NCBI GenBank assembly: GCA_030039795.1
Contig: JASHUU010000011.1
Span: forward strand, 1-54,890
Length of the DNA: 54,890 nt
Direction: 5' to 3'
Source: Nitrososphaerales archaeon
GTDB taxonomy: Archaea > Thermoproteota > Nitrososphaeria > Nitrososphaerales > Gagatemarchaeaceae
This document shows, piece by piece, positions 1-54,890 of this stretch. The first letter of the stretch is position 1, and the number at the start of each line of letters is the position of its first letter. The notes beneath the pieces were generated by a model. The model did no database searches. It was not told where the DNA came from and saw only the letters and a program-made list of their open reading frames with translations. Position numbers and translations under genes: made by a program.

Positions 1-1836
1 CATCAGGACGATCCCGCCAGTCTCCGCCGCCACGTCGGCGCCCGAACCCATGGCTATCCCCACGTCCGCGGTCGCGAGGGCCGGGGCGTCGTTGATTCCG
101 TCGCCCACCATCGCCACTCTCCTGCCCTCAAGCTGCAGGCTCCTGACGATCTCGGACTTCCGGTCGGGCGCCACGCGAGAGAAGTACCTCTCGATGCCCA
201 CCTGCTTGGCGACCGCTCGGCATGCCTCGTCGCCGTCGCCGCTGATCATGACCGTCTCCAGTCCCATCCTCCGGAGCGATGAAATCGCCGCGGCGGAGGT
301 GGGGTTGACCGGGTCCGACGCCGCCACGAGGCCCGCGACGCGGCCGTCCACGGCGAGCAGCATCACGGTCTTCCCTTCCTCACGGAGCTGGGCTGCCTTC
401 GACTCCGCCCCTTCCAGCGGCACGCCGCTCCTGAGAATGAGGTCCTGGCTCCCGAAGAGAAGCCTCTTCCCTTTGTAGACCGCACTCGTACCTAGGCCAG
501 GCGAGGAGCCGAACGACTCAGGCTGTGGCGGACGGCCGCCTGGAAAGTCCTTCTCGTATCTCTTCAGGACCGCGGAAGCCAGAGGATGCTCGGAGCTCGC
601 CTCGGCCGCCGCCGCCAGCTCAAGGGCCTGTTTCGCGTCGGTCCCTCCCAGTCCGACCACGTCCGTGACCGAAGGTTCTCCGGTCGTCAGGGTGCCCGTC
701 TTGTCGAACACGACCGTGTCCACTTTCTGCGTTCTCTCCAGCTCCTCCCCTCCTTTGATGAGTATCCCGTTCTCGGCGCCCTTACCTGCGGCGACAGCCA
801 TGGCGGCCGGCGTCGCAAGGCCCAGCGCGCACGGACATGCCACCACCAGGACCGAGATGGCGGCCGTGAGCGCGAAGCTGACCGGCTTCCCTTCGAGGCC
901 TGCCCAGAAAATGAACGAGAGGAGCGACGTCGCCACCACGGCGGGGACGAAGTACTTCGAGACCCTGTCTACGAGATCTTCGACTGGGGCCCTTGCCAGC
1001 TGGGCTCCCTCGACTATCTGCAGCATCTTCGACACGGTCGTATCCGCGCCTACCCTCGTAGCCCTGACCTTCAACGCCCCTGTCCCGTTGATGGTCGCCC
1101 CCGTCACCTGGCTGCCCTCGGCCTTCTCGGCTGGGACGCTCTCTCCCGTCACGAGCTTCTCGTCCACAGAAGAGCTTCCCTCCACCACCACGCCGTCGGT
1201 CGCGATCCTCTCCCCGGGTCGGACGACGAACACGTCTCCCTTGGTCACCAGCTCGATGGGGACAGACTCCTCCATCCCTCCCCTCAGGACGACGGCAGTG
1301 GTCGGTCGCAACTCTGCCAGCCTCCTTATGGCTTCCGAGGCCCTGAGCCTCATCGACTGCTCCAAGAGCCTTCCGACCAGGAGTAGGGCTATGACAGTCG
1401 CCGAGGCGTCGAAGAAGAGGGCGCCGGACTGGAGGCTAGAGGGGAACAGCACGCACGCCAGGCTGTAGAAGTACGCCGTGGACGTCCCGAGCGCGACCAG
1501 GAGGTCCATGTTCGGCGACTTCGTCCTGACCGCGTGCCACGCCCCCGCATAGAACCTCCTTCCGGCGAAGAACTGGACGGGGGTCGCCATGGCCAAGAGC
1601 AAGAGCGCCGCGTAGCCGCTCGGAAGGACGGGGAGGTAGGAGAAGAGAAGAACCGGCACTCCTAGGCAAACGCTCAATGCAGCGTCTCTCTTCAGCGAGC
1701 GGAGCTCTCCTGCGGGCGCCACGAAGGCCCTGAGACAAGACTCCGAACAGAAGTAGTACCTCTTGCCCTCGACGGTGGCGGAGAGGGCTTCCGGAGACTC
1801 TTCGACATGCATCCCGCAGACGGGGTCCTTGGCCAA
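1..1836 (-). CDS. copA: Copper-type P1B ATPase with N-terminal TRASH domain (partial, C-terminus off left edge)
   Basis: Heavy-metal exporting P-type ATPase; 612 codons are visible and the C-terminal end lies beyond base 1. The N-terminus carries a TRASH/YHS-type metal site, DPVCGMHV followed by YYFCSESC, in place of an HMA domain. Further on are a TGES actuator loop, the CPC transport motif in VVACPCALG, the phosphorylated Asp in DKTGTLT, an SSEHPLA motif and the hinge GDGINDAPAL. CPC plus TRASH points to Cu(I), or less likely Ag(I), efflux at the cytoplasmic membrane. The start chosen is TTG (protein MAKDPVCGMH); no ATG or GTG lies between it and the stop of the upstream gene that would suit. 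It follows the gamma-glutamyltransferase-like gene by 19 nt, so the two are probably cotranscribed. Metal specificity is inferred from motifs only. Confidence 0.9.
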   Translation of the reverse strand, partial: MAKDPVCGMHVEESPEALSATVEGKRYYFCSESCLRAFVAPAGELRSLKRDAALSVCLGVPVLLFSYLPVLPSGYAALLLLAMATPVQFFAGRRFYAGAWHAVRTKSPNMDLLVALGTSTAYFYSLACVLFPSSLQSGALFFDASATVIALLLVGRLLEQSMRLRASEAIRRLAELRPTTAVVLRGGMEESVPIELVTKGDVFVVRPGERIATDGVVVEGSSSVDEKLVTGESVPAEKAEGSQVTGATINGTGALKVRATRVGADTTVSKMLQIVEGAQLARAPVEDLVDRVSKYFVPAVVATSLLSFIFWAGLEGKPVSFALTAAISVLVVACPCALGLATPAAMAVAAGKGAENGILIKGGEELERTQKVDTVVFDKTGTLTTGEPSVTDVVGLGGTDAKQALELAAAAEASSEHPLASAVLKRYEKDFPGGRPPQPESFGSSPGLGTSAVYKGKRLLFGSQDLILRSGVPLEGAESKAAQLREEGKTVMLLAVDGRVAGLVAASDPVNPTSAAAISSLRRMGLETVMISGDGDEACRAVAKQVGIERYFSRVAPDRKSEIVRSLQLEGRRVAMVGDGINDAPALATADVGIAMGSGADVAAETGGIVLM

Positions 1837-1855
1837 TTTTTCACACGGCTGCGGC

Positions 1856-3361
1856 TCAGAACCCGGCCGGCATCCCATCGCCCCTGATGTCGCACACGCC
1901 CGTGAGGCAGCGGTCGGAGACCTGCACTCCCTGGCAGACTCCCGTAGGGCCGGGCATCGGGAGGCTCCTGACATTGAAGGGTCCGCCTTCAGGGAGTTCG
2001 TATCCCTCCTCCACGAGGACAGAGTCGCTGCCGTTCCAGAGGAACCTCGGATGGCCGACGTTGAGGTCGACGGGCATCGCGTAGTCGACCGCGTTCGTGA
2101 CGAACTGGGCATGCTGCAGAGGCCTGTGGTCCCCGCCGCTCGCGCCTATCGCGAGGAAGGGCCTTCCGTCGCGCTCCAGGATCATCGACGACAGCGTGTG
2201 GAGCGGGCGCTTTCCCGGCTCCACCTTGTTAGGCCCGGAGAGGCTGAATCCGGAGCCCCTGTTGTTGAGCATCAGCCCGCAGCCCCCGACGAAGACCCGC
2301 GACCCGAAGTGGTTGAACAGGCTCTGTATGCCGGACACGAGGTTGCCCTCAGAGTCGGCGAGAGAGAATGCGGTCGTGTCGCCCTTGCCGACCCTCGAGT
2401 TCCGGCGGGCAGCGACCAGCGGAGACCCGATGAACCGCTCGACGTCGATGTCTCCAAACCTGGGGTCGCCCAGCATCTCGTCCCTCCTGGCGTATGCGGG
2501 GACAACTGCCTCCATGGTCGCCTCGATCCTCCGTTTCGAGAGCGGCCCCGCTCCGGCCAGGCCGCCCTCCGACAACATCTTGAGAATGAGCAGCGACGTG
2601 GCGCCCATGCTGTTGGGCGGCACTTCGAAGACCTGGACTCCCTTGTAGTCCAGCGAGAGGGGCGACGGCCACTCGGGCTTGAAGTCCCTGAAGTCTGCGG
2701 GCCTAGAGGTGACGCCGAGCTCCTCGAGGGCACTGCGGATCAGTTCGGAGGGCCTGCCAGCATAGAAAGCCTCCGGACCTGCGTCCGCCACGTCTGAAAT
2801 GGTCCTGCCCAGGGCCTCCTGACGGATCCACTCTCCTGGAACGGGCGGCCTGCCGCTGGGGGCGAACACCCTCTTCGCGTCCTCCGAGAGCTCGGCGAAC
2901 GCGGCTGAGGTGGACTTGCACAGCCCCTCGCCTGCGGGGAACCCATTGGCTGCATAGCCCACGGCTGCCGAAAGCAGCTCGCGGAACTCCTCCGATCCGA
3001 ACCTCCTATGCATGTCCCAGACGCCCGCCACGAGCCCCGGGACCATGCACGTAGTCGCCCCGAACCTTGGGATCGACCCCCTCCCGGCGGACTTCGCGAG
3101 CTCCAGGGTCAGCCCCGACGGCGACCAGCCGCTGGCGTTTATACAGTGGACCTTTCCTGTCTTCGCTTCGTAGAGCATCCCGAAGAAGTCCCCGCCGATT
3201 CCCCCCGCGGGATGGAAGGTGACCGCGAGCGCGAAGCTGGTGGCCACGGCCGCGTCGAAGGCGTTTCCTCCTCTCCGGAGGACCTCGTAGCCTGCGGTCG
3301 AGGCGAGAGCCTGCTCACTGGCGACGACGCCGTGCTCAGCCCTGACCGTCTTGCCCGGCAC
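1856..3361 (-). CDS. Gamma-glutamyltransferase family protein (Ntn hydrolase)
   Basis: About 501 residues of the gamma-glutamyltranspeptidase family, which autoprocesses and uses the new N-terminal Thr of the small subunit as nucleophile. The N-terminal family signature is visible (EHGVVASEQALAS, then RRGGNAFDAAVA), as are GGIGGDFF, the GDTTAFSLAD segment with the expected cleavage/nucleophile Thr, a GCGLMLNNRG loop and GASGGDHR. No signal peptide is seen, so a cytoplasmic enzyme acting on gamma-glutamyl or related amide substrates is more likely than a secreted glutathione scavenger. The frame is open to a TTG at 3403, but a TATA-like CTTTATTA lies about 26 nt before the GTG at 3361, and the family signature starts just after that GTG, so 3361 is preferred. 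First gene of a two-gene unit with the copper ATPase. Confidence 0.88.
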   Translation of the reverse strand: MPGKTVRAEHGVVASEQALASTAGYEVLRRGGNAFDAAVATSFALAVTFHPAGGIGGDFFGMLYEAKTGKVHCINASGWSPSGLTLELAKSAGRGSIPRFGATTCMVPGLVAGVWDMHRRFGSEEFRELLSAAVGYAANGFPAGEGLCKSTSAAFAELSEDAKRVFAPSGRPPVPGEWIRQEALGRTISDVADAGPEAFYAGRPSELIRSALEELGVTSRPADFRDFKPEWPSPLSLDYKGVQVFEVPPNSMGATSLLILKMLSEGGLAGAGPLSKRRIEATMEAVVPAYARRDEMLGDPRFGDIDVERFIGSPLVAARRNSRVGKGDTTAFSLADSEGNLVSGIQSLFNHFGSRVFVGGCGLMLNNRGSGFSLSGPNKVEPGKRPLHTLSSMILERDGRPFLAIGASGGDHRPLQHAQFVTNAVDYAMPVDLNVGHPRFLWNGSDSVLVEEGYELPEGGPFNVRSLPMPGPTGVCQGVQVSDRCLTGVCDIRGDGMPAGF

Positions 3362-3383
3362 GAGTTCGCCGTCGCCGCGGTCG

Positions 3384-3391
3384 TAATAAAG
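3384..3391 (-). promoter_or_regulatory. Candidate TATA box for the gamma-glutamyltransferase gene
   Basis: CTTTATTA on the minus strand lies about 26 nt upstream of an in-frame GTG, the usual distance for a leaderless archaeal transcript. It supports the shorter start. Confidence 0.5.
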
Positions 3392-3403
3392 AGTCAATAC
3401 CAA

Positions 3404-4112
3404 GTCTCTGACTTCAATCCTGCCGGGGAAGAACTGAAGCCAGACTCGCTTAGAGGTAATGTAACAGTCGAGGAAGACATGACTGACAAGAGGGAAAGGT
3501 TCGCCGAGTTGCGAGGGAGGATTAAGGCCGTTCAGCGAATGCCCTAAAACGACTTGACTTTGAGTGTCGCCCGACTCTGGGCATTCCTGATGGACGAGTC
3601 AGAGGTCAGAATGCAGAAACACACCACATTCGTGAGTCGACGAGAGTGATGGCCGCGAAGATGTAAGAAGGGTTCGGATTCTTCGGATGGCAAGACCACC
3701 AAGACAAACGACATCCTCGAATCGATGCTCGGAGTGGACAACCAGACCCCTGAGAAGGAAATCATGGAGCGAGCGAAGGAGCCGGGAGACATCTACAACG
3801 AAATCGCCCGAAGAAGGAGGGGGGAGAAACGATAGAGGGAGTGTCCACAGAGAGGTATCAGAGAGCGATGGAGACTTCCAAACTCTCCATCAGGCTTTCA
3901 GAAGTGGTCGCGGACATCCTGATGTCGATAGACCACCTTTGCACCAAGAACGGCATACAGATGGGCGAAGGCCTTCTCGGCCAAGTCGAAGAGGGCGGGC
4001 AACCTCCTTCACAGAATCAGCGACACCCAGAAGGTGTGCTTAACACCCATCGTGCAACATCCGAGCAAGAACACCCAAAGACGCAACAGAGCCCAACCAC
4101 CCGATGGAACGG
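3404..4112. other. Gene-poor stretch with decayed short reading frames
   Basis: About 700 bases with no convincing full gene. On the plus strand a short open stretch ending at the TAG at 3833-3835 reads DGKTTKTNDILESMLG and then continues acid- and base-rich to a basic tail. It has no start codon before an internal ATG at 3724 and follows an in-frame TGA, so it looks like the 3' remnant of a small gene. A second frame begins at GTG 3841. Base composition is more AT-rich than in flanking genes. No transposase is visible. Confidence 0.4.
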
Positions 4113-4116
4113 ATAA
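3841..4116 (+). CDS. Doubtful small hypothetical protein
   Basis: A 91-residue frame with a GTG start five nt after the stop of a gene remnant. The first half looks protein-like (helical, SKLSIRLSEVVADILMSIDH), while the second half is low-complexity, rich in Gln, Pro, Thr and Arg, and ends inside the promoter region of the next gene. An AGGAGG stretch lies about 20 nt upstream, too far to be a good ribosome site. It may be a real small gene or the truncated head of one. Confidence 0.2.
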   Translation: MSTERYQRAMETSKLSIRLSEVVADILMSIDHLCTKNGIQMGEGLLGQVEEGGQPPSQNQRHPEGVLNTHRATSEQEHPKTQQSPTTRWNG

Positions 4117-4120
4117 ATAA
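4113..4120 (+). promoter_or_regulatory. TATA box for the secreted-protein pair
   Basis: ATAAATAA lies 25-32 nt before the ATG at 4145, which fits a leaderless transcript. A short inverted repeat (GCGGC...GCCGC, 4123-4142) sits between box and start. Confidence 0.55.
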
Positions 4121-4144
4121 GAGCGGCGAGTATTTTGCCGCCCT

Positions 4145-4699
4145 ATGAGAGCCTACAGGCGGACAAGGTTCTCTCTAAGGATTGTCATCCTTGTCTCCGT
4201 CCTGCTACTTGGTTCGCTTATTGCTTTGGCATCTCTAGGGAGCACCCGAGCTTCTGGCGTGTCATCCCATATCTGCAATCTGTCACTCTCGCAGCAGGAG
4301 TTCACTGCGCAAGTGACCGGGAACCCTCGATTCGTCGAGGTTGCAGGGGACCTTAGCTATACCCTAATCTACGAAGTTAATCAAAGTGCCACAACTGGCG
4401 TAGTTAATGCAACTATCGTTCGCACGAACAGCGACAACTCACTGAACAAGACCGGGGGAGCAGGAGAATCAATAACAGGGGGCATGCCATACTACTCCCC
4501 ACCGTTCACAGAGGCGGTCTTCTATTCTTACGGCTCGTCGCCGCAAGCTGCGTGCGTCAATTCTCCGAACTCAAACCAAAGAGTGGTGAGCGTACTTCAA
4601 GTGGATGTGCCCTTGAGTACTGACGGATTGTACAACTTCTCAGGGATGAGACTGTATCAGACGCCTGGGCTTTACGTCAACGGAACACAGGCGTCATGA
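4145..4699 (+). CDS. Secreted or membrane-anchored protein, function unknown
   Basis: 184 residues. The N-terminus has a basic stretch (MRAYRRTRF) then a hydrophobic segment of about 20 residues (IVILVSVLLLGSLIALASLG), a signal peptide or membrane anchor. The rest is polar, rich in Ser, Thr and Asn, with several N-X-S/T sequons (NLS, NQS, NAT, NKT, NFS, NGT) as expected for an N-glycosylated archaeal surface protein. Two cysteines lie in the exported part. Its stop overlaps the start of the next gene in an ATGA, so the two are translated from one mRNA. I recognise no family. Codon use is more AT-rich than in the neighbours, consistent with an accessory gene. Confidence 0.7.
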   Translation: MRAYRRTRFSLRIVILVSVLLLGSLIALASLGSTRASGVSSHICNLSLSQQEFTAQVTGNPRFVEVAGDLSYTLIYEVNQSATTGVVNATIVRTNSDNSLNKTGGAGESITGGMPYYSPPFTEAVFYSYGSSPQAACVNSPNSNQRVVSVLQVDVPLSTDGLYNFSGMRLYQTPGLYVNGTQAS

Positions 4700-5601
4700 G
4701 CCTCTCCTATTCCTTTGGACGTCTACTTCTGTCTTCAGCTTTAGGGATTGCTTTAGTAATGATGGTCGCGGGCGCGGTGACTCCGGCTTATGCCTCCGAT
4801 AATCAAAACCCAAATGTGCAAATAAAGTCCACAAACACTCAATTGGAATCCGGTAACCCATTCGTTAGATACTCGGTCTATACAGACGACTTGTTCGGGA
4901 GTAATGGCTCTGCCTACACATACCAGATGAATACAGTTGTCAACGGTTGCACAAGCTTTCCCACTCCTTGCAATATCACATATTGGATTCAGGGTGTCGT
5001 TGGAGTCGACAAGGGATCTCTGATTGGGCAACCAGCTGGATGGTACGTACATGACGCCCATATTGAACTGGTTTACGGCCCAGCAAATGGCGACTGCGGT
5101 GCCGAAGGAAACTGTGTCTCCATCTGCGAGCCTTCAATCCCCCAGCTGGTCAACATAAACAACACCGACTACAATGTGCTAGAACAAGTCAACATAGATC
5201 CGACCTTTCCGCCGGAGCTCCTGAAACTGACGTTGGCTGTGAGTGACCAGAGTACCGGCCAAGTGTTCTATTCTGTGTCGGCTACCTGTGCGCCACCCAG
5301 TGGGGCGGGCCTTGTCCAGTTCTTCACACAGACGGAAGGAGTAATTGTTGGTTGTGGTGCACCAGCCTGCGGAACCAACGAGAAATTCACGCCTCATGGT
5401 GAGAATCTATTCGACAACTATATTGACATGACCAGCGAAGCAAACAAGATGTCCAGCACCCTGGCTCAGACTCAAACGGCTGAGGGTTCCAACCTCTATC
5501 AAGATGTATACGACTGTTTCGGGGAGAGCTACCAAGAGAGCTATTATCTGTATACAGTAATGTCATATGAGAACACGTATTCCGGCAGTGGCGCCTGTTA
5601 G
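4696..5601 (+). CDS. Cysteine-rich secreted protein, function unknown
   Basis: 301 residues with a clear signal peptide (hydrophobic LLLSSALGIALVMMVAGAV, likely cleavage after AYA), then a large extracellular domain with about a dozen cysteines, many in close pairs (CTSFPTPC, CGAEGNCVSIC, CGAPAC), suggesting disulfides. Sequons such as NIT and NNT occur. A Gly, Trp and Tyr-rich middle (WIQGVVGVDKG, PAGWYVHD) recalls a beta-sandwich fold, possibly carbohydrate- or peptide-active, but I cannot assign a family. It overlaps the preceding gene by four bases (ATGA), and the two exported proteins may act together. The next gene downstream is also secreted. Confidence 0.7.
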   Translation: MSLSYSFGRLLLSSALGIALVMMVAGAVTPAYASDNQNPNVQIKSTNTQLESGNPFVRYSVYTDDLFGSNGSAYTYQMNTVVNGCTSFPTPCNITYWIQGVVGVDKGSLIGQPAGWYVHDAHIELVYGPANGDCGAEGNCVSICEPSIPQLVNINNTDYNVLEQVNIDPTFPPELLKLTLAVSDQSTGQVFYSVSATCAPPSGAGLVQFFTQTEGVIVGCGAPACGTNEKFTPHGENLFDNYIDMTSEANKMSSTLAQTQTAEGSNLYQDVYDCFGESYQESYYLYTVMSYENTYSGSGAC

Positions 5602-5645
5602 GCTATCTTCGATAGCTTTTTGAAAAGCCAGACATACTTCGTCAT

Positions 5646-6299
5646 GTGAATCGTAATACAGTCTTGGCGATTGGCTTGACAGTCTTGGTCGTTGCGGGAG
5701 CCGCCGGAGGCATATATCTAGACATAAGGTCGGCCAGCGAACGTTTCTCTCAAACAACTGTTAGTACATCCTCCTCCGGCCTAACGCTTATTCTTTCGAC
5801 TAATGCCACAGCGATAAACTACGGCGGTTCGGTTTCGGCGAGCATCGATCTTTACAACTCGCAAAGCCGAACGCTCAATGTGACCGCGTCTGATAGCTGG
5901 CCCGTGGCTAACTTGACTCTTTCCCAAGGCTGCGGGACGTTTGGAATGCCATACGGGGTGCTACTGGAAGCTGGGTATGAAGTGGTAGATAATGTCACAC
6001 TGGGAAGTCCGGTAGAGCCATTTCCTCCCCCCGCCCAGAACCTAAACTCCTCCGCGTCTTCATATGTTACATGCCCATTCCACATTCCCTTGGTGTCGCT
6101 TTACTCATTCCATCCCATGAGTGACTTTGCGGACAGGTACTATGACCTTACTGGAACCCGCATGAACTTCGCCATGACACTTAGCGGGTCCTGGTCGCAG
6201 GACAGCTTCAGTTATTTCAAACCCGGTAAATATACTCTAGTCTGCGGCGACGAGTGGGGTGATATCATCGTTGTACATTTCCTAGTTAGGAGCGCATGA
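5646..6299 (+). CDS. Exported beta-sandwich protein ending in a GDEWG...HF motif
   Basis: 217 residues from a GTG start; the ATG two bases earlier is followed at once by TGA. The N-terminal hydrophobic segment (VLAIGLTVLVVAGAAGGIYL) is a signal or anchor, followed by a Ser/Thr linker and an Ig-like beta-rich domain (residues about 45-217) that begins LTLILSTNATAINYGGSVS and ends KYTLVCGDEWGDIIVVHF. From memory, domains with this ending recur in hypothetical surface proteins of thaumarchaea and related lineages, but no function is known to me. Several sequons and four cysteines lie outside the membrane. It belongs to the AT-richer island with the two secreted genes upstream, 44 nt away. Confidence 0.7.
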   Translation: MNRNTVLAIGLTVLVVAGAAGGIYLDIRSASERFSQTTVSTSSSGLTLILSTNATAINYGGSVSASIDLYNSQSRTLNVTASDSWPVANLTLSQGCGTFGMPYGVLLEAGYEVVDNVTLGSPVEPFPPPAQNLNSSASSYVTCPFHIPLVSLYSFHPMSDFADRYYDLTGTRMNFAMTLSGSWSQDSFSYFKPGKYTLVCGDEWGDIIVVHFLVRSA

Positions 6300-6592
6300 T
6301 GAGGCCACGAGGGCCAAGAACGAAGTGAACTCGAGCATCAGACTGAAGACGATTGAGGAGATTCTGAAATGAGTCCTGACATCCTACAGGTACCAAACCT
6401 ACAAAAGCGAATACGGCTACGGATGTGGTATCAAGTCCAGCACATTCCACAAGAGCCATACCCCAACCTCGCTGGCCGCCGCACCAATGAACTCCAGCAA
6501 AGTCCTTCGTGACAACCACGGTATTGTTTACCCCGACAGTAATCGGGAGATAAGCCTACCCCGAGGAGTCATCAGAACCGGTCTTGAGAATC
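6300..6592. other. Non-coding stretch with a possible gene remnant
   Basis: Just after the secreted gene a plus-strand frame reads DEATRAKNEVNSSIRLKTIE and ends at a TGA near 6372, with no start of its own. The rest shows no convincing frame. It looks like the right margin of the accessory island. Confidence 0.35.
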
Positions 6593-6600
6593 TATTTATA
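6593..6600 (+). promoter_or_regulatory. TATA box for the ArsR-type regulator
   Basis: TATTTATA ends 32 nt before the TTG start at 6633, predicting a transcript with a leader of only a few bases. Confidence 0.6.
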
Positions 6601-6632
6601 CGAGAATCGCCCATTTTTCCGGCGAGTCGTCT

Positions 6633-7301
6633 TTGAGCCAGTCTGAGCTTGACCTGGTCTTGGGCACCGTAGAGAACCCGATAAGGAGGAAGATAATCGC
6701 CAGGCTGAGCCAGGAACCCAACTACCAGTTGCAGCTCTCGAAGGAGCTTGGGCTCAGCCAGCAGCTTGTCGCCAAGCACCTCGGCACGATGGAGGGTGCG
6801 GGGCTGGTGAGCACCGTGCTGGAGGAGAGTCCCAGGGGGCCTCGCCGGAAGGAGTATCTCCTGAAGAAGAGCTTCTCCATGACGATAGACCTGGCGCCTA
6901 ACCTCTTCAGGGCGCGAGTGTATTCCTTCGGCGCTGTCCCCGGAGTGCCGGAGGACGACGAGCACGCGAAGGTCATGCTTCAGGCCAACGACGCGTTCAG
7001 GTATCCTGAGGAGGCCACCAGGATCAGACCGCTCGCCGAGATCGTCGCCGAAGTAGACAAGAAGCTCGAGGAGATGGAGCATGAGAGAGCCGTCCTTCTC
7101 TATCTCCGCAGCCTGGCCCTGAGAGAGGCCGCGAGGACGACGCGGTCGTTGGGGAAAGCGGACAGGAAGAGGGTGCTGAAGTACATCATGGGGGAGCAGG
7201 GGGACAGCATAAGGGACATGTCACAGTCTTTCGGCCTCCAGCAGAACGTCGTCGGCGACATCCTGGAAGAGATAGAGAAGGACCTGGGCGCCGCAGACTA
7301 A
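6633..7301 (+). CDS. ArsR-like winged-helix transcriptional regulator
   Basis: 222 residues from a TTG start. Residues about 8-75 form a winged helix-turn-helix: VENPIRRKIIARLSQEPNYQ, then LSKELGLSQQLVAKHLGTME as the recognition helix, then a wing containing PRGPRRKEYLL. A charged helical linker and C-terminal region follow (LAEIVAEVDKKLEEMEHERA), likely for dimerisation, and a second HTH-like segment closes the protein (IRDMSQSFGLQQNVVGDILEEIEK). No metal-binding cysteines are present, so it does not resemble a metal-sensing ArsR. The family is common in archaea as a small DNA-binding regulator. The target is unknown. It faces the 58-residue minus-strand gene across a hairpin. Confidence 0.82.
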   Translation: MSQSELDLVLGTVENPIRRKIIARLSQEPNYQLQLSKELGLSQQLVAKHLGTMEGAGLVSTVLEESPRGPRRKEYLLKKSFSMTIDLAPNLFRARVYSFGAVPGVPEDDEHAKVMLQANDAFRYPEEATRIRPLAEIVAEVDKKLEEMEHERAVLLYLRSLALREAARTTRSLGKADRKRVLKYIMGEQGDSIRDMSQSFGLQQNVVGDILEEIEKDLGAAD

Positions 7302-7311
7302 AAAGGGAAAG

Positions 7312-7330
7312 AGAGGAGCGTCGCTCCTCT
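7312..7330. terminator. Inverted repeat between convergent genes
   Basis: AGAGGAGC, a three-base loop GTC, then GCTCCTCT: a perfect 8-bp stem. It lies just after the regulator stop and overlaps the stop codon of the convergent small gene by two bases. It may help end transcription from both sides. There is no T-tract on the plus side, so this is a weak terminator call. Confidence 0.45.
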
Positions 7331-7505
7331 ACTTGTCGAGGTTTGGAAAGCTAGCCTGAGGAACTCCAAGCTGACCTTGGAGGGTCTTGATGCGGGTCGC
7401 GTACTCCCGCATGCGGACGTTGTCGCCCTGGACCTTTGCGATCCGGTACCCCTTCCAAGCCTTTCGAAGGGCTCCCCAAATCTGGCCTTTCTCGTAATTT
7501 GGCAT
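7329..7505 (-). CDS. Small basic protein of 58 residues, function unknown
   Basis: Starts with ATG and reads MPNYEKGQIWGALRKAWKGY, then a basic helical middle (VRMREYATRIKTLQGQLG) and ends FPNLDK. It is Arg/Lys-rich and has no membrane segment. The uninterrupted frame, the ATG start, the good codon use and the convergent arrangement with a hairpin at its 3' end argue that it is real. I recognise no family; a small nucleic-acid-associated protein is a guess. The divergent neighbour is the cyclase gene. Confidence 0.6.
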   Translation of the reverse strand: MPNYEKGQIWGALRKAWKGYRIAKVQGDNVRMREYATRIKTLQGQLGVPQASFPNLDK

Positions 7506-7649
7506 CTTCTATCCTCGAAGGGTTGAGGGCCTGCTCGGTATTTTGCGAGGCGGGTCTATGATATTTGATGAGGTAATCAACTGCGCGTGATGCTGCCAAG
7601 GGCACTTTTGCCCGGGCCCCCGGGGGCGCTCGGTGCAGACGGCCAAGAG

Positions 7650-7655
7650 TTTTAA
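7650..7655 (+). promoter_or_regulatory. TATA-like box for the cyclase gene
   Basis: TTTTAA lies about 32 nt before the GTG at 7687, predicting a short leader. It is the only AT-rich run close to the start in a very GC-rich region. Confidence 0.45.
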
Positions 7656-7686
7656 CACCAAGGCCGCTCGGCCTGCCTGAACTCCG

Positions 7687-8751
7687 GTGCCCCCACGCCG
7701 TTCTCGACGCCGACTCGCCGCGATCATGTTCACAGACCTGGTGGGGTACACCGCGCTGAGCCAGCGCGACGAGTCCCTCGCCCTCAGGCTGCTGCAGAGG
7801 CACAGGGAGATCGTCAGGCCCATCTTCGCACGCTACGGAGGGCACGAGGTCAAGACCATCGGAGACGCATTCCTGATCGAGTTCGACAGCGCTCTCGATG
7901 CAACGAGGTGCGCCGTCGAGGTGCAGAAGGTCCTCCGCGAGTACAACGAGAAGTCCCACCACAGGCTCCAGGTGCGGATCGGGATCCACATCGGAGACGT
8001 AGTCCACCAGGGAGGCGACGTGTACGGGGACGCAGTGAACATAGCGTCGAGGATCGAACCTCTCGCAGAGGCGGGAGAGGTGTGCATCTCAGAGCAGGTC
8101 TACGACCAGGTCAGGAACAAGCTGGCGTACGAGCTCGTCAAGCTCGAGTCCCAGAACCTGAAGAACGTGACCTTCCCCGTGGACGTCTACAAGGTGATAC
8201 TCCCGTGGAGCAAGAGCGTGCAGAAGACCGAGAAGGACGGCCGGGCGTCCACCGTCAGCATGGTGACGAAGTACGAGCCAGGAGAGTCGAAGAAGGGCCT
8301 GCAGTCCGTCGGGAAGTTCTTCCTTAAGCTGACGTTGAAGAACAGGATCGTAGTTGTCACCCTGACCAACGAGCCGAGGATCACAGGCGCGCTGGCCAAG
8401 TTCGCGACGGGCGTGGACTACGCGCGAGGCGAGACGCTCCACATAGTGGCCGGGATAGAGACGGTCAAGGTCGTCACCGACTCGAAGAACCTCGAAAGGC
8501 TGTACCAGGTCGTCCCCAGGAAGAACATCATCAACGTGGTCGAGAGCCTCTCTGAGATAATCGTCTCCCTGTCGGAAAGGGTCGTGAACCTTCCAGGCGT
8601 CGTGGCGACCATCACGTCCCACCTTGCTGAAAACGGGATCAACCTCGTCGAGTACATCACGATAAACCCGCACGAGATAGTCGTGGTCGAGGAGAAGGAC
8701 GCGCTGAAGAGCTACCAGCTTCTCGAGGAGCTCGCCACGGCCACGCACTGA
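7687..8751 (+). CDS. Class III nucleotidyl cyclase fused to a C-terminal ACT-like domain
   Basis: 354 residues from a GTG start. Residues about 10-175 are a class III adenylate/guanylate cyclase catalytic domain. The two metal Asp are D17 (MFTDLVGY) and D60 (KTIGDAF), the purine-selecting Lys is K56, and the transition-state Asn118 and Arg122 are in VNIASRI, so one chain has all catalytic residues and would work as a homodimer. The Lys favours ATP. After a basic linker, residues about 205-350 form another domain; its last part (VVNLPGVVATITSHLAENGI, ending in a short strand IVVVEEKDA) has the pattern of an ACT domain, the ligand-binding fold seen in archaeal predicted regulators of amino-acid metabolism. 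This suggests a small-molecule-regulated second-messenger enzyme. There is no membrane segment. Ligand and product are unproven. Confidence 0.88.
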   Translation: MPPRRSRRRLAAIMFTDLVGYTALSQRDESLALRLLQRHREIVRPIFARYGGHEVKTIGDAFLIEFDSALDATRCAVEVQKVLREYNEKSHHRLQVRIGIHIGDVVHQGGDVYGDAVNIASRIEPLAEAGEVCISEQVYDQVRNKLAYELVKLESQNLKNVTFPVDVYKVILPWSKSVQKTEKDGRASTVSMVTKYEPGESKKGLQSVGKFFLKLTLKNRIVVVTLTNEPRITGALAKFATGVDYARGETLHIVAGIETVKVVTDSKNLERLYQVVPRKNIINVVESLSEIIVSLSERVVNLPGVVATITSHLAENGINLVEYITINPHEIVVVEEKDALKSYQLLEELATATH

Positions 8752-8754
8752 GAC

Positions 8755-9600
8755 TCAGAACAGCGACCGCAGGAGCAGCCACACGTTGCTGGGGTGCTCG
8801 CCGATCCTCCGCCTGGAGTACGCGTACCACTCGTCCCCGTAGGGCAGGTACTCGAAGACCTTGTATCCCTCCTTTGAGAGGCCGGCCTTCAGTTCGTCCC
8901 GGATGCCCTTGAGCATCTCGAACCTGAAGCCTTCCCGCCTGGTTCCGGCCATCTCTTTGGCTTTGTCGATGAGGACAGAGTCGTGAGTCGCGACGGCGAA
9001 CCCGTCGCCGCCCTTGAAGAGCAGCTCAAGCAGCTTGGAATAGTTCTGCCGGACCTCGTCCCTCGTGGTGAAGACCGAGTCGCGGCCCTCCTTGTACGCG
9101 CCCTTGACGAGCCTCACCTTTCCGCCTCGGTCCAGGATCCTCTTGAGGTCTTGCTCGCTCCGCCTCATGTACGCTTGGACCGCGAGGCCTAGGCCCTTGT
9201 GGGAGTCGTGCGCCTCCAGATACGTCGAGATTGTGGCGTCTGTGAACCGCGACCCCTCCATGTCCACCCAGAGCAGCTGACCCAGCCTGTCCGCGTTGGA
9301 GGCCACTACCTCCAGCCGACGTCTGGCCTCTTCCTCGTTGATCGCCAGGCCGAGCTGCGTGAGCTTGACCGAAGGGAAGCCTCTGATCCCGCCGTCCGCG
9401 AGCGCCTGCTGGAGCCTGACGTACTCTTTGGCATGCGCGTCCGCGGTGGAAGGCTCCTTGATCTCCTCGCCTAGGAAGTTCACCACGACGCCTATCCCTT
9501 TCGAGTTGGCCGCCCTGGCGTCCTTGAGGGCGGAGTCCATGTTGACGCCCGAGATCCAGTGTCTGGCGACCGGGAGGACCAGCGTCTCCTTCAGGCCCAT
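8755..9600 (-). CDS. putA: Proline dehydrogenase
   Basis: 281 residues, single-domain FAD-dependent proline dehydrogenase, the size of bacterial and archaeal monofunctional enzymes. It oxidises proline to pyrroline-5-carboxylate and passes electrons to the membrane. Family landmarks are GVVVNFLGEE near the N-terminus, the barrel strands LWVDMEGSRF, LAVQAYMRRS and VRLVKGAYKEG, then FAVATHDSVLI, and the C-terminal substrate region VFEYLPYGDEWYAYSRRRI. The frame is open well past the real start, over the divergent prolidase gene; ATG 9600 is chosen, with a TTG 21 nt upstream as the alternative. It shares a 52-nt gap with the divergent prolidase, so the two are probably controlled together. No pyrroline-5-carboxylate dehydrogenase is in the window. 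Confidence 0.9.
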   Translation of the reverse strand: MGLKETLVLPVARHWISGVNMDSALKDARAANSKGIGVVVNFLGEEIKEPSTADAHAKEYVRLQQALADGGIRGFPSVKLTQLGLAINEEEARRRLEVVASNADRLGQLLWVDMEGSRFTDATISTYLEAHDSHKGLGLAVQAYMRRSEQDLKRILDRGGKVRLVKGAYKEGRDSVFTTRDEVRQNYSKLLELLFKGGDGFAVATHDSVLIDKAKEMAGTRREGFRFEMLKGIRDELKAGLSKEGYKVFEYLPYGDEWYAYSRRRIGEHPSNVWLLLRSLF

Positions 9601-9652
9601 TGCGAAGGCGCCCTTGGACAAGATATTAACGGGTTCTGCCCAGCTCGAGCCC

Positions 9653-10747
9653 GTGACAGGACGGGGGGTCTTCCGCGCCAGGGCGGCGAGGCTCAGGCGG
9701 GAGCTCGTGTCGGCCGGCCTAGGCGGGGTCGTCGTCGTCCCCGGGCCCAACATGCAGTACCTGACGGGCGTCCAGTCGATGCTCCTGGAGAGGCCCTTCA
9801 TGCTGCTCTTCGCGGCCAGGGGGGAGCCGCACCTCGTGGCTCCTGAACTGGAAGCCGGCCCGTACAGGAGGTGCCCTTTGCCGATGCAGGTCCACGCGTG
9901 GACCGACTCGCAGGGGTCTGCGGGGGCGATCGACGGGGCGGCGAAGGGCGCAGGCTTCAGAGGCAAGTGGGGCGTAGAAGGAAAGGCGCCATTCCTATTC
10001 CTCAGCAAGCTCAAGGGCTCCTCGCGGTTCGAGGACGCGGAGCCCATCCTGCAGGGCCTTCGCGAAGTGAAAGACGAGTCCGAGGCCAGGCTGCTCCGAG
10101 AGTCAGGCAGGATCCTCGGCGACGCGTTCGAGGAGCTCCCGAGCATCCTCCGAGAAGGGATGACGGAGCTGGAGGCGGCGCGGGCCGCGACGGAGCTGAT
10201 CTATGCCCACGGCGCGTCCAAGGTCGACGCGATGCTCGTGCAGTCGGGCGCGAGGGCCGCCGACCCTCATGGTGGGCCGACGGCGAAGAAGATCGGGAGA
10301 GGAGAGGGCGTCATATTCGACGTCGGTTCGACCTTCGAAGGTTACTACGCCGACGTGACCAGGACGATATGCGTCGGGAGCGCCAAGGGCATCGAGGACG
10401 TCTATGCGAAGGTGCTGGAAGCCGAGGAACGCGGGATCGCCGCGGCCGAAGAAGGGGCCAGGACCGGAGACGTGGACGGCGCTGCAAGGGGGGTGCTGAG
10501 GAGGGCCGGGATGGGCAAGTACTTCATACACAGGACCGGCCACGGGCTGGGGCTTGAAGTCCACGAAGCGCCGTACATAGTAGAGGGAGGGAAGGAGAAG
10601 CTGAGAAGAGACATGTGCTTCACCGTCGAGCCCGGCGTCTACATCCCAGGCGAGCTCGGGGTCAGGATAGAGGACGATGTCCTGATGGGGGAGAAGGGCG
10701 GAGAGGCGATCACGACCACGCCGAAGGAGTTCGGCTGGTGGCGATAG
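9653..10747 (+). CDS. pepQ: Xaa-Pro aminopeptidase / prolidase (M24B family)
   Basis: 364 residues from a GTG start. Residues about 1-120 are the creatinase N-terminal domain (NMQYLTGVQ) and the rest is the pita-bread catalytic domain. All five dinuclear-metal ligands are in place: Asp in VIFDVG, Asp in YYADVTRT, His in HRTGHGLGLEVHE, Glu in TVEPG and Glu in RIEDDV. It cleaves dipeptides or peptides with proline in the second position. It is divergent from proline dehydrogenase across a 52-nt gap, which makes a pathway from proline peptides to oxidised proline likely. The only AT-rich run in that gap (around 9623-9629) must serve one or both promoters. Whether it is a true prolidase or an aminopeptidase P cannot be told from motifs. 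Confidence 0.9.
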   Translation: MTGRGVFRARAARLRRELVSAGLGGVVVVPGPNMQYLTGVQSMLLERPFMLLFAARGEPHLVAPELEAGPYRRCPLPMQVHAWTDSQGSAGAIDGAAKGAGFRGKWGVEGKAPFLFLSKLKGSSRFEDAEPILQGLREVKDESEARLLRESGRILGDAFEELPSILREGMTELEAARAATELIYAHGASKVDAMLVQSGARAADPHGGPTAKKIGRGEGVIFDVGSTFEGYYADVTRTICVGSAKGIEDVYAKVLEAEERGIAAAEEGARTGDVDGAARGVLRRAGMGKYFIHRTGHGLGLEVHEAPYIVEGGKEKLRRDMCFTVEPGVYIPGELGVRIEDDVLMGEKGGEAITTTPKEFGWWR

Positions 10748-10767
10748 GCCGCCGTTGAGCCTCTGAA

Positions 10768-11181
10768 TCAGCTGCAGCGCATCTGGAAGACCTCTGTCTT
10801 CTCGTACTCAGCCTCCCACACATGGGTGCTGTTCCTCCCCCGTCTGACTCCGAGGAGCGTGTAGCCATCGGGCGTCTCGGAGAGCGCCCTGCCCATGATG
10901 GACGCAGCCGGTTCGTCGTCCTCGTCGAACGTGGTCACGACGTGCTGCCTGAACTTCTCTATCTCCTTCATGTGGTCGTTGAGACAGAGCGTGCGACCCT
11001 GCAGCCTTGACGAAGTGATCAGCTTCGTCTCGCTCCCGCAGGCCTCGCACCTGACCTTCTTCATCCCGTCTTCGAGGCAGACCCTCCCGATGCCCACCAC
11101 CATGGGGTAGGTGCCCGCCTGCTTCTCGACTGCTCCGCATACGGCGCATTTCGCAGGCCCCTTCGAGGCCGCGTGTTGCAT
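10768..11181 (-). CDS. Small zinc-ribbon-like protein, function unknown
   Basis: 137 residues. The N-terminal half has two cysteine clusters, CAVCG and CEACG, each followed by a single downstream Cys in a similar setting (GRVCLEDG and GRTLCLNDH), probably two structural zinc sites in tandem. The C-terminal half is mixed alpha/beta with no recognisable motif. It lies 45 nt after the HAD phosphatase in the same direction and may be the last gene of the kdp run. I cannot name the family; a nucleic-acid or protein-binding role is inference from the zinc sites. Confidence 0.7.
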   Translation of the reverse strand: MQHAASKGPAKCAVCGAVEKQAGTYPMVVGIGRVCLEDGMKKVRCEACGSETKLITSSRLQGRTLCLNDHMKEIEKFRQHVVTTFDEDDEPAASIMGRALSETPDGYTLLGVRRGRNSTHVWEAEYEKTEVFQMRCS

Positions 11182-11226
11182 GGGGCGCGACAGGCGACTT
11201 CAGGTATTAATCTTGCCCCGCGCTCC

Positions 11227-12060
11227 TTAGAGGAGGCGCGTGAGCGAGTCGACAGAGGGCAAGACGGCCAGGATGCCTCCTCCTTCTGCAGACCGGTCCA
11301 CCCCGGTCTTGACGAGGATGAAGTCTATCCGAGCCCGGCGGGCGCCCTCGTAGTCCGTCTCGAGCTGGTCGCCGACCATCACCGCCGCTCCGCTGCTGCA
11401 CGAGCCTCGTTTGAGGGCCATCTTGAACATCAGAGGCGAAGGCTTTCCTATGATGGTCGCTTTCGCTCCCGACGCGAACTCAAGCGCCTTCACTATGGGT
11501 CCCGGCGCCATGGCCGGGCCATCCTTTGACATGTACACCCTCGAGCTGTGGGTCGCGACCAGGCGGGCCCCCGCCCTCGCGAGCCTAGCCGCCCTGTCGA
11601 GCTTCTCGTAGGTCAGTTTCCTGTCGAGCCCTATGACCACGAACTTCGTTCCGTCCCTGTCACTCCTGCGGTGCCCGAGCCTGCTCATCTCCTCCTCCAG
11701 CCCGTCCTCCCCGACCAGGAAGTACGTCACCTCCCCGTGCTTCTCCTTCAGGAACTCGGCCGTCAGGGCTCCGCTGGTGAGGACCTCCTCCCTCCTCACA
11801 GGTATGTCGAACTCGGCGAGCCGCCTCCATATCGTTTCTGTCGAGTCGGTCGAGTTGTTGGTGACGACCAGCAGCCTCCGTCCCCTCTCCCTGAGCGCTT
11901 CGACCGCTTTCGTCCCGCCGAGCTTCACTCTGGACTCCTTCCCCTTGTAGAAGACTCCGTCAAGGTCGAACAGGAAGAGTTCCTTGCCGGCCAGAGTGCC
12001 GCGGCCGCGTGCCCCGGGTCCTCCGTCCGATGTCGTCCCTCGTCGACGCCCTTTCGGCAT
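11227..12060 (-). CDS. HAD-superfamily phosphatase, NagD/PGP-like (subclass IIA)
   Basis: 277 residues. HAD motif I is FLFDLDGVFYKG with both catalytic Asp, motif II is VVTNNST, a C2-type cap follows (TKFVVIGLDRKLTYEKL), then the motif III Lys in IIGKPSP and motif IV in MVGDQLETD. The order and spacing match the NagD / p-nitrophenylphosphatase / phosphoglycolate phosphatase group acting on small phosphorylated metabolites. The first 25 residues are basic and Gly-rich and may not all be translated; an internal start is possible. It begins 10 nt after the KdpC stop, so cotranscription with kdp is likely though a functional link is not obvious. Confidence 0.85.
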   Translation of the reverse strand: MPKGRRRGTTSDGGPGARGRGTLAGKELFLFDLDGVFYKGKESRVKLGGTKAVEALRERGRRLLVVTNNSTDSTETIWRRLAEFDIPVRREEVLTSGALTAEFLKEKHGEVTYFLVGEDGLEEEMSRLGHRRSDRDGTKFVVIGLDRKLTYEKLDRAARLARAGARLVATHSSRVYMSKDGPAMAPGPIVKALEFASGAKATIIGKPSPLMFKMALKRGSCSSGAAVMVGDQLETDYEGARRARIDFILVKTGVDRSAEGGGILAVLPSVDSLTRLL

Positions 12061-12070
12061 ATCCGATCGC

Positions 12071-12523
12071 TCACCTGTAGCTGCTATAGACGGGATACTG
12101 ACTGATCAGGGCGAGGTTCAGGGTCAGAACGTTGACGTACGGATCGCCGAACACTATGGACACGAGCGGCGTGTTCTCGTCTACAAGCAGCTTCAGCTGG
12201 CTTTGGGATATGCCCGTCGCGTTGCTGATGCCTGGTATCTGGGCGTAGGCCTCTTGGACGGTGATGTCAGGGTCCACTCCAGAGTCCGAGTCGTTCCGCG
12301 GCTGGAAGAAGATGGGCTGTGTGAAGTTCTGGGCTATGAGGTTCGATCCCACGGGCTTTCCATACGGTTGGAGGATCTCCCCGTTGGCTTGCCACGGCAG
12401 GACCACCTGGGCTATCCCCGTCACCAGCAGGGGGAAGAAGAGTCCGCAGAGAAGAAGAGAGATCAGTGCGATCCCGACTATCGGCCTCACGTGCCTCGAA
12501 CGGCTTGCGCCTTTGCTTGTCAC
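12071..12523 (-). CDS. kdpC: Potassium-transporting ATPase subunit KdpC, short form
   Basis: 150 residues with one N-terminal membrane helix (IVGIALISLLLCGLFFPLLVTG). It has the KdpC landmarks VLPWQANGE, GSNLIAQNFT, then FFQPRND, SGVDPDIT, the helix AYAQIPGIS, and a closing VNVLTLNLAL. Bacterial KdpC has about 190 residues. Here roughly 40-50 residues are absent between the FFQPR segment and SGVDPDIT, the part that normally holds the GGSN...SNP loop and the strand before the TASASGLDP motif. The reading frame is intact, so this looks like a compact natural form rather than a broken gene. KdpC stabilises the KdpA-KdpB complex and contributes to ATP affinity. It lies 13 nt after kdpB. Confidence 0.88.
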   Translation of the reverse strand: MTSKGASRSRHVRPIVGIALISLLLCGLFFPLLVTGIAQVVLPWQANGEILQPYGKPVGSNLIAQNFTQPIFFQPRNDSDSGVDPDITVQEAYAQIPGISNATGISQSQLKLLVDENTPLVSIVFGDPYVNVLTLNLALISQYPVYSSYR

Positions 12524-12536
12524 TCTCTCGCCTCGC

Positions 12537-14678
12537 TCATGGGTGTACCAGCGATATCAGCACGTCTATGGCCTTGATTCCCACGAAGGGCGCCACCACC
12601 CCTCCTGCCCCGTAGATCAGTGTGTTCCGCAGAAAGAGCGTCATCGTGTCGGCCGGCTTGAATGAGACTCCTCTCATCGCCAGCGGTATGAGAAGGGGTA
12701 TGATCACCGCGTTGAAGATCAGGGCAGAGAGGACCGCGGTGTGCAGGCCCAGCCCTAGTATGTTCAGCCGCTCCAGGGCGGGGTACGCGGACGCGAAGAG
12801 CACCGGGACGATCGCGAAGTACTTCGCGACGTCGTTCGCTATGCTGAACGCGGTGACCGCCCCGCGGGTCATGAGCAGCTGCTTCCCCAGCATCACCACT
12901 TCGATGACCTTCGCAGGGTTAGACTCCAGGTCCACCATGTTCGCCGCCTCCTTGGCTGGCTCGGTGCCCGAGTTCATGGCAAGCCCTATGTCCGCCACTG
13001 CCAGCGCCGGAGCGTCGTTCGTGCCGTCGCCTATCATGGCGACTATCCTTGACTGAGCCTGCTCGCTCTGCACCACGCCGTACTTGTCTGCCGGCTTCGC
13101 CTGTGGCACGTATTCGTCTATTCCCACTTCCTTGGCTATGCTCTTGGCGGTCAGGGGCTGGTCGCCCGTGATCATCACGGGCCTGATGCCCATCGTCTTC
13201 ACGGCCACTATCTTCTCCTTGATGCCAGGTTTCAGCGTGTCCTTCAGCCTGATGAAGCCCAAAAGCCGGCCGTCCCTGACGACGGCCATCGGCGTGCCGC
13301 CTTCCAGCGATATCGATTCGGCGACACCGTCTGACTCCTCCGTGGAGGGCGCGATGGCCTTGACTGCGTCGGGCGCGCCTTTGATCACTTCGACGTCGCC
13401 TGAAGGGACCAAGTCTGCGACCGAGTCGGCATGCTTCCTGCTTATCCGCCCGCCCTTGTCCATCTCCTTGCCGCTCTTCGGAAGCGCGAAGCTGCCCGTG
13501 GATGCGAGCAGGACCCCGCTCGTCCGGGTCGTCGCCGAGAACTCGTAGACCTTCGACTTGGACAGCGAGTTGAGCTCCTTGGGTATGAGGCCCTTCTCGT
13601 AGGCGAGCCTCACGACGCTCCTCCCCTCGGCCGTGTCGTCGTACCAAGAGGATAGGAACGCCGCCTCTCCGACCTCCCTCGCCGTGTGCCCTCCCACCGG
13701 GACGAACTCCACGGCCTGCCTGTTGCCGACGGTGATGGTGCCCGTCTTGTCGAGGAGAATCACGTCTGCGTCGCCCGCTGCTTCTATGGCCTTCCCGGAC
13801 TTCGCCACCACCTTCCTCCGGTAGAGCCTCGACATGCCGGACAGCCCGATCGCCGGGAGGAGCGCCCCTATGGTCGTAGGCAGGAGGCAGACATACAGCG
13901 CGATCATCACCGAGAGGTCCCCTCCGAGCCCTAGGACCACCGAGAGCCCCGCCAGAGAGGCTATCACGATGGTGAAAATCGCCGTGAGGCCGATTAAGAC
14001 CACGGTGACGGCCTGCTCGTTCGGCGTCTTGGGCCTCTTCGCGGCCTCCACCATCTTGATCATCTTGTTGATGTACGACTCCTCCGGGTCGACCGTCACC
14101 CTCGCCACCATGGTGTCGCTCACCACCGTCGACCCGCCGATCAGCACGTCTCCCGGCGCCTTGCGCACGGGCGCTGACTCGCCGGTGACGAGCGACTCGT
14201 CCAGCATGGCTATGCCTTCGAGCACCTCGGCGTCGATCGGGACCAGGTCGCCCTTGTCGAGGCGCACTACGTCTCCCCTGCGGAGGGCCGATGACGGCGT
14301 CGGCACGACCTTCTCAGTCCAGTCTTCCCTGACCAGCTTCTTGCTGAGGACTTCACTCTCGAGCCTCCTGAGGCTGCTGGCCGTGTTCCTGGCCTGCTGC
14401 TCCGCAAGGGCGTCGGAGAGCGTGCTGAACCAGACGGTCACCAGCAGGATGGCCGCCACCTCCACGTAGAACGTCACATCGGCGGTGCTCGACAGCGGGC
14501 TGAAGGCTGCCGGGTCGACCGCCATGGCGACCACTACGAAGAACATCAGCTCGACGATGAACATCACTGGGTTGGAAACGAGGGAGAGAGGGCTCAACCG
14601 AGCCACAGAATCCCATAGGACCCGCGCCCATGCCTGCGACCGCCCGGGCTCGTCTGCCTGCCGCTCGCCGCTAGCCAA
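12537..14678 (-). CDS. kdpB: Potassium-transporting ATPase subunit KdpB
   Basis: 713 residues from a TTG that overlaps the kdpA stop by 8 bases (TTGGCTAG); the frame stays open to an ATG at 14726, but that lies deep inside kdpA. P-type ATPase motor of the Kdp pump: the NPVMFIVEL membrane helix, TGES in LVTGESAPV, the phosphorylated Asp in LLDKTGTITV, a KGAPDAV nucleotide-binding segment, MITGDQPLTA and the hinge GDGTNDAPAL. Seven membrane segments can be traced, ending LLIPLAMRG and a final helix pair. Slightly longer than bacterial KdpB (about 680), the extra being an N-terminal tail of some 30 polar residues. ATP hydrolysis here drives potassium import through KdpA under potassium limitation. 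Translation is probably coupled to kdpA. Confidence 0.92.
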   Translation of the reverse strand: MASGERQADEPGRSQAWARVLWDSVARLSPLSLVSNPVMFIVELMFFVVVAMAVDPAAFSPLSSTADVTFYVEVAAILLVTVWFSTLSDALAEQQARNTASSLRRLESEVLSKKLVREDWTEKVVPTPSSALRRGDVVRLDKGDLVPIDAEVLEGIAMLDESLVTGESAPVRKAPGDVLIGGSTVVSDTMVARVTVDPEESYINKMIKMVEAAKRPKTPNEQAVTVVLIGLTAIFTIVIASLAGLSVVLGLGGDLSVMIALYVCLLPTTIGALLPAIGLSGMSRLYRRKVVAKSGKAIEAAGDADVILLDKTGTITVGNRQAVEFVPVGGHTAREVGEAAFLSSWYDDTAEGRSVVRLAYEKGLIPKELNSLSKSKVYEFSATTRTSGVLLASTGSFALPKSGKEMDKGGRISRKHADSVADLVPSGDVEVIKGAPDAVKAIAPSTEESDGVAESISLEGGTPMAVVRDGRLLGFIRLKDTLKPGIKEKIVAVKTMGIRPVMITGDQPLTAKSIAKEVGIDEYVPQAKPADKYGVVQSEQAQSRIVAMIGDGTNDAPALAVADIGLAMNSGTEPAKEAANMVDLESNPAKVIEVVMLGKQLLMTRGAVTAFSIANDVAKYFAIVPVLFASAYPALERLNILGLGLHTAVLSALIFNAVIIPLLIPLAMRGVSFKPADTMTLFLRNTLIYGAGGVVAPFVGIKAIDVLISLVHP

Positions 14679-16332
14679 GGAAGTTCGCCTGTCCGTGGAG
14701 ATACTGGAGAATGGGTCCCACCGCAAGGAACGGGAAGAACGTCAGGACGACGAGGATCAGGATGCTTGCCACCAGGACCCCGGAGAAGAGCAGGCTGTCG
14801 GTCTTCAGCCCGACCTCCGGGCTCCTCTTCCTGCCTATCATCGACCCGCCCATCGCGAGAAGAATCGCTATCGGGGCGTACCTGCCGACGAATATCACGA
14901 TGGCGGTCGAGATGTTCCAGAACGGGGTGTTCGCCGACGCGCCGAAGAAGTCCGAGCCGTTGTTGGATGCCGCGCTGGTGAACTCGTACAGCACCTGCGT
15001 GAAGCCGGAGGCGTTCATCGAAACGCCGATCTGCGCGGCCGCGCCGGAGGCGAAGGCCACGAGGGTGGGCACCAGTATGACCAGCGGGTGGATGAGGAAC
15101 GCGACCATCACCAGCTTGACGTCCCTGGCCGTTATCTTCATCCCGAGGTACTCGGGAGTCCTCCCCGACATCAGCCCGACGACGAACACGGTTATGATGA
15201 TGAACATTATCATGTACATCAGGCCGACCCCCTTCCCGCCAGGGGTCGCCTGGATCAGCATCCCCATGAATGCGGCGAGGATGACGAACGGGTGCATCGC
15301 ATACAACGACGCGTTCACGGAGCCGGTGGTGACCGCGGTCGTGACCACCGTCCAGAAGGCTGAGAAGAATCCCCCGAACCTGGTCTCCATGCCCGGGCCG
15401 AGCGTGGTGGTGGGGATGAAGCCGATGGCAAGGTCGATCGCAAAGAGCGAGTAGGCGGCGACCAGTATTGGCCTGTACTCGCGCTTCTTCTCCGGGCCGA
15501 GCATCTCACCGAAGACGAATATCAGGGCCGTGGGCAGGAGGAGCATAAGGCAGATCTCGAAGACGTCGCTCACCGGGCTTGGGTTCTGGAAGGGGTAGGC
15601 CGAGTTCGCCCCGAAGTACCCTCCTCCATTGGTCCCCAGCTGCATGATTGAGACGAGCGAGGCTATGGGGCCTATCAGGATCATCTGCGACGCGCCCGTC
15701 ACCGTGGAGATGGTCTGGTATCCGTTCAGGCTCTGAGGCACTCCGAGGGCGACGAGGACGACCGCGGCGACCAGGCAGAAAGGAATCAGGAGCCGGGTGA
15801 GGGACCTTACGAAGTCGACGTAGAAGTTGCCCAGGTCCTTTGACCCCGCGAGCAGGCACCGTATCATCGCGACGCCCATGCAGATCCCGGTCGCCGCAGA
15901 CGTGAACTGCAGGAACTGGATGGCGCTCATCTGGCTGAGGTAAGAGAGAGTGGTCTCGCCGTTGTAGTGCTGGAGGTTCGTGTTCGTCCCGATCGATATC
16001 ACCGTATTCAGGGCCAGGTCCCATCTCACGCCTGAGAACCCCTGAGGATTGAGAGGGAGCTCGCCCTGGAAGGTCAGGATGACGAAGGCTATCGCCATCT
16101 GCACGAGGTTGACCAGGAGGCCTGAGAGGAAGTACTCCTTCCACCCCATGCCGCGGTGGACGTCGACGCCGATCAGGCGGTAGACTCCGTTCTCGACGGG
16201 GTCGAGGAACCTGTCCAGCCTGCTCGGCCCGTGGGTGTATATCTTCGCGATGTAAGGTGCTATGGCCTTAGCTGCCAGTATGCTTCCGCCGAGTATGGCT
16301 ACCACATACGCTGCGTCCAGGATTGTAATCAT
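14671..16332 (-). CDS. kdpA: Potassium-transporting ATPase subunit KdpA (ion channel subunit)
   Basis: 553 residues, the usual length, from an ATG. Very hydrophobic with about ten membrane helices. The four selectivity-filter repeats of the KdpA/Trk/HKT fold are visible: SIGTNTNLQHY, LGTNGGGYFGANSAYPF, TTGSVNASL and SNNGSDFFGAS. It forms the potassium entry channel of KdpFABC; no KdpF is evident, and the first helix follows directly on the start. The third filter reads TTGSVNA where bacteria have TSGAVNA, a mild change. It is preceded by a stand-alone AsnC-type ligand domain gene 55 nt upstream and no TATA box is seen in that gap, so transcription probably begins before that gene. Confidence 0.93.
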   Translation of the reverse strand: MITILDAAYVVAILGGSILAAKAIAPYIAKIYTHGPSRLDRFLDPVENGVYRLIGVDVHRGMGWKEYFLSGLLVNLVQMAIAFVILTFQGELPLNPQGFSGVRWDLALNTVISIGTNTNLQHYNGETTLSYLSQMSAIQFLQFTSAATGICMGVAMIRCLLAGSKDLGNFYVDFVRSLTRLLIPFCLVAAVVLVALGVPQSLNGYQTISTVTGASQMILIGPIASLVSIMQLGTNGGGYFGANSAYPFQNPSPVSDVFEICLMLLLPTALIFVFGEMLGPEKKREYRPILVAAYSLFAIDLAIGFIPTTTLGPGMETRFGGFFSAFWTVVTTAVTTGSVNASLYAMHPFVILAAFMGMLIQATPGGKGVGLMYMIMFIIITVFVVGLMSGRTPEYLGMKITARDVKLVMVAFLIHPLVILVPTLVAFASGAAAQIGVSMNASGFTQVLYEFTSAASNNGSDFFGASANTPFWNISTAIVIFVGRYAPIAILLAMGGSMIGRKRSPEVGLKTDSLLFSGVLVASILILVVLTFFPFLAVGPILQYLHGQANFLG

Positions 16333-16387
16333 TCTCTCGGGTTCCTCTAGAGCTCATGGCGTTGCAGAGTCGGCTCCTTCCGACTGC

Positions 16388-16684
16388 CTACTGGCCGGGC
16401 GCCCGGGCGGCTTTCCGCATGTTCTCGTCGGTTCTGGGACCCTTGTGAGAGTGGAGCACCACCGAAGTCACTGTGCTCTTGACCCCCTTGATCTTCATCA
16501 CGCGGTTCTTTAGGATGTCCCTGAACTCCTCTATGTCGTTCGCCGAAACGAGGCAGACGACATCGAACTCCCCCGTCACCTCATACATCTCTTCGAGGTC
16601 TGGAAGCTCTTTGAGAGAATTAACGACGTGGTCCATCATAGGCGAGTCGACGAAGATGTTCACGAACGCTAGCAGCTTTGGCAA
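16388..16684 (-). CDS. Stand-alone AsnC/Lrp ligand-binding (RAM) domain protein
   Basis: 98 residues from a TTG; an in-frame TGA lies three codons upstream. The whole protein is one RAM/AsnC C-terminal domain: LLAFVNIFVDSPMMDHVVNS, then VTGEFDVVCLVSANDIEEF, then MKIKGVKSTVTSVVLHSHKG. The DNA-binding helix-turn-helix of normal Lrp proteins is absent. Such single-domain proteins form the same oligomeric ligand-binding assemblies and can modulate full-length Lrp regulators or enzymes. As the first gene of the run that continues into kdpABC, it may sense a metabolite or modulate the pump or its expression; that is inference. A TATA-like box lies about 40 nt upstream. Confidence 0.85.
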   Translation of the reverse strand: MPKLLAFVNIFVDSPMMDHVVNSLKELPDLEEMYEVTGEFDVVCLVSANDIEEFRDILKNRVMKIKGVKSTVTSVVLHSHKGPRTDENMRKAARAPGQ

Positions 16685-16721
16685 ACGATTTCATCGAGGC
16701 CTTGGGGGCGCCCCCTGATTC

Positions 16722-16732
16722 CCGTATTTATG
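16722..16732 (-). promoter_or_regulatory. TATA box for the RAM-kdp run
   Basis: CATAAATACGG on the minus strand, 38-48 nt before the TTG at 16684. It would give a leader of about 15 nt and is the only good box upstream of the six-gene run. Confidence 0.5.
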
Positions 16733-16782
16733 CGTCGCTATGGGCTCCCAACAGCAGGCGCGCCGACAGACCGCCCCAAATG

Positions 16783-16791
16783 ATTTTTATC
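16783..16791 (+). promoter_or_regulatory. TATA box for the radical SAM gene
   Basis: ATTTTTATC lies about 55 nt before the ATG at 16846. A GGAGG nine bases before the ATG would serve as ribosome site in the resulting leader. Confidence 0.5.
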
Positions 16792-16845
16792 TCGCTGGCG
16801 GCAAGTCATGCTCCCAAATGACAGCGGGGACGGAGGCACCGTAGC

Positions 16846-18519
16846 ATGGCAAAGTACGTTCTGGTGTCAGACACGACCCTCTCTCGGACCTACAGGAACG
16901 TCCCCCTGCTCGACTTCATGGCGAGCGCCCCCACAAGCAAGCTGCCGGGCTCGATTTACTCCTTCATGAAGGGGCCTGCGCCGGCCTCCGTAGACGGAAG
17001 GGCGGCCTTCGCCCCGTACTCGATCCGCAAGCTCGAAGCCGCGCTTCTGAAGGAGAACAGGCGCGAGGACGTGGTCGTGGCGCAAGAGACCCACGTGCAG
17101 GACTTCGTGGACGAGGACACGGAGATAATAGGGGTGTCCACCATGGACCCGCTAGGGCTCGGCCCCCTCACGATGTCCTACAGCGTCTTCTTCGAGACGT
17201 CTGCGCCGGCCTACGTGTACAAGGAGTTCAGAGACCTCCTCGCGCTGATCAACAAGGTCAGGAAGGGAAAGAAGGCCAAGCTGCTCGTAGGGGGACCGGG
17301 CGTCTGGGAGCTGACTGTGCACCCCGACGAGATGGAGAAGAACGGGATAGACTATGCGTTTCAGGGAGAGGCAGACGACATAGCCTCGGACCTCTTCCGG
17401 TACGTCAGCGAGAGCGGGAGCGAAAGGAACGAGTTCTTCAAGGGGTTCCAGACCTTCGACGAGCACTTCCACAAGAGCTGGATGGCCGACGAGAGGTTCA
17501 TCTCTAGATACCAGTTCTCCAAGCAGTTCCCGACCCTAGACGACATCCCGGACATCGTGGGCCCTACGGTGAAGGGAATGGTCGAGGTCATGCGCGGGTG
17601 CGGAATAGGTTGCGACTTCTGCGAAGTGACGCTCAGGCCTCTCCGCTACTACCCGCCGGAGAGGGTCAGGAGGGAGATACAGATCAACCTCGCGGCGGGA
17701 ATGGCTAACGCCTGGCTGCACAGCGACGAGTTCTTCGCGTACCAGCACGGGCGCAACTTCGTGCCCAACGAAGAGGCGCTCATGGACCTCCTGACGACGG
17801 TGATGAGCACTCGCGGGCTCGGTCACACGAACCCCACCCACGGACGAATCTCGATTCCTGCAGCGTACCCCGAGCTCATGAAGAAGCTCGGCCGGGCGAT
17901 AAGAGCCGGCCCAGACAACTGGATAGGCCTGCAGGTGGGCGTCGAGACGGGCAGCGACCGTCTGGCCGCTCTTCACATGCCGAACAAGACGCTCCCTCTC
18001 AAGGTCGGGCCTGACGGCTCTTGGGCCGGCATAGTGTGGGACGGGACCAGAGTGATGAACGAGAACTACTGGCGCCCCGCCTTCACGGTCCAGGTGGGCC
18101 AGGCAGGAGAGACCCCCGAGGACAACTGGGAGACCGTCGCCCTGATAAACCGCATGAGCAACTCGAGGCTCGGCAACGGGCATCCCTTCGAGTTCACGAT
18201 AACCCCGATGCAGAACGTGCCTCTGGGCCTCCTGAAGAGCAGGGACTTCTCGTCTCTCAAGCTAGACGAATCGCAGCTCGCGGTCTATTACGCCTGCTAC
18301 AGGCACCTGGCCAAGATTGCGGCTCGCGACGCCAGGCGCGCCTCCGACGACGCCAACGCTCTCGTGAGGACGGTCGCGGGCGGTCTGATAGGACTGGGAG
18401 GGTGGGCGATGTTCCGCGTGGTTAGCGGGGTGTGCAAGAAAGGCGGGCTGGACCTGGACAAGGCCGCGACCTACGGGCTGACCGGGGCCCGTCTCGAAGC
18501 GCCTATGATAGCCCAGTAG
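16846..18519 (+). CDS. B12-binding-type radical SAM protein
   Basis: 557 residues. Residues about 60-190 have the Rossmann-like pattern of a cobalamin-binding domain (TEIIGVSTMDPLGLGPLTMS, later KLLVGGPGVWEL and IDYAFQGEADDI), without the DxHxxG motif of base-off binders, as usual in this class. The radical SAM core begins at about residue 245 with EVMRGCGIGCDFCEV, a CxxxCxxC iron-sulfur motif, followed by the barrel including GLQVGVETGSDRLA. These enzymes methylate or join unactivated carbons. In archaea relatives act in tetraether lipid modification (ring formation), cofactor synthesis and tRNA or protein modification; a role in membrane lipid modification is one option but I cannot assign it. 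It is followed 61 nt downstream by a PEPCK-like kinase gene with its own TATA box. Confidence 0.85.
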   Translation: MAKYVLVSDTTLSRTYRNVPLLDFMASAPTSKLPGSIYSFMKGPAPASVDGRAAFAPYSIRKLEAALLKENRREDVVVAQETHVQDFVDEDTEIIGVSTMDPLGLGPLTMSYSVFFETSAPAYVYKEFRDLLALINKVRKGKKAKLLVGGPGVWELTVHPDEMEKNGIDYAFQGEADDIASDLFRYVSESGSERNEFFKGFQTFDEHFHKSWMADERFISRYQFSKQFPTLDDIPDIVGPTVKGMVEVMRGCGIGCDFCEVTLRPLRYYPPERVRREIQINLAAGMANAWLHSDEFFAYQHGRNFVPNEEALMDLLTTVMSTRGLGHTNPTHGRISIPAAYPELMKKLGRAIRAGPDNWIGLQVGVETGSDRLAALHMPNKTLPLKVGPDGSWAGIVWDGTRVMNENYWRPAFTVQVGQAGETPEDNWETVALINRMSNSRLGNGHPFEFTITPMQNVPLGLLKSRDFSSLKLDESQLAVYYACYRHLAKIAARDARRASDDANALVRTVAGGLIGLGGWAMFRVVSGVCKKGGLDLDKAATYGLTGARLEAPMIAQ

Positions 18520-18540
18520 ATTCTTGAAATCAACCCGCCA

Positions 18541-18550
18541 ACTGTTTTAA
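18541..18550 (+). promoter_or_regulatory. TATA-like box for the PEPCK-like gene
   Basis: An ACTGTTTTAA run about 31-40 nt before the ATG at 18581 fits a short-leader transcript. Confidence 0.45.
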
Positions 18551-18580
18551 GGGCATGGATTTGTCCCCCTCCAAGCGCGC

Positions 18581-19777
18581 ATGGAGATTTCCCAGTTCCA
18601 GAACTACGTCACGCAGTCTAGGGCCCGCGTGAAGGGAAACAAGAACACGCCCGTCGCGGAGTTCGAGCCTCTCCTCGCGAAGGTCAAGGGAAGGCTCAGG
18701 CAGACAGGCTCCAAGTCTCTGAAGGCCAACCTCAACGGGGTGATCGTCGAGCTTGTGACGAACAGCCAGCACCAGGCCGACTTCTGGTCGAGGAACTGGT
18801 GGGAAGGGGAACCCTCAGTCCTTCCCCACTCCAGGATCTACTCGGCCACGGGGGTCGAAGGGGAGGAGCCCGCGGCTTACTACTGCCCCGCGCTCAAGAC
18901 CGCTTTGTTCATCAACACGGAGTACTACGGACAGTGCAAGTCGTGGGCCCTGGGGATGGCCGCGGCGATCCTCGAAAGGGGCTTCAACACCCTCTCTATA
19001 CACGGGGCCACGGCCCTCTACAAAGGGAAGGGCGTGGTGATAATCGCCCCTACCGGGACCGGAAAGACCACCCACTCGTTCAAGATCTTCATGAACGACG
19101 AGGGCAAGATATGCGGGGACGACTGGGCGTACGTCGAATTCCCAGACCCCATCCCTGACAAGCCGCGCTCGCGCCTCGTCGCCAGGCAGCCCGAGAGGGC
19201 GCTGTACATGCGGTCGGAGTCCCAGAGGGAGCAGGGCTGGCTGCGCGAGGTCTTCGACAAGTCGATGAATGAGAACGTCACGACCCGGAAGGAGGACTGC
19301 GAATACCCGACGGGGGAGGACCTCTGCTCGCTGACCAAGAAGAGGTGCGTGTTCAATGAAGGGATGTCCTGGTGCTACTACGCCTTCGGCAACTCCCGTG
19401 TCCTGATAAGGCGGGAGGACATCCTAGGGGCACACAAGGTAGTGAACGAAGTACCGGTCGACCTCGTCGTCCTGCTCCGCAGGGACGACCACAGCCCCCC
19501 TGAGGTGCGACTCACCTCGGACCAGGCAATAGACGTACTCCAGAAGGGTGAGTACATGGTGTTGCCCGGCGCCGGCCCGAAGGAGAAGTGGGGGACGATG
19601 TCGTACGAGCCGTGGTACAACCCCTACCTGCTCGAGCTGGACGCTGCCAGGCAGGGCCGCTTTTTCAGGGCCATGTTCGAGAACTGGAACATTCCATGCG
19701 TGATACTCAACACCGGAGTCGAAGGGATCCAACAGAGTCATCAGAGGATAGTGGCCGCCCTCGAGTCCTCTAACTAA
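18581..19777 (+). CDS. PEPCK/HprK-fold P-loop kinase-like protein, substrate unknown
   Basis: 398 residues. A P-loop IIAPTGTGKTTHSFKIF at about residues 150-166 is followed by GKICGDDWAYVEF, matching the kinase 1a / kinase 2 order of ATP-dependent PEP carboxykinase and HPr kinase. Further on, VDLVVLLRRDDHSPPEVRLT and DQAIDVLQKGEYMVLPGAG resemble the region of PEPCK that reads LPPVSKLTPEQA, and EPWYNPYLLE follows. The N-terminal 140 residues are unlike PEPCK and contain aromatic-rich FWSRNWWEGE. A cluster of cysteines (CEYPTGEDLCSLTKKRC) is unusual. It is much shorter than true PEPCK (about 530), so a small-molecule or protein kinase is more likely than gluconeogenic PEPCK. It sits directly after the radical SAM gene. 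Confidence 0.7.
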   Translation: MEISQFQNYVTQSRARVKGNKNTPVAEFEPLLAKVKGRLRQTGSKSLKANLNGVIVELVTNSQHQADFWSRNWWEGEPSVLPHSRIYSATGVEGEEPAAYYCPALKTALFINTEYYGQCKSWALGMAAAILERGFNTLSIHGATALYKGKGVVIIAPTGTGKTTHSFKIFMNDEGKICGDDWAYVEFPDPIPDKPRSRLVARQPERALYMRSESQREQGWLREVFDKSMNENVTTRKEDCEYPTGEDLCSLTKKRCVFNEGMSWCYYAFGNSRVLIRREDILGAHKVVNEVPVDLVVLLRRDDHSPPEVRLTSDQAIDVLQKGEYMVLPGAGPKEKWGTMSYEPWYNPYLLELDAARQGRFFRAMFENWNIPCVILNTGVEGIQQSHQRIVAALESSN

Positions 19778-19846
19778 GCCTCAGGCCCGCACCGTCCCCG
19801 CTCCCTTCAACCCCCCTGCCGAAGCCGACTGCTGAGGAGGGCCGAG

Positions 19847-20683
19847 ATGCTAGTCATAGAATTCCTGCTCGTTCTCTTCCTGGCCTCGATCTTCGCGGGC
19901 GTGTTCGGCTCCATCGTCGGGCTCGGCGGGGGCGTGGTCGTGATTCCAATACTGACGCTGTGGCTCGGCGTAGACATCCACTTCGCAATCGGCGCGAGCA
20001 TAATCGCGATAATCGCGACGTCGAGCGGGGCGGCGTCCGTGTACGTCAAGGACAAGCTCACGAACCTCAGGGTCGGCATGTTCCTCGAGCTCGGCACGAC
20101 AGCGGGCGCGATCGTCGGGGCTGCGCTGGCCGCTTACGCAAACTCCGAGGCCTTGGAACTGACCTTCGGGAGCATCCTGCTGGTCATGCTCGTGCCGACG
20201 GTGATGAGGTTCGGCGAAGAGACGCCTAAGAGCCCCGAGCTGAAGGGCCTGTCGAAGAGTCTGGGGCTTACCGGGTCGTACGTCGACACCAACGGCTCGA
20301 CCGTGACCTACAACGCGACAAGACCGAAGACCGGCCTCGCAGGCATGGTAGTCGCAGGCGTGCTTTCGGGCCTCCTCGGAATCGGCAGCGGCGCTTTCAA
20401 GGTGCTCTCGATGGACCTGGCGATGAAGCTCCCGATCAAGGTGTCCACGACTACCTCCAACTTCATGATAGGGGTGACAGCGGCGGCCAGCGCGGGAATC
20501 TATTACGTCCGCGGCGACGTGGATCCTGTGATCGTCGCGCCCGTCGTGCTCGGGATAATCATCGGCGCCGCGATCGGCGCGCGCTTCCTGGTCAGGGCGA
20601 GAAACCCGACCATCAGGAAGGCGTTCGCCCTGGTCTTGGCCCTGGCCGCAATAGAGATGATACTCAGCGCCTATGGGATATGA
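19847..20683 (+). CDS. TauE/SafE-family anion exporter
   Basis: 278 residues, eight or so membrane helices in two related halves. The first half opens with the family signature GSIVGLGGGVVVIPILTLW and the second repeats it as GVLSGLLGIGSGAFKVLSMDL, each followed by a helix with ASIIAIIATSSGA or STTTSNFMIGVTAAAS. Members export sulfite, sulfoacetate or other small organic anions, or import taurine-related compounds. The loop between halves (GSYVDTNGSTVTYN) is soluble and outside the usual core. It is followed by a DUF1634 gene 18 nt downstream, a known constant partner. Substrate cannot be read from sequence. Confidence 0.9.
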   Translation: MLVIEFLLVLFLASIFAGVFGSIVGLGGGVVVIPILTLWLGVDIHFAIGASIIAIIATSSGAASVYVKDKLTNLRVGMFLELGTTAGAIVGAALAAYANSEALELTFGSILLVMLVPTVMRFGEETPKSPELKGLSKSLGLTGSYVDTNGSTVTYNATRPKTGLAGMVVAGVLSGLLGIGSGAFKVLSMDLAMKLPIKVSTTTSNFMIGVTAAASAGIYYVRGDVDPVIVAPVVLGIIIGAAIGARFLVRARNPTIRKAFALVLALAAIEMILSAYGI

Positions 20684-20701
20684 GATGGTGACCCACACAG
20701 C

Positions 20702-21112
20702 TTGAGCACAAAGGACCCCGAGTCGATGAGCACGGTCATCGGCAATGTGCTTCGATACGGCGTCTTCCTCTCGGCCGCGGTGACGCTCCTCGGCACCGTC
20801 CTGCTCGCGGTTCAGACCGGAGCGTCGGGGATCGGCCAGTTCCTAACATACAACTCGGCGCAGGTCCCCCACGGGACCTTCCCGGTGAGCCTGAGCTCCC
20901 TGGCAAGCGGGCTGGCGCGCGCCCAGCCCTACGCCATCATCGAGCTGGGGGTCATACTCCTCATAGCGACTCCGGTCTCCCGAGTGTCGATGTCCGTGTT
21001 CCTCTTCGCTGCGGAAGGGAACAGGAAGTACGTCGCCATCACGGCGATAGTGCTGGCCTTGCTCCTCTTCAGCATGCTTGTGACTCCTTTCATCCCGGGT
21101 TTCAACGCCTAG
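20702..21112 (+). CDS. DUF1634 membrane protein, partner of the TauE-family exporter
   Basis: 136 residues from a TTG (an in-frame ATG eight codons later is the alternative). Three membrane helices: VLRYGVFLSAAVTLLGTVLL, YAIIELGVILLIATPVSRVS and YVAITAIVLALLLFSMLV, with the family motif GVILLIATPVSRV. DUF1634 proteins are found next to TauE/SafE transporters in bacteria and archaea and are thought to be an accessory subunit. The 18-nt gap makes an operon with the preceding gene nearly certain. Confidence 0.88.
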   Translation: MSTKDPESMSTVIGNVLRYGVFLSAAVTLLGTVLLAVQTGASGIGQFLTYNSAQVPHGTFPVSLSSLASGLARAQPYAIIELGVILLIATPVSRVSMSVFLFAAEGNRKYVAITAIVLALLLFSMLVTPFIPGFNA

Positions 21113-21162
21113 AGGCCTGCGCGTCCTCAAGCATAACTACGTCACGCGCTCACCGGGTCGAG

Positions 21163-21861
21163 ATGGTCACGAGGACGGTGTTCTTCGACTTCGGCGGGAC
21201 CCTCTTCGTTATGAAGCACCACCGCGCGCTGCAGCTCCTCCTGCGCGAAGAAGGACGCGACACCGACCTGCGCTCGATACACGCGGCATACATGAGGGCC
21301 GAACCCTGGTGGCTCTCGGTATACGGGAGCGGACCGACTGACCCGAGAGCGACGGAGGACGCGTACAGGGCCCTGGACGCGAGGGTCGTGCTCGAGCTCT
21401 TCCCGGACGAGACGCCTTCGGGCGCCGAGGGGTTCTCTAGGCGCGTACGGGACAGAGGGCTCGCCATCGAGGATGCCATGCCCTCTGAACTCTATCCTGA
21501 CGCGATGCCGCTCCTGGTCGAGCTCAAGAAAGAGGGCCTCCGGATGGGCCTGATATCAAACGCCACCGTCAGAACAAGAAGGACCGTCGAAGCGACAGGC
21601 CTGACCGACTACCTGGACCCGATAGTCATATCGGCCGAGGTCGGGTGCTCGAAGCCGAACCCTGAGATATTTAGAATCGCGCTGGCAAGGTCGAGGACGC
21701 GGGCGGAGGAGGCCATCCACGTCGGCGACGTGTACGAGTCTGACGTGGTCGGGGCAAGGAGCGCGGGGATGAAGGGGATACTGATTGACAGGGAGGGCCT
21801 GGACCGCCACGGGGATTGTCCTAGGGTCTCGACGCTGGCCGACGTCCGAAGGTTCACGTAG
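21163..21861 (+). CDS. HAD-superfamily hydrolase-like protein (subclass I) lacking the second motif-I Asp
   Basis: 232 residues. Motif I is VFFDFGGTLF: the nucleophile Asp is there but the acid/base Asp two positions later is Gly. Motif II is GLISNAT, motif III the Lys in GCSKPNPEIF, motif IV HVGDVYESDVVGA. The helical cap lies between motifs I and II. HAD proteins with DxG in motif I are often weak or specialised phosphatases or not phosphatases at all, so an activity should not be assumed. Its end overlaps the convergent LigB-like gene by 8 nt. It follows the DUF1634 gene by 50 nt and may belong to the same transcript. Confidence 0.83.
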   Translation: MVTRTVFFDFGGTLFVMKHHRALQLLLREEGRDTDLRSIHAAYMRAEPWWLSVYGSGPTDPRATEDAYRALDARVVLELFPDETPSGAEGFSRRVRDRGLAIEDAMPSELYPDAMPLLVELKKEGLRMGLISNATVRTRRTVEATGLTDYLDPIVISAEVGCSKPNPEIFRIALARSRTRAEEAIHVGDVYESDVVGARSAGMKGILIDREGLDRHGDCPRVSTLADVRRFT

Positions 21862-22675
21862 TCCGCTCGTAGCTCGCGCAGAGCATCCCGTAGTAGGTCG
21901 GAACCTGATACGACAGAAGCTCTCCGGCCATGGGCACCACCGACAGGACTCCCGCAAGCATCGTCATCTGCCAGAGGCTGTCAGGGCTCGCCCCGGCCAC
22001 GAAGTCCATGTCCATGTTCATTATCGACGCGAGCCTGCCAGCCCGGATCGCCTCGACAACTCTTCTGTCGTACTCCTCGGCCCTCTTGTCGAACCCATAG
22101 GGGCCGCTCTTCTTGTGAGCGTGCGCCTGGTCCGCGCTTGCGACGAAGGCCACCCGCCTTCCCTCCGCTTCGGCCCTCTCGGCCACCACCTCTCCGAACT
22201 CGAAGTTCTGAGCAAGGGGGATCCCCCTAGCCGGCGTGACTATGAGCACCTTGGCCTTCCTCCTCCTGAGGAAGAACCACAGCGGGACCAGCGTCCCCCA
22301 GTCCATGGCTAGGTCAGATAGAGGCCCCTGCAGGGCGCCGTAGTTGGCGCCCACCACCGGCAGGCCCCTCCTCTCCGCCGCCTCGATCACCTTCGCCCCG
22401 AACTCCACGTCACACTTCGCCCGCAGCTTGACCTCCCTCCTCCCGTCGGCGACCCTGCCCGATGAATTCTCCGAGACGACCACGCCGATGTGCTTCTGCA
22501 TCCTCAGGTTGTGAGGGCTCGCGATGACGATGGTGTCGGGCTTCGCCTCACCCATCGCCCGGGCGACCTTCATCATCCCCTCCCTCGTGGGCGCAAAGAG
22601 CTCCAGCTTCTTGCCTGCAAGAGCGGGCACAATCTCGCCCCCGTGCGGCGTGATGCAAGCGTACACTATCGGCAC
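21854..22675 (-). CDS. Class III extradiol dioxygenase (LigB-like) family protein
   Basis: 273 residues of the LigB/MEMO superfamily. Candidate iron ligands are His in ACITPHGGEIV near the N-terminus and His in VIASPHNLRMQKH, followed by the active-site segments GNFEFGE-like NFEFGEVVA and FVASADQAHAHKKSGPYGFD with the catalytic-type His, then a late PTYYGMLCASYE. Members open aromatic rings next to catechol hydroxyls, or, in the MEMO group, have other roles. No aromatic-pathway genes are near. It is the last gene of a three-gene minus-strand run with an M20 amidohydrolase and a metallo-beta-lactamase (28-nt gap), which suggests a small catabolic module for an amide-linked compound; substrate unknown. 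Confidence 0.78.
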   Translation of the reverse strand: MPIVYACITPHGGEIVPALAGKKLELFAPTREGMMKVARAMGEAKPDTIVIASPHNLRMQKHIGVVVSENSSGRVADGRREVKLRAKCDVEFGAKVIEAAERRGLPVVGANYGALQGPLSDLAMDWGTLVPLWFFLRRRKAKVLIVTPARGIPLAQNFEFGEVVAERAEAEGRRVAFVASADQAHAHKKSGPYGFDKRAEEYDRRVVEAIRAGRLASIMNMDMDFVAGASPDSLWQMTMLAGVLSVVPMAGELLSYQVPTYYGMLCASYERTT

Positions 22676-22703
22676 GTCGGCCGCGACGGGGCGGCCCGTC
22701 GTT

Positions 22704-23606
22704 TCAAGCCTTTCGGTCGAGATAGTCCAGTATGCCCATCACCGAGGTCCTGACAGAGACGCTGGCATAGATCGGAAGGTCCGAGACCCCGGCCTCCCTC
22801 TCGACCTCCTCTTCCATCGCCAGCGCTATCTGGTCCAGCCCCAGTCCTCTCTTCCTGTGGGACCCTACCTTCTCCACCCACTCGTCCACCTTCTCCAGCG
22901 TGTTCCGGAACACCCACCCCGGGTCGCTCCTCGGCCCGAAGTGCGGGACGAGCAGGCTCGTCGGTTCAGTGCCCTCGAGCTTGCGTATGGACGCCGCCAG
23001 GCCGCCAGGGTCAAAGCTGGGCGGAGGAGTGGTGGGGATCAGCGCGCCCATGCCAGGGTACACGATCCCGACCGCGTCTGCCGTGATGAGGCTCTTGGAG
23101 TTCTCGAGCAGCACGGAGATCTGGTGCGGCGCGTGCCCGGGCGTGTGGATGGCCACGACCGACAGCCCGTCTCCGAGGTCAAGGTGGAGCTCTTCCCCTA
23201 CGGCGGTTATCCTCCCCTCGGGAACGGGGTCGGGGGCCCCGTAGAGCCTCACTATGGCCTCCCCGAACACCCTGGTGGCGCTCTCTATGAGCTTCTTGGG
23301 GTCGACCAGGTGCTTCACGCTCCTTTCGTGCGCTATCACGGTCGCGTTCGGCATCTCCTTCAGAAGCCGCCCGGCGGCTCCTGCGTGGTCTAGATGCACG
23401 TGGGTCGGGATGAGATACCTCACCTCGGAGGGCATGACGCCGCACTCGGCGAGGCCTGCGAGGACGCTTTCGGACGATGTCGCGTACCCACAGTCCACGA
23501 GCGTGGGCTTCGGCCCTCTGACCAGGTAGGCACAGACCGTCTTCGGCTGGCCGAGGGCGTAGGTGTCTAGCATGCGGACCCGCTCGGTGATTCTCGTCGC
23601 GTACAC
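22704..23606 (-). CDS. Metallo-beta-lactamase superfamily hydrolase
   Basis: 300 residues from a GTG. The zinc site is complete: THVHLDHAG (HxHxDH), His in IHTPGHAPH, Asp in LITADAVG and His in LLVPHFGPR. The fold begins with VCAYLVRGPKPTLVDCGY and ends in a helical C-terminal region (DQIALAMEEEVER) like that of the glyoxalase II-like and lactonase-like clades with an added helical domain. It hydrolyses a thioester, lactone or similar bond. It starts 9 nt after the M20 amidohydrolase stop and ends 28 nt before the LigB-like gene, an operon. Confidence 0.88.
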   Translation of the reverse strand: MYATRITERVRMLDTYALGQPKTVCAYLVRGPKPTLVDCGYATSSESVLAGLAECGVMPSEVRYLIPTHVHLDHAGAAGRLLKEMPNATVIAHERSVKHLVDPKKLIESATRVFGEAIVRLYGAPDPVPEGRITAVGEELHLDLGDGLSVVAIHTPGHAPHQISVLLENSKSLITADAVGIVYPGMGALIPTTPPPSFDPGGLAASIRKLEGTEPTSLLVPHFGPRSDPGWVFRNTLEKVDEWVEKVGSHRKRGLGLDQIALAMEEEVEREAGVSDLPIYASVSVRTSVMGILDYLDRKA

Positions 23607-23615
23607 GGGGACCGC

Positions 23616-24806
23616 CTAAGAAGGGCCTCTCCGATTCCCGAACTCGACTGCCAGCATGGCCAACGAGGCCGCCCCGTACTTCAGGACCTCCTCGTCGACC
23701 TTGAACCTTGAACTGTGGTTTGGATAGACGCAGCCCTTGAGCGGATTCTTCGTTCCCAAGAAGTAGAACATCCCTGGGGCCTCCAAGAGGAACCTGGAGA
23801 AGTCCTCTCCGCCGAGAATCGGCTCGATCCTCTTCACCTTCATCCCGGCCACTCTTGCGAGCACGCCTGCGGCCTTCTCCGTGACCCACGCGTCGTTGAC
23901 GGTCACAGGATACGCGTCCTTCTCGAACTCTATCTCGGCCTTCGCTCCGAACACCTTGCAGACCCCCTTCGCCACTTCTTCCACCTTGGCCTTCGCAAGC
24001 CTCCTTGTCCTCTCGTCCAGCGTCCTGATCGTTCCGTCCAGCCTTGCCTCGTCAGGGATTATGTTCTCCTTCGTCCCCGAGTGGACGGAGCCCACCGAGA
24101 TGACGAAGGGGCGCACCGGGTCGATCATCCTCGCCGAGATCCCCTGCAGGGCCAGGATCATGTGCGCCGCGATGTAGACCGGGTCCACCGTCTCGTGCGG
24201 AGCCGAGCCGTGCCCGCCCCTCCCCACTATCCTTATCCTGAACGTGTCGGGCGCGGCCATCATCGCTCCCGCCCTCACGCCGAACTCCCCGACGCTTCTG
24301 TTGCCGCTGATGTGCAACCCAAAGACATAGTCCACCCTAGGATTCCGCATCACTCCCTCCTCGATCATCGGCAGGGCCCCGCCTCTTCCGCCGTGCTCTT
24401 CGGCGGGCTGGAAGAGAAACTTCACCGTCCCCTCGAGCTCCTTCTTGTTCTCCGCGAGTATCCTGGCGGCGCCAAGTAGCATCGCCACGTGCGTGTCGTG
24501 GCCGCACGCGTGCATGACGCCCTTCACCTTCGACCTGAACTCGACGTCAGCCATCTCCTCGACAGGCAGGCCGTCCATGTCCGCCCTCAGCGCGACCACC
24601 TTTCCTTCCCGTGCCCCTCTGAGGACGCCGAGCACCCCGGTCCCGCCGACTCCTCTCTTTGTTTCTATGCCGAGGGCTTCGAGGCGCGAGGCGACGAAGT
24701 CGGAGGTGGCTACTTCGTGATAGGACAGCTCGGGCCTCTGATGAAGCGCCCGCCTGTCCTTGATCAGCTCGGGCTCCAGTCTCCTAGCCTCCGACAGGGC
24801 GTCCAT
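23616..24806 (-). CDS. M20-family amidohydrolase (aminoacylase/carboxypeptidase type)
   Basis: 396 residues, full length for the M20D amidohydrolases. Metal-binding and catalytic segments are all present: ADMDGLPVEE, MHACGHDTHVAMLLGAA with the conserved Cys-Gly-His, QPAEEHGGRGG with the two catalytic-region Glu, FGLHISG, the lid-domain GRGGHGSAPHETVDPV, and the late GGEDFSRFL and PNHSSRF. These enzymes remove acyl groups from N-acyl amino acids or hydrolyse amide conjugates such as indole-acetyl amino acids. Leaderless start: ATG 24806 lies 25 nt behind a TATA-like run. First gene of a three-gene run. Confidence 0.92.
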   Translation of the reverse strand: MDALSEARRLEPELIKDRRALHQRPELSYHEVATSDFVASRLEALGIETKRGVGGTGVLGVLRGAREGKVVALRADMDGLPVEEMADVEFRSKVKGVMHACGHDTHVAMLLGAARILAENKKELEGTVKFLFQPAEEHGGRGGALPMIEEGVMRNPRVDYVFGLHISGNRSVGEFGVRAGAMMAAPDTFRIRIVGRGGHGSAPHETVDPVYIAAHMILALQGISARMIDPVRPFVISVGSVHSGTKENIIPDEARLDGTIRTLDERTRRLAKAKVEEVAKGVCKVFGAKAEIEFEKDAYPVTVNDAWVTEKAAGVLARVAGMKVKRIEPILGGEDFSRFLLEAPGMFYFLGTKNPLKGCVYPNHSSRFKVDEEVLKYGAASLAMLAVEFGNRRGPS

Positions 24807-24830
24807 CGGCCCGCTCCGGCCGCGGACCAG

Positions 24831-24840
24831 TAAAAAAGCT
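24831..24840 (-). promoter_or_regulatory. TATA-like box for the amidohydrolase operon
   Basis: AGCTTTTTTA on the minus strand, 25-34 nt before ATG 24806. Its position gives a transcript starting at or near the ATG. Confidence 0.5.
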
Positions 24841-24907
24841 CTCGACGCGTCTCAGGGCGCCGCCTCCCGGGTCATGCTTTTAGCACACGGAAGCGCACCA
24901 CCCAGGG

Positions 24908-25534
24908 TTGGCGACTTCGGACGCCTCGAAGGCGGGGGCTGCCATCTTCGTGGGCACCGTCCAGTTCGCCATCTTCATGGTTCTGGCGGAGATATATTAC
25001 CCCGGGTACAACGTCTCCCTGAACTACATCAGCGACCTGGGCGCAACGTGCACATCGGCGTGCGTGATCCACGAACCTTCCTCGGCCATCTTCAACTCGT
25101 CCGTCGTGGTGCTCGGGCTTGCGGTGCTTCTGGGGGCGTATTACATCCGCCGCTCGTTCAAGTGGAGCCCTGGGACAATCACAGTGGCCCTCGCGGGGGT
25201 CGGGGCGGTCGGAGTAGGCCTCTTCACTGAGACGACCGGGGTGTGGCACAGCGTCTTCTCGCTCGTCACCTTCCTCTTCGCAGGGCTGTCCGCCGTGTTG
25301 CTAGCGCGGTTCCAGCGGAGGCCCATGTCTTACTTCTCCGTCGCCCTGGGGCTCCTCTCGCTGGCGGCCCTCGTCCTTTCGATCCCGGACGAGTACCTCG
25401 GGCTCGGGCCCGGGGGCATGGAGAGGATGATAGTATACCCGGTCCTGCTGTGGGGGGTCGGGTTCGGGGCTCATCTGATGGGAGAGGCAGGAGAAGATTC
25501 AAAGCTCGCCGCAGGCACCGCGCTAGGGGCCTGA
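24908..25534 (+). CDS. DUF998 family membrane protein
   Basis: 208 residues from a TTG placed about 24-32 nt after a GCTTTTAGC box, so leaderless. Six membrane helices. The first loop contains the family pattern PGYNVSLNYISDLGA with the Asp-Leu-Gly motif, followed by two cysteines (CTSAC) and the second helix with IFNSSVVVLG. DUF998 proteins are widespread integral membrane proteins of unknown function. It is monocistronic, with the convergent TopoVI-A gene 31 nt beyond its stop. Confidence 0.82.
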   Translation: MATSDASKAGAAIFVGTVQFAIFMVLAEIYYPGYNVSLNYISDLGATCTSACVIHEPSSAIFNSSVVVLGLAVLLGAYYIRRSFKWSPGTITVALAGVGAVGVGLFTETTGVWHSVFSLVTFLFAGLSAVLLARFQRRPMSYFSVALGLLSLAALVLSIPDEYLGLGPGGMERMIVYPVLLWGVGFGAHLMGEAGEDSKLAAGTALGA

Positions 25535-25565
25535 GGCCAACACCACCCGCTTCGAGCTGGCGCGG

Positions 25566-28247
25566 TCACGAGCTCTTCATCAGCTCGAGCTTCTCAGGCA
25601 GGTACTTCTCCACTATGTAGCTGAGACCGTACCTCGCGAAGGCCTCCTGCTCGCTCTTCTTCTTGATCTTCAGGAACGTGTCCAGCTCGTCGTGCCACAT
25701 CTTCTCCGTGTATCTCGGGTCCGCCTTGAGTTCGTACAGTCTCTTGATGTCGATCTCAGTCAGCTTGTCCGAGGGCAGCTTGTACTTCACGATGTCGCTC
25801 GCCCACACCCCCAGCCACACGGCGTCGGGCGTGGTCAGTTCCCTCAAATGCGCAGCATTGGCCGAGTTGTGAAGCAGGACTCCGGAGCGTCCCCCGATGA
25901 AACGTTCTACCTCGGGGACCGAGATGTCGTAGACGTAGTCATCCGTCGATGGGGCCGGCGTCATCTCTGCGATGGGATCGAAGCTCACGTCGCTCTCGAC
26001 CAACGAGCGAACTTCTTCAAGGATGACTCTCAGCTCCGGCGAGGGCGGGCGCAGCTGGCACTCCTCCAAGTGATAGAGAACCTCCTTCAGGCGTGTCCTG
26101 TTGGTGCCACCCTCGATACCGGATTGAACGACCTCGCAGATCCGCCTGTAGAGGTTTTTCGCCGCGATGTCGTGGCTTCCGTGACTGAAAATCTCCTTCT
26201 TGAGGGAGACCAGTCCGCTGGCGACCACAGGGAAAGCCTTCGGCATCAGGTAGGAGCTGCTCCTGGTGGAAGCCAGATGTGCCAGGATGGTCGACCTGTC
26301 GTCCTCGTGGAGGATGGTCTGGACGAGCCGTTCCACCTCTGAGCTGCCAGACACGATGAGGCACTCCCCTCCCTTCGAAAGTGAAGCCGTCACGCCGATG
26401 TTCGACATCAGGTAGGCGAGCTCGGAGATGAGGCCGGGGTTCTTCATCTTCCAGACTATCCCGCCCGAGTTGGTGATGTAGCCGTCCCCGAAGCAACCTC
26501 TGAGGAACTCGAGGACGTGCTCCTTCCTCGCAGTTAGCATCACCCTCGGGACCCTCTTTCTTGCGAAACCCGTCCCGCACAATCTCAGGAAGAGGAGGCC
26601 CGTGGGAGTTCCCCCGAACCTGAGTTCCACTCCGTTGCCCGCCAAGTCGACCTTTCTCGTCATCGTCGCGCGCGGGAATACGGCCCGAATGCACGCCTCG
26701 GCGTCCTCCACCACTTCCGGCTCGTGGAGCCCGAATGACAGCACGACCGACCGGGGGACGCCCTCGACCTTCGTCACCCGTCCTTCAGAGATGTAGTACC
26801 CCAGTAGCCTAGAGAACTCCTTCGTGAGCCAGAGTCTCGCCGGAACCAAGTCCATTCTGTGGTGGTCCTTGCAGCTCACGAAGGCCGTGTGGAGATGTTT
26901 GGCCAGCTTCGGTTTCTTCGATCCGCGCTCGAACGTCTCCAGCTTCCTCCGCCTGTGGTACTTGGAGGCCTCGTCTTCAACGTGGACATAGAGCTTTGGC
27001 AGTTTCATCGCTTTAGACAATTCTAGCAGTTCGCCGACGACGTCTATGGCAAGAGGCCGCCTAGACGCTATCTCCGCCCTGCGTTCGACAACAAGCAGGT
27101 CCCCCTTCCTGATCTCAGAGGAAGGCACCGAGACTATCCTGCCCTCCCTAAGGAGGAATACGCTGTGGTTGGAGGTCACGGTCACTGACCTCCCAGAGGA
27201 GGTCAGAATGGTGAGGAGCGGCCAGGTCTTCCGGTGCCTAATCGCGGCTGACACAGGCATGAACCTTACTTTGTTCGCGTTGTCGACTGTAAGGACATCG
27301 AAGGGCACGCTTCCCGAGGCTTCGTTTTCGAAGGCATCGGTGAATCTTCCATACTTCTCCAGACAGGCATCGACGAACTCGCCGATCTTCACAAGTTCTG
27401 AATTGCCGTGGCCGTCCCTGACCATGATAGGCTCGTCTCGTTGGACCGACCCTGACCGACAAACCATCGCGATATGGGCCCCCCACGGGTCGGCGTCGCA
27501 GAGTATTCCGACGGGGAGCTTGAGCTCCTGGTTGAGGCGCCTGAGCAGGTATCTGGTCGAGCGCGGAGGCTGGCCGGCAGTGTTGATGAGCAGCGCCTTG
27601 TACTTTGTGTGCACGCGCTCCTCTATGAACCTAGTGAAGAGCCCGCCCTTCTCGATCGCAAGGACCATCTCTGCGTCCGTGTCGGCGAACTCCGCGGTCG
27701 TCAGCGCCGGCCCTATCATCACTCCGTCGGGGTTGGCCGACAGGTCCGCCTTCTTGCCCTCGTAGCCGGGGACCGTGTATTCTATCGTCATGTTTCCGAA
27801 AATCGCGCTCCTCTCTTCAGGGTAGATGTTCATGTCCTCCCTGGCCATCTGCATGAGCACTTCCAGGTCAGTGATGAGCTCGTCCGACTCCGCCTGGTCC
27901 TGGAACTCCACGTTGAACGCCTGCGCGGAGTAGAAGACGTCCCTCAGGGTGGACGTGCGCTTCTCGCCGACGAGCTTCTTGGCGAAGTACGCGAGCCAGA
28001 CGAGCTGGGTGAACGGCCTGATGTGCTTGATGTTCGACGAGGACTTCTTCACTGTCGTTGGGCCCAGGACGAACTGCTGGAGCTTCCTGTCGTAGACGAT
28101 GTTGCGCACGGAGCGGCTCGCCAAGGTCAGGCTGGGGAACCTCCCCTCGTCCAGGTCGTCGTAGACGCTCTCGCCCAAGTGCTTCAGCAGCGCCTGCGCG
28201 TTGGTCTTCCTAGCTTCTGCCGTACTCGTCGATTTTCTTTTGCTCAA
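25566..28247 (-). CDS. top6A: DNA topoisomerase VI subunit A precursor, interrupted by an intein
   Basis: 893 residues from a TTG with AAGGAG seven nt upstream, inside the end of the TopoVI-B gene (38-nt overlap). After removal of the intein (residues 267-794) the exteins give 365 residues, the normal size. The N-terminal winged-helix (CAP-like) domain carries the DNA-cleaving Tyr106 in TLRDVFYSAQ; the TOPRIM domain shows the metal Glu in VLAIEKGGLF and the Asp pair in CDADPWGAHIAM. The C-extein resumes at SANAAHLRELTTPDAVWLGV. With subunit B it forms the A2B2 type IIB topoisomerase that relaxes and decatenates DNA. The host protein is active only after splicing. Gene order RIO1, KH, TopoVI-B, TopoVI-A supports the assignment. 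Confidence 0.96.
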   Translation of the reverse strand: MSKRKSTSTAEARKTNAQALLKHLGESVYDDLDEGRFPSLTLASRSVRNIVYDRKLQQFVLGPTTVKKSSSNIKHIRPFTQLVWLAYFAKKLVGEKRTSTLRDVFYSAQAFNVEFQDQAESDELITDLEVLMQMAREDMNIYPEERSAIFGNMTIEYTVPGYEGKKADLSANPDGVMIGPALTTAEFADTDAEMVLAIEKGGLFTRFIEERVHTKYKALLINTAGQPPRSTRYLLRRLNQELKLPVGILCDADPWGAHIAMVCRSGSVQRDEPIMVRDGHGNSELVKIGEFVDACLEKYGRFTDAFENEASGSVPFDVLTVDNANKVRFMPVSAAIRHRKTWPLLTILTSSGRSVTVTSNHSVFLLREGRIVSVPSSEIRKGDLLVVERRAEIASRRPLAIDVVGELLELSKAMKLPKLYVHVEDEASKYHRRRKLETFERGSKKPKLAKHLHTAFVSCKDHHRMDLVPARLWLTKEFSRLLGYYISEGRVTKVEGVPRSVVLSFGLHEPEVVEDAEACIRAVFPRATMTRKVDLAGNGVELRFGGTPTGLLFLRLCGTGFARKRVPRVMLTARKEHVLEFLRGCFGDGYITNSGGIVWKMKNPGLISELAYLMSNIGVTASLSKGGECLIVSGSSEVERLVQTILHEDDRSTILAHLASTRSSSYLMPKAFPVVASGLVSLKKEIFSHGSHDIAAKNLYRRICEVVQSGIEGGTNRTRLKEVLYHLEECQLRPPSPELRVILEEVRSLVESDVSFDPIAEMTPAPSTDDYVYDISVPEVERFIGGRSGVLLHNSANAAHLRELTTPDAVWLGVWASDIVKYKLPSDKLTEIDIKRLYELKADPRYTEKMWHDELDTFLKIKKKSEQEAFARYGLSYIVEKYLPEKLELMKSS
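25866..27449 (-). mobile_element. Intein with LAGLIDADG-type homing endonuclease in TopoVI-A
   Basis: 528 residues, in frame, from Ser1 (SVQRDEPIMVRDG, block A) to the terminal HN of GVLLHN (block G), followed by Ser+1 of the C-extein. Block B is VTVTSNHSVFLL (TxxH type), block F is DYVYDISVPEVERF. Splicing residues Ser1, block B Thr/His, penultimate His, last Asn and Ser+1 are all there, so splicing should work by the standard class 1 route with Ser nucleophiles. Between the splicing blocks are two dodecapeptide motifs, RLLGYYISEGRV and FLRGCFGDGYITN, each with its acidic metal residue, so the homing endonuclease looks intact and the element potentially mobile. It sits 16 residues after the first TOPRIM metal Asp, in a highly conserved segment, as inteins typically do. 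Confidence 0.95.
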
Positions 28248-29832
28248 TCTCTATCTCCTTCGGGCCCTGGGCCGGTGCTTCTTCAGGCGCCTCCTCGGTC
28301 TCCTCTCCGCCCTCCTCCGCGGGCGCGCTCCCGGACGGCCCCATCAGGCGCTGGTACTCGGGTTCCTTCTTCTTTCCCGCGAGGTCGGTAGAGAACCTCG
28401 CGATCAGCGGGAGGTACTTGCCGTAGATGTTCAGCTTCTTCTGGACTGCTTCCATGCTCCCCTTCCTCGACAGGAATATCCCGAGCTGCCTCATGGCTTC
28501 GCGGACCGCGTTTCTGATCTCCCTCTCGATCTCGGGCCGGTCGGCGATGTACTCCTTCCCCACGGTCTTGTAGGGAATCCTGGTGGAGCACACGTGCGTT
28601 ATCACGCCCACGGGGGCCTCAGGGGACACGTGATACCTGCGCCAGTCTACCCCATTGAGCACCTCGAACGAGACGTCCGAGCTCTCGTCGTACAGGAGGG
28701 GGATGCGGTTGGCGAACCTGAACAGTTTGACGCCCGGTTGCAGCGCCTTCCCGCCGTAGGCCACGCCCACCTCGACGAGGAAGGGGAAGCCCGAGTACGA
28801 CGCGGGAGGCCTGCTGACGACCGTCGAGAACTCCGGCTGTAGCTCCTTGTTCATGCCCGCGAGCAGTATCTCCTCCCCTACCGGGGAGAGGACCGCCGCG
28901 TCGGGCTGGAGGAAGTCGGGGAACCTCTGCAGAGCGTCTACGATGGCCACGATCTGGAAGTTGTTGAGCCTCTTGGGCGGGAGCCTGGGGCTGACCCCTG
29001 CGAATTCGAGGAACCTGCCCGCTATCTTGTCGCCGACCCTGTGGAAGTGGGTCACCATGAACGACCTCATGTCGTGCTCCTCTGTGAGCTTCACGATACG
29101 CTTGAACGCCTCGACGTCTATCCCGTGCGGATGGGGCAGCGTCTCCTTGGGAGACGGCGGCATGGCCGACGTGGCGCGCTCGTAGAACGTCACCTGGCCC
29201 AGGGGATCGACGAACGTGATGTTCGCGTAGCTCGCCACCAAGGCGGTCTGCTTGAAGTATTCGCCGATCTTCTGGGAAGACCTGAGGTAGTCCCCCTCCA
29301 GGGTGAGGTCCACCCTCGTACCGGTGGTCCCGTTCGCCTCGCTCGACGTTCGCTTCAGCACCGTGGGCCTGTTCTCGCTGATGTCGATCATCATCTGGAA
29401 CGAGTGCTTCTTCTTCCCGTCGGCAGAGGTCGTTATGACGACCGGCCTGTTGGTCGTGATCTGCCCGTAGAGTATGGCCATGGTCCCACCCAGGCCGAAC
29501 ATCCCTCGAGACTGGCGCAGGACGTACTTGGACCCGTAGAAGACCTTGCCGAAGGCGCTGGGCACATGCTGGGGCGGGACGCCCGGGCCGTTGTCCAAGA
29601 CGGTCAGCCTGTAGGGCTTGGGGTCAGAGACGTCGGACGAGGACTCGTTGACCAGCCTGACGTAGACGTCCGGGGCGGTCCCGGCCATCTCTGCCGCGTC
29701 AAACGAGTTCTCCACGAGCTCTCTGACTGTCATGTAGAGGGCGCGCGCCGGGTTCGTGAATCCCGCGAGGTCCCTGTTGCGGTAGAAGAATTCTGAGGGC
29801 GATATCTCCGCGAAAGACGTCTTGCTACTCAG
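28210..29832 (-). CDS. top6B: DNA topoisomerase VI subunit B, apparent CTG start
   Basis: 540 residues if read from CTG at 29832. The GHKL ATPase domain shows the N-box (VRELVENSFDAAE), N-terminal to the Bergerat motifs LDNGPGVPPQ and FGLGGTMAILYG, then the transducer domain with the Lys switch in the QRFPDFLQP and YSGFPFLVEVG regions. The first ATG (29733) lies after conserved sequence: the in-frame segment before it reads ISPSEFFYRNRDLAGF, the hallmark N-terminus of this subunit. Upstream of it only CTG precedes an in-frame TGA; no ATG, GTG or TTG is available. AAGGAG lies nine nt before the CTG. From CTG the protein starts MSSKTSFAEI if the CTG is read as Met, which matches the length of known homologues. 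The last 40 residues are acidic and Pro-rich. ATP-driven gate of TopoVI. Confidence 0.94.
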   Translation of the reverse strand: MSSKTSFAEISPSEFFYRNRDLAGFTNPARALYMTVRELVENSFDAAEMAGTAPDVYVRLVNESSSDVSDPKPYRLTVLDNGPGVPPQHVPSAFGKVFYGSKYVLRQSRGMFGLGGTMAILYGQITTNRPVVITTSADGKKKHSFQMMIDISENRPTVLKRTSSEANGTTGTRVDLTLEGDYLRSSQKIGEYFKQTALVASYANITFVDPLGQVTFYERATSAMPPSPKETLPHPHGIDVEAFKRIVKLTEEHDMRSFMVTHFHRVGDKIAGRFLEFAGVSPRLPPKRLNNFQIVAIVDALQRFPDFLQPDAAVLSPVGEEILLAGMNKELQPEFSTVVSRPPASYSGFPFLVEVGVAYGGKALQPGVKLFRFANRIPLLYDESSDVSFEVLNGVDWRRYHVSPEAPVGVITHVCSTRIPYKTVGKEYIADRPEIEREIRNAVREAMRQLGIFLSRKGSMEAVQKKLNIYGKYLPLIARFSTDLAGKKKEPEYQRLMGPSGSAPAEEGGEETEEAPEEAPAQGPKEIEIEQKKIDEYGRS

Positions 29833-29841
29833 GATGCATCA

Positions 29842-29847
29842 CTCCTT
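29842..29847 (-). promoter_or_regulatory. Shine-Dalgarno site deciding the TopoVI-B start
   Basis: AAGGAG, nine nt before the CTG at 29832. An ATG only two nt after it opens a four-codon frame (ATG CAT CCT GAG TAG) in another register, so the spacing favours the CTG. Confidence 0.55.
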
Positions 29848-29931
29848 CTGCGGAAGCCAAAAGCCACGATGGACGCAAAACGACCCTGGGATTGGCAAAA
29901 ACCTCCGCCCCGCAGGTACCAGCGGTCAGCG

Positions 29932-29939
29932 GATATATG
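29932..29939 (-). promoter_or_regulatory. TATA box for the TopoVI genes
   Basis: CATATATC on the minus strand, about 100 nt before the TopoVI-B start. It would give a leader of about 70-75 nt, unlike the leaderless genes around it, and agrees with the use of a Shine-Dalgarno site here. Confidence 0.5.
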
Positions 29940-29971
29940 CTCGCGTCGGGGAGGGCTCGGCGGAACTATCT

Positions 29972-30583
29972 CTACGACCGGCGCGAGCCGTCGAAGTTCT
30001 CGGGGGAGGTCCCCTCCCAAAGGAACATCCTCTCCAGCTTCCGCCTCGTCCGGGCTCTTTGCAGCGAGTTGTAGACAGTCTTGTGCTGGCTTCCTGACGC
30101 GAGAGATTTCACCGCCTCCGCTGCTAGCTGGGCCTCCGACGCGTCGCCGAGCACAGACACGGTCCGTCCATACACTGAGACGTAACAGTGCGTCAGCTCC
30201 TCTATCACCCTCCTCGACTTGCCGTTTATGCCGATTATCCTCCCTCTGATCCTCTCCAGCGAGTTCGCACTCCTCCCCGCGTAGTCCCGGAGGTCTATCA
30301 CCTCGAGGACCGTGCCTTCCTCCATCAGCCGCCTGGCCCGCTGGGGGGAGAACCCCCTCCCTATCGCCTCTATGACCCGCGTGGCCCCGAAAGGGTCGCC
30401 TCCTGCCGCGTCTTCGCACTTCAGCGATACCAACCCTTCCTTGCTGTCGACGCTGAGCTTGACTCCGAGCTCGGCCTCGAGGAGCTTCTTCGAGCCGCCC
30501 TCCTTGCCTATCACCGCCCCCACCCTCTCCAAGGGGATCCTCACTGTCCTTTCGAAGCTCACTTCCCAAGCTCCTCCATCCAA
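29972..30583 (-). CDS. KH-domain RNA-binding protein, archaeal Pno1/Dim2-like
   Basis: 203 residues with two KH domains. KH1 has RIPLERVGAVIGKEGGSKKL, with GxxG at GKEG; KH2 has RIRGRIIGINGKSRRVIEEL, with GxxG at GING, then the typical VSVYGRTVSVLG strand and TVYNSLQRARTRRKLE helix. The arrangement is that of the archaeal counterpart of Pno1/Dim2, which binds near the 3' end of 16S rRNA and recruits the Nob1 nuclease during small-subunit maturation. It overlaps the end of the RIO1 kinase gene by 25 nt, the pairing seen across archaea and in keeping with the shared role. Confidence 0.9.
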   Translation of the reverse strand: MDGGAWEVSFERTVRIPLERVGAVIGKEGGSKKLLEAELGVKLSVDSKEGLVSLKCEDAAGGDPFGATRVIEAIGRGFSPQRARRLMEEGTVLEVIDLRDYAGRSANSLERIRGRIIGINGKSRRVIEELTHCYVSVYGRTVSVLGDASEAQLAAEAVKSLASGSQHKTVYNSLQRARTRRKLERMFLWEGTSPENFDGSRRS

Positions 30584-31332
30584 GAATCTACGTCTCTGGG
30601 GAAGATGCCGCGCTTCCTAAAGAACCTGACCATGTTCGCCAGGTCGCGCCTGAAGAACTCCTCGGCCTGCGGGTGGGTTGTCAATACGGCGGACCCCATG
30701 TCGAAGAGCACCCGCTCGCTCTCTGTCTTGAAGACGTTGAACTCCGAGAAGTCCGAGTGCACCAAGCCTGCCCTCCTGCGCAGGGCGCCCAGCGTCTCGA
30801 ACGTCCACGCGTAGTCATCTGGGCCCACCTCTGTCTCGGCGAACGTCGGCGCGGGGCTGGGAGGGGCCCCGATGTACTCCATGACCAAGATGTTCTTGTG
30901 GAATGCTATCGGCCTGGGGACCCTGACGCCAGCCGCAGAGGCGAGCTGAAGGTTCTTGAACTCCTTCCTCGTCCAGAGATATACCGTCTCTCTCGAGCCC
31001 GATGGGAGCCTCCCGAACCTCCTGTCTCCTGCTATGTACCCGACCCGCCGCCTGAAGTCCGAAGCCGAGACGAGGAAGATCTTGACGGCCACCGGTTCTC
31101 CCGTGGAGCCGACTCCGTAGTAGACCCGTGCCTCCTTCCCTGACCGCACGACCCCGTAGAGGTCGCGAAGAGTCTTCTTCGAGACAAGATCCTCGACAGC
31201 CAAGAGGGTGGCTCTGTCGAAGACCTCCTCCATGACCTTGCGCTGGTCAGAATCCTTCCTGAGGTACCTGTTCTCGCGCTCCGACTTCAGAATCCTCTCT
31301 TGGACCTTCCTGGACTCCCCCGCTTCCGCCAT
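30559..31332 (-). CDS. rio1: RIO1-type serine protein kinase
   Basis: 257 residues from ATG 31332. The frame is open upstream over the divergent grpE gene, but a TATA box 26 nt before this ATG gives a leaderless start. RIO1 features: SGKEARVYYG in the ATP loop, the lysine in VAVKIFLVSA, the flexible-loop basic segment FRRRVGYIAGDRRF, LVMEYIGAPP in the hinge, the catalytic GLVHSDFSEFNVF (HxDxxxxN) and the metal Asp in VLFDMGSAV, then EEFFRRDLANMVRFF. RIO1 is an ATPase/kinase needed for late maturation of the small ribosomal subunit. It overlaps the KH gene, with TopoVI genes following. Confidence 0.92.
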   Translation of the reverse strand: MAEAGESRKVQERILKSERENRYLRKDSDQRKVMEEVFDRATLLAVEDLVSKKTLRDLYGVVRSGKEARVYYGVGSTGEPVAVKIFLVSASDFRRRVGYIAGDRRFGRLPSGSRETVYLWTRKEFKNLQLASAAGVRVPRPIAFHKNILVMEYIGAPPSPAPTFAETEVGPDDYAWTFETLGALRRRAGLVHSDFSEFNVFKTESERVLFDMGSAVLTTHPQAEEFFRRDLANMVRFFRKRGIFPRDVDSWMEELGK

Positions 31333-31352
31333 GGGCAGCCCATTTTCGCTGG

Positions 31353-31364
31353 AAAATTTATAGA
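31353..31364. promoter_or_regulatory. Shared bidirectional TATA element between RIO1 and grpE
   Basis: AAAATTTATAGA reads as TCTATAAATTTT on the other strand. On the minus strand TATAAA lies about 26 nt before the RIO1 ATG (leaderless). On the plus strand TTTATA lies about 60 nt before the grpE ATG. One AT-rich run appears to serve both directions. Confidence 0.55.
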
Positions 31365-31419
31365 TTGGACGGGAGGCGCGATTCAGTCCTGTGGAACAGG
31401 CGTGAGAAGCGAGAGCCCG

Positions 31420-31950
31420 ATGGAGATAGAAGACTCTGACAAGGAGGCAGGGGACAGGAGCGAACTCGAAGGAGAGCTCGAAGCTGAGAAGCAGAGGAGC
31501 GCAGAGCTGCTCAACCGCCTGAAGTACATGCAGGCGGACCTCGAGAACTACAGGAAGAGGGCCGACAGGGAGATGAGAGAGGCCGGCGAGTCCGCTCTCC
31601 GGTCGCTCGCTCTGAAACTGCTCGCCGTCGTTGACGAGCTGGACCTGGCGCTGATACACGCGGACAAGGGCGAGGGGGGCGCGGAGCTCCGGGAAGGGCT
31701 GGCAATGGTGAGGAAGAACTTCGACTCGGCCCTCGAGTCGGCAGGGGTGGAGAGGATTGAATGCCTGGGCAGGCCTTTCGACCCGGCCTATCACGAGGCT
31801 GTGGAGAGGGTCCAAGGAGACTCTGCGGAGGGAGACGTGGTCGTGGAGGAACTTAGGCCGGGCTTCACCTTCAGGGGGCAGCTCCTCAGGCCGAGCATGG
31901 TGAAGGTCGGCGCGCCGAGCGGCGGACTGAAGGAAGGAGCGAAGGCATGA
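31420..31950 (+). CDS. grpE: Co-chaperone GrpE, nucleotide exchange factor
   Basis: 176 residues. An acidic N-terminus leads into a long coiled coil (residues about 12-65, LEAEKQRSAELLNRLKYMQAD, then LENYRKRADREM, the family signature), then the C-terminal beta domain with RPFDPAYHEAVERV and VVEELRPGFTFRGQLLRPSMVKV. It dimerises and releases ADP from DnaK. ATG 31420 is chosen; a GTG six codons upstream is possible, and the frame is open further but over the promoter. Its stop overlaps the dnaK start as ATGA. In archaea the GrpE-DnaK-DnaJ set was acquired from bacteria. Confidence 0.92.
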   Translation: MEIEDSDKEAGDRSELEGELEAEKQRSAELLNRLKYMQADLENYRKRADREMREAGESALRSLALKLLAVVDELDLALIHADKGEGGAELREGLAMVRKNFDSALESAGVERIECLGRPFDPAYHEAVERVQGDSAEGDVVVEELRPGFTFRGQLLRPSMVKVGAPSGGLKEGAKA

Positions 31951-33821
31951 GCGGCGCCCGCGAGAAGGTGATCGGCATCGACCTGGGGACGACAAACTCT
32001 GCAGGTGCCGTCCTCGAAGCGGGCAGGCCGGTCGTCATCCCCAGCGCGGAAGGCGCGACCCCGGCCGGCAAGATGTTCCCGTCCGTGGTGGCGGTCACAC
32101 AGGACGGGCAGCTCCTCGTGGGCGAGCCGGCGAGGCGCCAGGCGGTGACCAACCCTGACGGGACGGTGTTTGAGATAAAGAGAAAGATGGGCACCGACCA
32201 GAAGGCTGCCCTGCTCGGCAAGGACTACTCGCCGGAGCAGGTGAGCTCGTTCATACTGCAGAAAATAAAGCACGACGCCGAGGTCTTCCTGGGGTATCCG
32301 ATCAAGAAGGCTGTGATCACAGTCCCGGCCCACTTCAACGACAACCAGCGCCAGTCCACCAAGGACGCGGGCGAGATTGCGGGCCTCGAGGTGGTCAGGA
32401 TAATCAACGAGCCGACGGCTGCGTCCTTGGCGTATGGCCTCGACAAGTCAGAGAAGGAGATGAAGATACTCGTCTTCAGCTTCGGGGGCGGCACCCACGA
32501 CGCCACAATAATGGAGTTCGGCCAAGGCGTCTTCCAAGTCCTGGCTACCTCAGGCGACACCCAGACGGGAGGGACAGACATCGACAAGGCGACGATTCAG
32601 GTCCTTCTCCAGGACTTCAGGTCCAAGACGGGGATCGACCTCAGCCAGGACAAGACTGCCATGGCGAGGCTCAGGGAGGCGGCCGAGCAGGCTAAGATCC
32701 AGCTCTCCAACTTGACCTCCACAGACATCGACCTCCCCTTCATCGCCAGCGACTCGTCGGGTCCCAAGAACCTCCACTATACGCTGACGAGGACCAAGCT
32801 GGAAGAGGTGGCCAGGCCGATCGTGTCGAAGACCGAGGAGACCATCAGGAAGGTCATGAGCGACGGGAAGCTCCCGCCCGCATCGATAGACAAAGTGATC
32901 CTCATAGGAGGGATGACGAGGATGCCCCTCGTAAGGAAGTTCGTCGAAGACGTCGTGGGAAAGCCCGCGGAGCGCGGCGTGGACCCGATGGAGGCGGTGG
33001 CCATCGGGGCGGCGATACAGGGCGCCGTCCTCGCAGGAGAGATCAAGGACATACTCCTCCTCGACGTGACTCCGCTGTCTCTCGGCGTCGAGACTCTCGG
33101 GGGGATAACCGAGCACATCATCGAGAAGAACGCGACAATACCGACGAAGCGCAGCAAGACGTTCTCCACGGCCGCGGACTTCCAGACCGCGGTCACGATT
33201 CACGTGGTCCAGGGCGAGAGGTCGATGACCGCCGACAACGTCTCGCTCGGCATGTTCAACCTCTCGGGCATCCCTCCGGCTCCTCGCGGGGTCCCCCAAA
33301 TCGAAGTGACCTTCGACATAGACGCGAACGGGATTCTGACCGTCGGGGCGAAAGAGATAGGCACGGGGAAGGAGAACAAGATCACCATATCGGCATCGAC
33401 GAAGCTGTCGAAGGAGGAGAAGGAGCGGCTCGTCAAGGAGGCCGAGTCTTTCGCCGAGCAGGACAAGAAGAAGAAGGAGGAAGCCGAGCTGAGGAACGAG
33501 GCGGACTCGATACTCTATACCGTCGAGAGGACGAAGCGGGACCTCGAAGGAAAGGTGGACAGGGCCGCGTTCGACAAGGTGGACGCCGCAGCCCAGGCCC
33601 TGCGGAAGGCGCTGGAGGGCACCGACCCGGTGGCGATCAGGGAGAGCAACGAGGCCCTCAAGAGGGCGCTGCAGGAGGTAGGAGAGGCGGTGTACAGACA
33701 GGCCCAGAAACAGGGGCAGGCGCCTCCCCAGCAGCCCCAGCAACCCCAGCAACAGGAAGCCCCGGCCGGAGCCGCGAACGTCAGCGACGCCGACTACAAG
33801 GTAGTGGACGAAGGAAAGTAA
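31947..33821 (+). CDS. dnaK: Chaperone DnaK (Hsp70) with an unusual phosphate-loop residue
   Basis: 624 residues. Nucleotide-binding domain: [13 protein letters not shown] with the first metal Asp, the catalytic-type Lys in FEIKRKMG, the adenosine region and [13 protein letters not shown]. Linker [17 protein letters not shown], then the substrate-binding domain and helical lid, ending in a Gln/Pro-rich tail and [10 protein letters not shown]. The second phosphate motif reads [13 protein letters not shown], where nearly all Hsp70s have an Asp before L/F-GGGT; here it is Ser178, and the later Asp185 is kept. In Hsc70 the corresponding Asp199 takes part in Mg-nucleotide binding and its change to Ser slows ATP hydrolysis. 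It overlaps grpE by four bases and is followed by dnaJ 9 nt later. Confidence 0.94.
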
Positions 33822-33830
33822 CTCCCGGCC

Positions 33831-34898
33831 ATGGCCAAGGACTACTACGAGGTGCTAGGGGTCCAGAAGGACGCCTCTAAGGACCAGGTCAAGGACGCGT
33901 ACAGGAAGCTCGCCCTCCAGTACCACCCGGACAGGAACAAGTCTCCCGAGGCCGAGGGGAGGTTCAAGGAGATCTCCGAAGCCTACGCGGTCCTGTCGGA
34001 CGACGAGAAGAGGAGGCAGTACGACTCCTTCGGCCGCGAGGGCGTGTACCAGAAGTACAGCCAAGAAGACATCTTCAGGGGGGCGGACTTCGGAGAGTTC
34101 TTCAGGGGAGCGGGGTTCGGCGGGTTCGACGACATCTTCGCCCAGTTCTTCGGCGGCTCCCCGGACAGACGCCAAAGAAGAGGGGAGGACCTGACCTACC
34201 ACGTCCAGGTGCGCCTCGAGGACATCCTCCAGGACTCCTACAAGGAGATAGACATCCCCCGGAACGAGGTGTGCGCCGTCTGCAACGGGAGCGGGGCGAG
34301 GCCGGGCACCTCCCCCCAGCAGTGTGACACCTGCGGCGGGACTGGTCAGGTCCAGCGTGTCCAGTCCGCGGGATTCGCCAGGATGGTGAGGATAATGGCC
34401 TGCGACAAGTGCAACGGCAGGGGCTACACCATAGCTATGCCGTGCAAGGAGTGCCAGGGCAGGGGGGCCGTAGAGAGAAAGAGGAAGATACAGGTCATGA
34501 TCCCCTCCGGCATAGAAGACGGGCAGACCCTCCGACTGAGGGGTGAAGGAAACGCGGGCGAGAATGGCACTCCGCCTGGCGACCTCTACGTGATGATCAA
34601 CCTCGCCCCTCACAGCCTCTTCGCCAGACAGGGGAGTGACGTCTACCTTGAGACGAAGGTGGGAGTCGTCGAGGCGATGCTGGGCGCCGAGCTCAGGGTC
34701 CCCACGCTCTACGGCGACGTCAAGCTCAGCGTCCCGCACGGGACGCAGCCCGGGACCGTGTTCAAGCTGAAGGGCAAAGGCCTCCCCAAGCACGGCGGCT
34801 GGGGGAAGGGGGACCAGTACATCAAGGTCAACGTCGAAGTCCCGCGGAGCCTCAGCGGCGGGCAGAAAGACCTCCTGAAGAGGTTCGGCTCCGCCTAG
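33831..34898 (+). CDS. dnaJ: Chaperone DnaJ (Hsp40 class A)
   Basis: 355 residues. J domain at residues 1-70 with the HPD motif in [10 protein letters not shown], a Gly/Phe-rich region ([17 protein letters not shown]), then the zinc domain with all four CxxCxGxG repeats: [24 protein letters not shown] and CKECQGRG. The two C-terminal peptide-binding barrels follow, with [14 protein letters not shown] and [12 protein letters not shown]. It delivers substrates to DnaK and stimulates its ATPase. Last gene of the grpE-dnaK-dnaJ operon; its stop overlaps the end of the convergent DUF424 gene by 4 nt. Confidence 0.95.
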
Positions 34899-35236
34899 CC
34901 GGAGAACTTGTAGATCATCAGGAACGGCACTTCATCGATCTCCCGCACGGCGTTGGGAGAGCCCACCTCGCTCTCGACGGCCAAGGACACCGACCTCTCG
35001 CCGGCGAGGCTCACGATGGTGCACGTTCGTATCAGCCTGAGCGCCTCCCCTTTTCCGACGACCTCCCCCGAGTAGAACTCCCTCGAAAGGTGGACTTCGA
35101 GCTTCCCTTCCTTGAAGGTCTTCCCCACGAGCTCCTCGTCGCAGATGTTGACCAGGACCGACCCCTGGTACTGCGCAGTGCGGACCGAGAACCCGGCGCC
35201 GACCAGGCTAGGCCACCTTCGCGACCGACCTGGCAC
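34895..35236 (-). CDS. DUF424 family protein
   Basis: 113 residues. The core from about residue 27 matches the archaeal DUF424 family: [35 protein letters not shown] and [20 protein letters not shown], ending PFLMIYKF. The first 25 residues are basic and overlap the last 29 nt of the aIF2-beta gene; no ATG, GTG or TTG occurs between ATG 35236 and the conserved core, so this start is the only usual one. The family is archaeal and commonly sits next to translation genes; its function is unknown. Overlap with aIF2-beta shows they share a transcript. Confidence 0.85.
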
Positions 35237-35678
35237 CGCATGCCTCGCAGACCATGAACCACATCCTCTTCTCCTTGTCTAGGTGGGTGTCCGGGCTCCC
35301 GCATACCGGGCATATGACCGCGTCCTTCACGTATCTCTGGAGCAGCTGGTAGAAAGAGTCTCTGTCCTTCCTGCCGATGAATATCGCACGGTCTCCGACG
35401 AGCGAAGCCGCCGTCGCGAGCTCCTTCGCGAGGTAGACGAGCATCCGCGAGGGGTCGCGCCTCAGAAGCTTCGGAAACTCCGAGTAGTTGCGGAATATCG
35501 TCTTGTTCCCGACCCATATCACGTCGGGCATGGGAAGTTCGAGGCGAAGAGATCCCGACTTCTTGGCGTCCTCGTCGAGGCCCGCCCTCGCCCTCGACAG
35601 GAGCTCTTCATATGACCTTGGCACTTCACGAATTTCCCGAACTGCGTATTTCAACTCTTCTGATTCTGGTTCCGTCAA
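35208..35678 (-). CDS. eif2b: Translation initiation factor aIF2 subunit beta
   Basis: 156 residues from a TTG. Order of domains fits aIF2-beta: a short N-terminal helix that contacts the gamma subunit, the core with NKTIFRNYSEFPKLLRRDPS, LVYLAKELATAASLVGDRAIF and RDSFYQLLQRYVKDAVICPVC, and a C4 zinc ribbon formed by CPVC and CEAC. Only aIF2-beta/eIF5-type proteins have this combination. It helps load initiator tRNA on the small subunit as part of the aIF2 trimer. DUF424 follows with an overlap. Confidence 0.95.
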   Translation of the reverse strand: MTEPESEELKYAVREIREVPRSYEELLSRARAGLDEDAKKSGSLRLELPMPDVIWVGNKTIFRNYSEFPKLLRRDPSRMLVYLAKELATAASLVGDRAIFIGRKDRDSFYQLLQRYVKDAVICPVCGSPDTHLDKEKRMWFMVCEACGARSVAKVA

Positions 35679-35750
35679 GTAGGCGTCGGCTACTCTGCTA
35701 CGAAGGTCGAGGGCTGGACACAGTTGGTAAAGGGTCCGAGAGCTGGCAGT

Positions 35751-35990
35751 TCAAACTTGGGTGACGAGATCCCTCAGCAGCAAGTAGACCAGAGTTGAGG
35801 AAGAGGCGACGATACCTAAGATTGATAATACAAAGACCGCACTCCCTCCCGGTGAAGGGGGGCAGGAAGTAAGTTGCTCGTTGCTAAACAAACAGGGATT
35901 TTCCAAACGGTACCAAAAGATTGAAGCCACGGACATGCAAAAAAGTCCCAATGAAGCATATTTCGCGACCGGATGGGACCGCATACCCAA
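35751..35990 (-). CDS. Putative small membrane protein
   Basis: A 79-residue frame with two clear membrane helices (YASLGLFCMSVASIFWY and SAVFVLSILGIVASSSTLVYLLL) joined by a loop with CLFSNEQLTSCPPSPGG. It ends in a short basic/acidic tail, RDLVTQV. Codon use is AT-richer than in the neighbours, like the 4-6 kb island. Two membrane segments in an otherwise gene-free stretch are unlikely by chance but no family is recognised and no TATA box is obvious. It may start at the TTG at 35990 or the ATG two codons later. Confidence 0.45.
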   Translation of the reverse strand: MGMRSHPVAKYASLGLFCMSVASIFWYRLENPCLFSNEQLTSCPPSPGGSAVFVLSILGIVASSSTLVYLLLRDLVTQV

Positions 35991-36290
35991 TCGTCTTCCT
36001 TGCCGAAGTTCCTCAAAAAGCTCTCACAACTACGACTCCGAGCACGTTGCTTGACTCTTTGACCAAAGGTCAGGAAGGTCGAGGAAGAGCGGGTCTAAAG
36101 GGTGGGTAGCCACGGAGGAGGCAAGAGAGTCATATGGAAGACAAGGATGAGTCGTCAAGCAGAAGCCAAAGTCGGATCATGAACTGACGCGACTTCGAAG
36201 GTTAAGTGGAAGCCTACATGAGCGAGTTACCGTCTACGACTATGCCTATCACTAGTTGGTCACAGGACTAGAACCCTCCGCCACGTCAAA
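35991..36290. other. Gene-free stretch
   Basis: About 300 bases with only very short frames on either strand and an AT-richer composition than flanking genes. I see no RNA gene signature. It resembles the margins of the 3.4-6.6 kb island. Confidence 0.35.
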
Positions 36291-36291
36291 G

Positions 36292-36298
36292 ATTAAAT
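36292..36298 (+). promoter_or_regulatory. TATA box for the MTA phosphorylase gene
   Basis: ATTAAAT, with GTG 36322 about 26-30 nt downstream: a leaderless arrangement that decides this start over a longer one at 36256. Confidence 0.55.
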
Positions 36299-36321
36299 CC
36301 GGAAACCCGAGCAGGCGCTTC

Positions 36322-37128
36322 GTGGAGCCGAGGGCGGAGTTCGGCGTCTTTGGCGGGTCAGGGTTCTACAGCTTCTTCGAGAAGGGAGTCTCCAGGACTC
36401 TGCGGACGCCATTCGGCGCGCCCAGCTCAAAGCTGACCATCTCCGACCTAGGAGGAAAGGGAGTCGCGTTCCTGCCGAGGCACGGACCGCACCACGAGTT
36501 CCCTCCCCACCAAGTCCCGTACAGGGCGAACCTGCATGCGTTCAAGCAGCTCGGCGTGACGAGGGTCTTGGCGCCGACCGCCGTCGGGAGCCTGAAGGCG
36601 GAGCTGAAGCCCGGAGACCTCGTGATCTGCGACCAGTTCGTCAACTTCACGTCGGGGAGGAAGGACACGTTCTACGACGGCCCAGACACCACGCACGTCA
36701 GCACAGCCGAGCCGTACTGCCCGCAGCTGAGGGCGATAGCCGAGAGCGCGGCGAAGGACATGGGGCTGAGGTTCCACCGACGCGGCACTGTGGCGGTCAT
36801 ACAGGGACCCAGGTTCTCGACCAAGGCAGAGAGCCGTTTCTTTTCGGCACAAGGATGGGACGTGGTCAACATGACGCAGTACCCGGAGGCCGTGCTGGCG
36901 CGCGAGCTCGAGATGTGCTACCTCAACGTCTCTCTGGTCACGGACTACGACGCCGGCCTCGAGGGGGACCCGGATGTCAAGCCTGTCTCCCATGAGGAGG
37001 TGATACGCGTCTTCAACGAGAACATGGGGGGGCTCCGCAGGCTGATAGCCGAAGTCGTCAAGCAGACGCCCAAGAAGAGGACGTGCGCCTGCGGCTCGGC
37101 GCTGCTCCATGCGAGGATGAGCGCCTGA
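36322..37128 (+). CDS. mtnP: 5'-methylthioadenosine phosphorylase
   Basis: 268 residues from a GTG, chosen because it lies about 26 nt behind a TATA box and directly before the conserved FGVFGGSGFYSFF. It splits methylthioadenosine into adenine and methylthioribose-1-phosphate. Family segments: FLPRHGPHHEFPPHQVPYRAN, the phosphate and purine sites APTAVGSL, QGPRFSTKAESRFF, and VVNMTQYPEAVLARE with the Asp in VTDYDAGL that is typical of 6-aminopurine specificity. The C-terminus has CACGSALLH, two cysteines as in thermostable archaeal MTA phosphorylases. The stop overlaps the start of the adenine phosphoribosyltransferase gene (TGATG). Confidence 0.93.
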   Translation: MEPRAEFGVFGGSGFYSFFEKGVSRTLRTPFGAPSSKLTISDLGGKGVAFLPRHGPHHEFPPHQVPYRANLHAFKQLGVTRVLAPTAVGSLKAELKPGDLVICDQFVNFTSGRKDTFYDGPDTTHVSTAEPYCPQLRAIAESAAKDMGLRFHRRGTVAVIQGPRFSTKAESRFFSAQGWDVVNMTQYPEAVLARELEMCYLNVSLVTDYDAGLEGDPDVKPVSHEEVIRVFNENMGGLRRLIAEVVKQTPKKRTCACGSALLHARMSA

Positions 37129-37661
37129 TGGCCGGCCTCGAAAGCGAGGTGAAGAAGGCGATAAGGTCTATCCCGAACTATCCTAGAGACGGGGTGGTCT
37201 TCAGGGACCTGACGACGCTCTGGAAGGACGGAAGAGTGACCAAGGGCGTCTCAGACGCCATGGTAGGCAGATGGAAGAACGAGCGGCTGGACAAGATAGT
37301 GGGCATCGAGGCGAGAGGGTTCATCGTCGGTGCGCCCGTCGCAGACAGGCTCGGGATAGGATTCGTGCCCGCAAGGAAGGCAGGGAAGCTCCCCGTCGAC
37401 AAGGTGAGCGTCGAGTACGAACTCGAGTACGGAAAGGGAGGCCTGGAGATGCACCGGGACGCCATCTCCAAGGGAGAAAGGGTGCTGATAGTCGACGACC
37501 TGCTCGCCACGGGAGGGACCGCGAAGGCCGCAGCCGCGCTGGTGGAGAAGCTCGGAGGAGAGGTGGTCGGGCTGGCCTTCATAGCCGAGCTGAGCAGCCT
37601 GGGCGGCAGGAGGAAGCTTGACGGCTATCAGGTGTTCTCCGTCGCGAAGTACGACGGCTGA
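37128..37661 (+). CDS. apt: Adenine phosphoribosyltransferase
   Basis: 177 residues from an ATG that shares one base with the preceding stop. Converts adenine plus PRPP into AMP. It has IRSIPNYPRDGVVFRDLTTL at the N-terminus, typical of the enzyme, VGIEARGFIVGAPVADRLG, the flexible loop with KAGKLP, VEYELEYGKGGLEMH, and the PRPP-binding motif VLIVDDLLATGGTAKAAA. It consumes the adenine made by the MTA phosphorylase encoded just before it, so the two form a direct salvage unit. Confidence 0.95.
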   Translation: MAGLESEVKKAIRSIPNYPRDGVVFRDLTTLWKDGRVTKGVSDAMVGRWKNERLDKIVGIEARGFIVGAPVADRLGIGFVPARKAGKLPVDKVSVEYELEYGKGGLEMHRDAISKGERVLIVDDLLATGGTAKAAAALVEKLGGEVVGLAFIAELSSLGGRRKLDGYQVFSVAKYDG

Positions 37662-37687
37662 GGCCCTCGCTTGACCGAGCCGAAGGT

Positions 37688-37695
37688 AGTAAAAT
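37688..37695 (+). promoter_or_regulatory. TATA-like box for S-adenosylhomocysteinase
   Basis: GTAAAATA, 27-34 nt before the TTG at 37722. Confidence 0.45.
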
Positions 37696-37721
37696 AGCCC
37701 TGGCGGGAGGGTACGCCGAAG

Positions 37722-38954
37722 TTGGGAAAGGTCGCAGACGACAAGCTGAGCGGAGAAGGAGCGCGGAACTTCAACTGGGCGAAGGCCCACATGGGGGCGC
37801 TCACCACCGTCGTGCAGAAGTACACGAAGTCGAAGGCGCTCGAGGGAGTCACGCTCGGAGTCTGCCTTCACGTTACAAAAGAGACGGCCGTGCTCATCGA
37901 CGCACTGCTCGCCGCGGGGGCCGACGTGAAGCTCGCAGGCGCCAACCCTCTCTCGACTCAGGACGACATAGCCGCCTACCTCGCCGAGAGGGCCGAGGTC
38001 TTCGCCTGGAGGGGGGAGTCGTCGAAGGAGTATTCGTGGTGCATAGACAAGGTGCTGGGCGCCCGTCCTGACCAGCTCATCGACGACGGGGGCGACCTCC
38101 ACGTGGCCGCGCACAAGTCGCGCGCCCGGCAGGTCGTGGGGGGATCTGAAGAGACCACGACCGGGGTCGTCAGGCTTAGGGCCATGGAAGCCGAAGGGCT
38201 GCTCTCGTATCCCGTGATAGCCGTAAACGACGCCAAGACGAAGTTCATGTTCGACAACCGCTACGGGACTGGGCAGAGCACGCTCGACGGGATAATGAGG
38301 GCGACGGCGCTCCTCCTCGCGGGCAAACGAGTGGTCGTGGTCGGGTACGGGTGGGTGGGGAAGGGCGTCGCGATGAGGGCGAGAGGCATGGGCGCGCTGG
38401 TGACGGTCGTCGAAGTCGACCCCGTGAGGGCGCTGGAGGCATGCCTCGAAGGCTTCAACGTCGCCAGCATAGAGAGCGCAGCGCCGTCGGGCGACCTCTT
38501 CATCACGGCCACGGGCCAGAAGAACGTGATACCCTACGATGCGATAGAGACGATGGGAGACGGCGCGATACTCGCGAACGCCGGACACTTCGACGTCGAG
38601 ATCGACGTTAAGAGCCTGTTCGCGAAGGCAAAGGGCGTCAAGGAGGCCAGGCCCAACGTCGACGAAGTCGTCCTTCCGCGGGGAAAGAGAGTGTACCTGG
38701 TGGGCAAAGGGAGGATAGCGAACCTGGTCGCCGCCGAAGGGCACCCTCCGGAGGTCATGCAGATGTCCTTCGCGAACCAGTTCCTGGCCGCCGTGAAGTT
38801 GCACAAGGAGCACGGCTCGATGGAACCCAAGGTCTACGGAGTGCCCGCGAGAGTGGAAGAGGAGGTCGCACGGGCGGCGTTGGAGTCGATGGGGGTGGAG
38901 ATAGGGTCTCAGACGAGCGAGCAGAAGGCGTACTCGAAGAGCTGGGAAGTCTAG
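37722..38954 (+). CDS. ahcY: S-adenosylhomocysteine hydrolase
   Basis: 410 residues from a TTG, the typical archaeal length. NAD-dependent hydrolysis of S-adenosylhomocysteine (reversible) to homocysteine and an adenosine. Substrate domain: LGVCLHVTKETAVLIDALLAAGA and GGDLHVAA; the NDAKTKFMFDNRYGTGQSTLDG segment with the Lys and Asp that bind the ribose; the Rossmann domain VVVVGYGWVGKGVAMRARGMG; then GDLFITATGQKNVI and ILANAGHFDVEID. The C-terminal Lys/Tyr that reach the neighbour's NAD in some homologues are replaced by a shorter tail. It follows the MTA phosphorylase/APRT genes by 60 nt with its own TATA box, extending the S-adenosylmethionine by-product recycling set. Confidence 0.95.
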   Translation: MGKVADDKLSGEGARNFNWAKAHMGALTTVVQKYTKSKALEGVTLGVCLHVTKETAVLIDALLAAGADVKLAGANPLSTQDDIAAYLAERAEVFAWRGESSKEYSWCIDKVLGARPDQLIDDGGDLHVAAHKSRARQVVGGSEETTTGVVRLRAMEAEGLLSYPVIAVNDAKTKFMFDNRYGTGQSTLDGIMRATALLLAGKRVVVVGYGWVGKGVAMRARGMGALVTVVEVDPVRALEACLEGFNVASIESAAPSGDLFITATGQKNVIPYDAIETMGDGAILANAGHFDVEIDVKSLFAKAKGVKEARPNVDEVVLPRGKRVYLVGKGRIANLVAAEGHPPEVMQMSFANQFLAAVKLHKEHGSMEPKVYGVPARVEEEVARAALESMGVEIGSQTSEQKAYSKSWEV

Positions 38955-39029
38955 CCAGGGACGGCCGGACTAGAGCCGACCCTGCCTCTGGCCAAGGCAG
39001 AGCCGACCTGAATCGAAGGCCCGCAAGGG

Positions 39030-39036
39030 TTTAAAA
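39030..39036 (+). promoter_or_regulatory. TATA box for methionyl-tRNA synthetase
   Basis: TTTAAAA, 27-33 nt before GTG 39063, so the mRNA is leaderless. Confidence 0.6.
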
Positions 39037-39062
39037 CCGCAAAACGCCCTTCGGCCTCCAAG

Positions 39063-40721
39063 GTGGATGAACTCAGAAAGAGAAGCGTGGTGATCACAGC
39101 CGCCCTCCCTTACGCCTATGACGACCTCCACCTCGGACACATCGCAAGCACCCACCTTCCACCCGACATACTCTACAGATATCTCAAGCTGAAGGGAATC
39201 CAGGCGATCCAGGTCTGCGCCTCCGACGACTTCGGCACGCCAATCCTCATCGCGGCTGAGAAGAAGGGAGAGCAGCCCAGGGAGTACGTCGCCCGCTGGA
39301 ACAGGAGGTTCAAGGAAGACCTGGAGAAGCTGGGCATCGTATACGACGTCTTCGACAGGACGAGTTCGGACGAGAACGTCCAGACGGTGCAGGAGTTCTT
39401 CACCAGGCTGAGGGCGAACGGGTACATCTTCGAGTCCGAGGTCAGCCAGTTCTACTGCGAATACGACAAGAAGTTCCTTCCTGACAGATACGTCAAGGGG
39501 AAGTGCCCGTACTGCGGGGCGGAAGAGCAGTACTCCGACGGCTGCGAGAACTGCGGGCGGACGCTCCAGCCCGGTCAGGTACTCGAGCCTCACTGCTCCA
39601 TCTGCGGGAGGCCCCCTTCAACAAGGAAGAGCCAGCACTACTTCTTCAGGCTCTCGGCCTTCGCGGGAAAGCTCGAGGAGTGGCTCAAGAGCAACGGGGG
39701 CCTGCAGGCCGACGCCAAGAACTACGTCCTGAACTGGATAAAGGACGGCCTCCAAGACTGGGACATCACGAGGGACATCTCCTGGGGGGTTCCTGTGCCG
39801 CTCCCCGACGCCCGCGACAAAGTCTTCTACGGTTGGTTCGACAACCATCTCTGCTACATCACGGCCGCTCTGAAGGCTGCAAGAAGGACAGGAACGGCGG
39901 GGGCGGAGTTCTGGAACGATTCGACCGTGTATCACTTCATCGGCAAGGACATAGTGTATCACCACTACCTGTTCCTGCCGGGAATGAGGCTCGGCGACGG
40001 AAGGTTCAAGCTGCCCGACTTCATACCGACCAGAGGCCATCTGCTGCTCATGGGGAAGAAGATCTCCCGGAGCAGGCGGTGGATGATAACGGTGAGGGAC
40101 TTCCTCGACATCTTCCCGCCAGACTATCTCAGATTCTACCTGACGAGGATCGTCCCCTTCAGCCAGGCGGACGCTAACTTCGACTTCAAAGAGTTCGCAG
40201 ACAAGATAAACAACGAGCTTGTCGCCAACATCGGGAACTTCGCGCACAGGGCGCTGAGCTTCGTGGAGACCAGGCACGGGGGGGTGGTCCCCGCGCCAGG
40301 CGCCGCCGGCGTGGACGAGGCGGCCATCCTCGCGGATGTGGAGTCCGCGCTGGCCGAGACGGGGGACCTGATAGGGCAGGGGCACTTCGACAGGGCGATC
40401 AAGAGGGTGCTGGACTTTTCCACAAAGTGCAACCAGTACTTCCAGCGCAAGGCCCCCTGGAACAACCCGGCTGAGGAGCCTACGACCGTGTTCTATTCAT
40501 GCAACCTGGTCGCCGCCCTCGCCACGCTCGCCAGCCCATTCCTCCCGTTCAGCTCCGAAGAGCTCTGGAGGCAGCTGGGCTTCGACCGCCCGATCGAGGC
40601 CGACGGCTGGGATGCCGCCTCGAAGCTGAGGGTGGAGTCGGGCAGGAAGGTCCAAGCCAGGCCGCTGTTCACGAAGGTCGAGGAGAAGGACATCGCCCGC
40701 GTCAACGTCATGCTGGGCTGA
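39063..40721 (+). CDS. metG: Methionyl-tRNA synthetase
   Basis: 552 residues from a GTG at a leaderless distance from a TATA box. Class I synthetase: the HIGH motif is HLGHIAST after ALPYAYDDL, and the KMSKS motif is KKISRSRRWMI, slightly altered. The connective insert has the zinc cysteines CPYCG, CENCG and CSICG. The anticodon-binding helices (CNQYFQRKAPWNNP, LASPFLPFSSEELWRQLG) follow. No C-terminal tRNA-binding (EMAP-like) domain is fused. It ends immediately before the convergent FtsZ-like gene. Methionine biosynthesis and S-adenosylmethionine recycling genes lie upstream, a sensible neighbourhood. Confidence 0.94.
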   Translation: MDELRKRSVVITAALPYAYDDLHLGHIASTHLPPDILYRYLKLKGIQAIQVCASDDFGTPILIAAEKKGEQPREYVARWNRRFKEDLEKLGIVYDVFDRTSSDENVQTVQEFFTRLRANGYIFESEVSQFYCEYDKKFLPDRYVKGKCPYCGAEEQYSDGCENCGRTLQPGQVLEPHCSICGRPPSTRKSQHYFFRLSAFAGKLEEWLKSNGGLQADAKNYVLNWIKDGLQDWDITRDISWGVPVPLPDARDKVFYGWFDNHLCYITAALKAARRTGTAGAEFWNDSTVYHFIGKDIVYHHYLFLPGMRLGDGRFKLPDFIPTRGHLLLMGKKISRSRRWMITVRDFLDIFPPDYLRFYLTRIVPFSQADANFDFKEFADKINNELVANIGNFAHRALSFVETRHGGVVPAPGAAGVDEAAILADVESALAETGDLIGQGHFDRAIKRVLDFSTKCNQYFQRKAPWNNPAEEPTTVFYSCNLVAALATLASPFLPFSSEELWRQLGFDRPIEADGWDAASKLRVESGRKVQARPLFTKVEEKDIARVNVMLG

Positions 40722-41744
40722 CTAGTCGCAAGGAGAGAGCGCTTCGAGCCCTTCAGTGAAGGACGCGTCCATCTCGTCGTCTATGGCGCGGCCGCCCAAG
40801 AGCCTGTCGAGGGGGTCGTATTCGTCGTACTTCGTCGACGTGAACCCCGAGGCCAGGAGCGACACTTGGAGCTGGGGGGAGGCATGGCTCCCTACGCAAT
40901 ACTCCACGTCCACGCCCTGGTTCCTCATCATGGTGCCCAGACGACCGACCACCATCCCTACCTCTTGTCCCGAGAGGGACCCGTCGCCGCTGAGGATGAC
41001 CACCGCGTGCGTTGCTGTCTTGGTCTCTGCGAGCTTGCTGAGCGAGACGACGGCTCCGGCGAGGCCCTCCTCCGCCTTGTCAGGGGCGTCGCTCGTAGAA
41101 ACTCCCAGGAGTGAATAGCCGTCACGGATGACCGTGCCCAGCAGCTTGTTGAGGCCCACGGGGACTGATCCCTCGGCGGCCGCAGACAGGAGCGCTCCCA
41201 GCGACCTGACCGCCTCCGTGTTGGCAGAGACGTAGAGGTCTGGCAGGGTCGAGTCGTCTGGAGAGGAGCGCATCAACGTGTCGTTGTCGATGACCACGAC
41301 TCCGCGGGACTGGGCGCGAAGGTGCCTGAGCGAAACGCCCGCGTAGAACCTCATCTTCTTCTCGAATTCAAACGGCATGACCGCCACCCCCACGGTCGTG
41401 GCGCCGCTCTCCTGCGCGACCGACGCGACGTATGGCGCGATCCCGCTGCCAGTCGCGCCTCCCAACCCGGCAACGACGAAGACCACCTTTGACCCCTCGA
41501 CCAGCTCCTTGATCCTTACGCGGTCTCGCATCGCCAGGCCTCTGGCCATGGCGGGCGTGAGCTTCTGGTCGACCGGAGAGTCGACGAGCACGCCTAGCCC
41601 GTCCGTCCCCGCGAGGTCTGCGGAGTCGCAGGAGACGTACGCGAATCTGTCGACAAGCAGAGACTTCTTGCTTAGGAGAGAGACAATCCTGGTCCCCGCG
41701 CTCCCAATTCCGATAGCAGTGACCTTCGATTTCTCGTCAGACAT
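40722..41744 (-). CDS. Divergent FtsZ/tubulin-family protein without T7-loop aspartates
   Basis: 340 residues from ATG 41744. N-terminal GTPase domain: VTAIGIGSAGTRIVSLL, the tubulin signature at 93-101 (GLGGATGSG, one Gly to Ala), APYVASVAQESGATTVGVAVMPF, and a mid-protein ANTEAVR. In FtsZ the next part (after helix H7) is NVDFADV, whose Asp activates GTP in the neighbouring subunit; here the segment from residue 192 to 207 has no Asp or Glu at all. GTP binding is therefore plausible but polymer-dependent hydrolysis is not. A similar loss was described for thaumarchaeal FtsZ, whose cells divide with Cdv/ESCRT proteins instead. The C-terminal domain is present; no obvious C-terminal peptide. 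A box TTTATC lies upstream. Confidence 0.85.
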   Translation of the reverse strand: MSDEKSKVTAIGIGSAGTRIVSLLSKKSLLVDRFAYVSCDSADLAGTDGLGVLVDSPVDQKLTPAMARGLAMRDRVRIKELVEGSKVVFVVAGLGGATGSGIAPYVASVAQESGATTVGVAVMPFEFEKKMRFYAGVSLRHLRAQSRGVVVIDNDTLMRSSPDDSTLPDLYVSANTEAVRSLGALLSAAAEGSVPVGLNKLLGTVIRDGYSLLGVSTSDAPDKAEEGLAGAVVSLSKLAETKTATHAVVILSGDGSLSGQEVGMVVGRLGTMMRNQGVDVEYCVGSHASPQLQVSLLASGFTSTKYDEYDPLDRLLGGRAIDDEMDASFTEGLEALSPCD

Positions 41745-41845
41745 GGGCGGGCGCGCAGGTAGGGCGTCGCCGGGGATAAACAAACCCGACACCGAATATT
41801 CTTGACAAGGAATAGAAACTTCTTAACCAGTCTCTTGGGACAACT

Positions 41846-42154
41846 CTACCTGATCTTCGGCCTTGGGTCCCCGTTGACCAGCCTATTGACCAGGTCGTCC
41901 ATCATGTGGCCCGTGCACTCGACCCTGACCGTCTTGACGCCGTCCACCGAAAGCGCCGCCTCGCGGATGCTCCTGCCGATGTCCACTGCCAGCGGGCTGT
42001 AGGGAGAGAGGGGCTGGAACCTCACCTTCACCGAACCAGAAGCCGTCTCGGAGACCTCGGTCACTATGTTGAGCTCGCCCATCTTCCTGGACGTCTCCTC
42101 CTCGACAATCTCATCCAGACGCTCAGTGACCAGCTTCTTGAAGTCCTTGTCCAC
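41846..42154 (-). CDS. MIP18/DUF59-family protein (iron-sulfur assembly type)
   Basis: 102 residues. The C-terminal two thirds match the MIP18 (DUF59) fold: SVKVRFQPLSPYSPLAVDIG, IREAALSVDGVKTVRVECTG, then MMDDLVNRLVN. Family members help assemble or insert iron-sulfur clusters (SufT/PaaD/Cia2-type), but the usual cysteine of the P-x-C-P motif reads SPYSP here, and the only cysteine is in VECTG, so the exact role is uncertain. The N-terminal part is a charged helix, LVTERLDEIVEEETSRK. It is flanked by the FtsZ-like gene (102 nt) and GcvPB, all on the minus strand. Confidence 0.8.
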   Translation of the reverse strand: MDKDFKKLVTERLDEIVEEETSRKMGELNIVTEVSETASGSVKVRFQPLSPYSPLAVDIGRSIREAALSVDGVKTVRVECTGHMMDDLVNRLVNGDPRPKIR

Positions 42155-42197
42155 GCCAGTCGGCTTCGCACGAGGCGAGACTATATGACTTTTGGCT

Positions 42198-43670
42198 CTA
42201 CCACCGCACTTTCAACGTCATCGGATGAGATGCCTTCACCTCGTCCACCCTTCCTACGCTGGTGTTGTTTGGGAACTCCGTCTTTCCCTCCGTCACCGAC
42301 TTGTATACGCTGTTCAGGGCGGCGGCGTATTCGTCCAGCATCTCCAAAGGCTCTGACTCCGTCGGCTCTATCATCAGCGCCTCCCTGACTATCAGAGGAA
42401 AATAGACAGTAGGGGAGTGCATGCCATAGTCGAGGATCGCCTTCGCCACAGTCATGGCCGACCCGGGAAGCTCGCTCTTCACCGACACGACCGCTTCGTG
42501 CTTCCTCCTCAGCTCCCTCCCATGAGAGGCCGGGAACGCGTCCTGGTCCAAGCTCTTCCATAGGTAGTTCGCCGCGAGGACGGCCAGGGAAGAAACGTCT
42601 GTGAGGCCCGATCCCCCGAGGAGGCGGATGTACGCGTACGCTCTGAGCAGGACTGCCGAGTTCCCGACAAAGCCTTTCAGCGGGCCTATCGATCGCTTGA
42701 GTCCGTAGTCCAAGGAGTACCCCTGCTTGCCGCGCGAGACGACGGGCACCGGAAGATACTCTGAGAGGCTCTTTGTGACGCCTACAGGGCCCGCTCCCGG
42801 CCCGCCACCTCCGTGCGGTGTGGCGAACGTCTTGTGAAGGTTGAGGTGCACCACGTCGAAGCCCATGTCCCCAGGCCTCGCCCGCCCGAGCATCGCGTTC
42901 ATGTTCGCCCCGTCGTAGTACATCAGCCCGCCCGCGTCGTGGACCGCCCTACAGACCTCCGCGACCTCGCTCTCAAACAGCCCCAGCGTGTTCGGGACCG
43001 TGAACATCATCCCTGCCGTCCTGTCAGACGTCAGCTCCTCCACCGCGCTCGCCCTTACCTGGCCGCTCGAGTCCGAAGGCACCTTCACGACCTTGAACCC
43101 TGCCATCGCCGCGCTGGCCGGGTTCGTCCCATGCGCGGAGTCGGGCACCAGTATCTCGTCTCTCTGCCGCGCGCCGTGGACCCCATGGAACTTCCTCATT
43201 ATCAGAACGCCCGCGAACTCTCCCTGGGCGCCGGCGGCGGTAGAGAGAGAGAAACTCGACATGCCGGTGACTTCGCAGAGGAACTGCTGCAGTTCGTAGA
43301 AGACGGAGAGGATGCCCTGTACGGTCTCCTCTGGCTGGAGAGGGTGGGCCTGCCGCATATAGTCTGTGGCGGCGATGGCCTCCGACACCTTGGGGTTGTA
43401 CTTCATCGTACAGCTTCCGAGAGGATACATCCCGAGCTCGACGGAGTAGTTCATCTGGGAAAGCCTGTTGAAGTGCCTCAGGACCTGCAGCTCCGAGAGC
43501 TCCGGGAGCGGGATGTCTTTCCTCCTCATGGCGGGCGGCACCAACGACGCCGGGTTCCTGAACTTCCCCTTGATGTACGGGTCTGCTGCCACGCTGGTTC
43601 CGACCCTGCCAGGCCTGCTCATCTCGTTCAGAAGAGGCTCGTTCCAGCGAGCCTGCCTGAATCCGGGCAT
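42198..43670 (-). CDS. gcvPB: Glycine dehydrogenase (decarboxylating) subunit 2
   Basis: 490 residues, the PLP-binding half of the split P-protein. It has the lysine of VVHLNLHKTFATPHGGGGPG that forms the internal aldimine, preceded by YYDGANMNAMLG, and the C-terminal HSPTVYFPLIVREALMIEPTE segment. With subunit 1 it decarboxylates glycine and passes the aminomethyl group to the H-protein lipoyl arm. It begins directly after the gcvPA stop (TAG ATG). Genes for the T- and H-proteins are not in the window. Confidence 0.95.
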   Translation of the reverse strand: MPGFRQARWNEPLLNEMSRPGRVGTSVAADPYIKGKFRNPASLVPPAMRRKDIPLPELSELQVLRHFNRLSQMNYSVELGMYPLGSCTMKYNPKVSEAIAATDYMRQAHPLQPEETVQGILSVFYELQQFLCEVTGMSSFSLSTAAGAQGEFAGVLIMRKFHGVHGARQRDEILVPDSAHGTNPASAAMAGFKVVKVPSDSSGQVRASAVEELTSDRTAGMMFTVPNTLGLFESEVAEVCRAVHDAGGLMYYDGANMNAMLGRARPGDMGFDVVHLNLHKTFATPHGGGGPGAGPVGVTKSLSEYLPVPVVSRGKQGYSLDYGLKRSIGPLKGFVGNSAVLLRAYAYIRLLGGSGLTDVSSLAVLAANYLWKSLDQDAFPASHGRELRRKHEAVVSVKSELPGSAMTVAKAILDYGMHSPTVYFPLIVREALMIEPTESEPLEMLDEYAAALNSVYKSVTEGKTEFPNNTSVGRVDEVKASHPMTLKVRW

Positions 43671-45056
43671 CTATAGGGCGGCCTCCAGCGCGCCTGCGAG
43701 CCTCTCGATGTCGTCCTTGGTGTGGACCTCCGTCACGCAGTAGAGGCCGGCTTCGGCTCCTATGCCGCTCTCCCGCTCTAGCGGGTATCCTGCCAGAACG
43801 CCAGCCTTGGCCATCCGCTTGAAGACGGAGCGCGACCTCGCTCTCGCATAGGAGACCACGAACTCCTTGAAGAAGTGGCCCTCGAAGTGAGGGGACTTCA
43901 CGCCCTTGACCTTCGCCAGCCGCTCGGCCGCGAAGTGGGCGTTCGATATCACCGTCTCGCCCAGGGTGCGGAAGCCGTTCTTCCCGAGGAGCGAGAGATA
44001 GCTTGCTGCTGCGAGGGCCATGAGCGATTGGTTGGTGCACACGTTCGAGGTGGCAGCCTCTCTCCGTATGTGCTGCTCCCTGGACTGGAGCACCATCGCA
44101 AACGCCTTCTGCGCCGGGTCTGCTGCCGCGGTCGTCAATCCTATGAGCCTGCCGGGCATGCTTCGCGCGAGTTTGATGTCGTTGACGCCGAACAGCCCTA
44201 GATGCGGCCCGCCGTAGTTCATCGGTATCCCGAGGGGCTGGCCTTCTCCGACCACGATGTCAGATCCGTAGGCCCCCGGCTCCCTGACTAGGGAGAGCGA
44301 TATCGGGTCGACGCCCACCACCGCAAGCCCTCCTCGCGAGTGGACCGCCTTGGTCAGCTCCTCCGCGCCCTCCTCGACGACGCCGAAGTAATTGGGGTTC
44401 TCGAAGTATACGCAAGCCACCTCGTCAGTCAACTTCCTCCTTAGGTCCGCAGGGTCGAGCGTCCCTTCCGTCGTGTCGTAGCCGATCGTCTCTGTCTTGA
44501 TGCCCATCGGTTCCGCGTACGTCTCGATGACCTTCCGTCTGCCCGGCCCCACGTTGGCTCCGACCAGGGCCTTCTTCCTTCCCGTGACCCTCCCGGCCAT
44601 CCTCACGGCCTCGCCCGCCGCGGACGCCCAGTCGTAGAGCGAGCTGTTGCAAGCCTGCATCCCCAGGAGGTCGCACATCAGGCTCTGGAACTCGAAGAGC
44701 GCCTGGAGCATCCCCTGGCTGATCTCGGGCTGATACGGCGTGTAGCTGGTGTAGAACTCCTGCCTGGACGTTATCGAGTCGACGGCTGCAGGGATGTAAT
44801 GGGGCCAGACGCCGCCTCCCAGGAAGCACAACGTTGCAGGGGGTGTCCTGTTCGCCGAGAGCTTCGTCAGCAGTTCGCGCCTCAGGAAGTATTCCGGCGA
44901 AGCCTCGGGGATCCTCAGCTTTCCACGGAACCTGAGCCCCGGAGGGACGTCCGAAAATAGCTCGTCGACGGATGCCGCCCCCACCTTCTTGAGCATGGCT
45001 GAGACGAAGGACTCGTCAGAGTTCGGGAGGAGGGGGTGGGCGTGCTTGCCTTTCAT
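43671..45056 (-). CDS. gcvPA: Glycine dehydrogenase (decarboxylating) subunit 1
   Basis: 461 residues, the N-terminal half of the P-protein found as a separate chain in archaea and many bacteria. Landmarks are HYIPAAVDSITSRQEFYTSY, TPYQPEISQGMLQALFEFQS, LFEFQSLMCDLLGMQACNSS, and the late REQHIRREAATSNVCTNQSL. It pairs with subunit 2 to make the glycine decarboxylase. First gene of the pair, with ATG at 45056 near a TATA-like run of the shared upstream region. Confidence 0.94.
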   Translation of the reverse strand: MKGKHAHPLLPNSDESFVSAMLKKVGAASVDELFSDVPPGLRFRGKLRIPEASPEYFLRRELLTKLSANRTPPATLCFLGGGVWPHYIPAAVDSITSRQEFYTSYTPYQPEISQGMLQALFEFQSLMCDLLGMQACNSSLYDWASAAGEAVRMAGRVTGRKKALVGANVGPGRRKVIETYAEPMGIKTETIGYDTTEGTLDPADLRRKLTDEVACVYFENPNYFGVVEEGAEELTKAVHSRGGLAVVGVDPISLSLVREPGAYGSDIVVGEGQPLGIPMNYGGPHLGLFGVNDIKLARSMPGRLIGLTTAAADPAQKAFAMVLQSREQHIRREAATSNVCTNQSLMALAAASYLSLLGKNGFRTLGETVISNAHFAAERLAKVKGVKSPHFEGHFFKEFVVSYARARSRSVFKRMAKAGVLAGYPLERESGIGAEAGLYCVTEVHTKDDIERLAGALEAAL

Positions 45057-45077
45057 TCGGTTCGGGCCGAAAAAACG

Positions 45078-45088
45078 CTTAAAATAAG
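45078..45088. promoter_or_regulatory. Shared promoter element between gcvPA and the divergent membrane-protein gene
   Basis: CTTAAAATAAG on the plus strand lies 25-35 nt before TTG 45114; on the minus strand it reads CTTATTTTAAG and lies 22-32 nt before the gcvPA ATG 45056. The near-symmetrical element could promote both directions, and both transcripts would be essentially leaderless. Confidence 0.55.
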
Positions 45089-45113
45089 AACGTAGCGCCG
45101 CTGGAACCCCGCT

Positions 45114-46760
45114 TTGAAGAGACTCGTCCCAGTCGCATTGCTCATCCTGCTCGCCCTTACGTTCACGCCAGTGCAGCTTCAGGCGAAGGGGGCGACGTCG
45201 TCTCTCGTCTACGTGGACAGCGTCTACACCCTCAACAGATACGGGTACGCGACCGTCAACGAGACCGTCACGTTCACGAACAACTCCACCTCCCCCGCGT
45301 CGCCGCCGGCCATCGAGGTGGGCCTGGGTAACGTCTCGACTTTCGCCGTGGCCTCAATGATCTTCGGCGAAGGGTTCCAGATGAGTTCGAACGCGACCGG
45401 AGGCCCCTTCCTGGTCACCTCGACTGGTTCGACCGCCGCAGGAGGCAACTCGAGCTTCACAATCTCTGTCCTGCTCAACGGGATCGTGACCTTCGGCGCG
45501 AACGGTACCCTCTACGTGGTCACCCTCACCGCGCCGTCGATGAGCCTCCTCGTGAAGGAGATGACGGAATCCGTCAAGCTCCCCTCCTCGGCGTCGTTCA
45601 CGTCCGCCCCCACGGGGCTCGGCTCCGCGGTCAACGGCACGTATTCTGCGACCGTTCGAAACGCGAAGCCTGCGTCGGCGGTCTTTTCAGTCGACGACAT
45701 GCCTGCGTCCGACTCAACAGGGTTCCACCCGCTGAAGATCTTCTCGGCGGAGCGGAAGATAACGATAGGGGCCGGGGACGTCCCGATGGTCACCGACTCG
45801 GTGACGTTCGAGAACATGGGCTCGACTGGGCTTGAGACCTTGGCTCTTGCGGCTCTGACCTCCTCGGACGGCAAGGTGACCGTGGTCCCTCCGGGGGAGA
45901 CCAGGCTGATAGCCCCCGTCACGGTGGCGCTGAGCAACGGGTCGCTGAGCCTTTCGAGCCTTTCGTTCGGCGCGGTCGCGCCAGACTCGAACTACACAAT
46001 AGCCTACCAGTACCCGCTCGCCAAAGCCTACTACTCCGTCTCAGGCGGGCAGGTGACGCTCAAGCTGCCCGACTCCCCTTCGATACCGGCGTTCATCGAG
46101 CACTACTCCGTCGTCGTGTCGGTTCCGCCTGGGCTCGAGGTGGTCGGGACTCCGTCCTTCGACCTCTCCAACGTGAGCCCATGGCAGAGCGGCACGTCCG
46201 ACCTTGCCTACCGGCTCACCGTCGGCTGGGCCGTGGACGGCGGGATACCGGGGGGCCTGCTAGCCTTCGCGCTGCTCTTCGTGGCCCTCTTCGCCTCCAG
46301 GGGCTCCCTCTCCACCGAGGAAGAGGAGGACGAGGAGACCTCGACCGACGTCGCTGAGGCGACGATAAAGGCGTTCGACGAAAAGACGAACCTGATCAAC
46401 GGGCTCTGGTCGGAGGTCGCCGAAAAGGAGGCAGGCGAGCTGTCGAAGGCATACTTCGACGCACAGAGAGCGAAGCTCGACGACTTCAGAGGCAAGGCAA
46501 TCCGCCGACTGAACGAGCTGAGGCAGAAGTCGACGACCCAGAAGTTCTTCGACCTCCTCGCTCAAGTCACAGAGACCGAGAGAGAGGTCGACAGGGCGGC
46601 GAAGGACAAGCTCAACCTGTACGAACAGTATTACACGAAGAGGATGCGCAAGGAGGTCTTCGACAGGCTCTCCCCCCAGTACACGAAGCGGCTCGAAAGG
46701 GCGCTGAACCAGCTGAGCGACGAGCTGCACACCATACAGAAGGAAGCTAAGCTCCTCTAG
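45114..46760 (+). CDS. Signal-anchored surface protein with cytoplasmic coiled coil, reminiscent of ribophorin I
   Basis: 548 residues from a leaderless TTG. Signal peptide (LVPVALLILLALTFTPVQLQA), an extracellular part of about 360 residues with many N-X-S/T sequons, built of repeated beta-domains (SVYTLNRYGYATVNETVTFTN at the start and VPMVTDSVTFENMGSTGLET in the middle), a single membrane helix (GGLLAFALLFVALFAS), an acidic stretch (TEEEEDEE) and a 150-residue cytoplasmic helical coiled coil. The order of beta domains, one membrane helix and cytoplasmic tail, plus the nucleus of the first beta-domain, brings ribophorin I (OST1) of the oligosaccharyltransferase to mind, but that is only a resemblance by eye. 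Its membrane location and N-glycan sequons are firm. Function unknown. Confidence 0.75.
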   Translation: MKRLVPVALLILLALTFTPVQLQAKGATSSLVYVDSVYTLNRYGYATVNETVTFTNNSTSPASPPAIEVGLGNVSTFAVASMIFGEGFQMSSNATGGPFLVTSTGSTAAGGNSSFTISVLLNGIVTFGANGTLYVVTLTAPSMSLLVKEMTESVKLPSSASFTSAPTGLGSAVNGTYSATVRNAKPASAVFSVDDMPASDSTGFHPLKIFSAERKITIGAGDVPMVTDSVTFENMGSTGLETLALAALTSSDGKVTVVPPGETRLIAPVTVALSNGSLSLSSLSFGAVAPDSNYTIAYQYPLAKAYYSVSGGQVTLKLPDSPSIPAFIEHYSVVVSVPPGLEVVGTPSFDLSNVSPWQSGTSDLAYRLTVGWAVDGGIPGGLLAFALLFVALFASRGSLSTEEEEDEETSTDVAEATIKAFDEKTNLINGLWSEVAEKEAGELSKAYFDAQRAKLDDFRGKAIRRLNELRQKSTTQKFFDLLAQVTETEREVDRAAKDKLNLYEQYYTKRMRKEVFDRLSPQYTKRLERALNQLSDELHTIQKEAKLL

Positions 46761-46814
46761 CCCCTCCTCTCCGGGGGGCAGATTTATGAGGCTGCAAAGC
46801 GTCGGAAGCCGACG

Positions 46815-47756
46815 ATGAGCGAAGTCGAGAAGCTCGTAATCATAGGATCTGGTCCCGCGGGCTTGACGGCGGCGATCTACGCTTCACGGGCCGGTCTTGA
46901 GCCGCTGGAGTTCATCGGGACGAAGTACGGCGGCCAGCTCATGCTGACCAGCGAGGTGGAGAACTTCCCCGGTTTCACTGACCCCGTCCTCGGCCCCGAC
47001 CTGATATCGAGGATGAAAGGACAGGCGGAAAGGCTCGGGGCCCGCCTGGTGCAGGAGGACGTGACCGGGGTGGACTTCAGGAGATACCCCTTCGAGGTGC
47101 GCACGCCGACAGGCTCGACGAAGGCGCTGAGCGTGGTGATAGCCACCGGCGCAAACCCGCGTCGCCTTAACCTGAAGTCCGAGCTGAGGCTGATGGGAAG
47201 GGGAGTCTCCAACTGCGCCGTGTGCGACGGCTTCTTCTTCAAGGGAAAGGAGGTCGCTGTCGTGGGCGGAGGCGACACCGCGATGGAGGAGGCGACCTTC
47301 CTCACAAAGTTCGCAACGCGAGTCACCATCGTCCACAGGAGAGGCGAGCTGAGGGCCAGCGCCGCGCTCAAGGACGAGGCGTCGGCCAATCCCAAGATCC
47401 GGTTCCTATGGAACTCAGAGGTCACAGACGTTCTCGGCGACGCGCACGTGGAAGGGATCAGGGTCAGGGACGTGAAGACCGGCGCCGAGCAAGAGATGAA
47501 GGTGGACGGCCTGTTCGTCGCGATAGGCTACGAGCCTAACACCGAGATATTCAGAGGCGAGGTCGAGCTGGACGAGAAGGGTTACGTGACCGTGTCGCGC
47601 CACACGGAGAGCAGCGTGCCGGGGGTGTTCGTCGCGGGCGACGTCAGAGACCATCGATACAGACAGGCGATCACCGCGGCCGCCGACGGGTGCAAGGCCG
47701 TCCTCGACGCGGAAAAGTTCGTGAAGGAGAGGCTCACGCTGAAGGCGGTCAGTTGA
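46815..47756 (+). CDS. trxB: Thioredoxin reductase
   Basis: 313 residues, full length. FAD site GSGPAGLTAAIYASRAGL, the redox pair CAVC in VSNCAVCDGFFF, the NADPH site VAVVGGGDTAMEEA with the HRRGELRAS segment that recognises the NADPH phosphate, and the closing FAD motif VPGVFVAGDV. It reduces thioredoxin or a glutaredoxin-like partner with NADPH. The gene ends 8 nt inside the convergent radical SAM gene. It follows the surface protein by 54 nt. Confidence 0.95.
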   Translation: MSEVEKLVIIGSGPAGLTAAIYASRAGLEPLEFIGTKYGGQLMLTSEVENFPGFTDPVLGPDLISRMKGQAERLGARLVQEDVTGVDFRRYPFEVRTPTGSTKALSVVIATGANPRRLNLKSELRLMGRGVSNCAVCDGFFFKGKEVAVVGGGDTAMEEATFLTKFATRVTIVHRRGELRASAALKDEASANPKIRFLWNSEVTDVLGDAHVEGIRVRDVKTGAEQEMKVDGLFVAIGYEPNTEIFRGEVELDEKGYVTVSRHTESSVPGVFVAGDVRDHRYRQAITAAADGCKAVLDAEKFVKERLTLKAVS

Positions 47757-48867
47757 TGACAGAGACGAAGCGCTCTTCAGCGTGCGACTTGCTCAGCGGT
47801 CCGACGATCGGCGTGGCGTAGCCACAGAACGTGCATCTGTTACGGTCGTCGAGGTTGTACGCCAGGACTTCGTAGCCGAACCTCTTGATGAGCACCTTAT
47901 GGCACCCGGGACAGTAAGTGCTCTCGTCGGGGTGGCCGGGCACGTTGCCGATGTAGACGTAGTTCAGGCCCGCCTTCCTGCCGACCTCCACATGCTTCTC
48001 GAGCGTCGCTACGGGGGTCTGGGGCAGGTCCATCATCTTGTAGTCGGGGTGGAAACGGAGGAAGTGCAGAGGGACATCGGGGCCCAGGTTGTCGTAGAGC
48101 CACCTGCACAGTTTCTCCGCGGCTTCAAGAGAGTCGCCGACGGTGGGGACAACTAGGTCAGTGACCTCGATGTGAATCTTGGTCTTGTCCCTCATCTCTA
48201 GCATCGACTGGAAGATCGGGTCGGCGCTAGGTATGGAGATGTAGCGACGGACGAATCCGACCTCGCCGCTTCCCTTGAAGTCTACGGTGATGCAGTCAAG
48301 GAAGTCTCCCATCACGCCCACAGCCTCAGGCGTGTCGTATCCGTTCGACACGAATATGTTGAAGAGCCCTTTAGCCCTCGCGAGCTTCCCTACGTCCCTC
48401 GCATACTCGATGAACACGCTGGGCTGGTTGTAGGTGTAGGCCACGCCCTCGCAGCCATATCCGACGGCGAGGGAAGCGATGTTCTCCGGAGACTGTTCAA
48501 CGCCGTCTGGCTGCCTCCTCTGAGAGATGTCGTAGTTCTGGCAGAAACGGCAGGCCCAAGAACATCCGCTCGTTGCCACGGAGAGAATCTTGGAGCCGGG
48601 CCTATAGTGAACTACGGGCTTCTTCTCTATCGGATCTATGTGCGCGGCCATTATCTTGCCGTAGTCCAAGAGGTAGAGCCTCCCTCCTACGACGCCTCTG
48701 ATGCCACAAAAGCCCACCTGTCCCTCGCCTATCTGACACACTCTGGCACAGGCCGTGCACTGCACCCTTCCGTTGGGAAGGCCCCGGAACAGCTCAGCCT
48801 CCCTACCCGAGGGCTCCTCCAGCCTTGGCCTCTCTGGCACGATGTCCGCTGACGCCGCTCGTGCCAT
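47749..48867 (-). CDS. amrS: AmmeMemoRadiSam-type radical SAM enzyme
   Basis: 372 residues. N-terminal cysteines (VQCTACARVCQIGEGQVGFCGI) form an extra metal or cluster site, followed by the radical SAM motif CSWACRFCQN (CxxxCxxC) after KILSVATSG. Barrel segments YTYNQPSVFIEYARDVGKLA, ITVDFKGSGE and DLVVPTVGDS, then VPLHFLRFHPDYKM and a C-terminal zinc-ribbon-like CTFCG region. This domain order is that of AmrS (pyruvate formate-lyase activating enzyme-like) proteins, which are often found with AMMECR1 and MEMO genes; no AMMECR1 is in the window. Role unknown in archaea. It converges on trxB. Confidence 0.85.
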   Translation of the reverse strand: MARAASADIVPERPRLEEPSGREAELFRGLPNGRVQCTACARVCQIGEGQVGFCGIRGVVGGRLYLLDYGKIMAAHIDPIEKKPVVHYRPGSKILSVATSGCSWACRFCQNYDISQRRQPDGVEQSPENIASLAVGYGCEGVAYTYNQPSVFIEYARDVGKLARAKGLFNIFVSNGYDTPEAVGVMGDFLDCITVDFKGSGEVGFVRRYISIPSADPIFQSMLEMRDKTKIHIEVTDLVVPTVGDSLEAAEKLCRWLYDNLGPDVPLHFLRFHPDYKMMDLPQTPVATLEKHVEVGRKAGLNYVYIGNVPGHPDESTYCPGCHKVLIKRFGYEVLAYNLDDRNRCTFCGYATPIVGPLSKSHAEERFVSVIN

Positions 48868-49064
48868 TAAGGTTTGGGCCCTCTCTCATCTGTCGGTCAA
48901 GAGGAGCCGAGGCATCGGAGCCGGGAAGACCCGCCCACGCCTCTCTTGGGGCGGAGTCTCTCCGGAACCAAGGGACCAGCAGACTTGTGCGAGCACATGA
49001 GACGCGCTCGTTCAACAGCCTTGAACGAGACCGGCTTCGCCGTGGACTCCTTTCAAAAATGTTG
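48868..49064. other. Short intergenic region
   Basis: About 200 bases between the divergent AmrS-like gene and the next secreted protein. Only short frames occur; I see no RNA gene or repeat. Confidence 0.4.
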
Positions 49065-49072
49065 CTTTATTG
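49065..49072 (+). promoter_or_regulatory. TATA box for the secreted protein at 49096
   Basis: CTTTATTG, 24-31 nt before the ATG, giving a leaderless mRNA. Confidence 0.55.
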
Positions 49073-49095
49073 ACACTGCGTGGTAACGGAGTCCG

Positions 49096-50088
49096 ATGAA
49101 GAAAACAAGCGGAATAATACCGCTGACGCTGCTCTCCCTGCTACTCCTCGCAGCAATCCCTTCGGTGAGTGCCTCTACTCTAACGGTAACGATCAATCCA
49201 TCGACAAAGTCCGCCGAGCTGCAGAGCGTGAGCGCGACAACCATCGTTCTCACGTATCCCTCTGGCTCGCCTCTCTCCGAGGAACTGCAGAACTTCTCTT
49301 CTTCGGTCTCCTACTCCTCTTCCTTCAGCGGCGGGTCCGGACCTGTCCTGATGCTTCAGGACGGCTTCGCACTCCGCGATGACTCGGCGCACATCCAGAA
49401 TATGTCGATCTCCTATTCGCTTACCGCGAAGGGGAACACGACTGCCTTGGTCGTTCACAAGACCACCAACATAACGGCATGGGTCTCAGGCCTGTTCAGC
49501 GTCGAGAACGGGACAGTGCACATCGACCTGGGGTGGCGCGCGTTCGCCGTCCCGGGGAACATGACCGTCAACCTTCAAGGCAGGCTAGTCGACATTAACC
49601 TAGTCGGCTCCACAGTGGCATCACCCTTCTTCGGACGTCCACTGGTCTACTCCTTCCTCCTCGCGAGGTTCAGTAGATACAGCATATGGGACTACGCGAC
49701 TCTGAACTTCTCTGCTCTCGACACCTCATTGACCACATGGACTAGGCACTACGACTCCGCGACGAACACCACCACATTCTCAAAGACCGTAGCTGGTACG
49801 TCCACCTTCAGCGCTTCGGCAACATACAACGGGCAGGACTTCTCGCTCAAGGTAACCTCGGACCCATCGGCGACAATCGCCACGAAGGGATATGCAGTGG
49901 CATCGGCCAACTCGCTGACCGTAACGACATCTCCTGGCACGGTATCCGTGGCAGATGTCGGCATCATCGCCGTAGTCGCCATAGCCACAATCGCCACGAT
50001 GGCGGCCTACTTCGTCAAGAAGTCCCATGCGAATCAGGATGGGCAGACGCCGGCGGGAACAGCACACGCGCCTCCGGTCAGCAGCTAG
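49096..50088 (+). CDS. Secreted, C-terminally membrane-anchored protein, function unknown
   Basis: 330 residues. Signal peptide (GIIPLTLLSLLLLAAIPSVSA), a Ser/Thr-rich extracellular beta domain with many sequons (NFS, NMS, NTT, NIT, NGT, NMT, NTTT), and one C-terminal membrane helix (VGIIAVVAIATIATMAAYFV) with a short basic tail. Same overall plan as the protein at 45114 but without the coiled coil, and I see no close sequence likeness. The many sequons and absence of enzyme motifs suggest a surface-layer or adhesion protein. Monocistronic, followed by a hairpin with a T-run. Confidence 0.75.
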   Translation: MKKTSGIIPLTLLSLLLLAAIPSVSASTLTVTINPSTKSAELQSVSATTIVLTYPSGSPLSEELQNFSSSVSYSSSFSGGSGPVLMLQDGFALRDDSAHIQNMSISYSLTAKGNTTALVVHKTTNITAWVSGLFSVENGTVHIDLGWRAFAVPGNMTVNLQGRLVDINLVGSTVASPFFGRPLVYSFLLARFSRYSIWDYATLNFSALDTSLTTWTRHYDSATNTTTFSKTVAGTSTFSASATYNGQDFSLKVTSDPSATIATKGYAVASANSLTVTTSPGTVSVADVGIIAVVAIATIATMAAYFVKKSHANQDGQTPAGTAHAPPVSS

Positions 50089-50096
50089 CGACCCGC

Positions 50097-50133
50097 GGGA
50101 GCCAAAACCAGGCTCCCAATCCCACATTTTTTT
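50097..50133 (+). terminator. Hairpin with T-run after the secreted-protein gene
   Basis: GGGAGCC, a seven-base loop, GGCTCCC, then a seven-T run nine bases later. It lies 9 nt after the stop codon of the plus-strand gene and looks like an intrinsic-type terminator, unusual for archaea, where a T-run alone usually suffices. Confidence 0.6.
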
Positions 50134-50323
50134 CAGGAGTGGTTCTGCCTGTCCGCCGAGGACCGTGGACTGCCACGGAGCGAGCGGCTGGCGCAGAGCG
50201 GTGCAGTCTCTCGCTTAGTGCACCGGCTTGGACGGAGGCGCATCGATGTCGACCAAGCGGCCAGCTTGCAGCCCTCCGAGGGCGCGGGTCGTCTTGCGGC
50301 TTCGGTTCGGGTTCTCGTTTCGA

Positions 50324-50396
50324 TAGCCCGGCTAGGATTCGAACCTAGGTCACCGGCTCCAAAGGCCAGTATGCTTGGCCGCTACACCACCGGGCT
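50324..50396 (-). tRNA. tRNA-Gln (anticodon TTG)
   Basis: A 73-nt cloverleaf: acceptor AGCCCGG pairs with CCGGGCT, D arm GTGTAGC...GGCC, anticodon stem CTGGC/GCCGG with loop CTTTGGA giving anticodon TTG, and T arm CCTAG GTTCGAA CTAGG with the conserved TTC. Discriminator base A, no CCA encoded, no intron. Reads glutamine codons CAA and CAG. It sits alone, divergent from the 69-residue membrane-protein gene. Confidence 0.93.
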
Positions 50397-50487
50397 GCAG
50401 GTTGATGCCGCAGCCCAGAGGTGATTTAGGCTTGATTGCCTTTCCCACGCCGCGCCACATGGCGACGCGAGAAAAGGCCCTACGAAC

Positions 50488-50498
50488 TTCTAAATACC
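50488..50498 (+). promoter_or_regulatory. TATA box for the small membrane protein-Ino1 pair
   Basis: TTCTAAATACC, 26-36 nt before ATG 50524, so leaderless. Confidence 0.55.
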
Positions 50499-50523
50499 CT
50501 GCGACTTCCCCTGAGAAACGCCC

Positions 50524-50733
50524 ATGACCTTCACGGCCGAGCAATCCCGGGTCGACGCACTAATCCGACTCATGGGCATCATGGTGCTGGGGCTGGGAGT
50601 CGTCTGGCTCTACCTGACATACGCGAACGCCAACGCCGCGGGGATCGCCTCAGAGATAATCACCATCAACTATGCCCTAGGAGTGCTGCTGGTCATAGTG
50701 GGATTCTTCGCCGGTTTTGCCAAATTCAAGTGA
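50524..50733 (+). CDS. Small two-helix membrane protein
   Basis: 69 residues: a polar N-terminus (MTFTAEQSRVDALIRL), a first membrane helix (MGIMVLGLGVVWLYLTYA), a short loop and a second helix (ITINYALGVLLVIVGFFAGFA) ending in FKK-like basic residues. It is six nt before the inositol-phosphate synthase gene and on the same transcript, so it could assist inositol-lipid synthesis at the membrane, but no family is recognised. Strong TATA spacing makes it a real gene. Confidence 0.7.
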   Translation: MTFTAEQSRVDALIRLMGIMVLGLGVVWLYLTYANANAAGIASEIITINYALGVLLVIVGFFAGFAKFK

Positions 50734-50739
50734 TGACAG

Positions 50740-51780
50740 ATGACGGTAAGGGTGGCAATCGCCGGCGTGGGCAACTGTGGGGCCGTATTCCTCCAAGGGC
50801 TTGAGTTCTATTCGTCGGGGGGCAAAGGAGGTCTGTGGCATCCAGAAGTGGCGGGGCTAAGGCCCAGTGACGTCAAGGTCGTCTCCGCGTTTGACATAGA
50901 TCCCAGGAAGGTCGGCTCGGACCTCTCAGACGCCGCCTTCACCCCTCCGAACGTGCCGAAGAGGTACGTGGGGCTCAGCCCGTCAGGCGTAGTCGTGGGG
51001 CCCGGCATATCAAGGGGCGACATTCCGCCCCATCTCAGAGGCGTGAAGCCGAAGGCGACCGAGGTAGAGCAGGTGGCGGACTCGCTGAAGAGCTCGAAGT
51101 CGGACATCCTCGTCAACATCATCTCATCCGGGTCCGACTCTTCGACGGAGGCGTACGCCACGGCTGCGCTGCGGGCGCGCTGCGCCTTCGTGAACTGCTC
51201 GCCGTCTCTGTTGCTCAAGAAGAGGTCGACCGTGGCCCTGTTCTCGAAGGCCCGCCTGCCGCTGGTAGGCGACGACATGATGAGCCAGTTCGGCGGGACC
51301 GCGTTCCACAAGGGCCTTCTGGAGCTCATGGTGAAGCGTGGCGTGAAGGTCTCTAAGAGCTACCAGCTCGACGTCGGAGGAGGGTCAGAGACGCTCAACA
51401 CCATCGACGAGACGATAAAGGTGGCCAAGAGACAGGTGAAGACCTCGGCCGTCGCGTCGGAGGTCCCGTACCAGTTCGAGACGATAGCGGGCACCACAGA
51501 CTATGTCGACTACATGGGCAACGACAGGACCAGCTACTTCTGGTTCCAGGGCGCTGGGTTCATGAACGCAGGAGTCTCCGTGGACATCTATCTGCGTTCG
51601 TCTGACGGCGCAAACGCGGGCAACGTCCTCCTTGACGTCGTACGCGCAACCTACGACTGCCTCAGGAACGGGAAGCAAAGCCGCGTGGACTCGATCTCCG
51701 CGTACGGCTTCAAGTCTCCACCCAAGCCCGCGCACTTGGACGAGGCCCATTCGAGGTTCGAAACCCTCTTCGTTACGTAG
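50740..51780 (+). CDS. ino1: Myo-inositol-1-phosphate synthase
   Basis: 346 residues. Rossmann start RVAIAGVGNCGAVFLQGLEF with the GxGxxG-type NAD loop, FDIDPRKVGSDLS, ISSGSDSSTEAYATAALRA, FVNCSPSLL, then the active-site region LVGDDMMSQFGGTAFHKGLL with the catalytic Lys, followed by LDVGGGSETLNTID and NDRTSYFWFQGAGFMN. It converts glucose-6-phosphate into L-myo-inositol-1-phosphate, which archaea use for archaetidylinositol lipids and, in thermophiles, compatible solutes. Small prokaryotic form (about 350 residues). Confidence 0.94.
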   Translation: MTVRVAIAGVGNCGAVFLQGLEFYSSGGKGGLWHPEVAGLRPSDVKVVSAFDIDPRKVGSDLSDAAFTPPNVPKRYVGLSPSGVVVGPGISRGDIPPHLRGVKPKATEVEQVADSLKSSKSDILVNIISSGSDSSTEAYATAALRARCAFVNCSPSLLLKKRSTVALFSKARLPLVGDDMMSQFGGTAFHKGLLELMVKRGVKVSKSYQLDVGGGSETLNTIDETIKVAKRQVKTSAVASEVPYQFETIAGTTDYVDYMGNDRTSYFWFQGAGFMNAGVSVDIYLRSSDGANAGNVLLDVVRATYDCLRNGKQSRVDSISAYGFKSPPKPAHLDEAHSRFETLFVT

Positions 51781-51880
51781 GTTCTTCTTGACCTGCGTGC
51801 GGTATGGGCAAAGTATATCTGAGGTTGGTGAGCTTAATCGGCTTGGGCCCGGGCCCCTCAGAAGAGGGCGTGTCCGCGCA

Positions 51881-52081
51881 CTATGGAGGAGCGACGGAGC
51901 TTGAAGACCCCGAGCCCAAGAGCAAAAGTAGGGACCCCACCCTCGTTCTCCCTAACCTGATCAGGGCCAGGCCCGTCCCGCTCACCAAGGGCGCCGGAAG
52001 CACCGACGGGACTAGAAGCACGGCCAACGAGAGCGCCCACGGCGCCAGCGAAGCTGCAGCGCGCTCGCTTGTTTTGCTCAA
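51881..52081 (-). CDS. Putative small membrane protein
   Basis: A 66-residue frame with a TTG start. A hydrophobic segment (LAPWALSLAVLLVPSVLPAPL) and a second weak one (SLLLLLGSGSS), no cysteines. The only support is the membrane segment, the TTG lying about 27-33 nt behind the CTTAT of an upstream direct repeat (a leaderless distance), and the absence of any other gene in 51.8-52.2 kb. No family recognised. Confidence 0.3.
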   Translation of the reverse strand: MSKTSERAAASLAPWALSLAVLLVPSVLPAPLVSGTGLALIRLGRTRVGSLLLLLGSGSSSSVAPP

Positions 52082-52110
52082 GACCTCTTAGAATATGGGC
52101 TCTTTGGCCC

Positions 52111-52159
52111 ATAAGCGTTGTTACCAAAAACGGCGTCAGGGGGATAAGTCTTGTTACCA
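52111..52159. repeat. Direct repeat ATAAGNNTTGTTACCA (two copies, 33 bp apart)
   Basis: Copy 1 (52111-52126) and copy 2 (52144-52159) share 14 of 16 bases; both differ only at the sixth and seventh positions (CG against TC). Their starts are 33 bp apart, close to three helical turns, and both lie in the same orientation between the 66-residue frame and the ACT-V4R gene. This suggests a double operator. Each copy contains CTTAT on the minus strand, like a promoter core. Confidence 0.5.
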
Positions 52160-52183
52160 CTCACGTGAACTGTTCTTCGGCAC

Positions 52184-52960
52184 CTACTTCTTGGGCGTCA
52201 GGAGGAACTCGCAGACCTTGTCTCCTTTGAGGACGCACCTGACCTCCTCTGCAGCGAGTTCCTGGCCGGTTGTGGCCAGCCTGTTGCCCACGATGTATCC
52301 TCTGAAGAAGTGGCACCCTGTCCTTGAGCCCGGGTTCTCGGAGCACTCGAAGCAGTCGTAGATCATCAGGTGCGAAGCCTCCCCGTCAGTCTGCTCGCCG
52401 ACCGCCACTCTCCCCCATCCCTGCGCCGAGAGATTGTTCCTAAGGTATCCGATGATGTCATGGATCTTCTCTCTTCCAAGCATCTTCACGAAACCTTCCC
52501 CGTTCGCCTTCCCAATCGCGAAACCCTCCTCATAGAGGAGGAAGTCCCCGCCCGTCCCCAGGAGGGCATGGACTCGGTCGAGCATCCTCGCGAGCGCCTT
52601 CCTCCTGATTAGCATCAGGCTCTCGCCGTCCGCCTCCAGCCCAGTGTGGAACGCGTCCACCAGTATCCCTTCCCTTCCCTCGGTGACCTCTGCGTCGAGC
52701 GCGGCATTCGACGAGAGTACAAGCTTCTGGAGCTTCTCGGTCGTTTCATTGGGGGACAGCGCCTCGGCAAAGGCGTTCAGGATGGCCGTGTTGTCCTTCA
52801 TGGTGTAGGTGTCCGTGCCCACCAGGTTGACCCTGGTCCCTAGAAGGTTGAGTATGCGGCCGAGCGACCCTGGCTCGTCAGACATCTTGACGACTATCTG
52901 GAAGAGCTTTTTCCCGGGGGCGAAGTAATGAGGAAAGGTCCTTCTGGCTACGTGGTCCAA
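52184..52960 (-). CDS. ACT-V4R domain protein, putative ligand sensor
   Basis: 258 residues from a TTG. Residues about 18-90 form an ACT-like domain (LFQIVVKMSDEPGSLGRILNLLG, then VNLVGTDTYTMKDN), the rest a V4R (4-vinyl reductase) domain with IHDIIGYLRNNLSAQGWGRV, then LMIYDCFECSENPGSRTGCHFFRGYIVG and VRCVLKGDKVCEFLLTP. V4R domains bind small aromatic or other hydrophobic ligands and the conserved cysteines suggest a metal site. ACT domains bind amino acids. No DNA-binding or enzyme domain is seen, so the protein is probably a sensor or chaperone. The upstream gap holds the direct repeat. Confidence 0.8.
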   Translation of the reverse strand: MDHVARRTFPHYFAPGKKLFQIVVKMSDEPGSLGRILNLLGTRVNLVGTDTYTMKDNTAILNAFAEALSPNETTEKLQKLVLSSNAALDAEVTEGREGILVDAFHTGLEADGESLMLIRRKALARMLDRVHALLGTGGDFLLYEEGFAIGKANGEGFVKMLGREKIHDIIGYLRNNLSAQGWGRVAVGEQTDGEASHLMIYDCFECSENPGSRTGCHFFRGYIVGNRLATTGQELAAEEVRCVLKGDKVCEFLLTPKK

Positions 52961-53149
52961 CTTTCCCTCTTTCGGCCGAGCCTGCCTGTGCGTCGCCGTG
53001 CCAAGATGTTCACGATACCACTAGGGAGTGAGACGCATTAGAAAAATGCGTCGGGAGAACCGGCGTTCGCCTCCGGTCTTAGGGCTGGATTCCGCGCCGA
53101 GGGTCGTCGACCGCCCCTTCGCAGGCCTCAGCAAGATTGCGACAAACGT

Positions 53150-53158
53150 CTTATTATC
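53150..53158 (+). promoter_or_regulatory. TATA box for the Ada-like gene
   Basis: CTTATTATC, 25-33 nt before ATG 53183, leaderless. Confidence 0.55.
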
Positions 53159-53182
53159 TGTGCTCGACCTTCGAGGGACACG

Positions 53183-54037
53183 ATGCAGTCAGAGCTGGTC
53201 TCCACGGACACCGCGGTCAGGCACCTTGAACTCGTCAAGAAGGTCTGCGGGCACATCCGGGAGAACCCGACGGCGAGGACCACACTGGCGGACTTGGGAA
53301 GAGCCTTCGGGGTCAGCCCCTATCACCTGCAGAGGATGTTCATGGAAGTAATGGGAATCTCGCCGAGGAGGTACTTGGAAGAGTGCAGGGTGACACTACT
53401 GAAGGTCAAGCTGGCTAAGGGCGACCCGATAGTGAAGGCGTTGCGGGAGATAGGCTACTCATCCCACAGTTGGATGTACAAAGACTCGCGGGTAAGACTC
53501 GGGATGACCCCCGCAGACTACAAGTCAGGTGGGGACGGGTTGGAAGTTGCCTATGCGATAGGGGCATCGAGCCTGGGACGCCTTCTCGTCGCGTCGACGA
53601 AGCACGGGATATGCTCTGTCAAGGTCGGCGAGGACGACGAAAAGCTCCTCGGCGATCTGAAGCGCGAATACCCCAAGGCAAGAGTGATCAGGTCCACGAA
53701 AGCTTCACACCACCTAGACAGTGTCAACGAATATCTGAAGGGGCAGGAGGTGAGGCTCCCACTCGACATCAGAGGCACCGATTTCCAGCTCAGGGTGTGG
53801 ACCGCCTTGCAGATGATACCTTTGGGCGCGACCCGGTCGTACAGCGACATAGCCGAGATGATAGGCGAACCGAAAGCGGTCCGCGCGGTCGCGAACGCCT
53901 GCGGGTCCAACCCGGTCCCTCTGATCATTCCCTGCCATCGCGTCATCAGGAAGGACGGGAGCCTAGGGGGCTACGGCCTCGGACTCCCAAGGAAGAGGAC
54001 GCTTCTTGCGAGGGAACGTCTGATGGCAGCCAAGTGA
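53183..54037 (+). CDS. Ada-like protein: AraC-type HTH fused to O6-alkylguanine-DNA alkyltransferase
   Basis: 284 residues. Residues about 15-115 are an AraC-type DNA-binding domain (TLADLGRAFGVSPYHLQRMF, then YLEECRVTLLKVKLAKGDP, then VRLGMTPADYKSGG). Residues about 125-280 are a methylguanine methyltransferase: FQLRVWTALQMIPLGATRSY, the active-site cysteine in IIPCHRVIRKDGSLGGYGLGL and a C-terminal KRTLLARE. The N-terminal zinc domain of E. coli Ada, which takes methyl from phosphotriesters, is absent. This two-domain form is typical of bacteria and so suggests horizontal acquisition. It repairs alkylated guanine and may regulate its own gene. Confidence 0.9.
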   Translation: MQSELVSTDTAVRHLELVKKVCGHIRENPTARTTLADLGRAFGVSPYHLQRMFMEVMGISPRRYLEECRVTLLKVKLAKGDPIVKALREIGYSSHSWMYKDSRVRLGMTPADYKSGGDGLEVAYAIGASSLGRLLVASTKHGICSVKVGEDDEKLLGDLKREYPKARVIRSTKASHHLDSVNEYLKGQEVRLPLDIRGTDFQLRVWTALQMIPLGATRSYSDIAEMIGEPKAVRAVANACGSNPVPLIIPCHRVIRKDGSLGGYGLGLPRKRTLLARERLMAAK

Positions 54038-54195
54038 ACCTCTAGGAGAGCCGTAGTTCCCCGGAACTGTGCCCGGCCGGACTCGATCAGGTCTGGGCTC
54101 TTGCCATGGATGCGCCTGTGACGCAAAGCAGTCCCTCTCACTCCGCACGCTCAAATAGGATCGCAGGAGCTGTTGCCGACTGGAGTCGCGCAGCT

Positions 54196-54890
54196 ATGCA
54201 ACAGCGGACCATCCCCGACCGCGACGGACCGAGCAGGTCTGTGATAGAGTGGTTGCTCGAGAAGAACCAGCCGTCTGTCCGGTATCGCACCCTCGTCGAC
54301 CTCCTAGGCCGCAAGGAAGGCGACTCCGAAGTGAGAGAAGCACGTTCAATGATCCCTAAGAAGGGCTGGGCCGCCGACATCCTGAAGCTCCAGAAGCCGA
54401 AGGGTTACTTCGAGCCGAGAGAACCCAAGAGCGTTCGCGCTTGGTTACGATTCCTGCAATTCCCGGAGTATCTCTCGACTGTCTGGCGGGCTCTGGTCCT
54501 CTCCGACCTGGGGCTCACTTCAGCCGACCCACGGATAAGGAAGGTCGCCGACCTGGTCTTCGAATACAAGCTTCAGCTTGGGACGCCGGTCAACTTCTTC
54601 ACCGAAGAGGTGTGCATAGTCGGGAACACCGCGCGCATGATGACCCGCTTCGGGTACGGAGATGACTTCAGGGTGAGGAAGCTATACGACAGGATGCTCG
54701 AAGACCAGAAGGAGGATGGCGGGTGGAACTGCGTCAAGAGCGAGCACGGCACTCTGGACAGCTGGGAGGCGCTGGCCGCTTTCGCCTCGCTGCCGAGGTC
54801 CAAGCGGTCGAGGAGGGTCGCGCAGTCCGCTTCGCGGGGAGTCGAGTTCTACTTGGAGAGGAAGCTACTTCAAGGCGAAGGGCGCTACGC
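54196..54890 (+). CDS. Prenyltransferase/squalene-cyclase-fold protein (partial, C-terminus off right edge)
   Basis: About 231 residues are visible from ATG 54196, and the frame is open to the right edge. The N-terminus is basic and Asp-rich (MQQRTIPDRDGPSRS), then the alpha/alpha-barrel-like helical region with VIEWLLEKNQPSVRYRTLVD, LGLTSADPRIRKVADLVFEY and, at the end, EDQKEDGGWNCVKSEHGTLD, a QW-like motif of the terpene cyclase/prenyltransferase superfamily. Proteins of this kind without complete cyclase motifs are common and their function is not known. No DxDD or DCTAE catalytic motif can be seen in the visible part. Confidence 0.7.
   Translation, partial: MQQRTIPDRDGPSRSVIEWLLEKNQPSVRYRTLVDLLGRKEGDSEVREARSMIPKKGWAADILKLQKPKGYFEPREPKSVRAWLRFLQFPEYLSTVWRALVLSDLGLTSADPRIRKVADLVFEYKLQLGTPVNFFTEEVCIVGNTARMMTRFGYGDDFRVRKLYDRMLEDQKEDGGWNCVKSEHGTLDSWEALAAFASLPRSKRSRRVAQSASRGVEFYLERKLLQGEGRY

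Follow-up and report, generated by a model that had tools for sequence, protein, structure and literature searches.

An intein interrupts the catalytic domain of topoisomerase VI subunit A

We found that the gene for topoisomerase VI subunit A (Top6A) of an archaeon of the family Gagatemarchaeaceae (Nitrososphaeria) is interrupted by an insert at positions 25866-27449 that we confirmed as a class 1 intein, here called Top6A-b. (Positions are those of the window, the whole 54,890-nucleotide stretch of DNA that was analyzed, and the parts of top6A and top6B given below lie on its minus strand.) From its sequence and a structural model, we consider it very likely that Top6A-b is mobile, excising itself to leave an intact 365-aa Top6A and homing by means of a LAGLIDADG endonuclease.

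The precursor gene (25566..28247), assigned by Pfam, NCBIfam and PDB alignment, encodes 893 amino acids from a TTG start. It consists of an N-extein (27450..28247; 266 aa, ending in ...DADPWGAHIAMVCRSG), the intein (25866..27449; 528 aa, Ser1...His527-Asn528, residues 267-794 of the open reading frame) and a C-extein (25566..25865; 99 aa plus stop, beginning with Ser+1 of SANAAHL...); the junctions read ...DADPWGAHIAMVCRSG / SVQRDEPI...VLLHN / SANAAHLRE..., and 365 amino acids remain as the product. The preliminary description of this DNA had given the same coordinates, the 528-residue length and the 365-residue remainder, all of which agreed exactly with the translated open reading frame, and had omitted the strand.

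The host protein is Top6A, a homologue of meiotic Spo11. It matched the Pfam models TOP6A-Spo11_Toprim (PF21180; 9.2e-48) and TP6A_N (PF04406; 2.3e-14), and the Methanosarcina mazei enzyme (M. mazei Top6A, PDB 2q2e) aligned with it in two pieces, 13-262 and 794-890 (E 3.9e-58). These alignments place a winged-helix domain (WHD) and a TOPRIM domain, with the Glu and the DxD pair, in the extein residues 1-266 and 795-893 of the precursor. Based on alignment to solved Top6A structures, the catalytic DxD consists of D251 (27495-27497) and D253 (27489-27491), both in the N-extein, and the insertion point lies 13 residues past the second Asp, as expected from the earlier placement of the insert in the TOPRIM domain beside the catalytic Asp pair. 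The neighborhood is ordinary archaeal core genome: directly upstream lies top6B (28210..29832; top6b model, 4.5e-129), which overlaps the start of top6A by 38 bases, followed by genes for a KH-domain protein, RIO kinase, GrpE, DnaK and DnaJ, and on the other side are genes for an M20 peptidase, a metallo-beta-lactamase and a LigB-type protein.

The insert carries both splicing and endonuclease parts. The N-terminal HINT splicing part (27075..27449; intein residues 1-125), which matched the TFIIB mini-intein 5o9i (6.8e-31), includes block A (27411-27449) and block B, VTVTSNH (27165-27185; 89-95). It is followed by the LAGLIDADG homing endonuclease (26265..26837; 205-395), assigned by Pfam, by dN/dS and by the I-DmoI and PI-PkoII folds, with motif 1 LLGYYISEG bearing E222 (26781-26807; 215-223), block D from Lys298 to Pro301 (26547-26558), and motif 2 FLRGCFGDG bearing D322 (26481-26507; 315-323). 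A four-helix segment (25998..26252; 400-484) leads from the endonuclease to the C-terminal HINT part (25866..25997; 485-528), which contains block F, YVYDISVPEVERF (25899-25937), and block G, VLLHN (25866-25880), and is followed by the Ser+1 codon (25863-25865). All of the motifs quoted previously, SVQRDEPIMV, VTVTSNH, LLGYYISEG, FLRGCFGDG, the terminal HN and Ser+1, are present.

The insert scored above the curated cut-offs with Intein_splicing (4.7e-18) and LAGLIDADG_3 (PF14528; 9.8e-7) of Pfam, and with intein_Nterm (TIGR01445; 4.5e-10) and intein_Cterm (TIGR01443; 2.4e-4) of NCBIfam, which supports the earlier reading of an intein whose splicing blocks are complete and whose LAGLIDADG endonuclease looks intact. 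The sequence features and the predicted fold of a class 1 intein are found: Ser1 in block A, T-x-x-H in block B, HN plus Ser+1 in blocks F and G, and the HINT fold. An AlphaFold2 model built from 14 allelic sequences (mean pLDDT 84.7) was compared with solved structures by Foldseek; the best match was PI-PkoII (2cw7; E 7.9e-29, TM 0.72), followed by VMA inteins, PI-PfuI and, lower down, I-DmoI. Across 19 allelic sequences, S1, T92, H95, D508, F517, H527 and N528 are invariant, and Ser+1 is also present. The Ser residues at both junctions, which had been singled out as less usual than Cys, are indeed there; they are common to all alleles at this site rather than a peculiarity of the window copy.

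We infer the following course from this anatomy. The intein would be translated as part of the Top6A precursor and would leave it by an N-to-O acyl shift at Ser1, transesterification by Ser+1, cyclisation of Asn528 aided by His527, and an O-to-N shift that yields the intact 365-aa Top6A. The LAGLIDADG endonuclease of the same polypeptide may cut the uninterrupted top6A of intein-free cells, presumably at the codons around SG/SANAAHL (here and below the slash marks the insertion point), and recombinational repair would then copy the intein into the cut gene.

The same site is occupied in part of one archaeal family

The preliminary description had proposed a search for the same site in relatives, and this search was positive. 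We searched 46 genomes of the Gagatemarchaeaceae, mostly metagenome-assembled; the related archaea come from soil, mine and groundwater, and SubAcS15-15 is listed under this family (Group I.1c) (PMC10640624). The insertion site of the window, which we call site b, was occupied in 20 of the 44 readable genomes, by a full-length intein in 18 and by a mini-intein in two, and was empty in 24. Thirteen of the full-length copies are in the window's genus, and the other five are in four other genera (G033, G031, G068, G035 and G062; the G068 copy ends at a contig edge). The 19 allelic inteins comprise 16 different sequences; some carriers have identical proteins, so the carriers are not all independent.

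The two mini-inteins occur in two further genera, G032 (313 aa; L031:2894-3832) and G034 (278 aa; L032:2332-3165). Both have lost the LAGLIDADG motifs and retain all or part of the helical segment that precedes block F. Because both endonuclease-less forms retain part of it, this segment may have a role in splicing or folding, as its retention suggests.

The closest relative of the host, G020, has a Top6A about 96% identical to that of the window and an empty site b, GTTTGTCGGTCAGGCTCAGCGAATGCGGCACAT. We considered the possibility that the insert is a normal domain of Top6A and ruled it out, since close relatives have the same gene without it (...CRSGSANAAHL... in G020). A lineage-specific domain that is retained in mature Top6A would agree with the frame being open throughout; its probability is next to nil, given the matches to Hint/intein and LAGLIDADG models and folds, the precise empty sites in close relatives, and the fact that such a domain would occupy the TOPRIM catalytic domain.

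Beyond the family, 400 genomes of the class were searched and no copy at site b was found. In a wider search of 84,980 species with two peptide patterns, all relatives with more than 40% identity among the 80 best matches were from Gagatemarchaeaceae. A single-sequence scan of genome contigs gave no match; an alignment-based scan recovered the relatives. Site b is established throughout one archaeal family, a distribution that the preliminary description had not seen.

Top6A-b alleles probably move between genera and keep a constrained endonuclease

The occupied or empty state of site b changed at least 10 times on the extein tree (43 family rows), and the intein and extein trees conflict. The extein tree keeps the window's genus together (support 87/88), whereas monophyly of the inteins of this genus was rejected (p-AU 9.7e-7). 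Specifically, the inteins of G026 and G002, both of the window's genus, group with those of G033 and G031 of other genera (100/100), and the inteins of G035 and G062, from other genera, are placed nearer to that of the window. The repeated changes of state and the conflict between trees argue that Top6A-b is probably a homing element.

In deep pairs with the window, the endonuclease segment had a dN/dS of 0.10-0.14, as strict as that of the splicing segment, with several of the synonymous distances saturated; that of the extein was about 0.06. The acidic residues E222 and D322 of the two LAGLIDADG helices are present in the window copy and are kept by every full-length allele with the sole exception of G024, which has E222G and in which the endonuclease is relaxed (dN/dS 0.32 against G022). 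These ratios indicate that the intein endonuclease is under purifying selection. Together, the empty, invaded, decaying and endonuclease-deleted forms would correspond to the stages that a homing cycle is expected to pass through.

Decay of this kind within the family, with E222G in G024 and the endonuclease deleted in two other genomes, lends something to the view that the window copy is itself dead, an insert that neither splices nor homes and leaves top6A a pseudogene here. That view is barely plausible, as the window copy keeps all splicing and endonuclease residues in an open frame, the extein is constrained as noted above, and the genome yielded no second top6A. A second, intein-free copy of top6A was detected neither in the host genome (79% complete) nor in more complete carriers.

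We saw nothing clear that would mark a co-conversion tract beside the insertion; the dip in identity just downstream of site b also occurs between two intein-bearing genomes. An origin from phages or plasmids was considered and rejected: plasmid proteins gave no match and phage proteins a single weak one (24%). A scan of viral contigs with the intein gave weak partial matches only.

The host lineage apparently relies on topoisomerase VI as its sole type II topoisomerase

Subunit A of gyrase or topoisomerase IV (PF00521) was not detectable in 41 relatives, while 12 of 14 control genomes were positive. Thus, topoisomerase VI is apparently the sole type II enzyme of the host lineage, judging from gene content. 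If so, an unspliced Top6A precursor should be harmful, and splicing would be necessary rather than regulatory; active Top6A presumably requires it, which is less than the control of an essential topoisomerase by splicing that the preliminary description had stated.

The same observations can be turned toward regulation. If splicing were conditional on temperature, redox state, metal or DNA, the intein would switch topoisomerase VI activity on or off after translation, and its position 13 residues from the DxD pair, the want of a gyrase or topoisomerase IV back-up in the 41 relatives and the strong conservation of the splicing residues would all make sense. We nevertheless regard a regulatory intein as highly unlikely: occupancy is patchy, with at least 10 gains or losses and nearest relatives that have no intein; purifying selection on the endonuclease accounts for persistence without regulation; and the sequence bears no sign of a sensor, with no Cys at the splice junctions. 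Since occupancy is patchy and the endonuclease is selected, a selfish element fits better than a domesticated switch.

In a separate observation, the Top6A of family f8 (L047 in G043 and L048 in G057) is only 27-28% identical to that of the window, compared to 56-67% in most families of the order, which could reflect replacement by a foreign topoisomerase VI.

The neighboring top6B gene has a candidate +1 frameshift in relatives

The gene top6B has one extra base near its start in 19 of the 46 genomes of the family, one of them the single-contig G005. The shifted gene reads ...TCN GAR TTY TTT C TAY MGN AAY..., between sequences encoding the conserved peptides EISPSEFF and YRNRDLAGFTNPARALYM; in every case the additional base is a C that follows TTT, and the zero frame usually meets a stop a few codons later (loci L213-L231; for example G005:C1:1341614-1341640, G022:C2:321996-322022 and G033:C5:145019-145045). 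The in-frame version was found at 21 matching loci, mostly as TTC TAY, including the window (29768-29793). The shift state changed at least eight times on the Top6A tree, and the motif was not seen beyond the family among 400 genomes of the class. We considered a link between the shift and the presence of the intein and rejected it, as all four combinations are common. Recoding in archaea is described as unequivocal only for Sec and Pyl readthrough and one -1 frameshift, and a haloarchaeal virus is mentioned in which a +1 shift is likely (PMC8037382). From the conserved pattern, the shift in top6B is a candidate for programmed +1 frameshifting, in which tRNA-Phe may slip from UUU to UUC.

In the window the ATG-initiated open reading frame of top6B begins at 29733, and the conserved N-terminus continues in frame to a CTG at 29830-29832. 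The window and most congeners encode this N-terminus without ATG, GTG or TTG, and the CTG lies in the context CTGAG[TC]AGCAAG. We conclude that this CTG is probably the top6B start codon, judging from this conservation.

Top6A holds a cluster of intein sites

Site b is one of several in Top6A; its three neighbors had escaped the preliminary description. Site a, TD/SDPWG, splits the catalytic DxD pair and is occupied in G068 (L056) and G069 (L057), as well as in G734 (L208) and G423 (L262), which belong to distant families of the phylum; the G068 copy has a terminal Arg-Asn in place of His-Asn. Site c, A/SDIVKY (A/SDI..KY), lies 22 residues past b and is occupied in G032 (L031), G062 (L052) and G069 (L057), with the start of an intein seen in G031 and G035. 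Outside Gagatemarchaeaceae it is occupied in G087 (L180), where the LAGLIDADG motifs are degenerate, and in G440 (L197). A fourth site, F/TDCDAWG, one residue ahead of the first catalytic Asp, is occupied in two Micrarchaeota (L090, L091). These inteins share with Top6A-b the gene and the catalytic stretch, and differ from it in insertion point; each of them starts with Ser, and wherever the C-terminal junction is present the +1 residue is Ser or Thr.

In several cases two inteins share one gene: a mini-intein at b with c in G032, b with c in G062 and G031, a with b in G068, and a with c in G069. When b and c inteins from one gene are compared, they are only about 26% identical (L069, L081), so they are neither allelic nor the result of a recent duplication. 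Together, sites a, b and c and the Micrarchaeota site make Top6A an intein cluster. It is very unlikely, in our judgment, that the TOPRIM stretch is both an unrecognized archaeal intein hotspot (at least four sites in about 40 residues, in several archaeal lineages and with some genes holding two inteins) and the seat of splicing that acts as a condition-dependent decatenation switch wherever topoisomerase VI is the sole type II enzyme.

Three side observations concern other inteins. In G035, contig C62 (L054/L066) has an intein at both b and c, and the frame is broken in the 22-residue spacer between them; on contig C139 (L055) the last part of intein b precedes a site c that is empty; the two versions reflect either strain variation or misassembly. 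Top6B inteins occur in another family of the phylum (L201, L202 and L207; G532, G643 and G522), and that of L207 lies within the GHKL N-box (RELVEN/SLDAAE), a site different from the one near residue 70-75 that is occupied by Top6B inteins of Halobacteria and DPANN. Other inteins of Nitrososphaeria also sit at catalytic motifs (L082, L092, L129), in an ATPase P-loop (HN/TGAGKSN) and in MCM helicase.

Top6A-b in relation to known inteins

According to the preliminary description this is not known to be a well-described insertion site, and in the open-licence literature that was searched we found no description of any Top6A intein site. Several Top6A and Top6B sequences have been noted to contain inteins, which were removed manually, with the sites not given (PMC9348778), and a phylogenetic survey of topoisomerase VI lacks the word "intein" (PMC11302465). 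The present work documents a set of inteins in Top6A, clustered at the catalytic metal-binding motif, in a family in which close relatives cover the whole homing cycle, with empty, full, endonuclease-decayed and mini forms. They offer a natural series for the study of homing, of gene flow in uncultured soil archaea, of interference between neighboring inteins, and of the cost of interrupting a type II topoisomerase that is apparently the only one. In addition, the Ser1/Ser+1 inteins are candidate tools for protein engineering. The +1 shift in top6B of the relatives may be a more surprising lead than the intein itself.

Among known systems, PI-PkoII, intein 2 of the Thermococcus kodakarensis (T. 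kodakarensis) DNA polymerase, is closest to Top6A-b, being both its best sequence match (1.2e-39) and its best structural match (TM 0.72). It is likewise a full-length archaeal intein with HINT and a two-motif LAGLIDADG endonuclease, but differs in host protein and insertion site, is only about 21% identical in the structural alignment, and would be expected to have a different DNA target. Known halobacterial Top6B inteins (PMC4071816) interrupt the partner subunit of Top6A, at a point near residue 74 of the Top6B open reading frame in the window; they are not allelic to Top6A-b, and Top6B-intein loci (for example L086 and L089) are among its nearest non-allelic relatives at about 25% identity. 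Finally, the haloarchaeal MCM inteins a-d (PMC10643990) likewise crowd several sites into one replication-related gene, but in a different gene, where interference between neighboring inteins has been studied by experiment.
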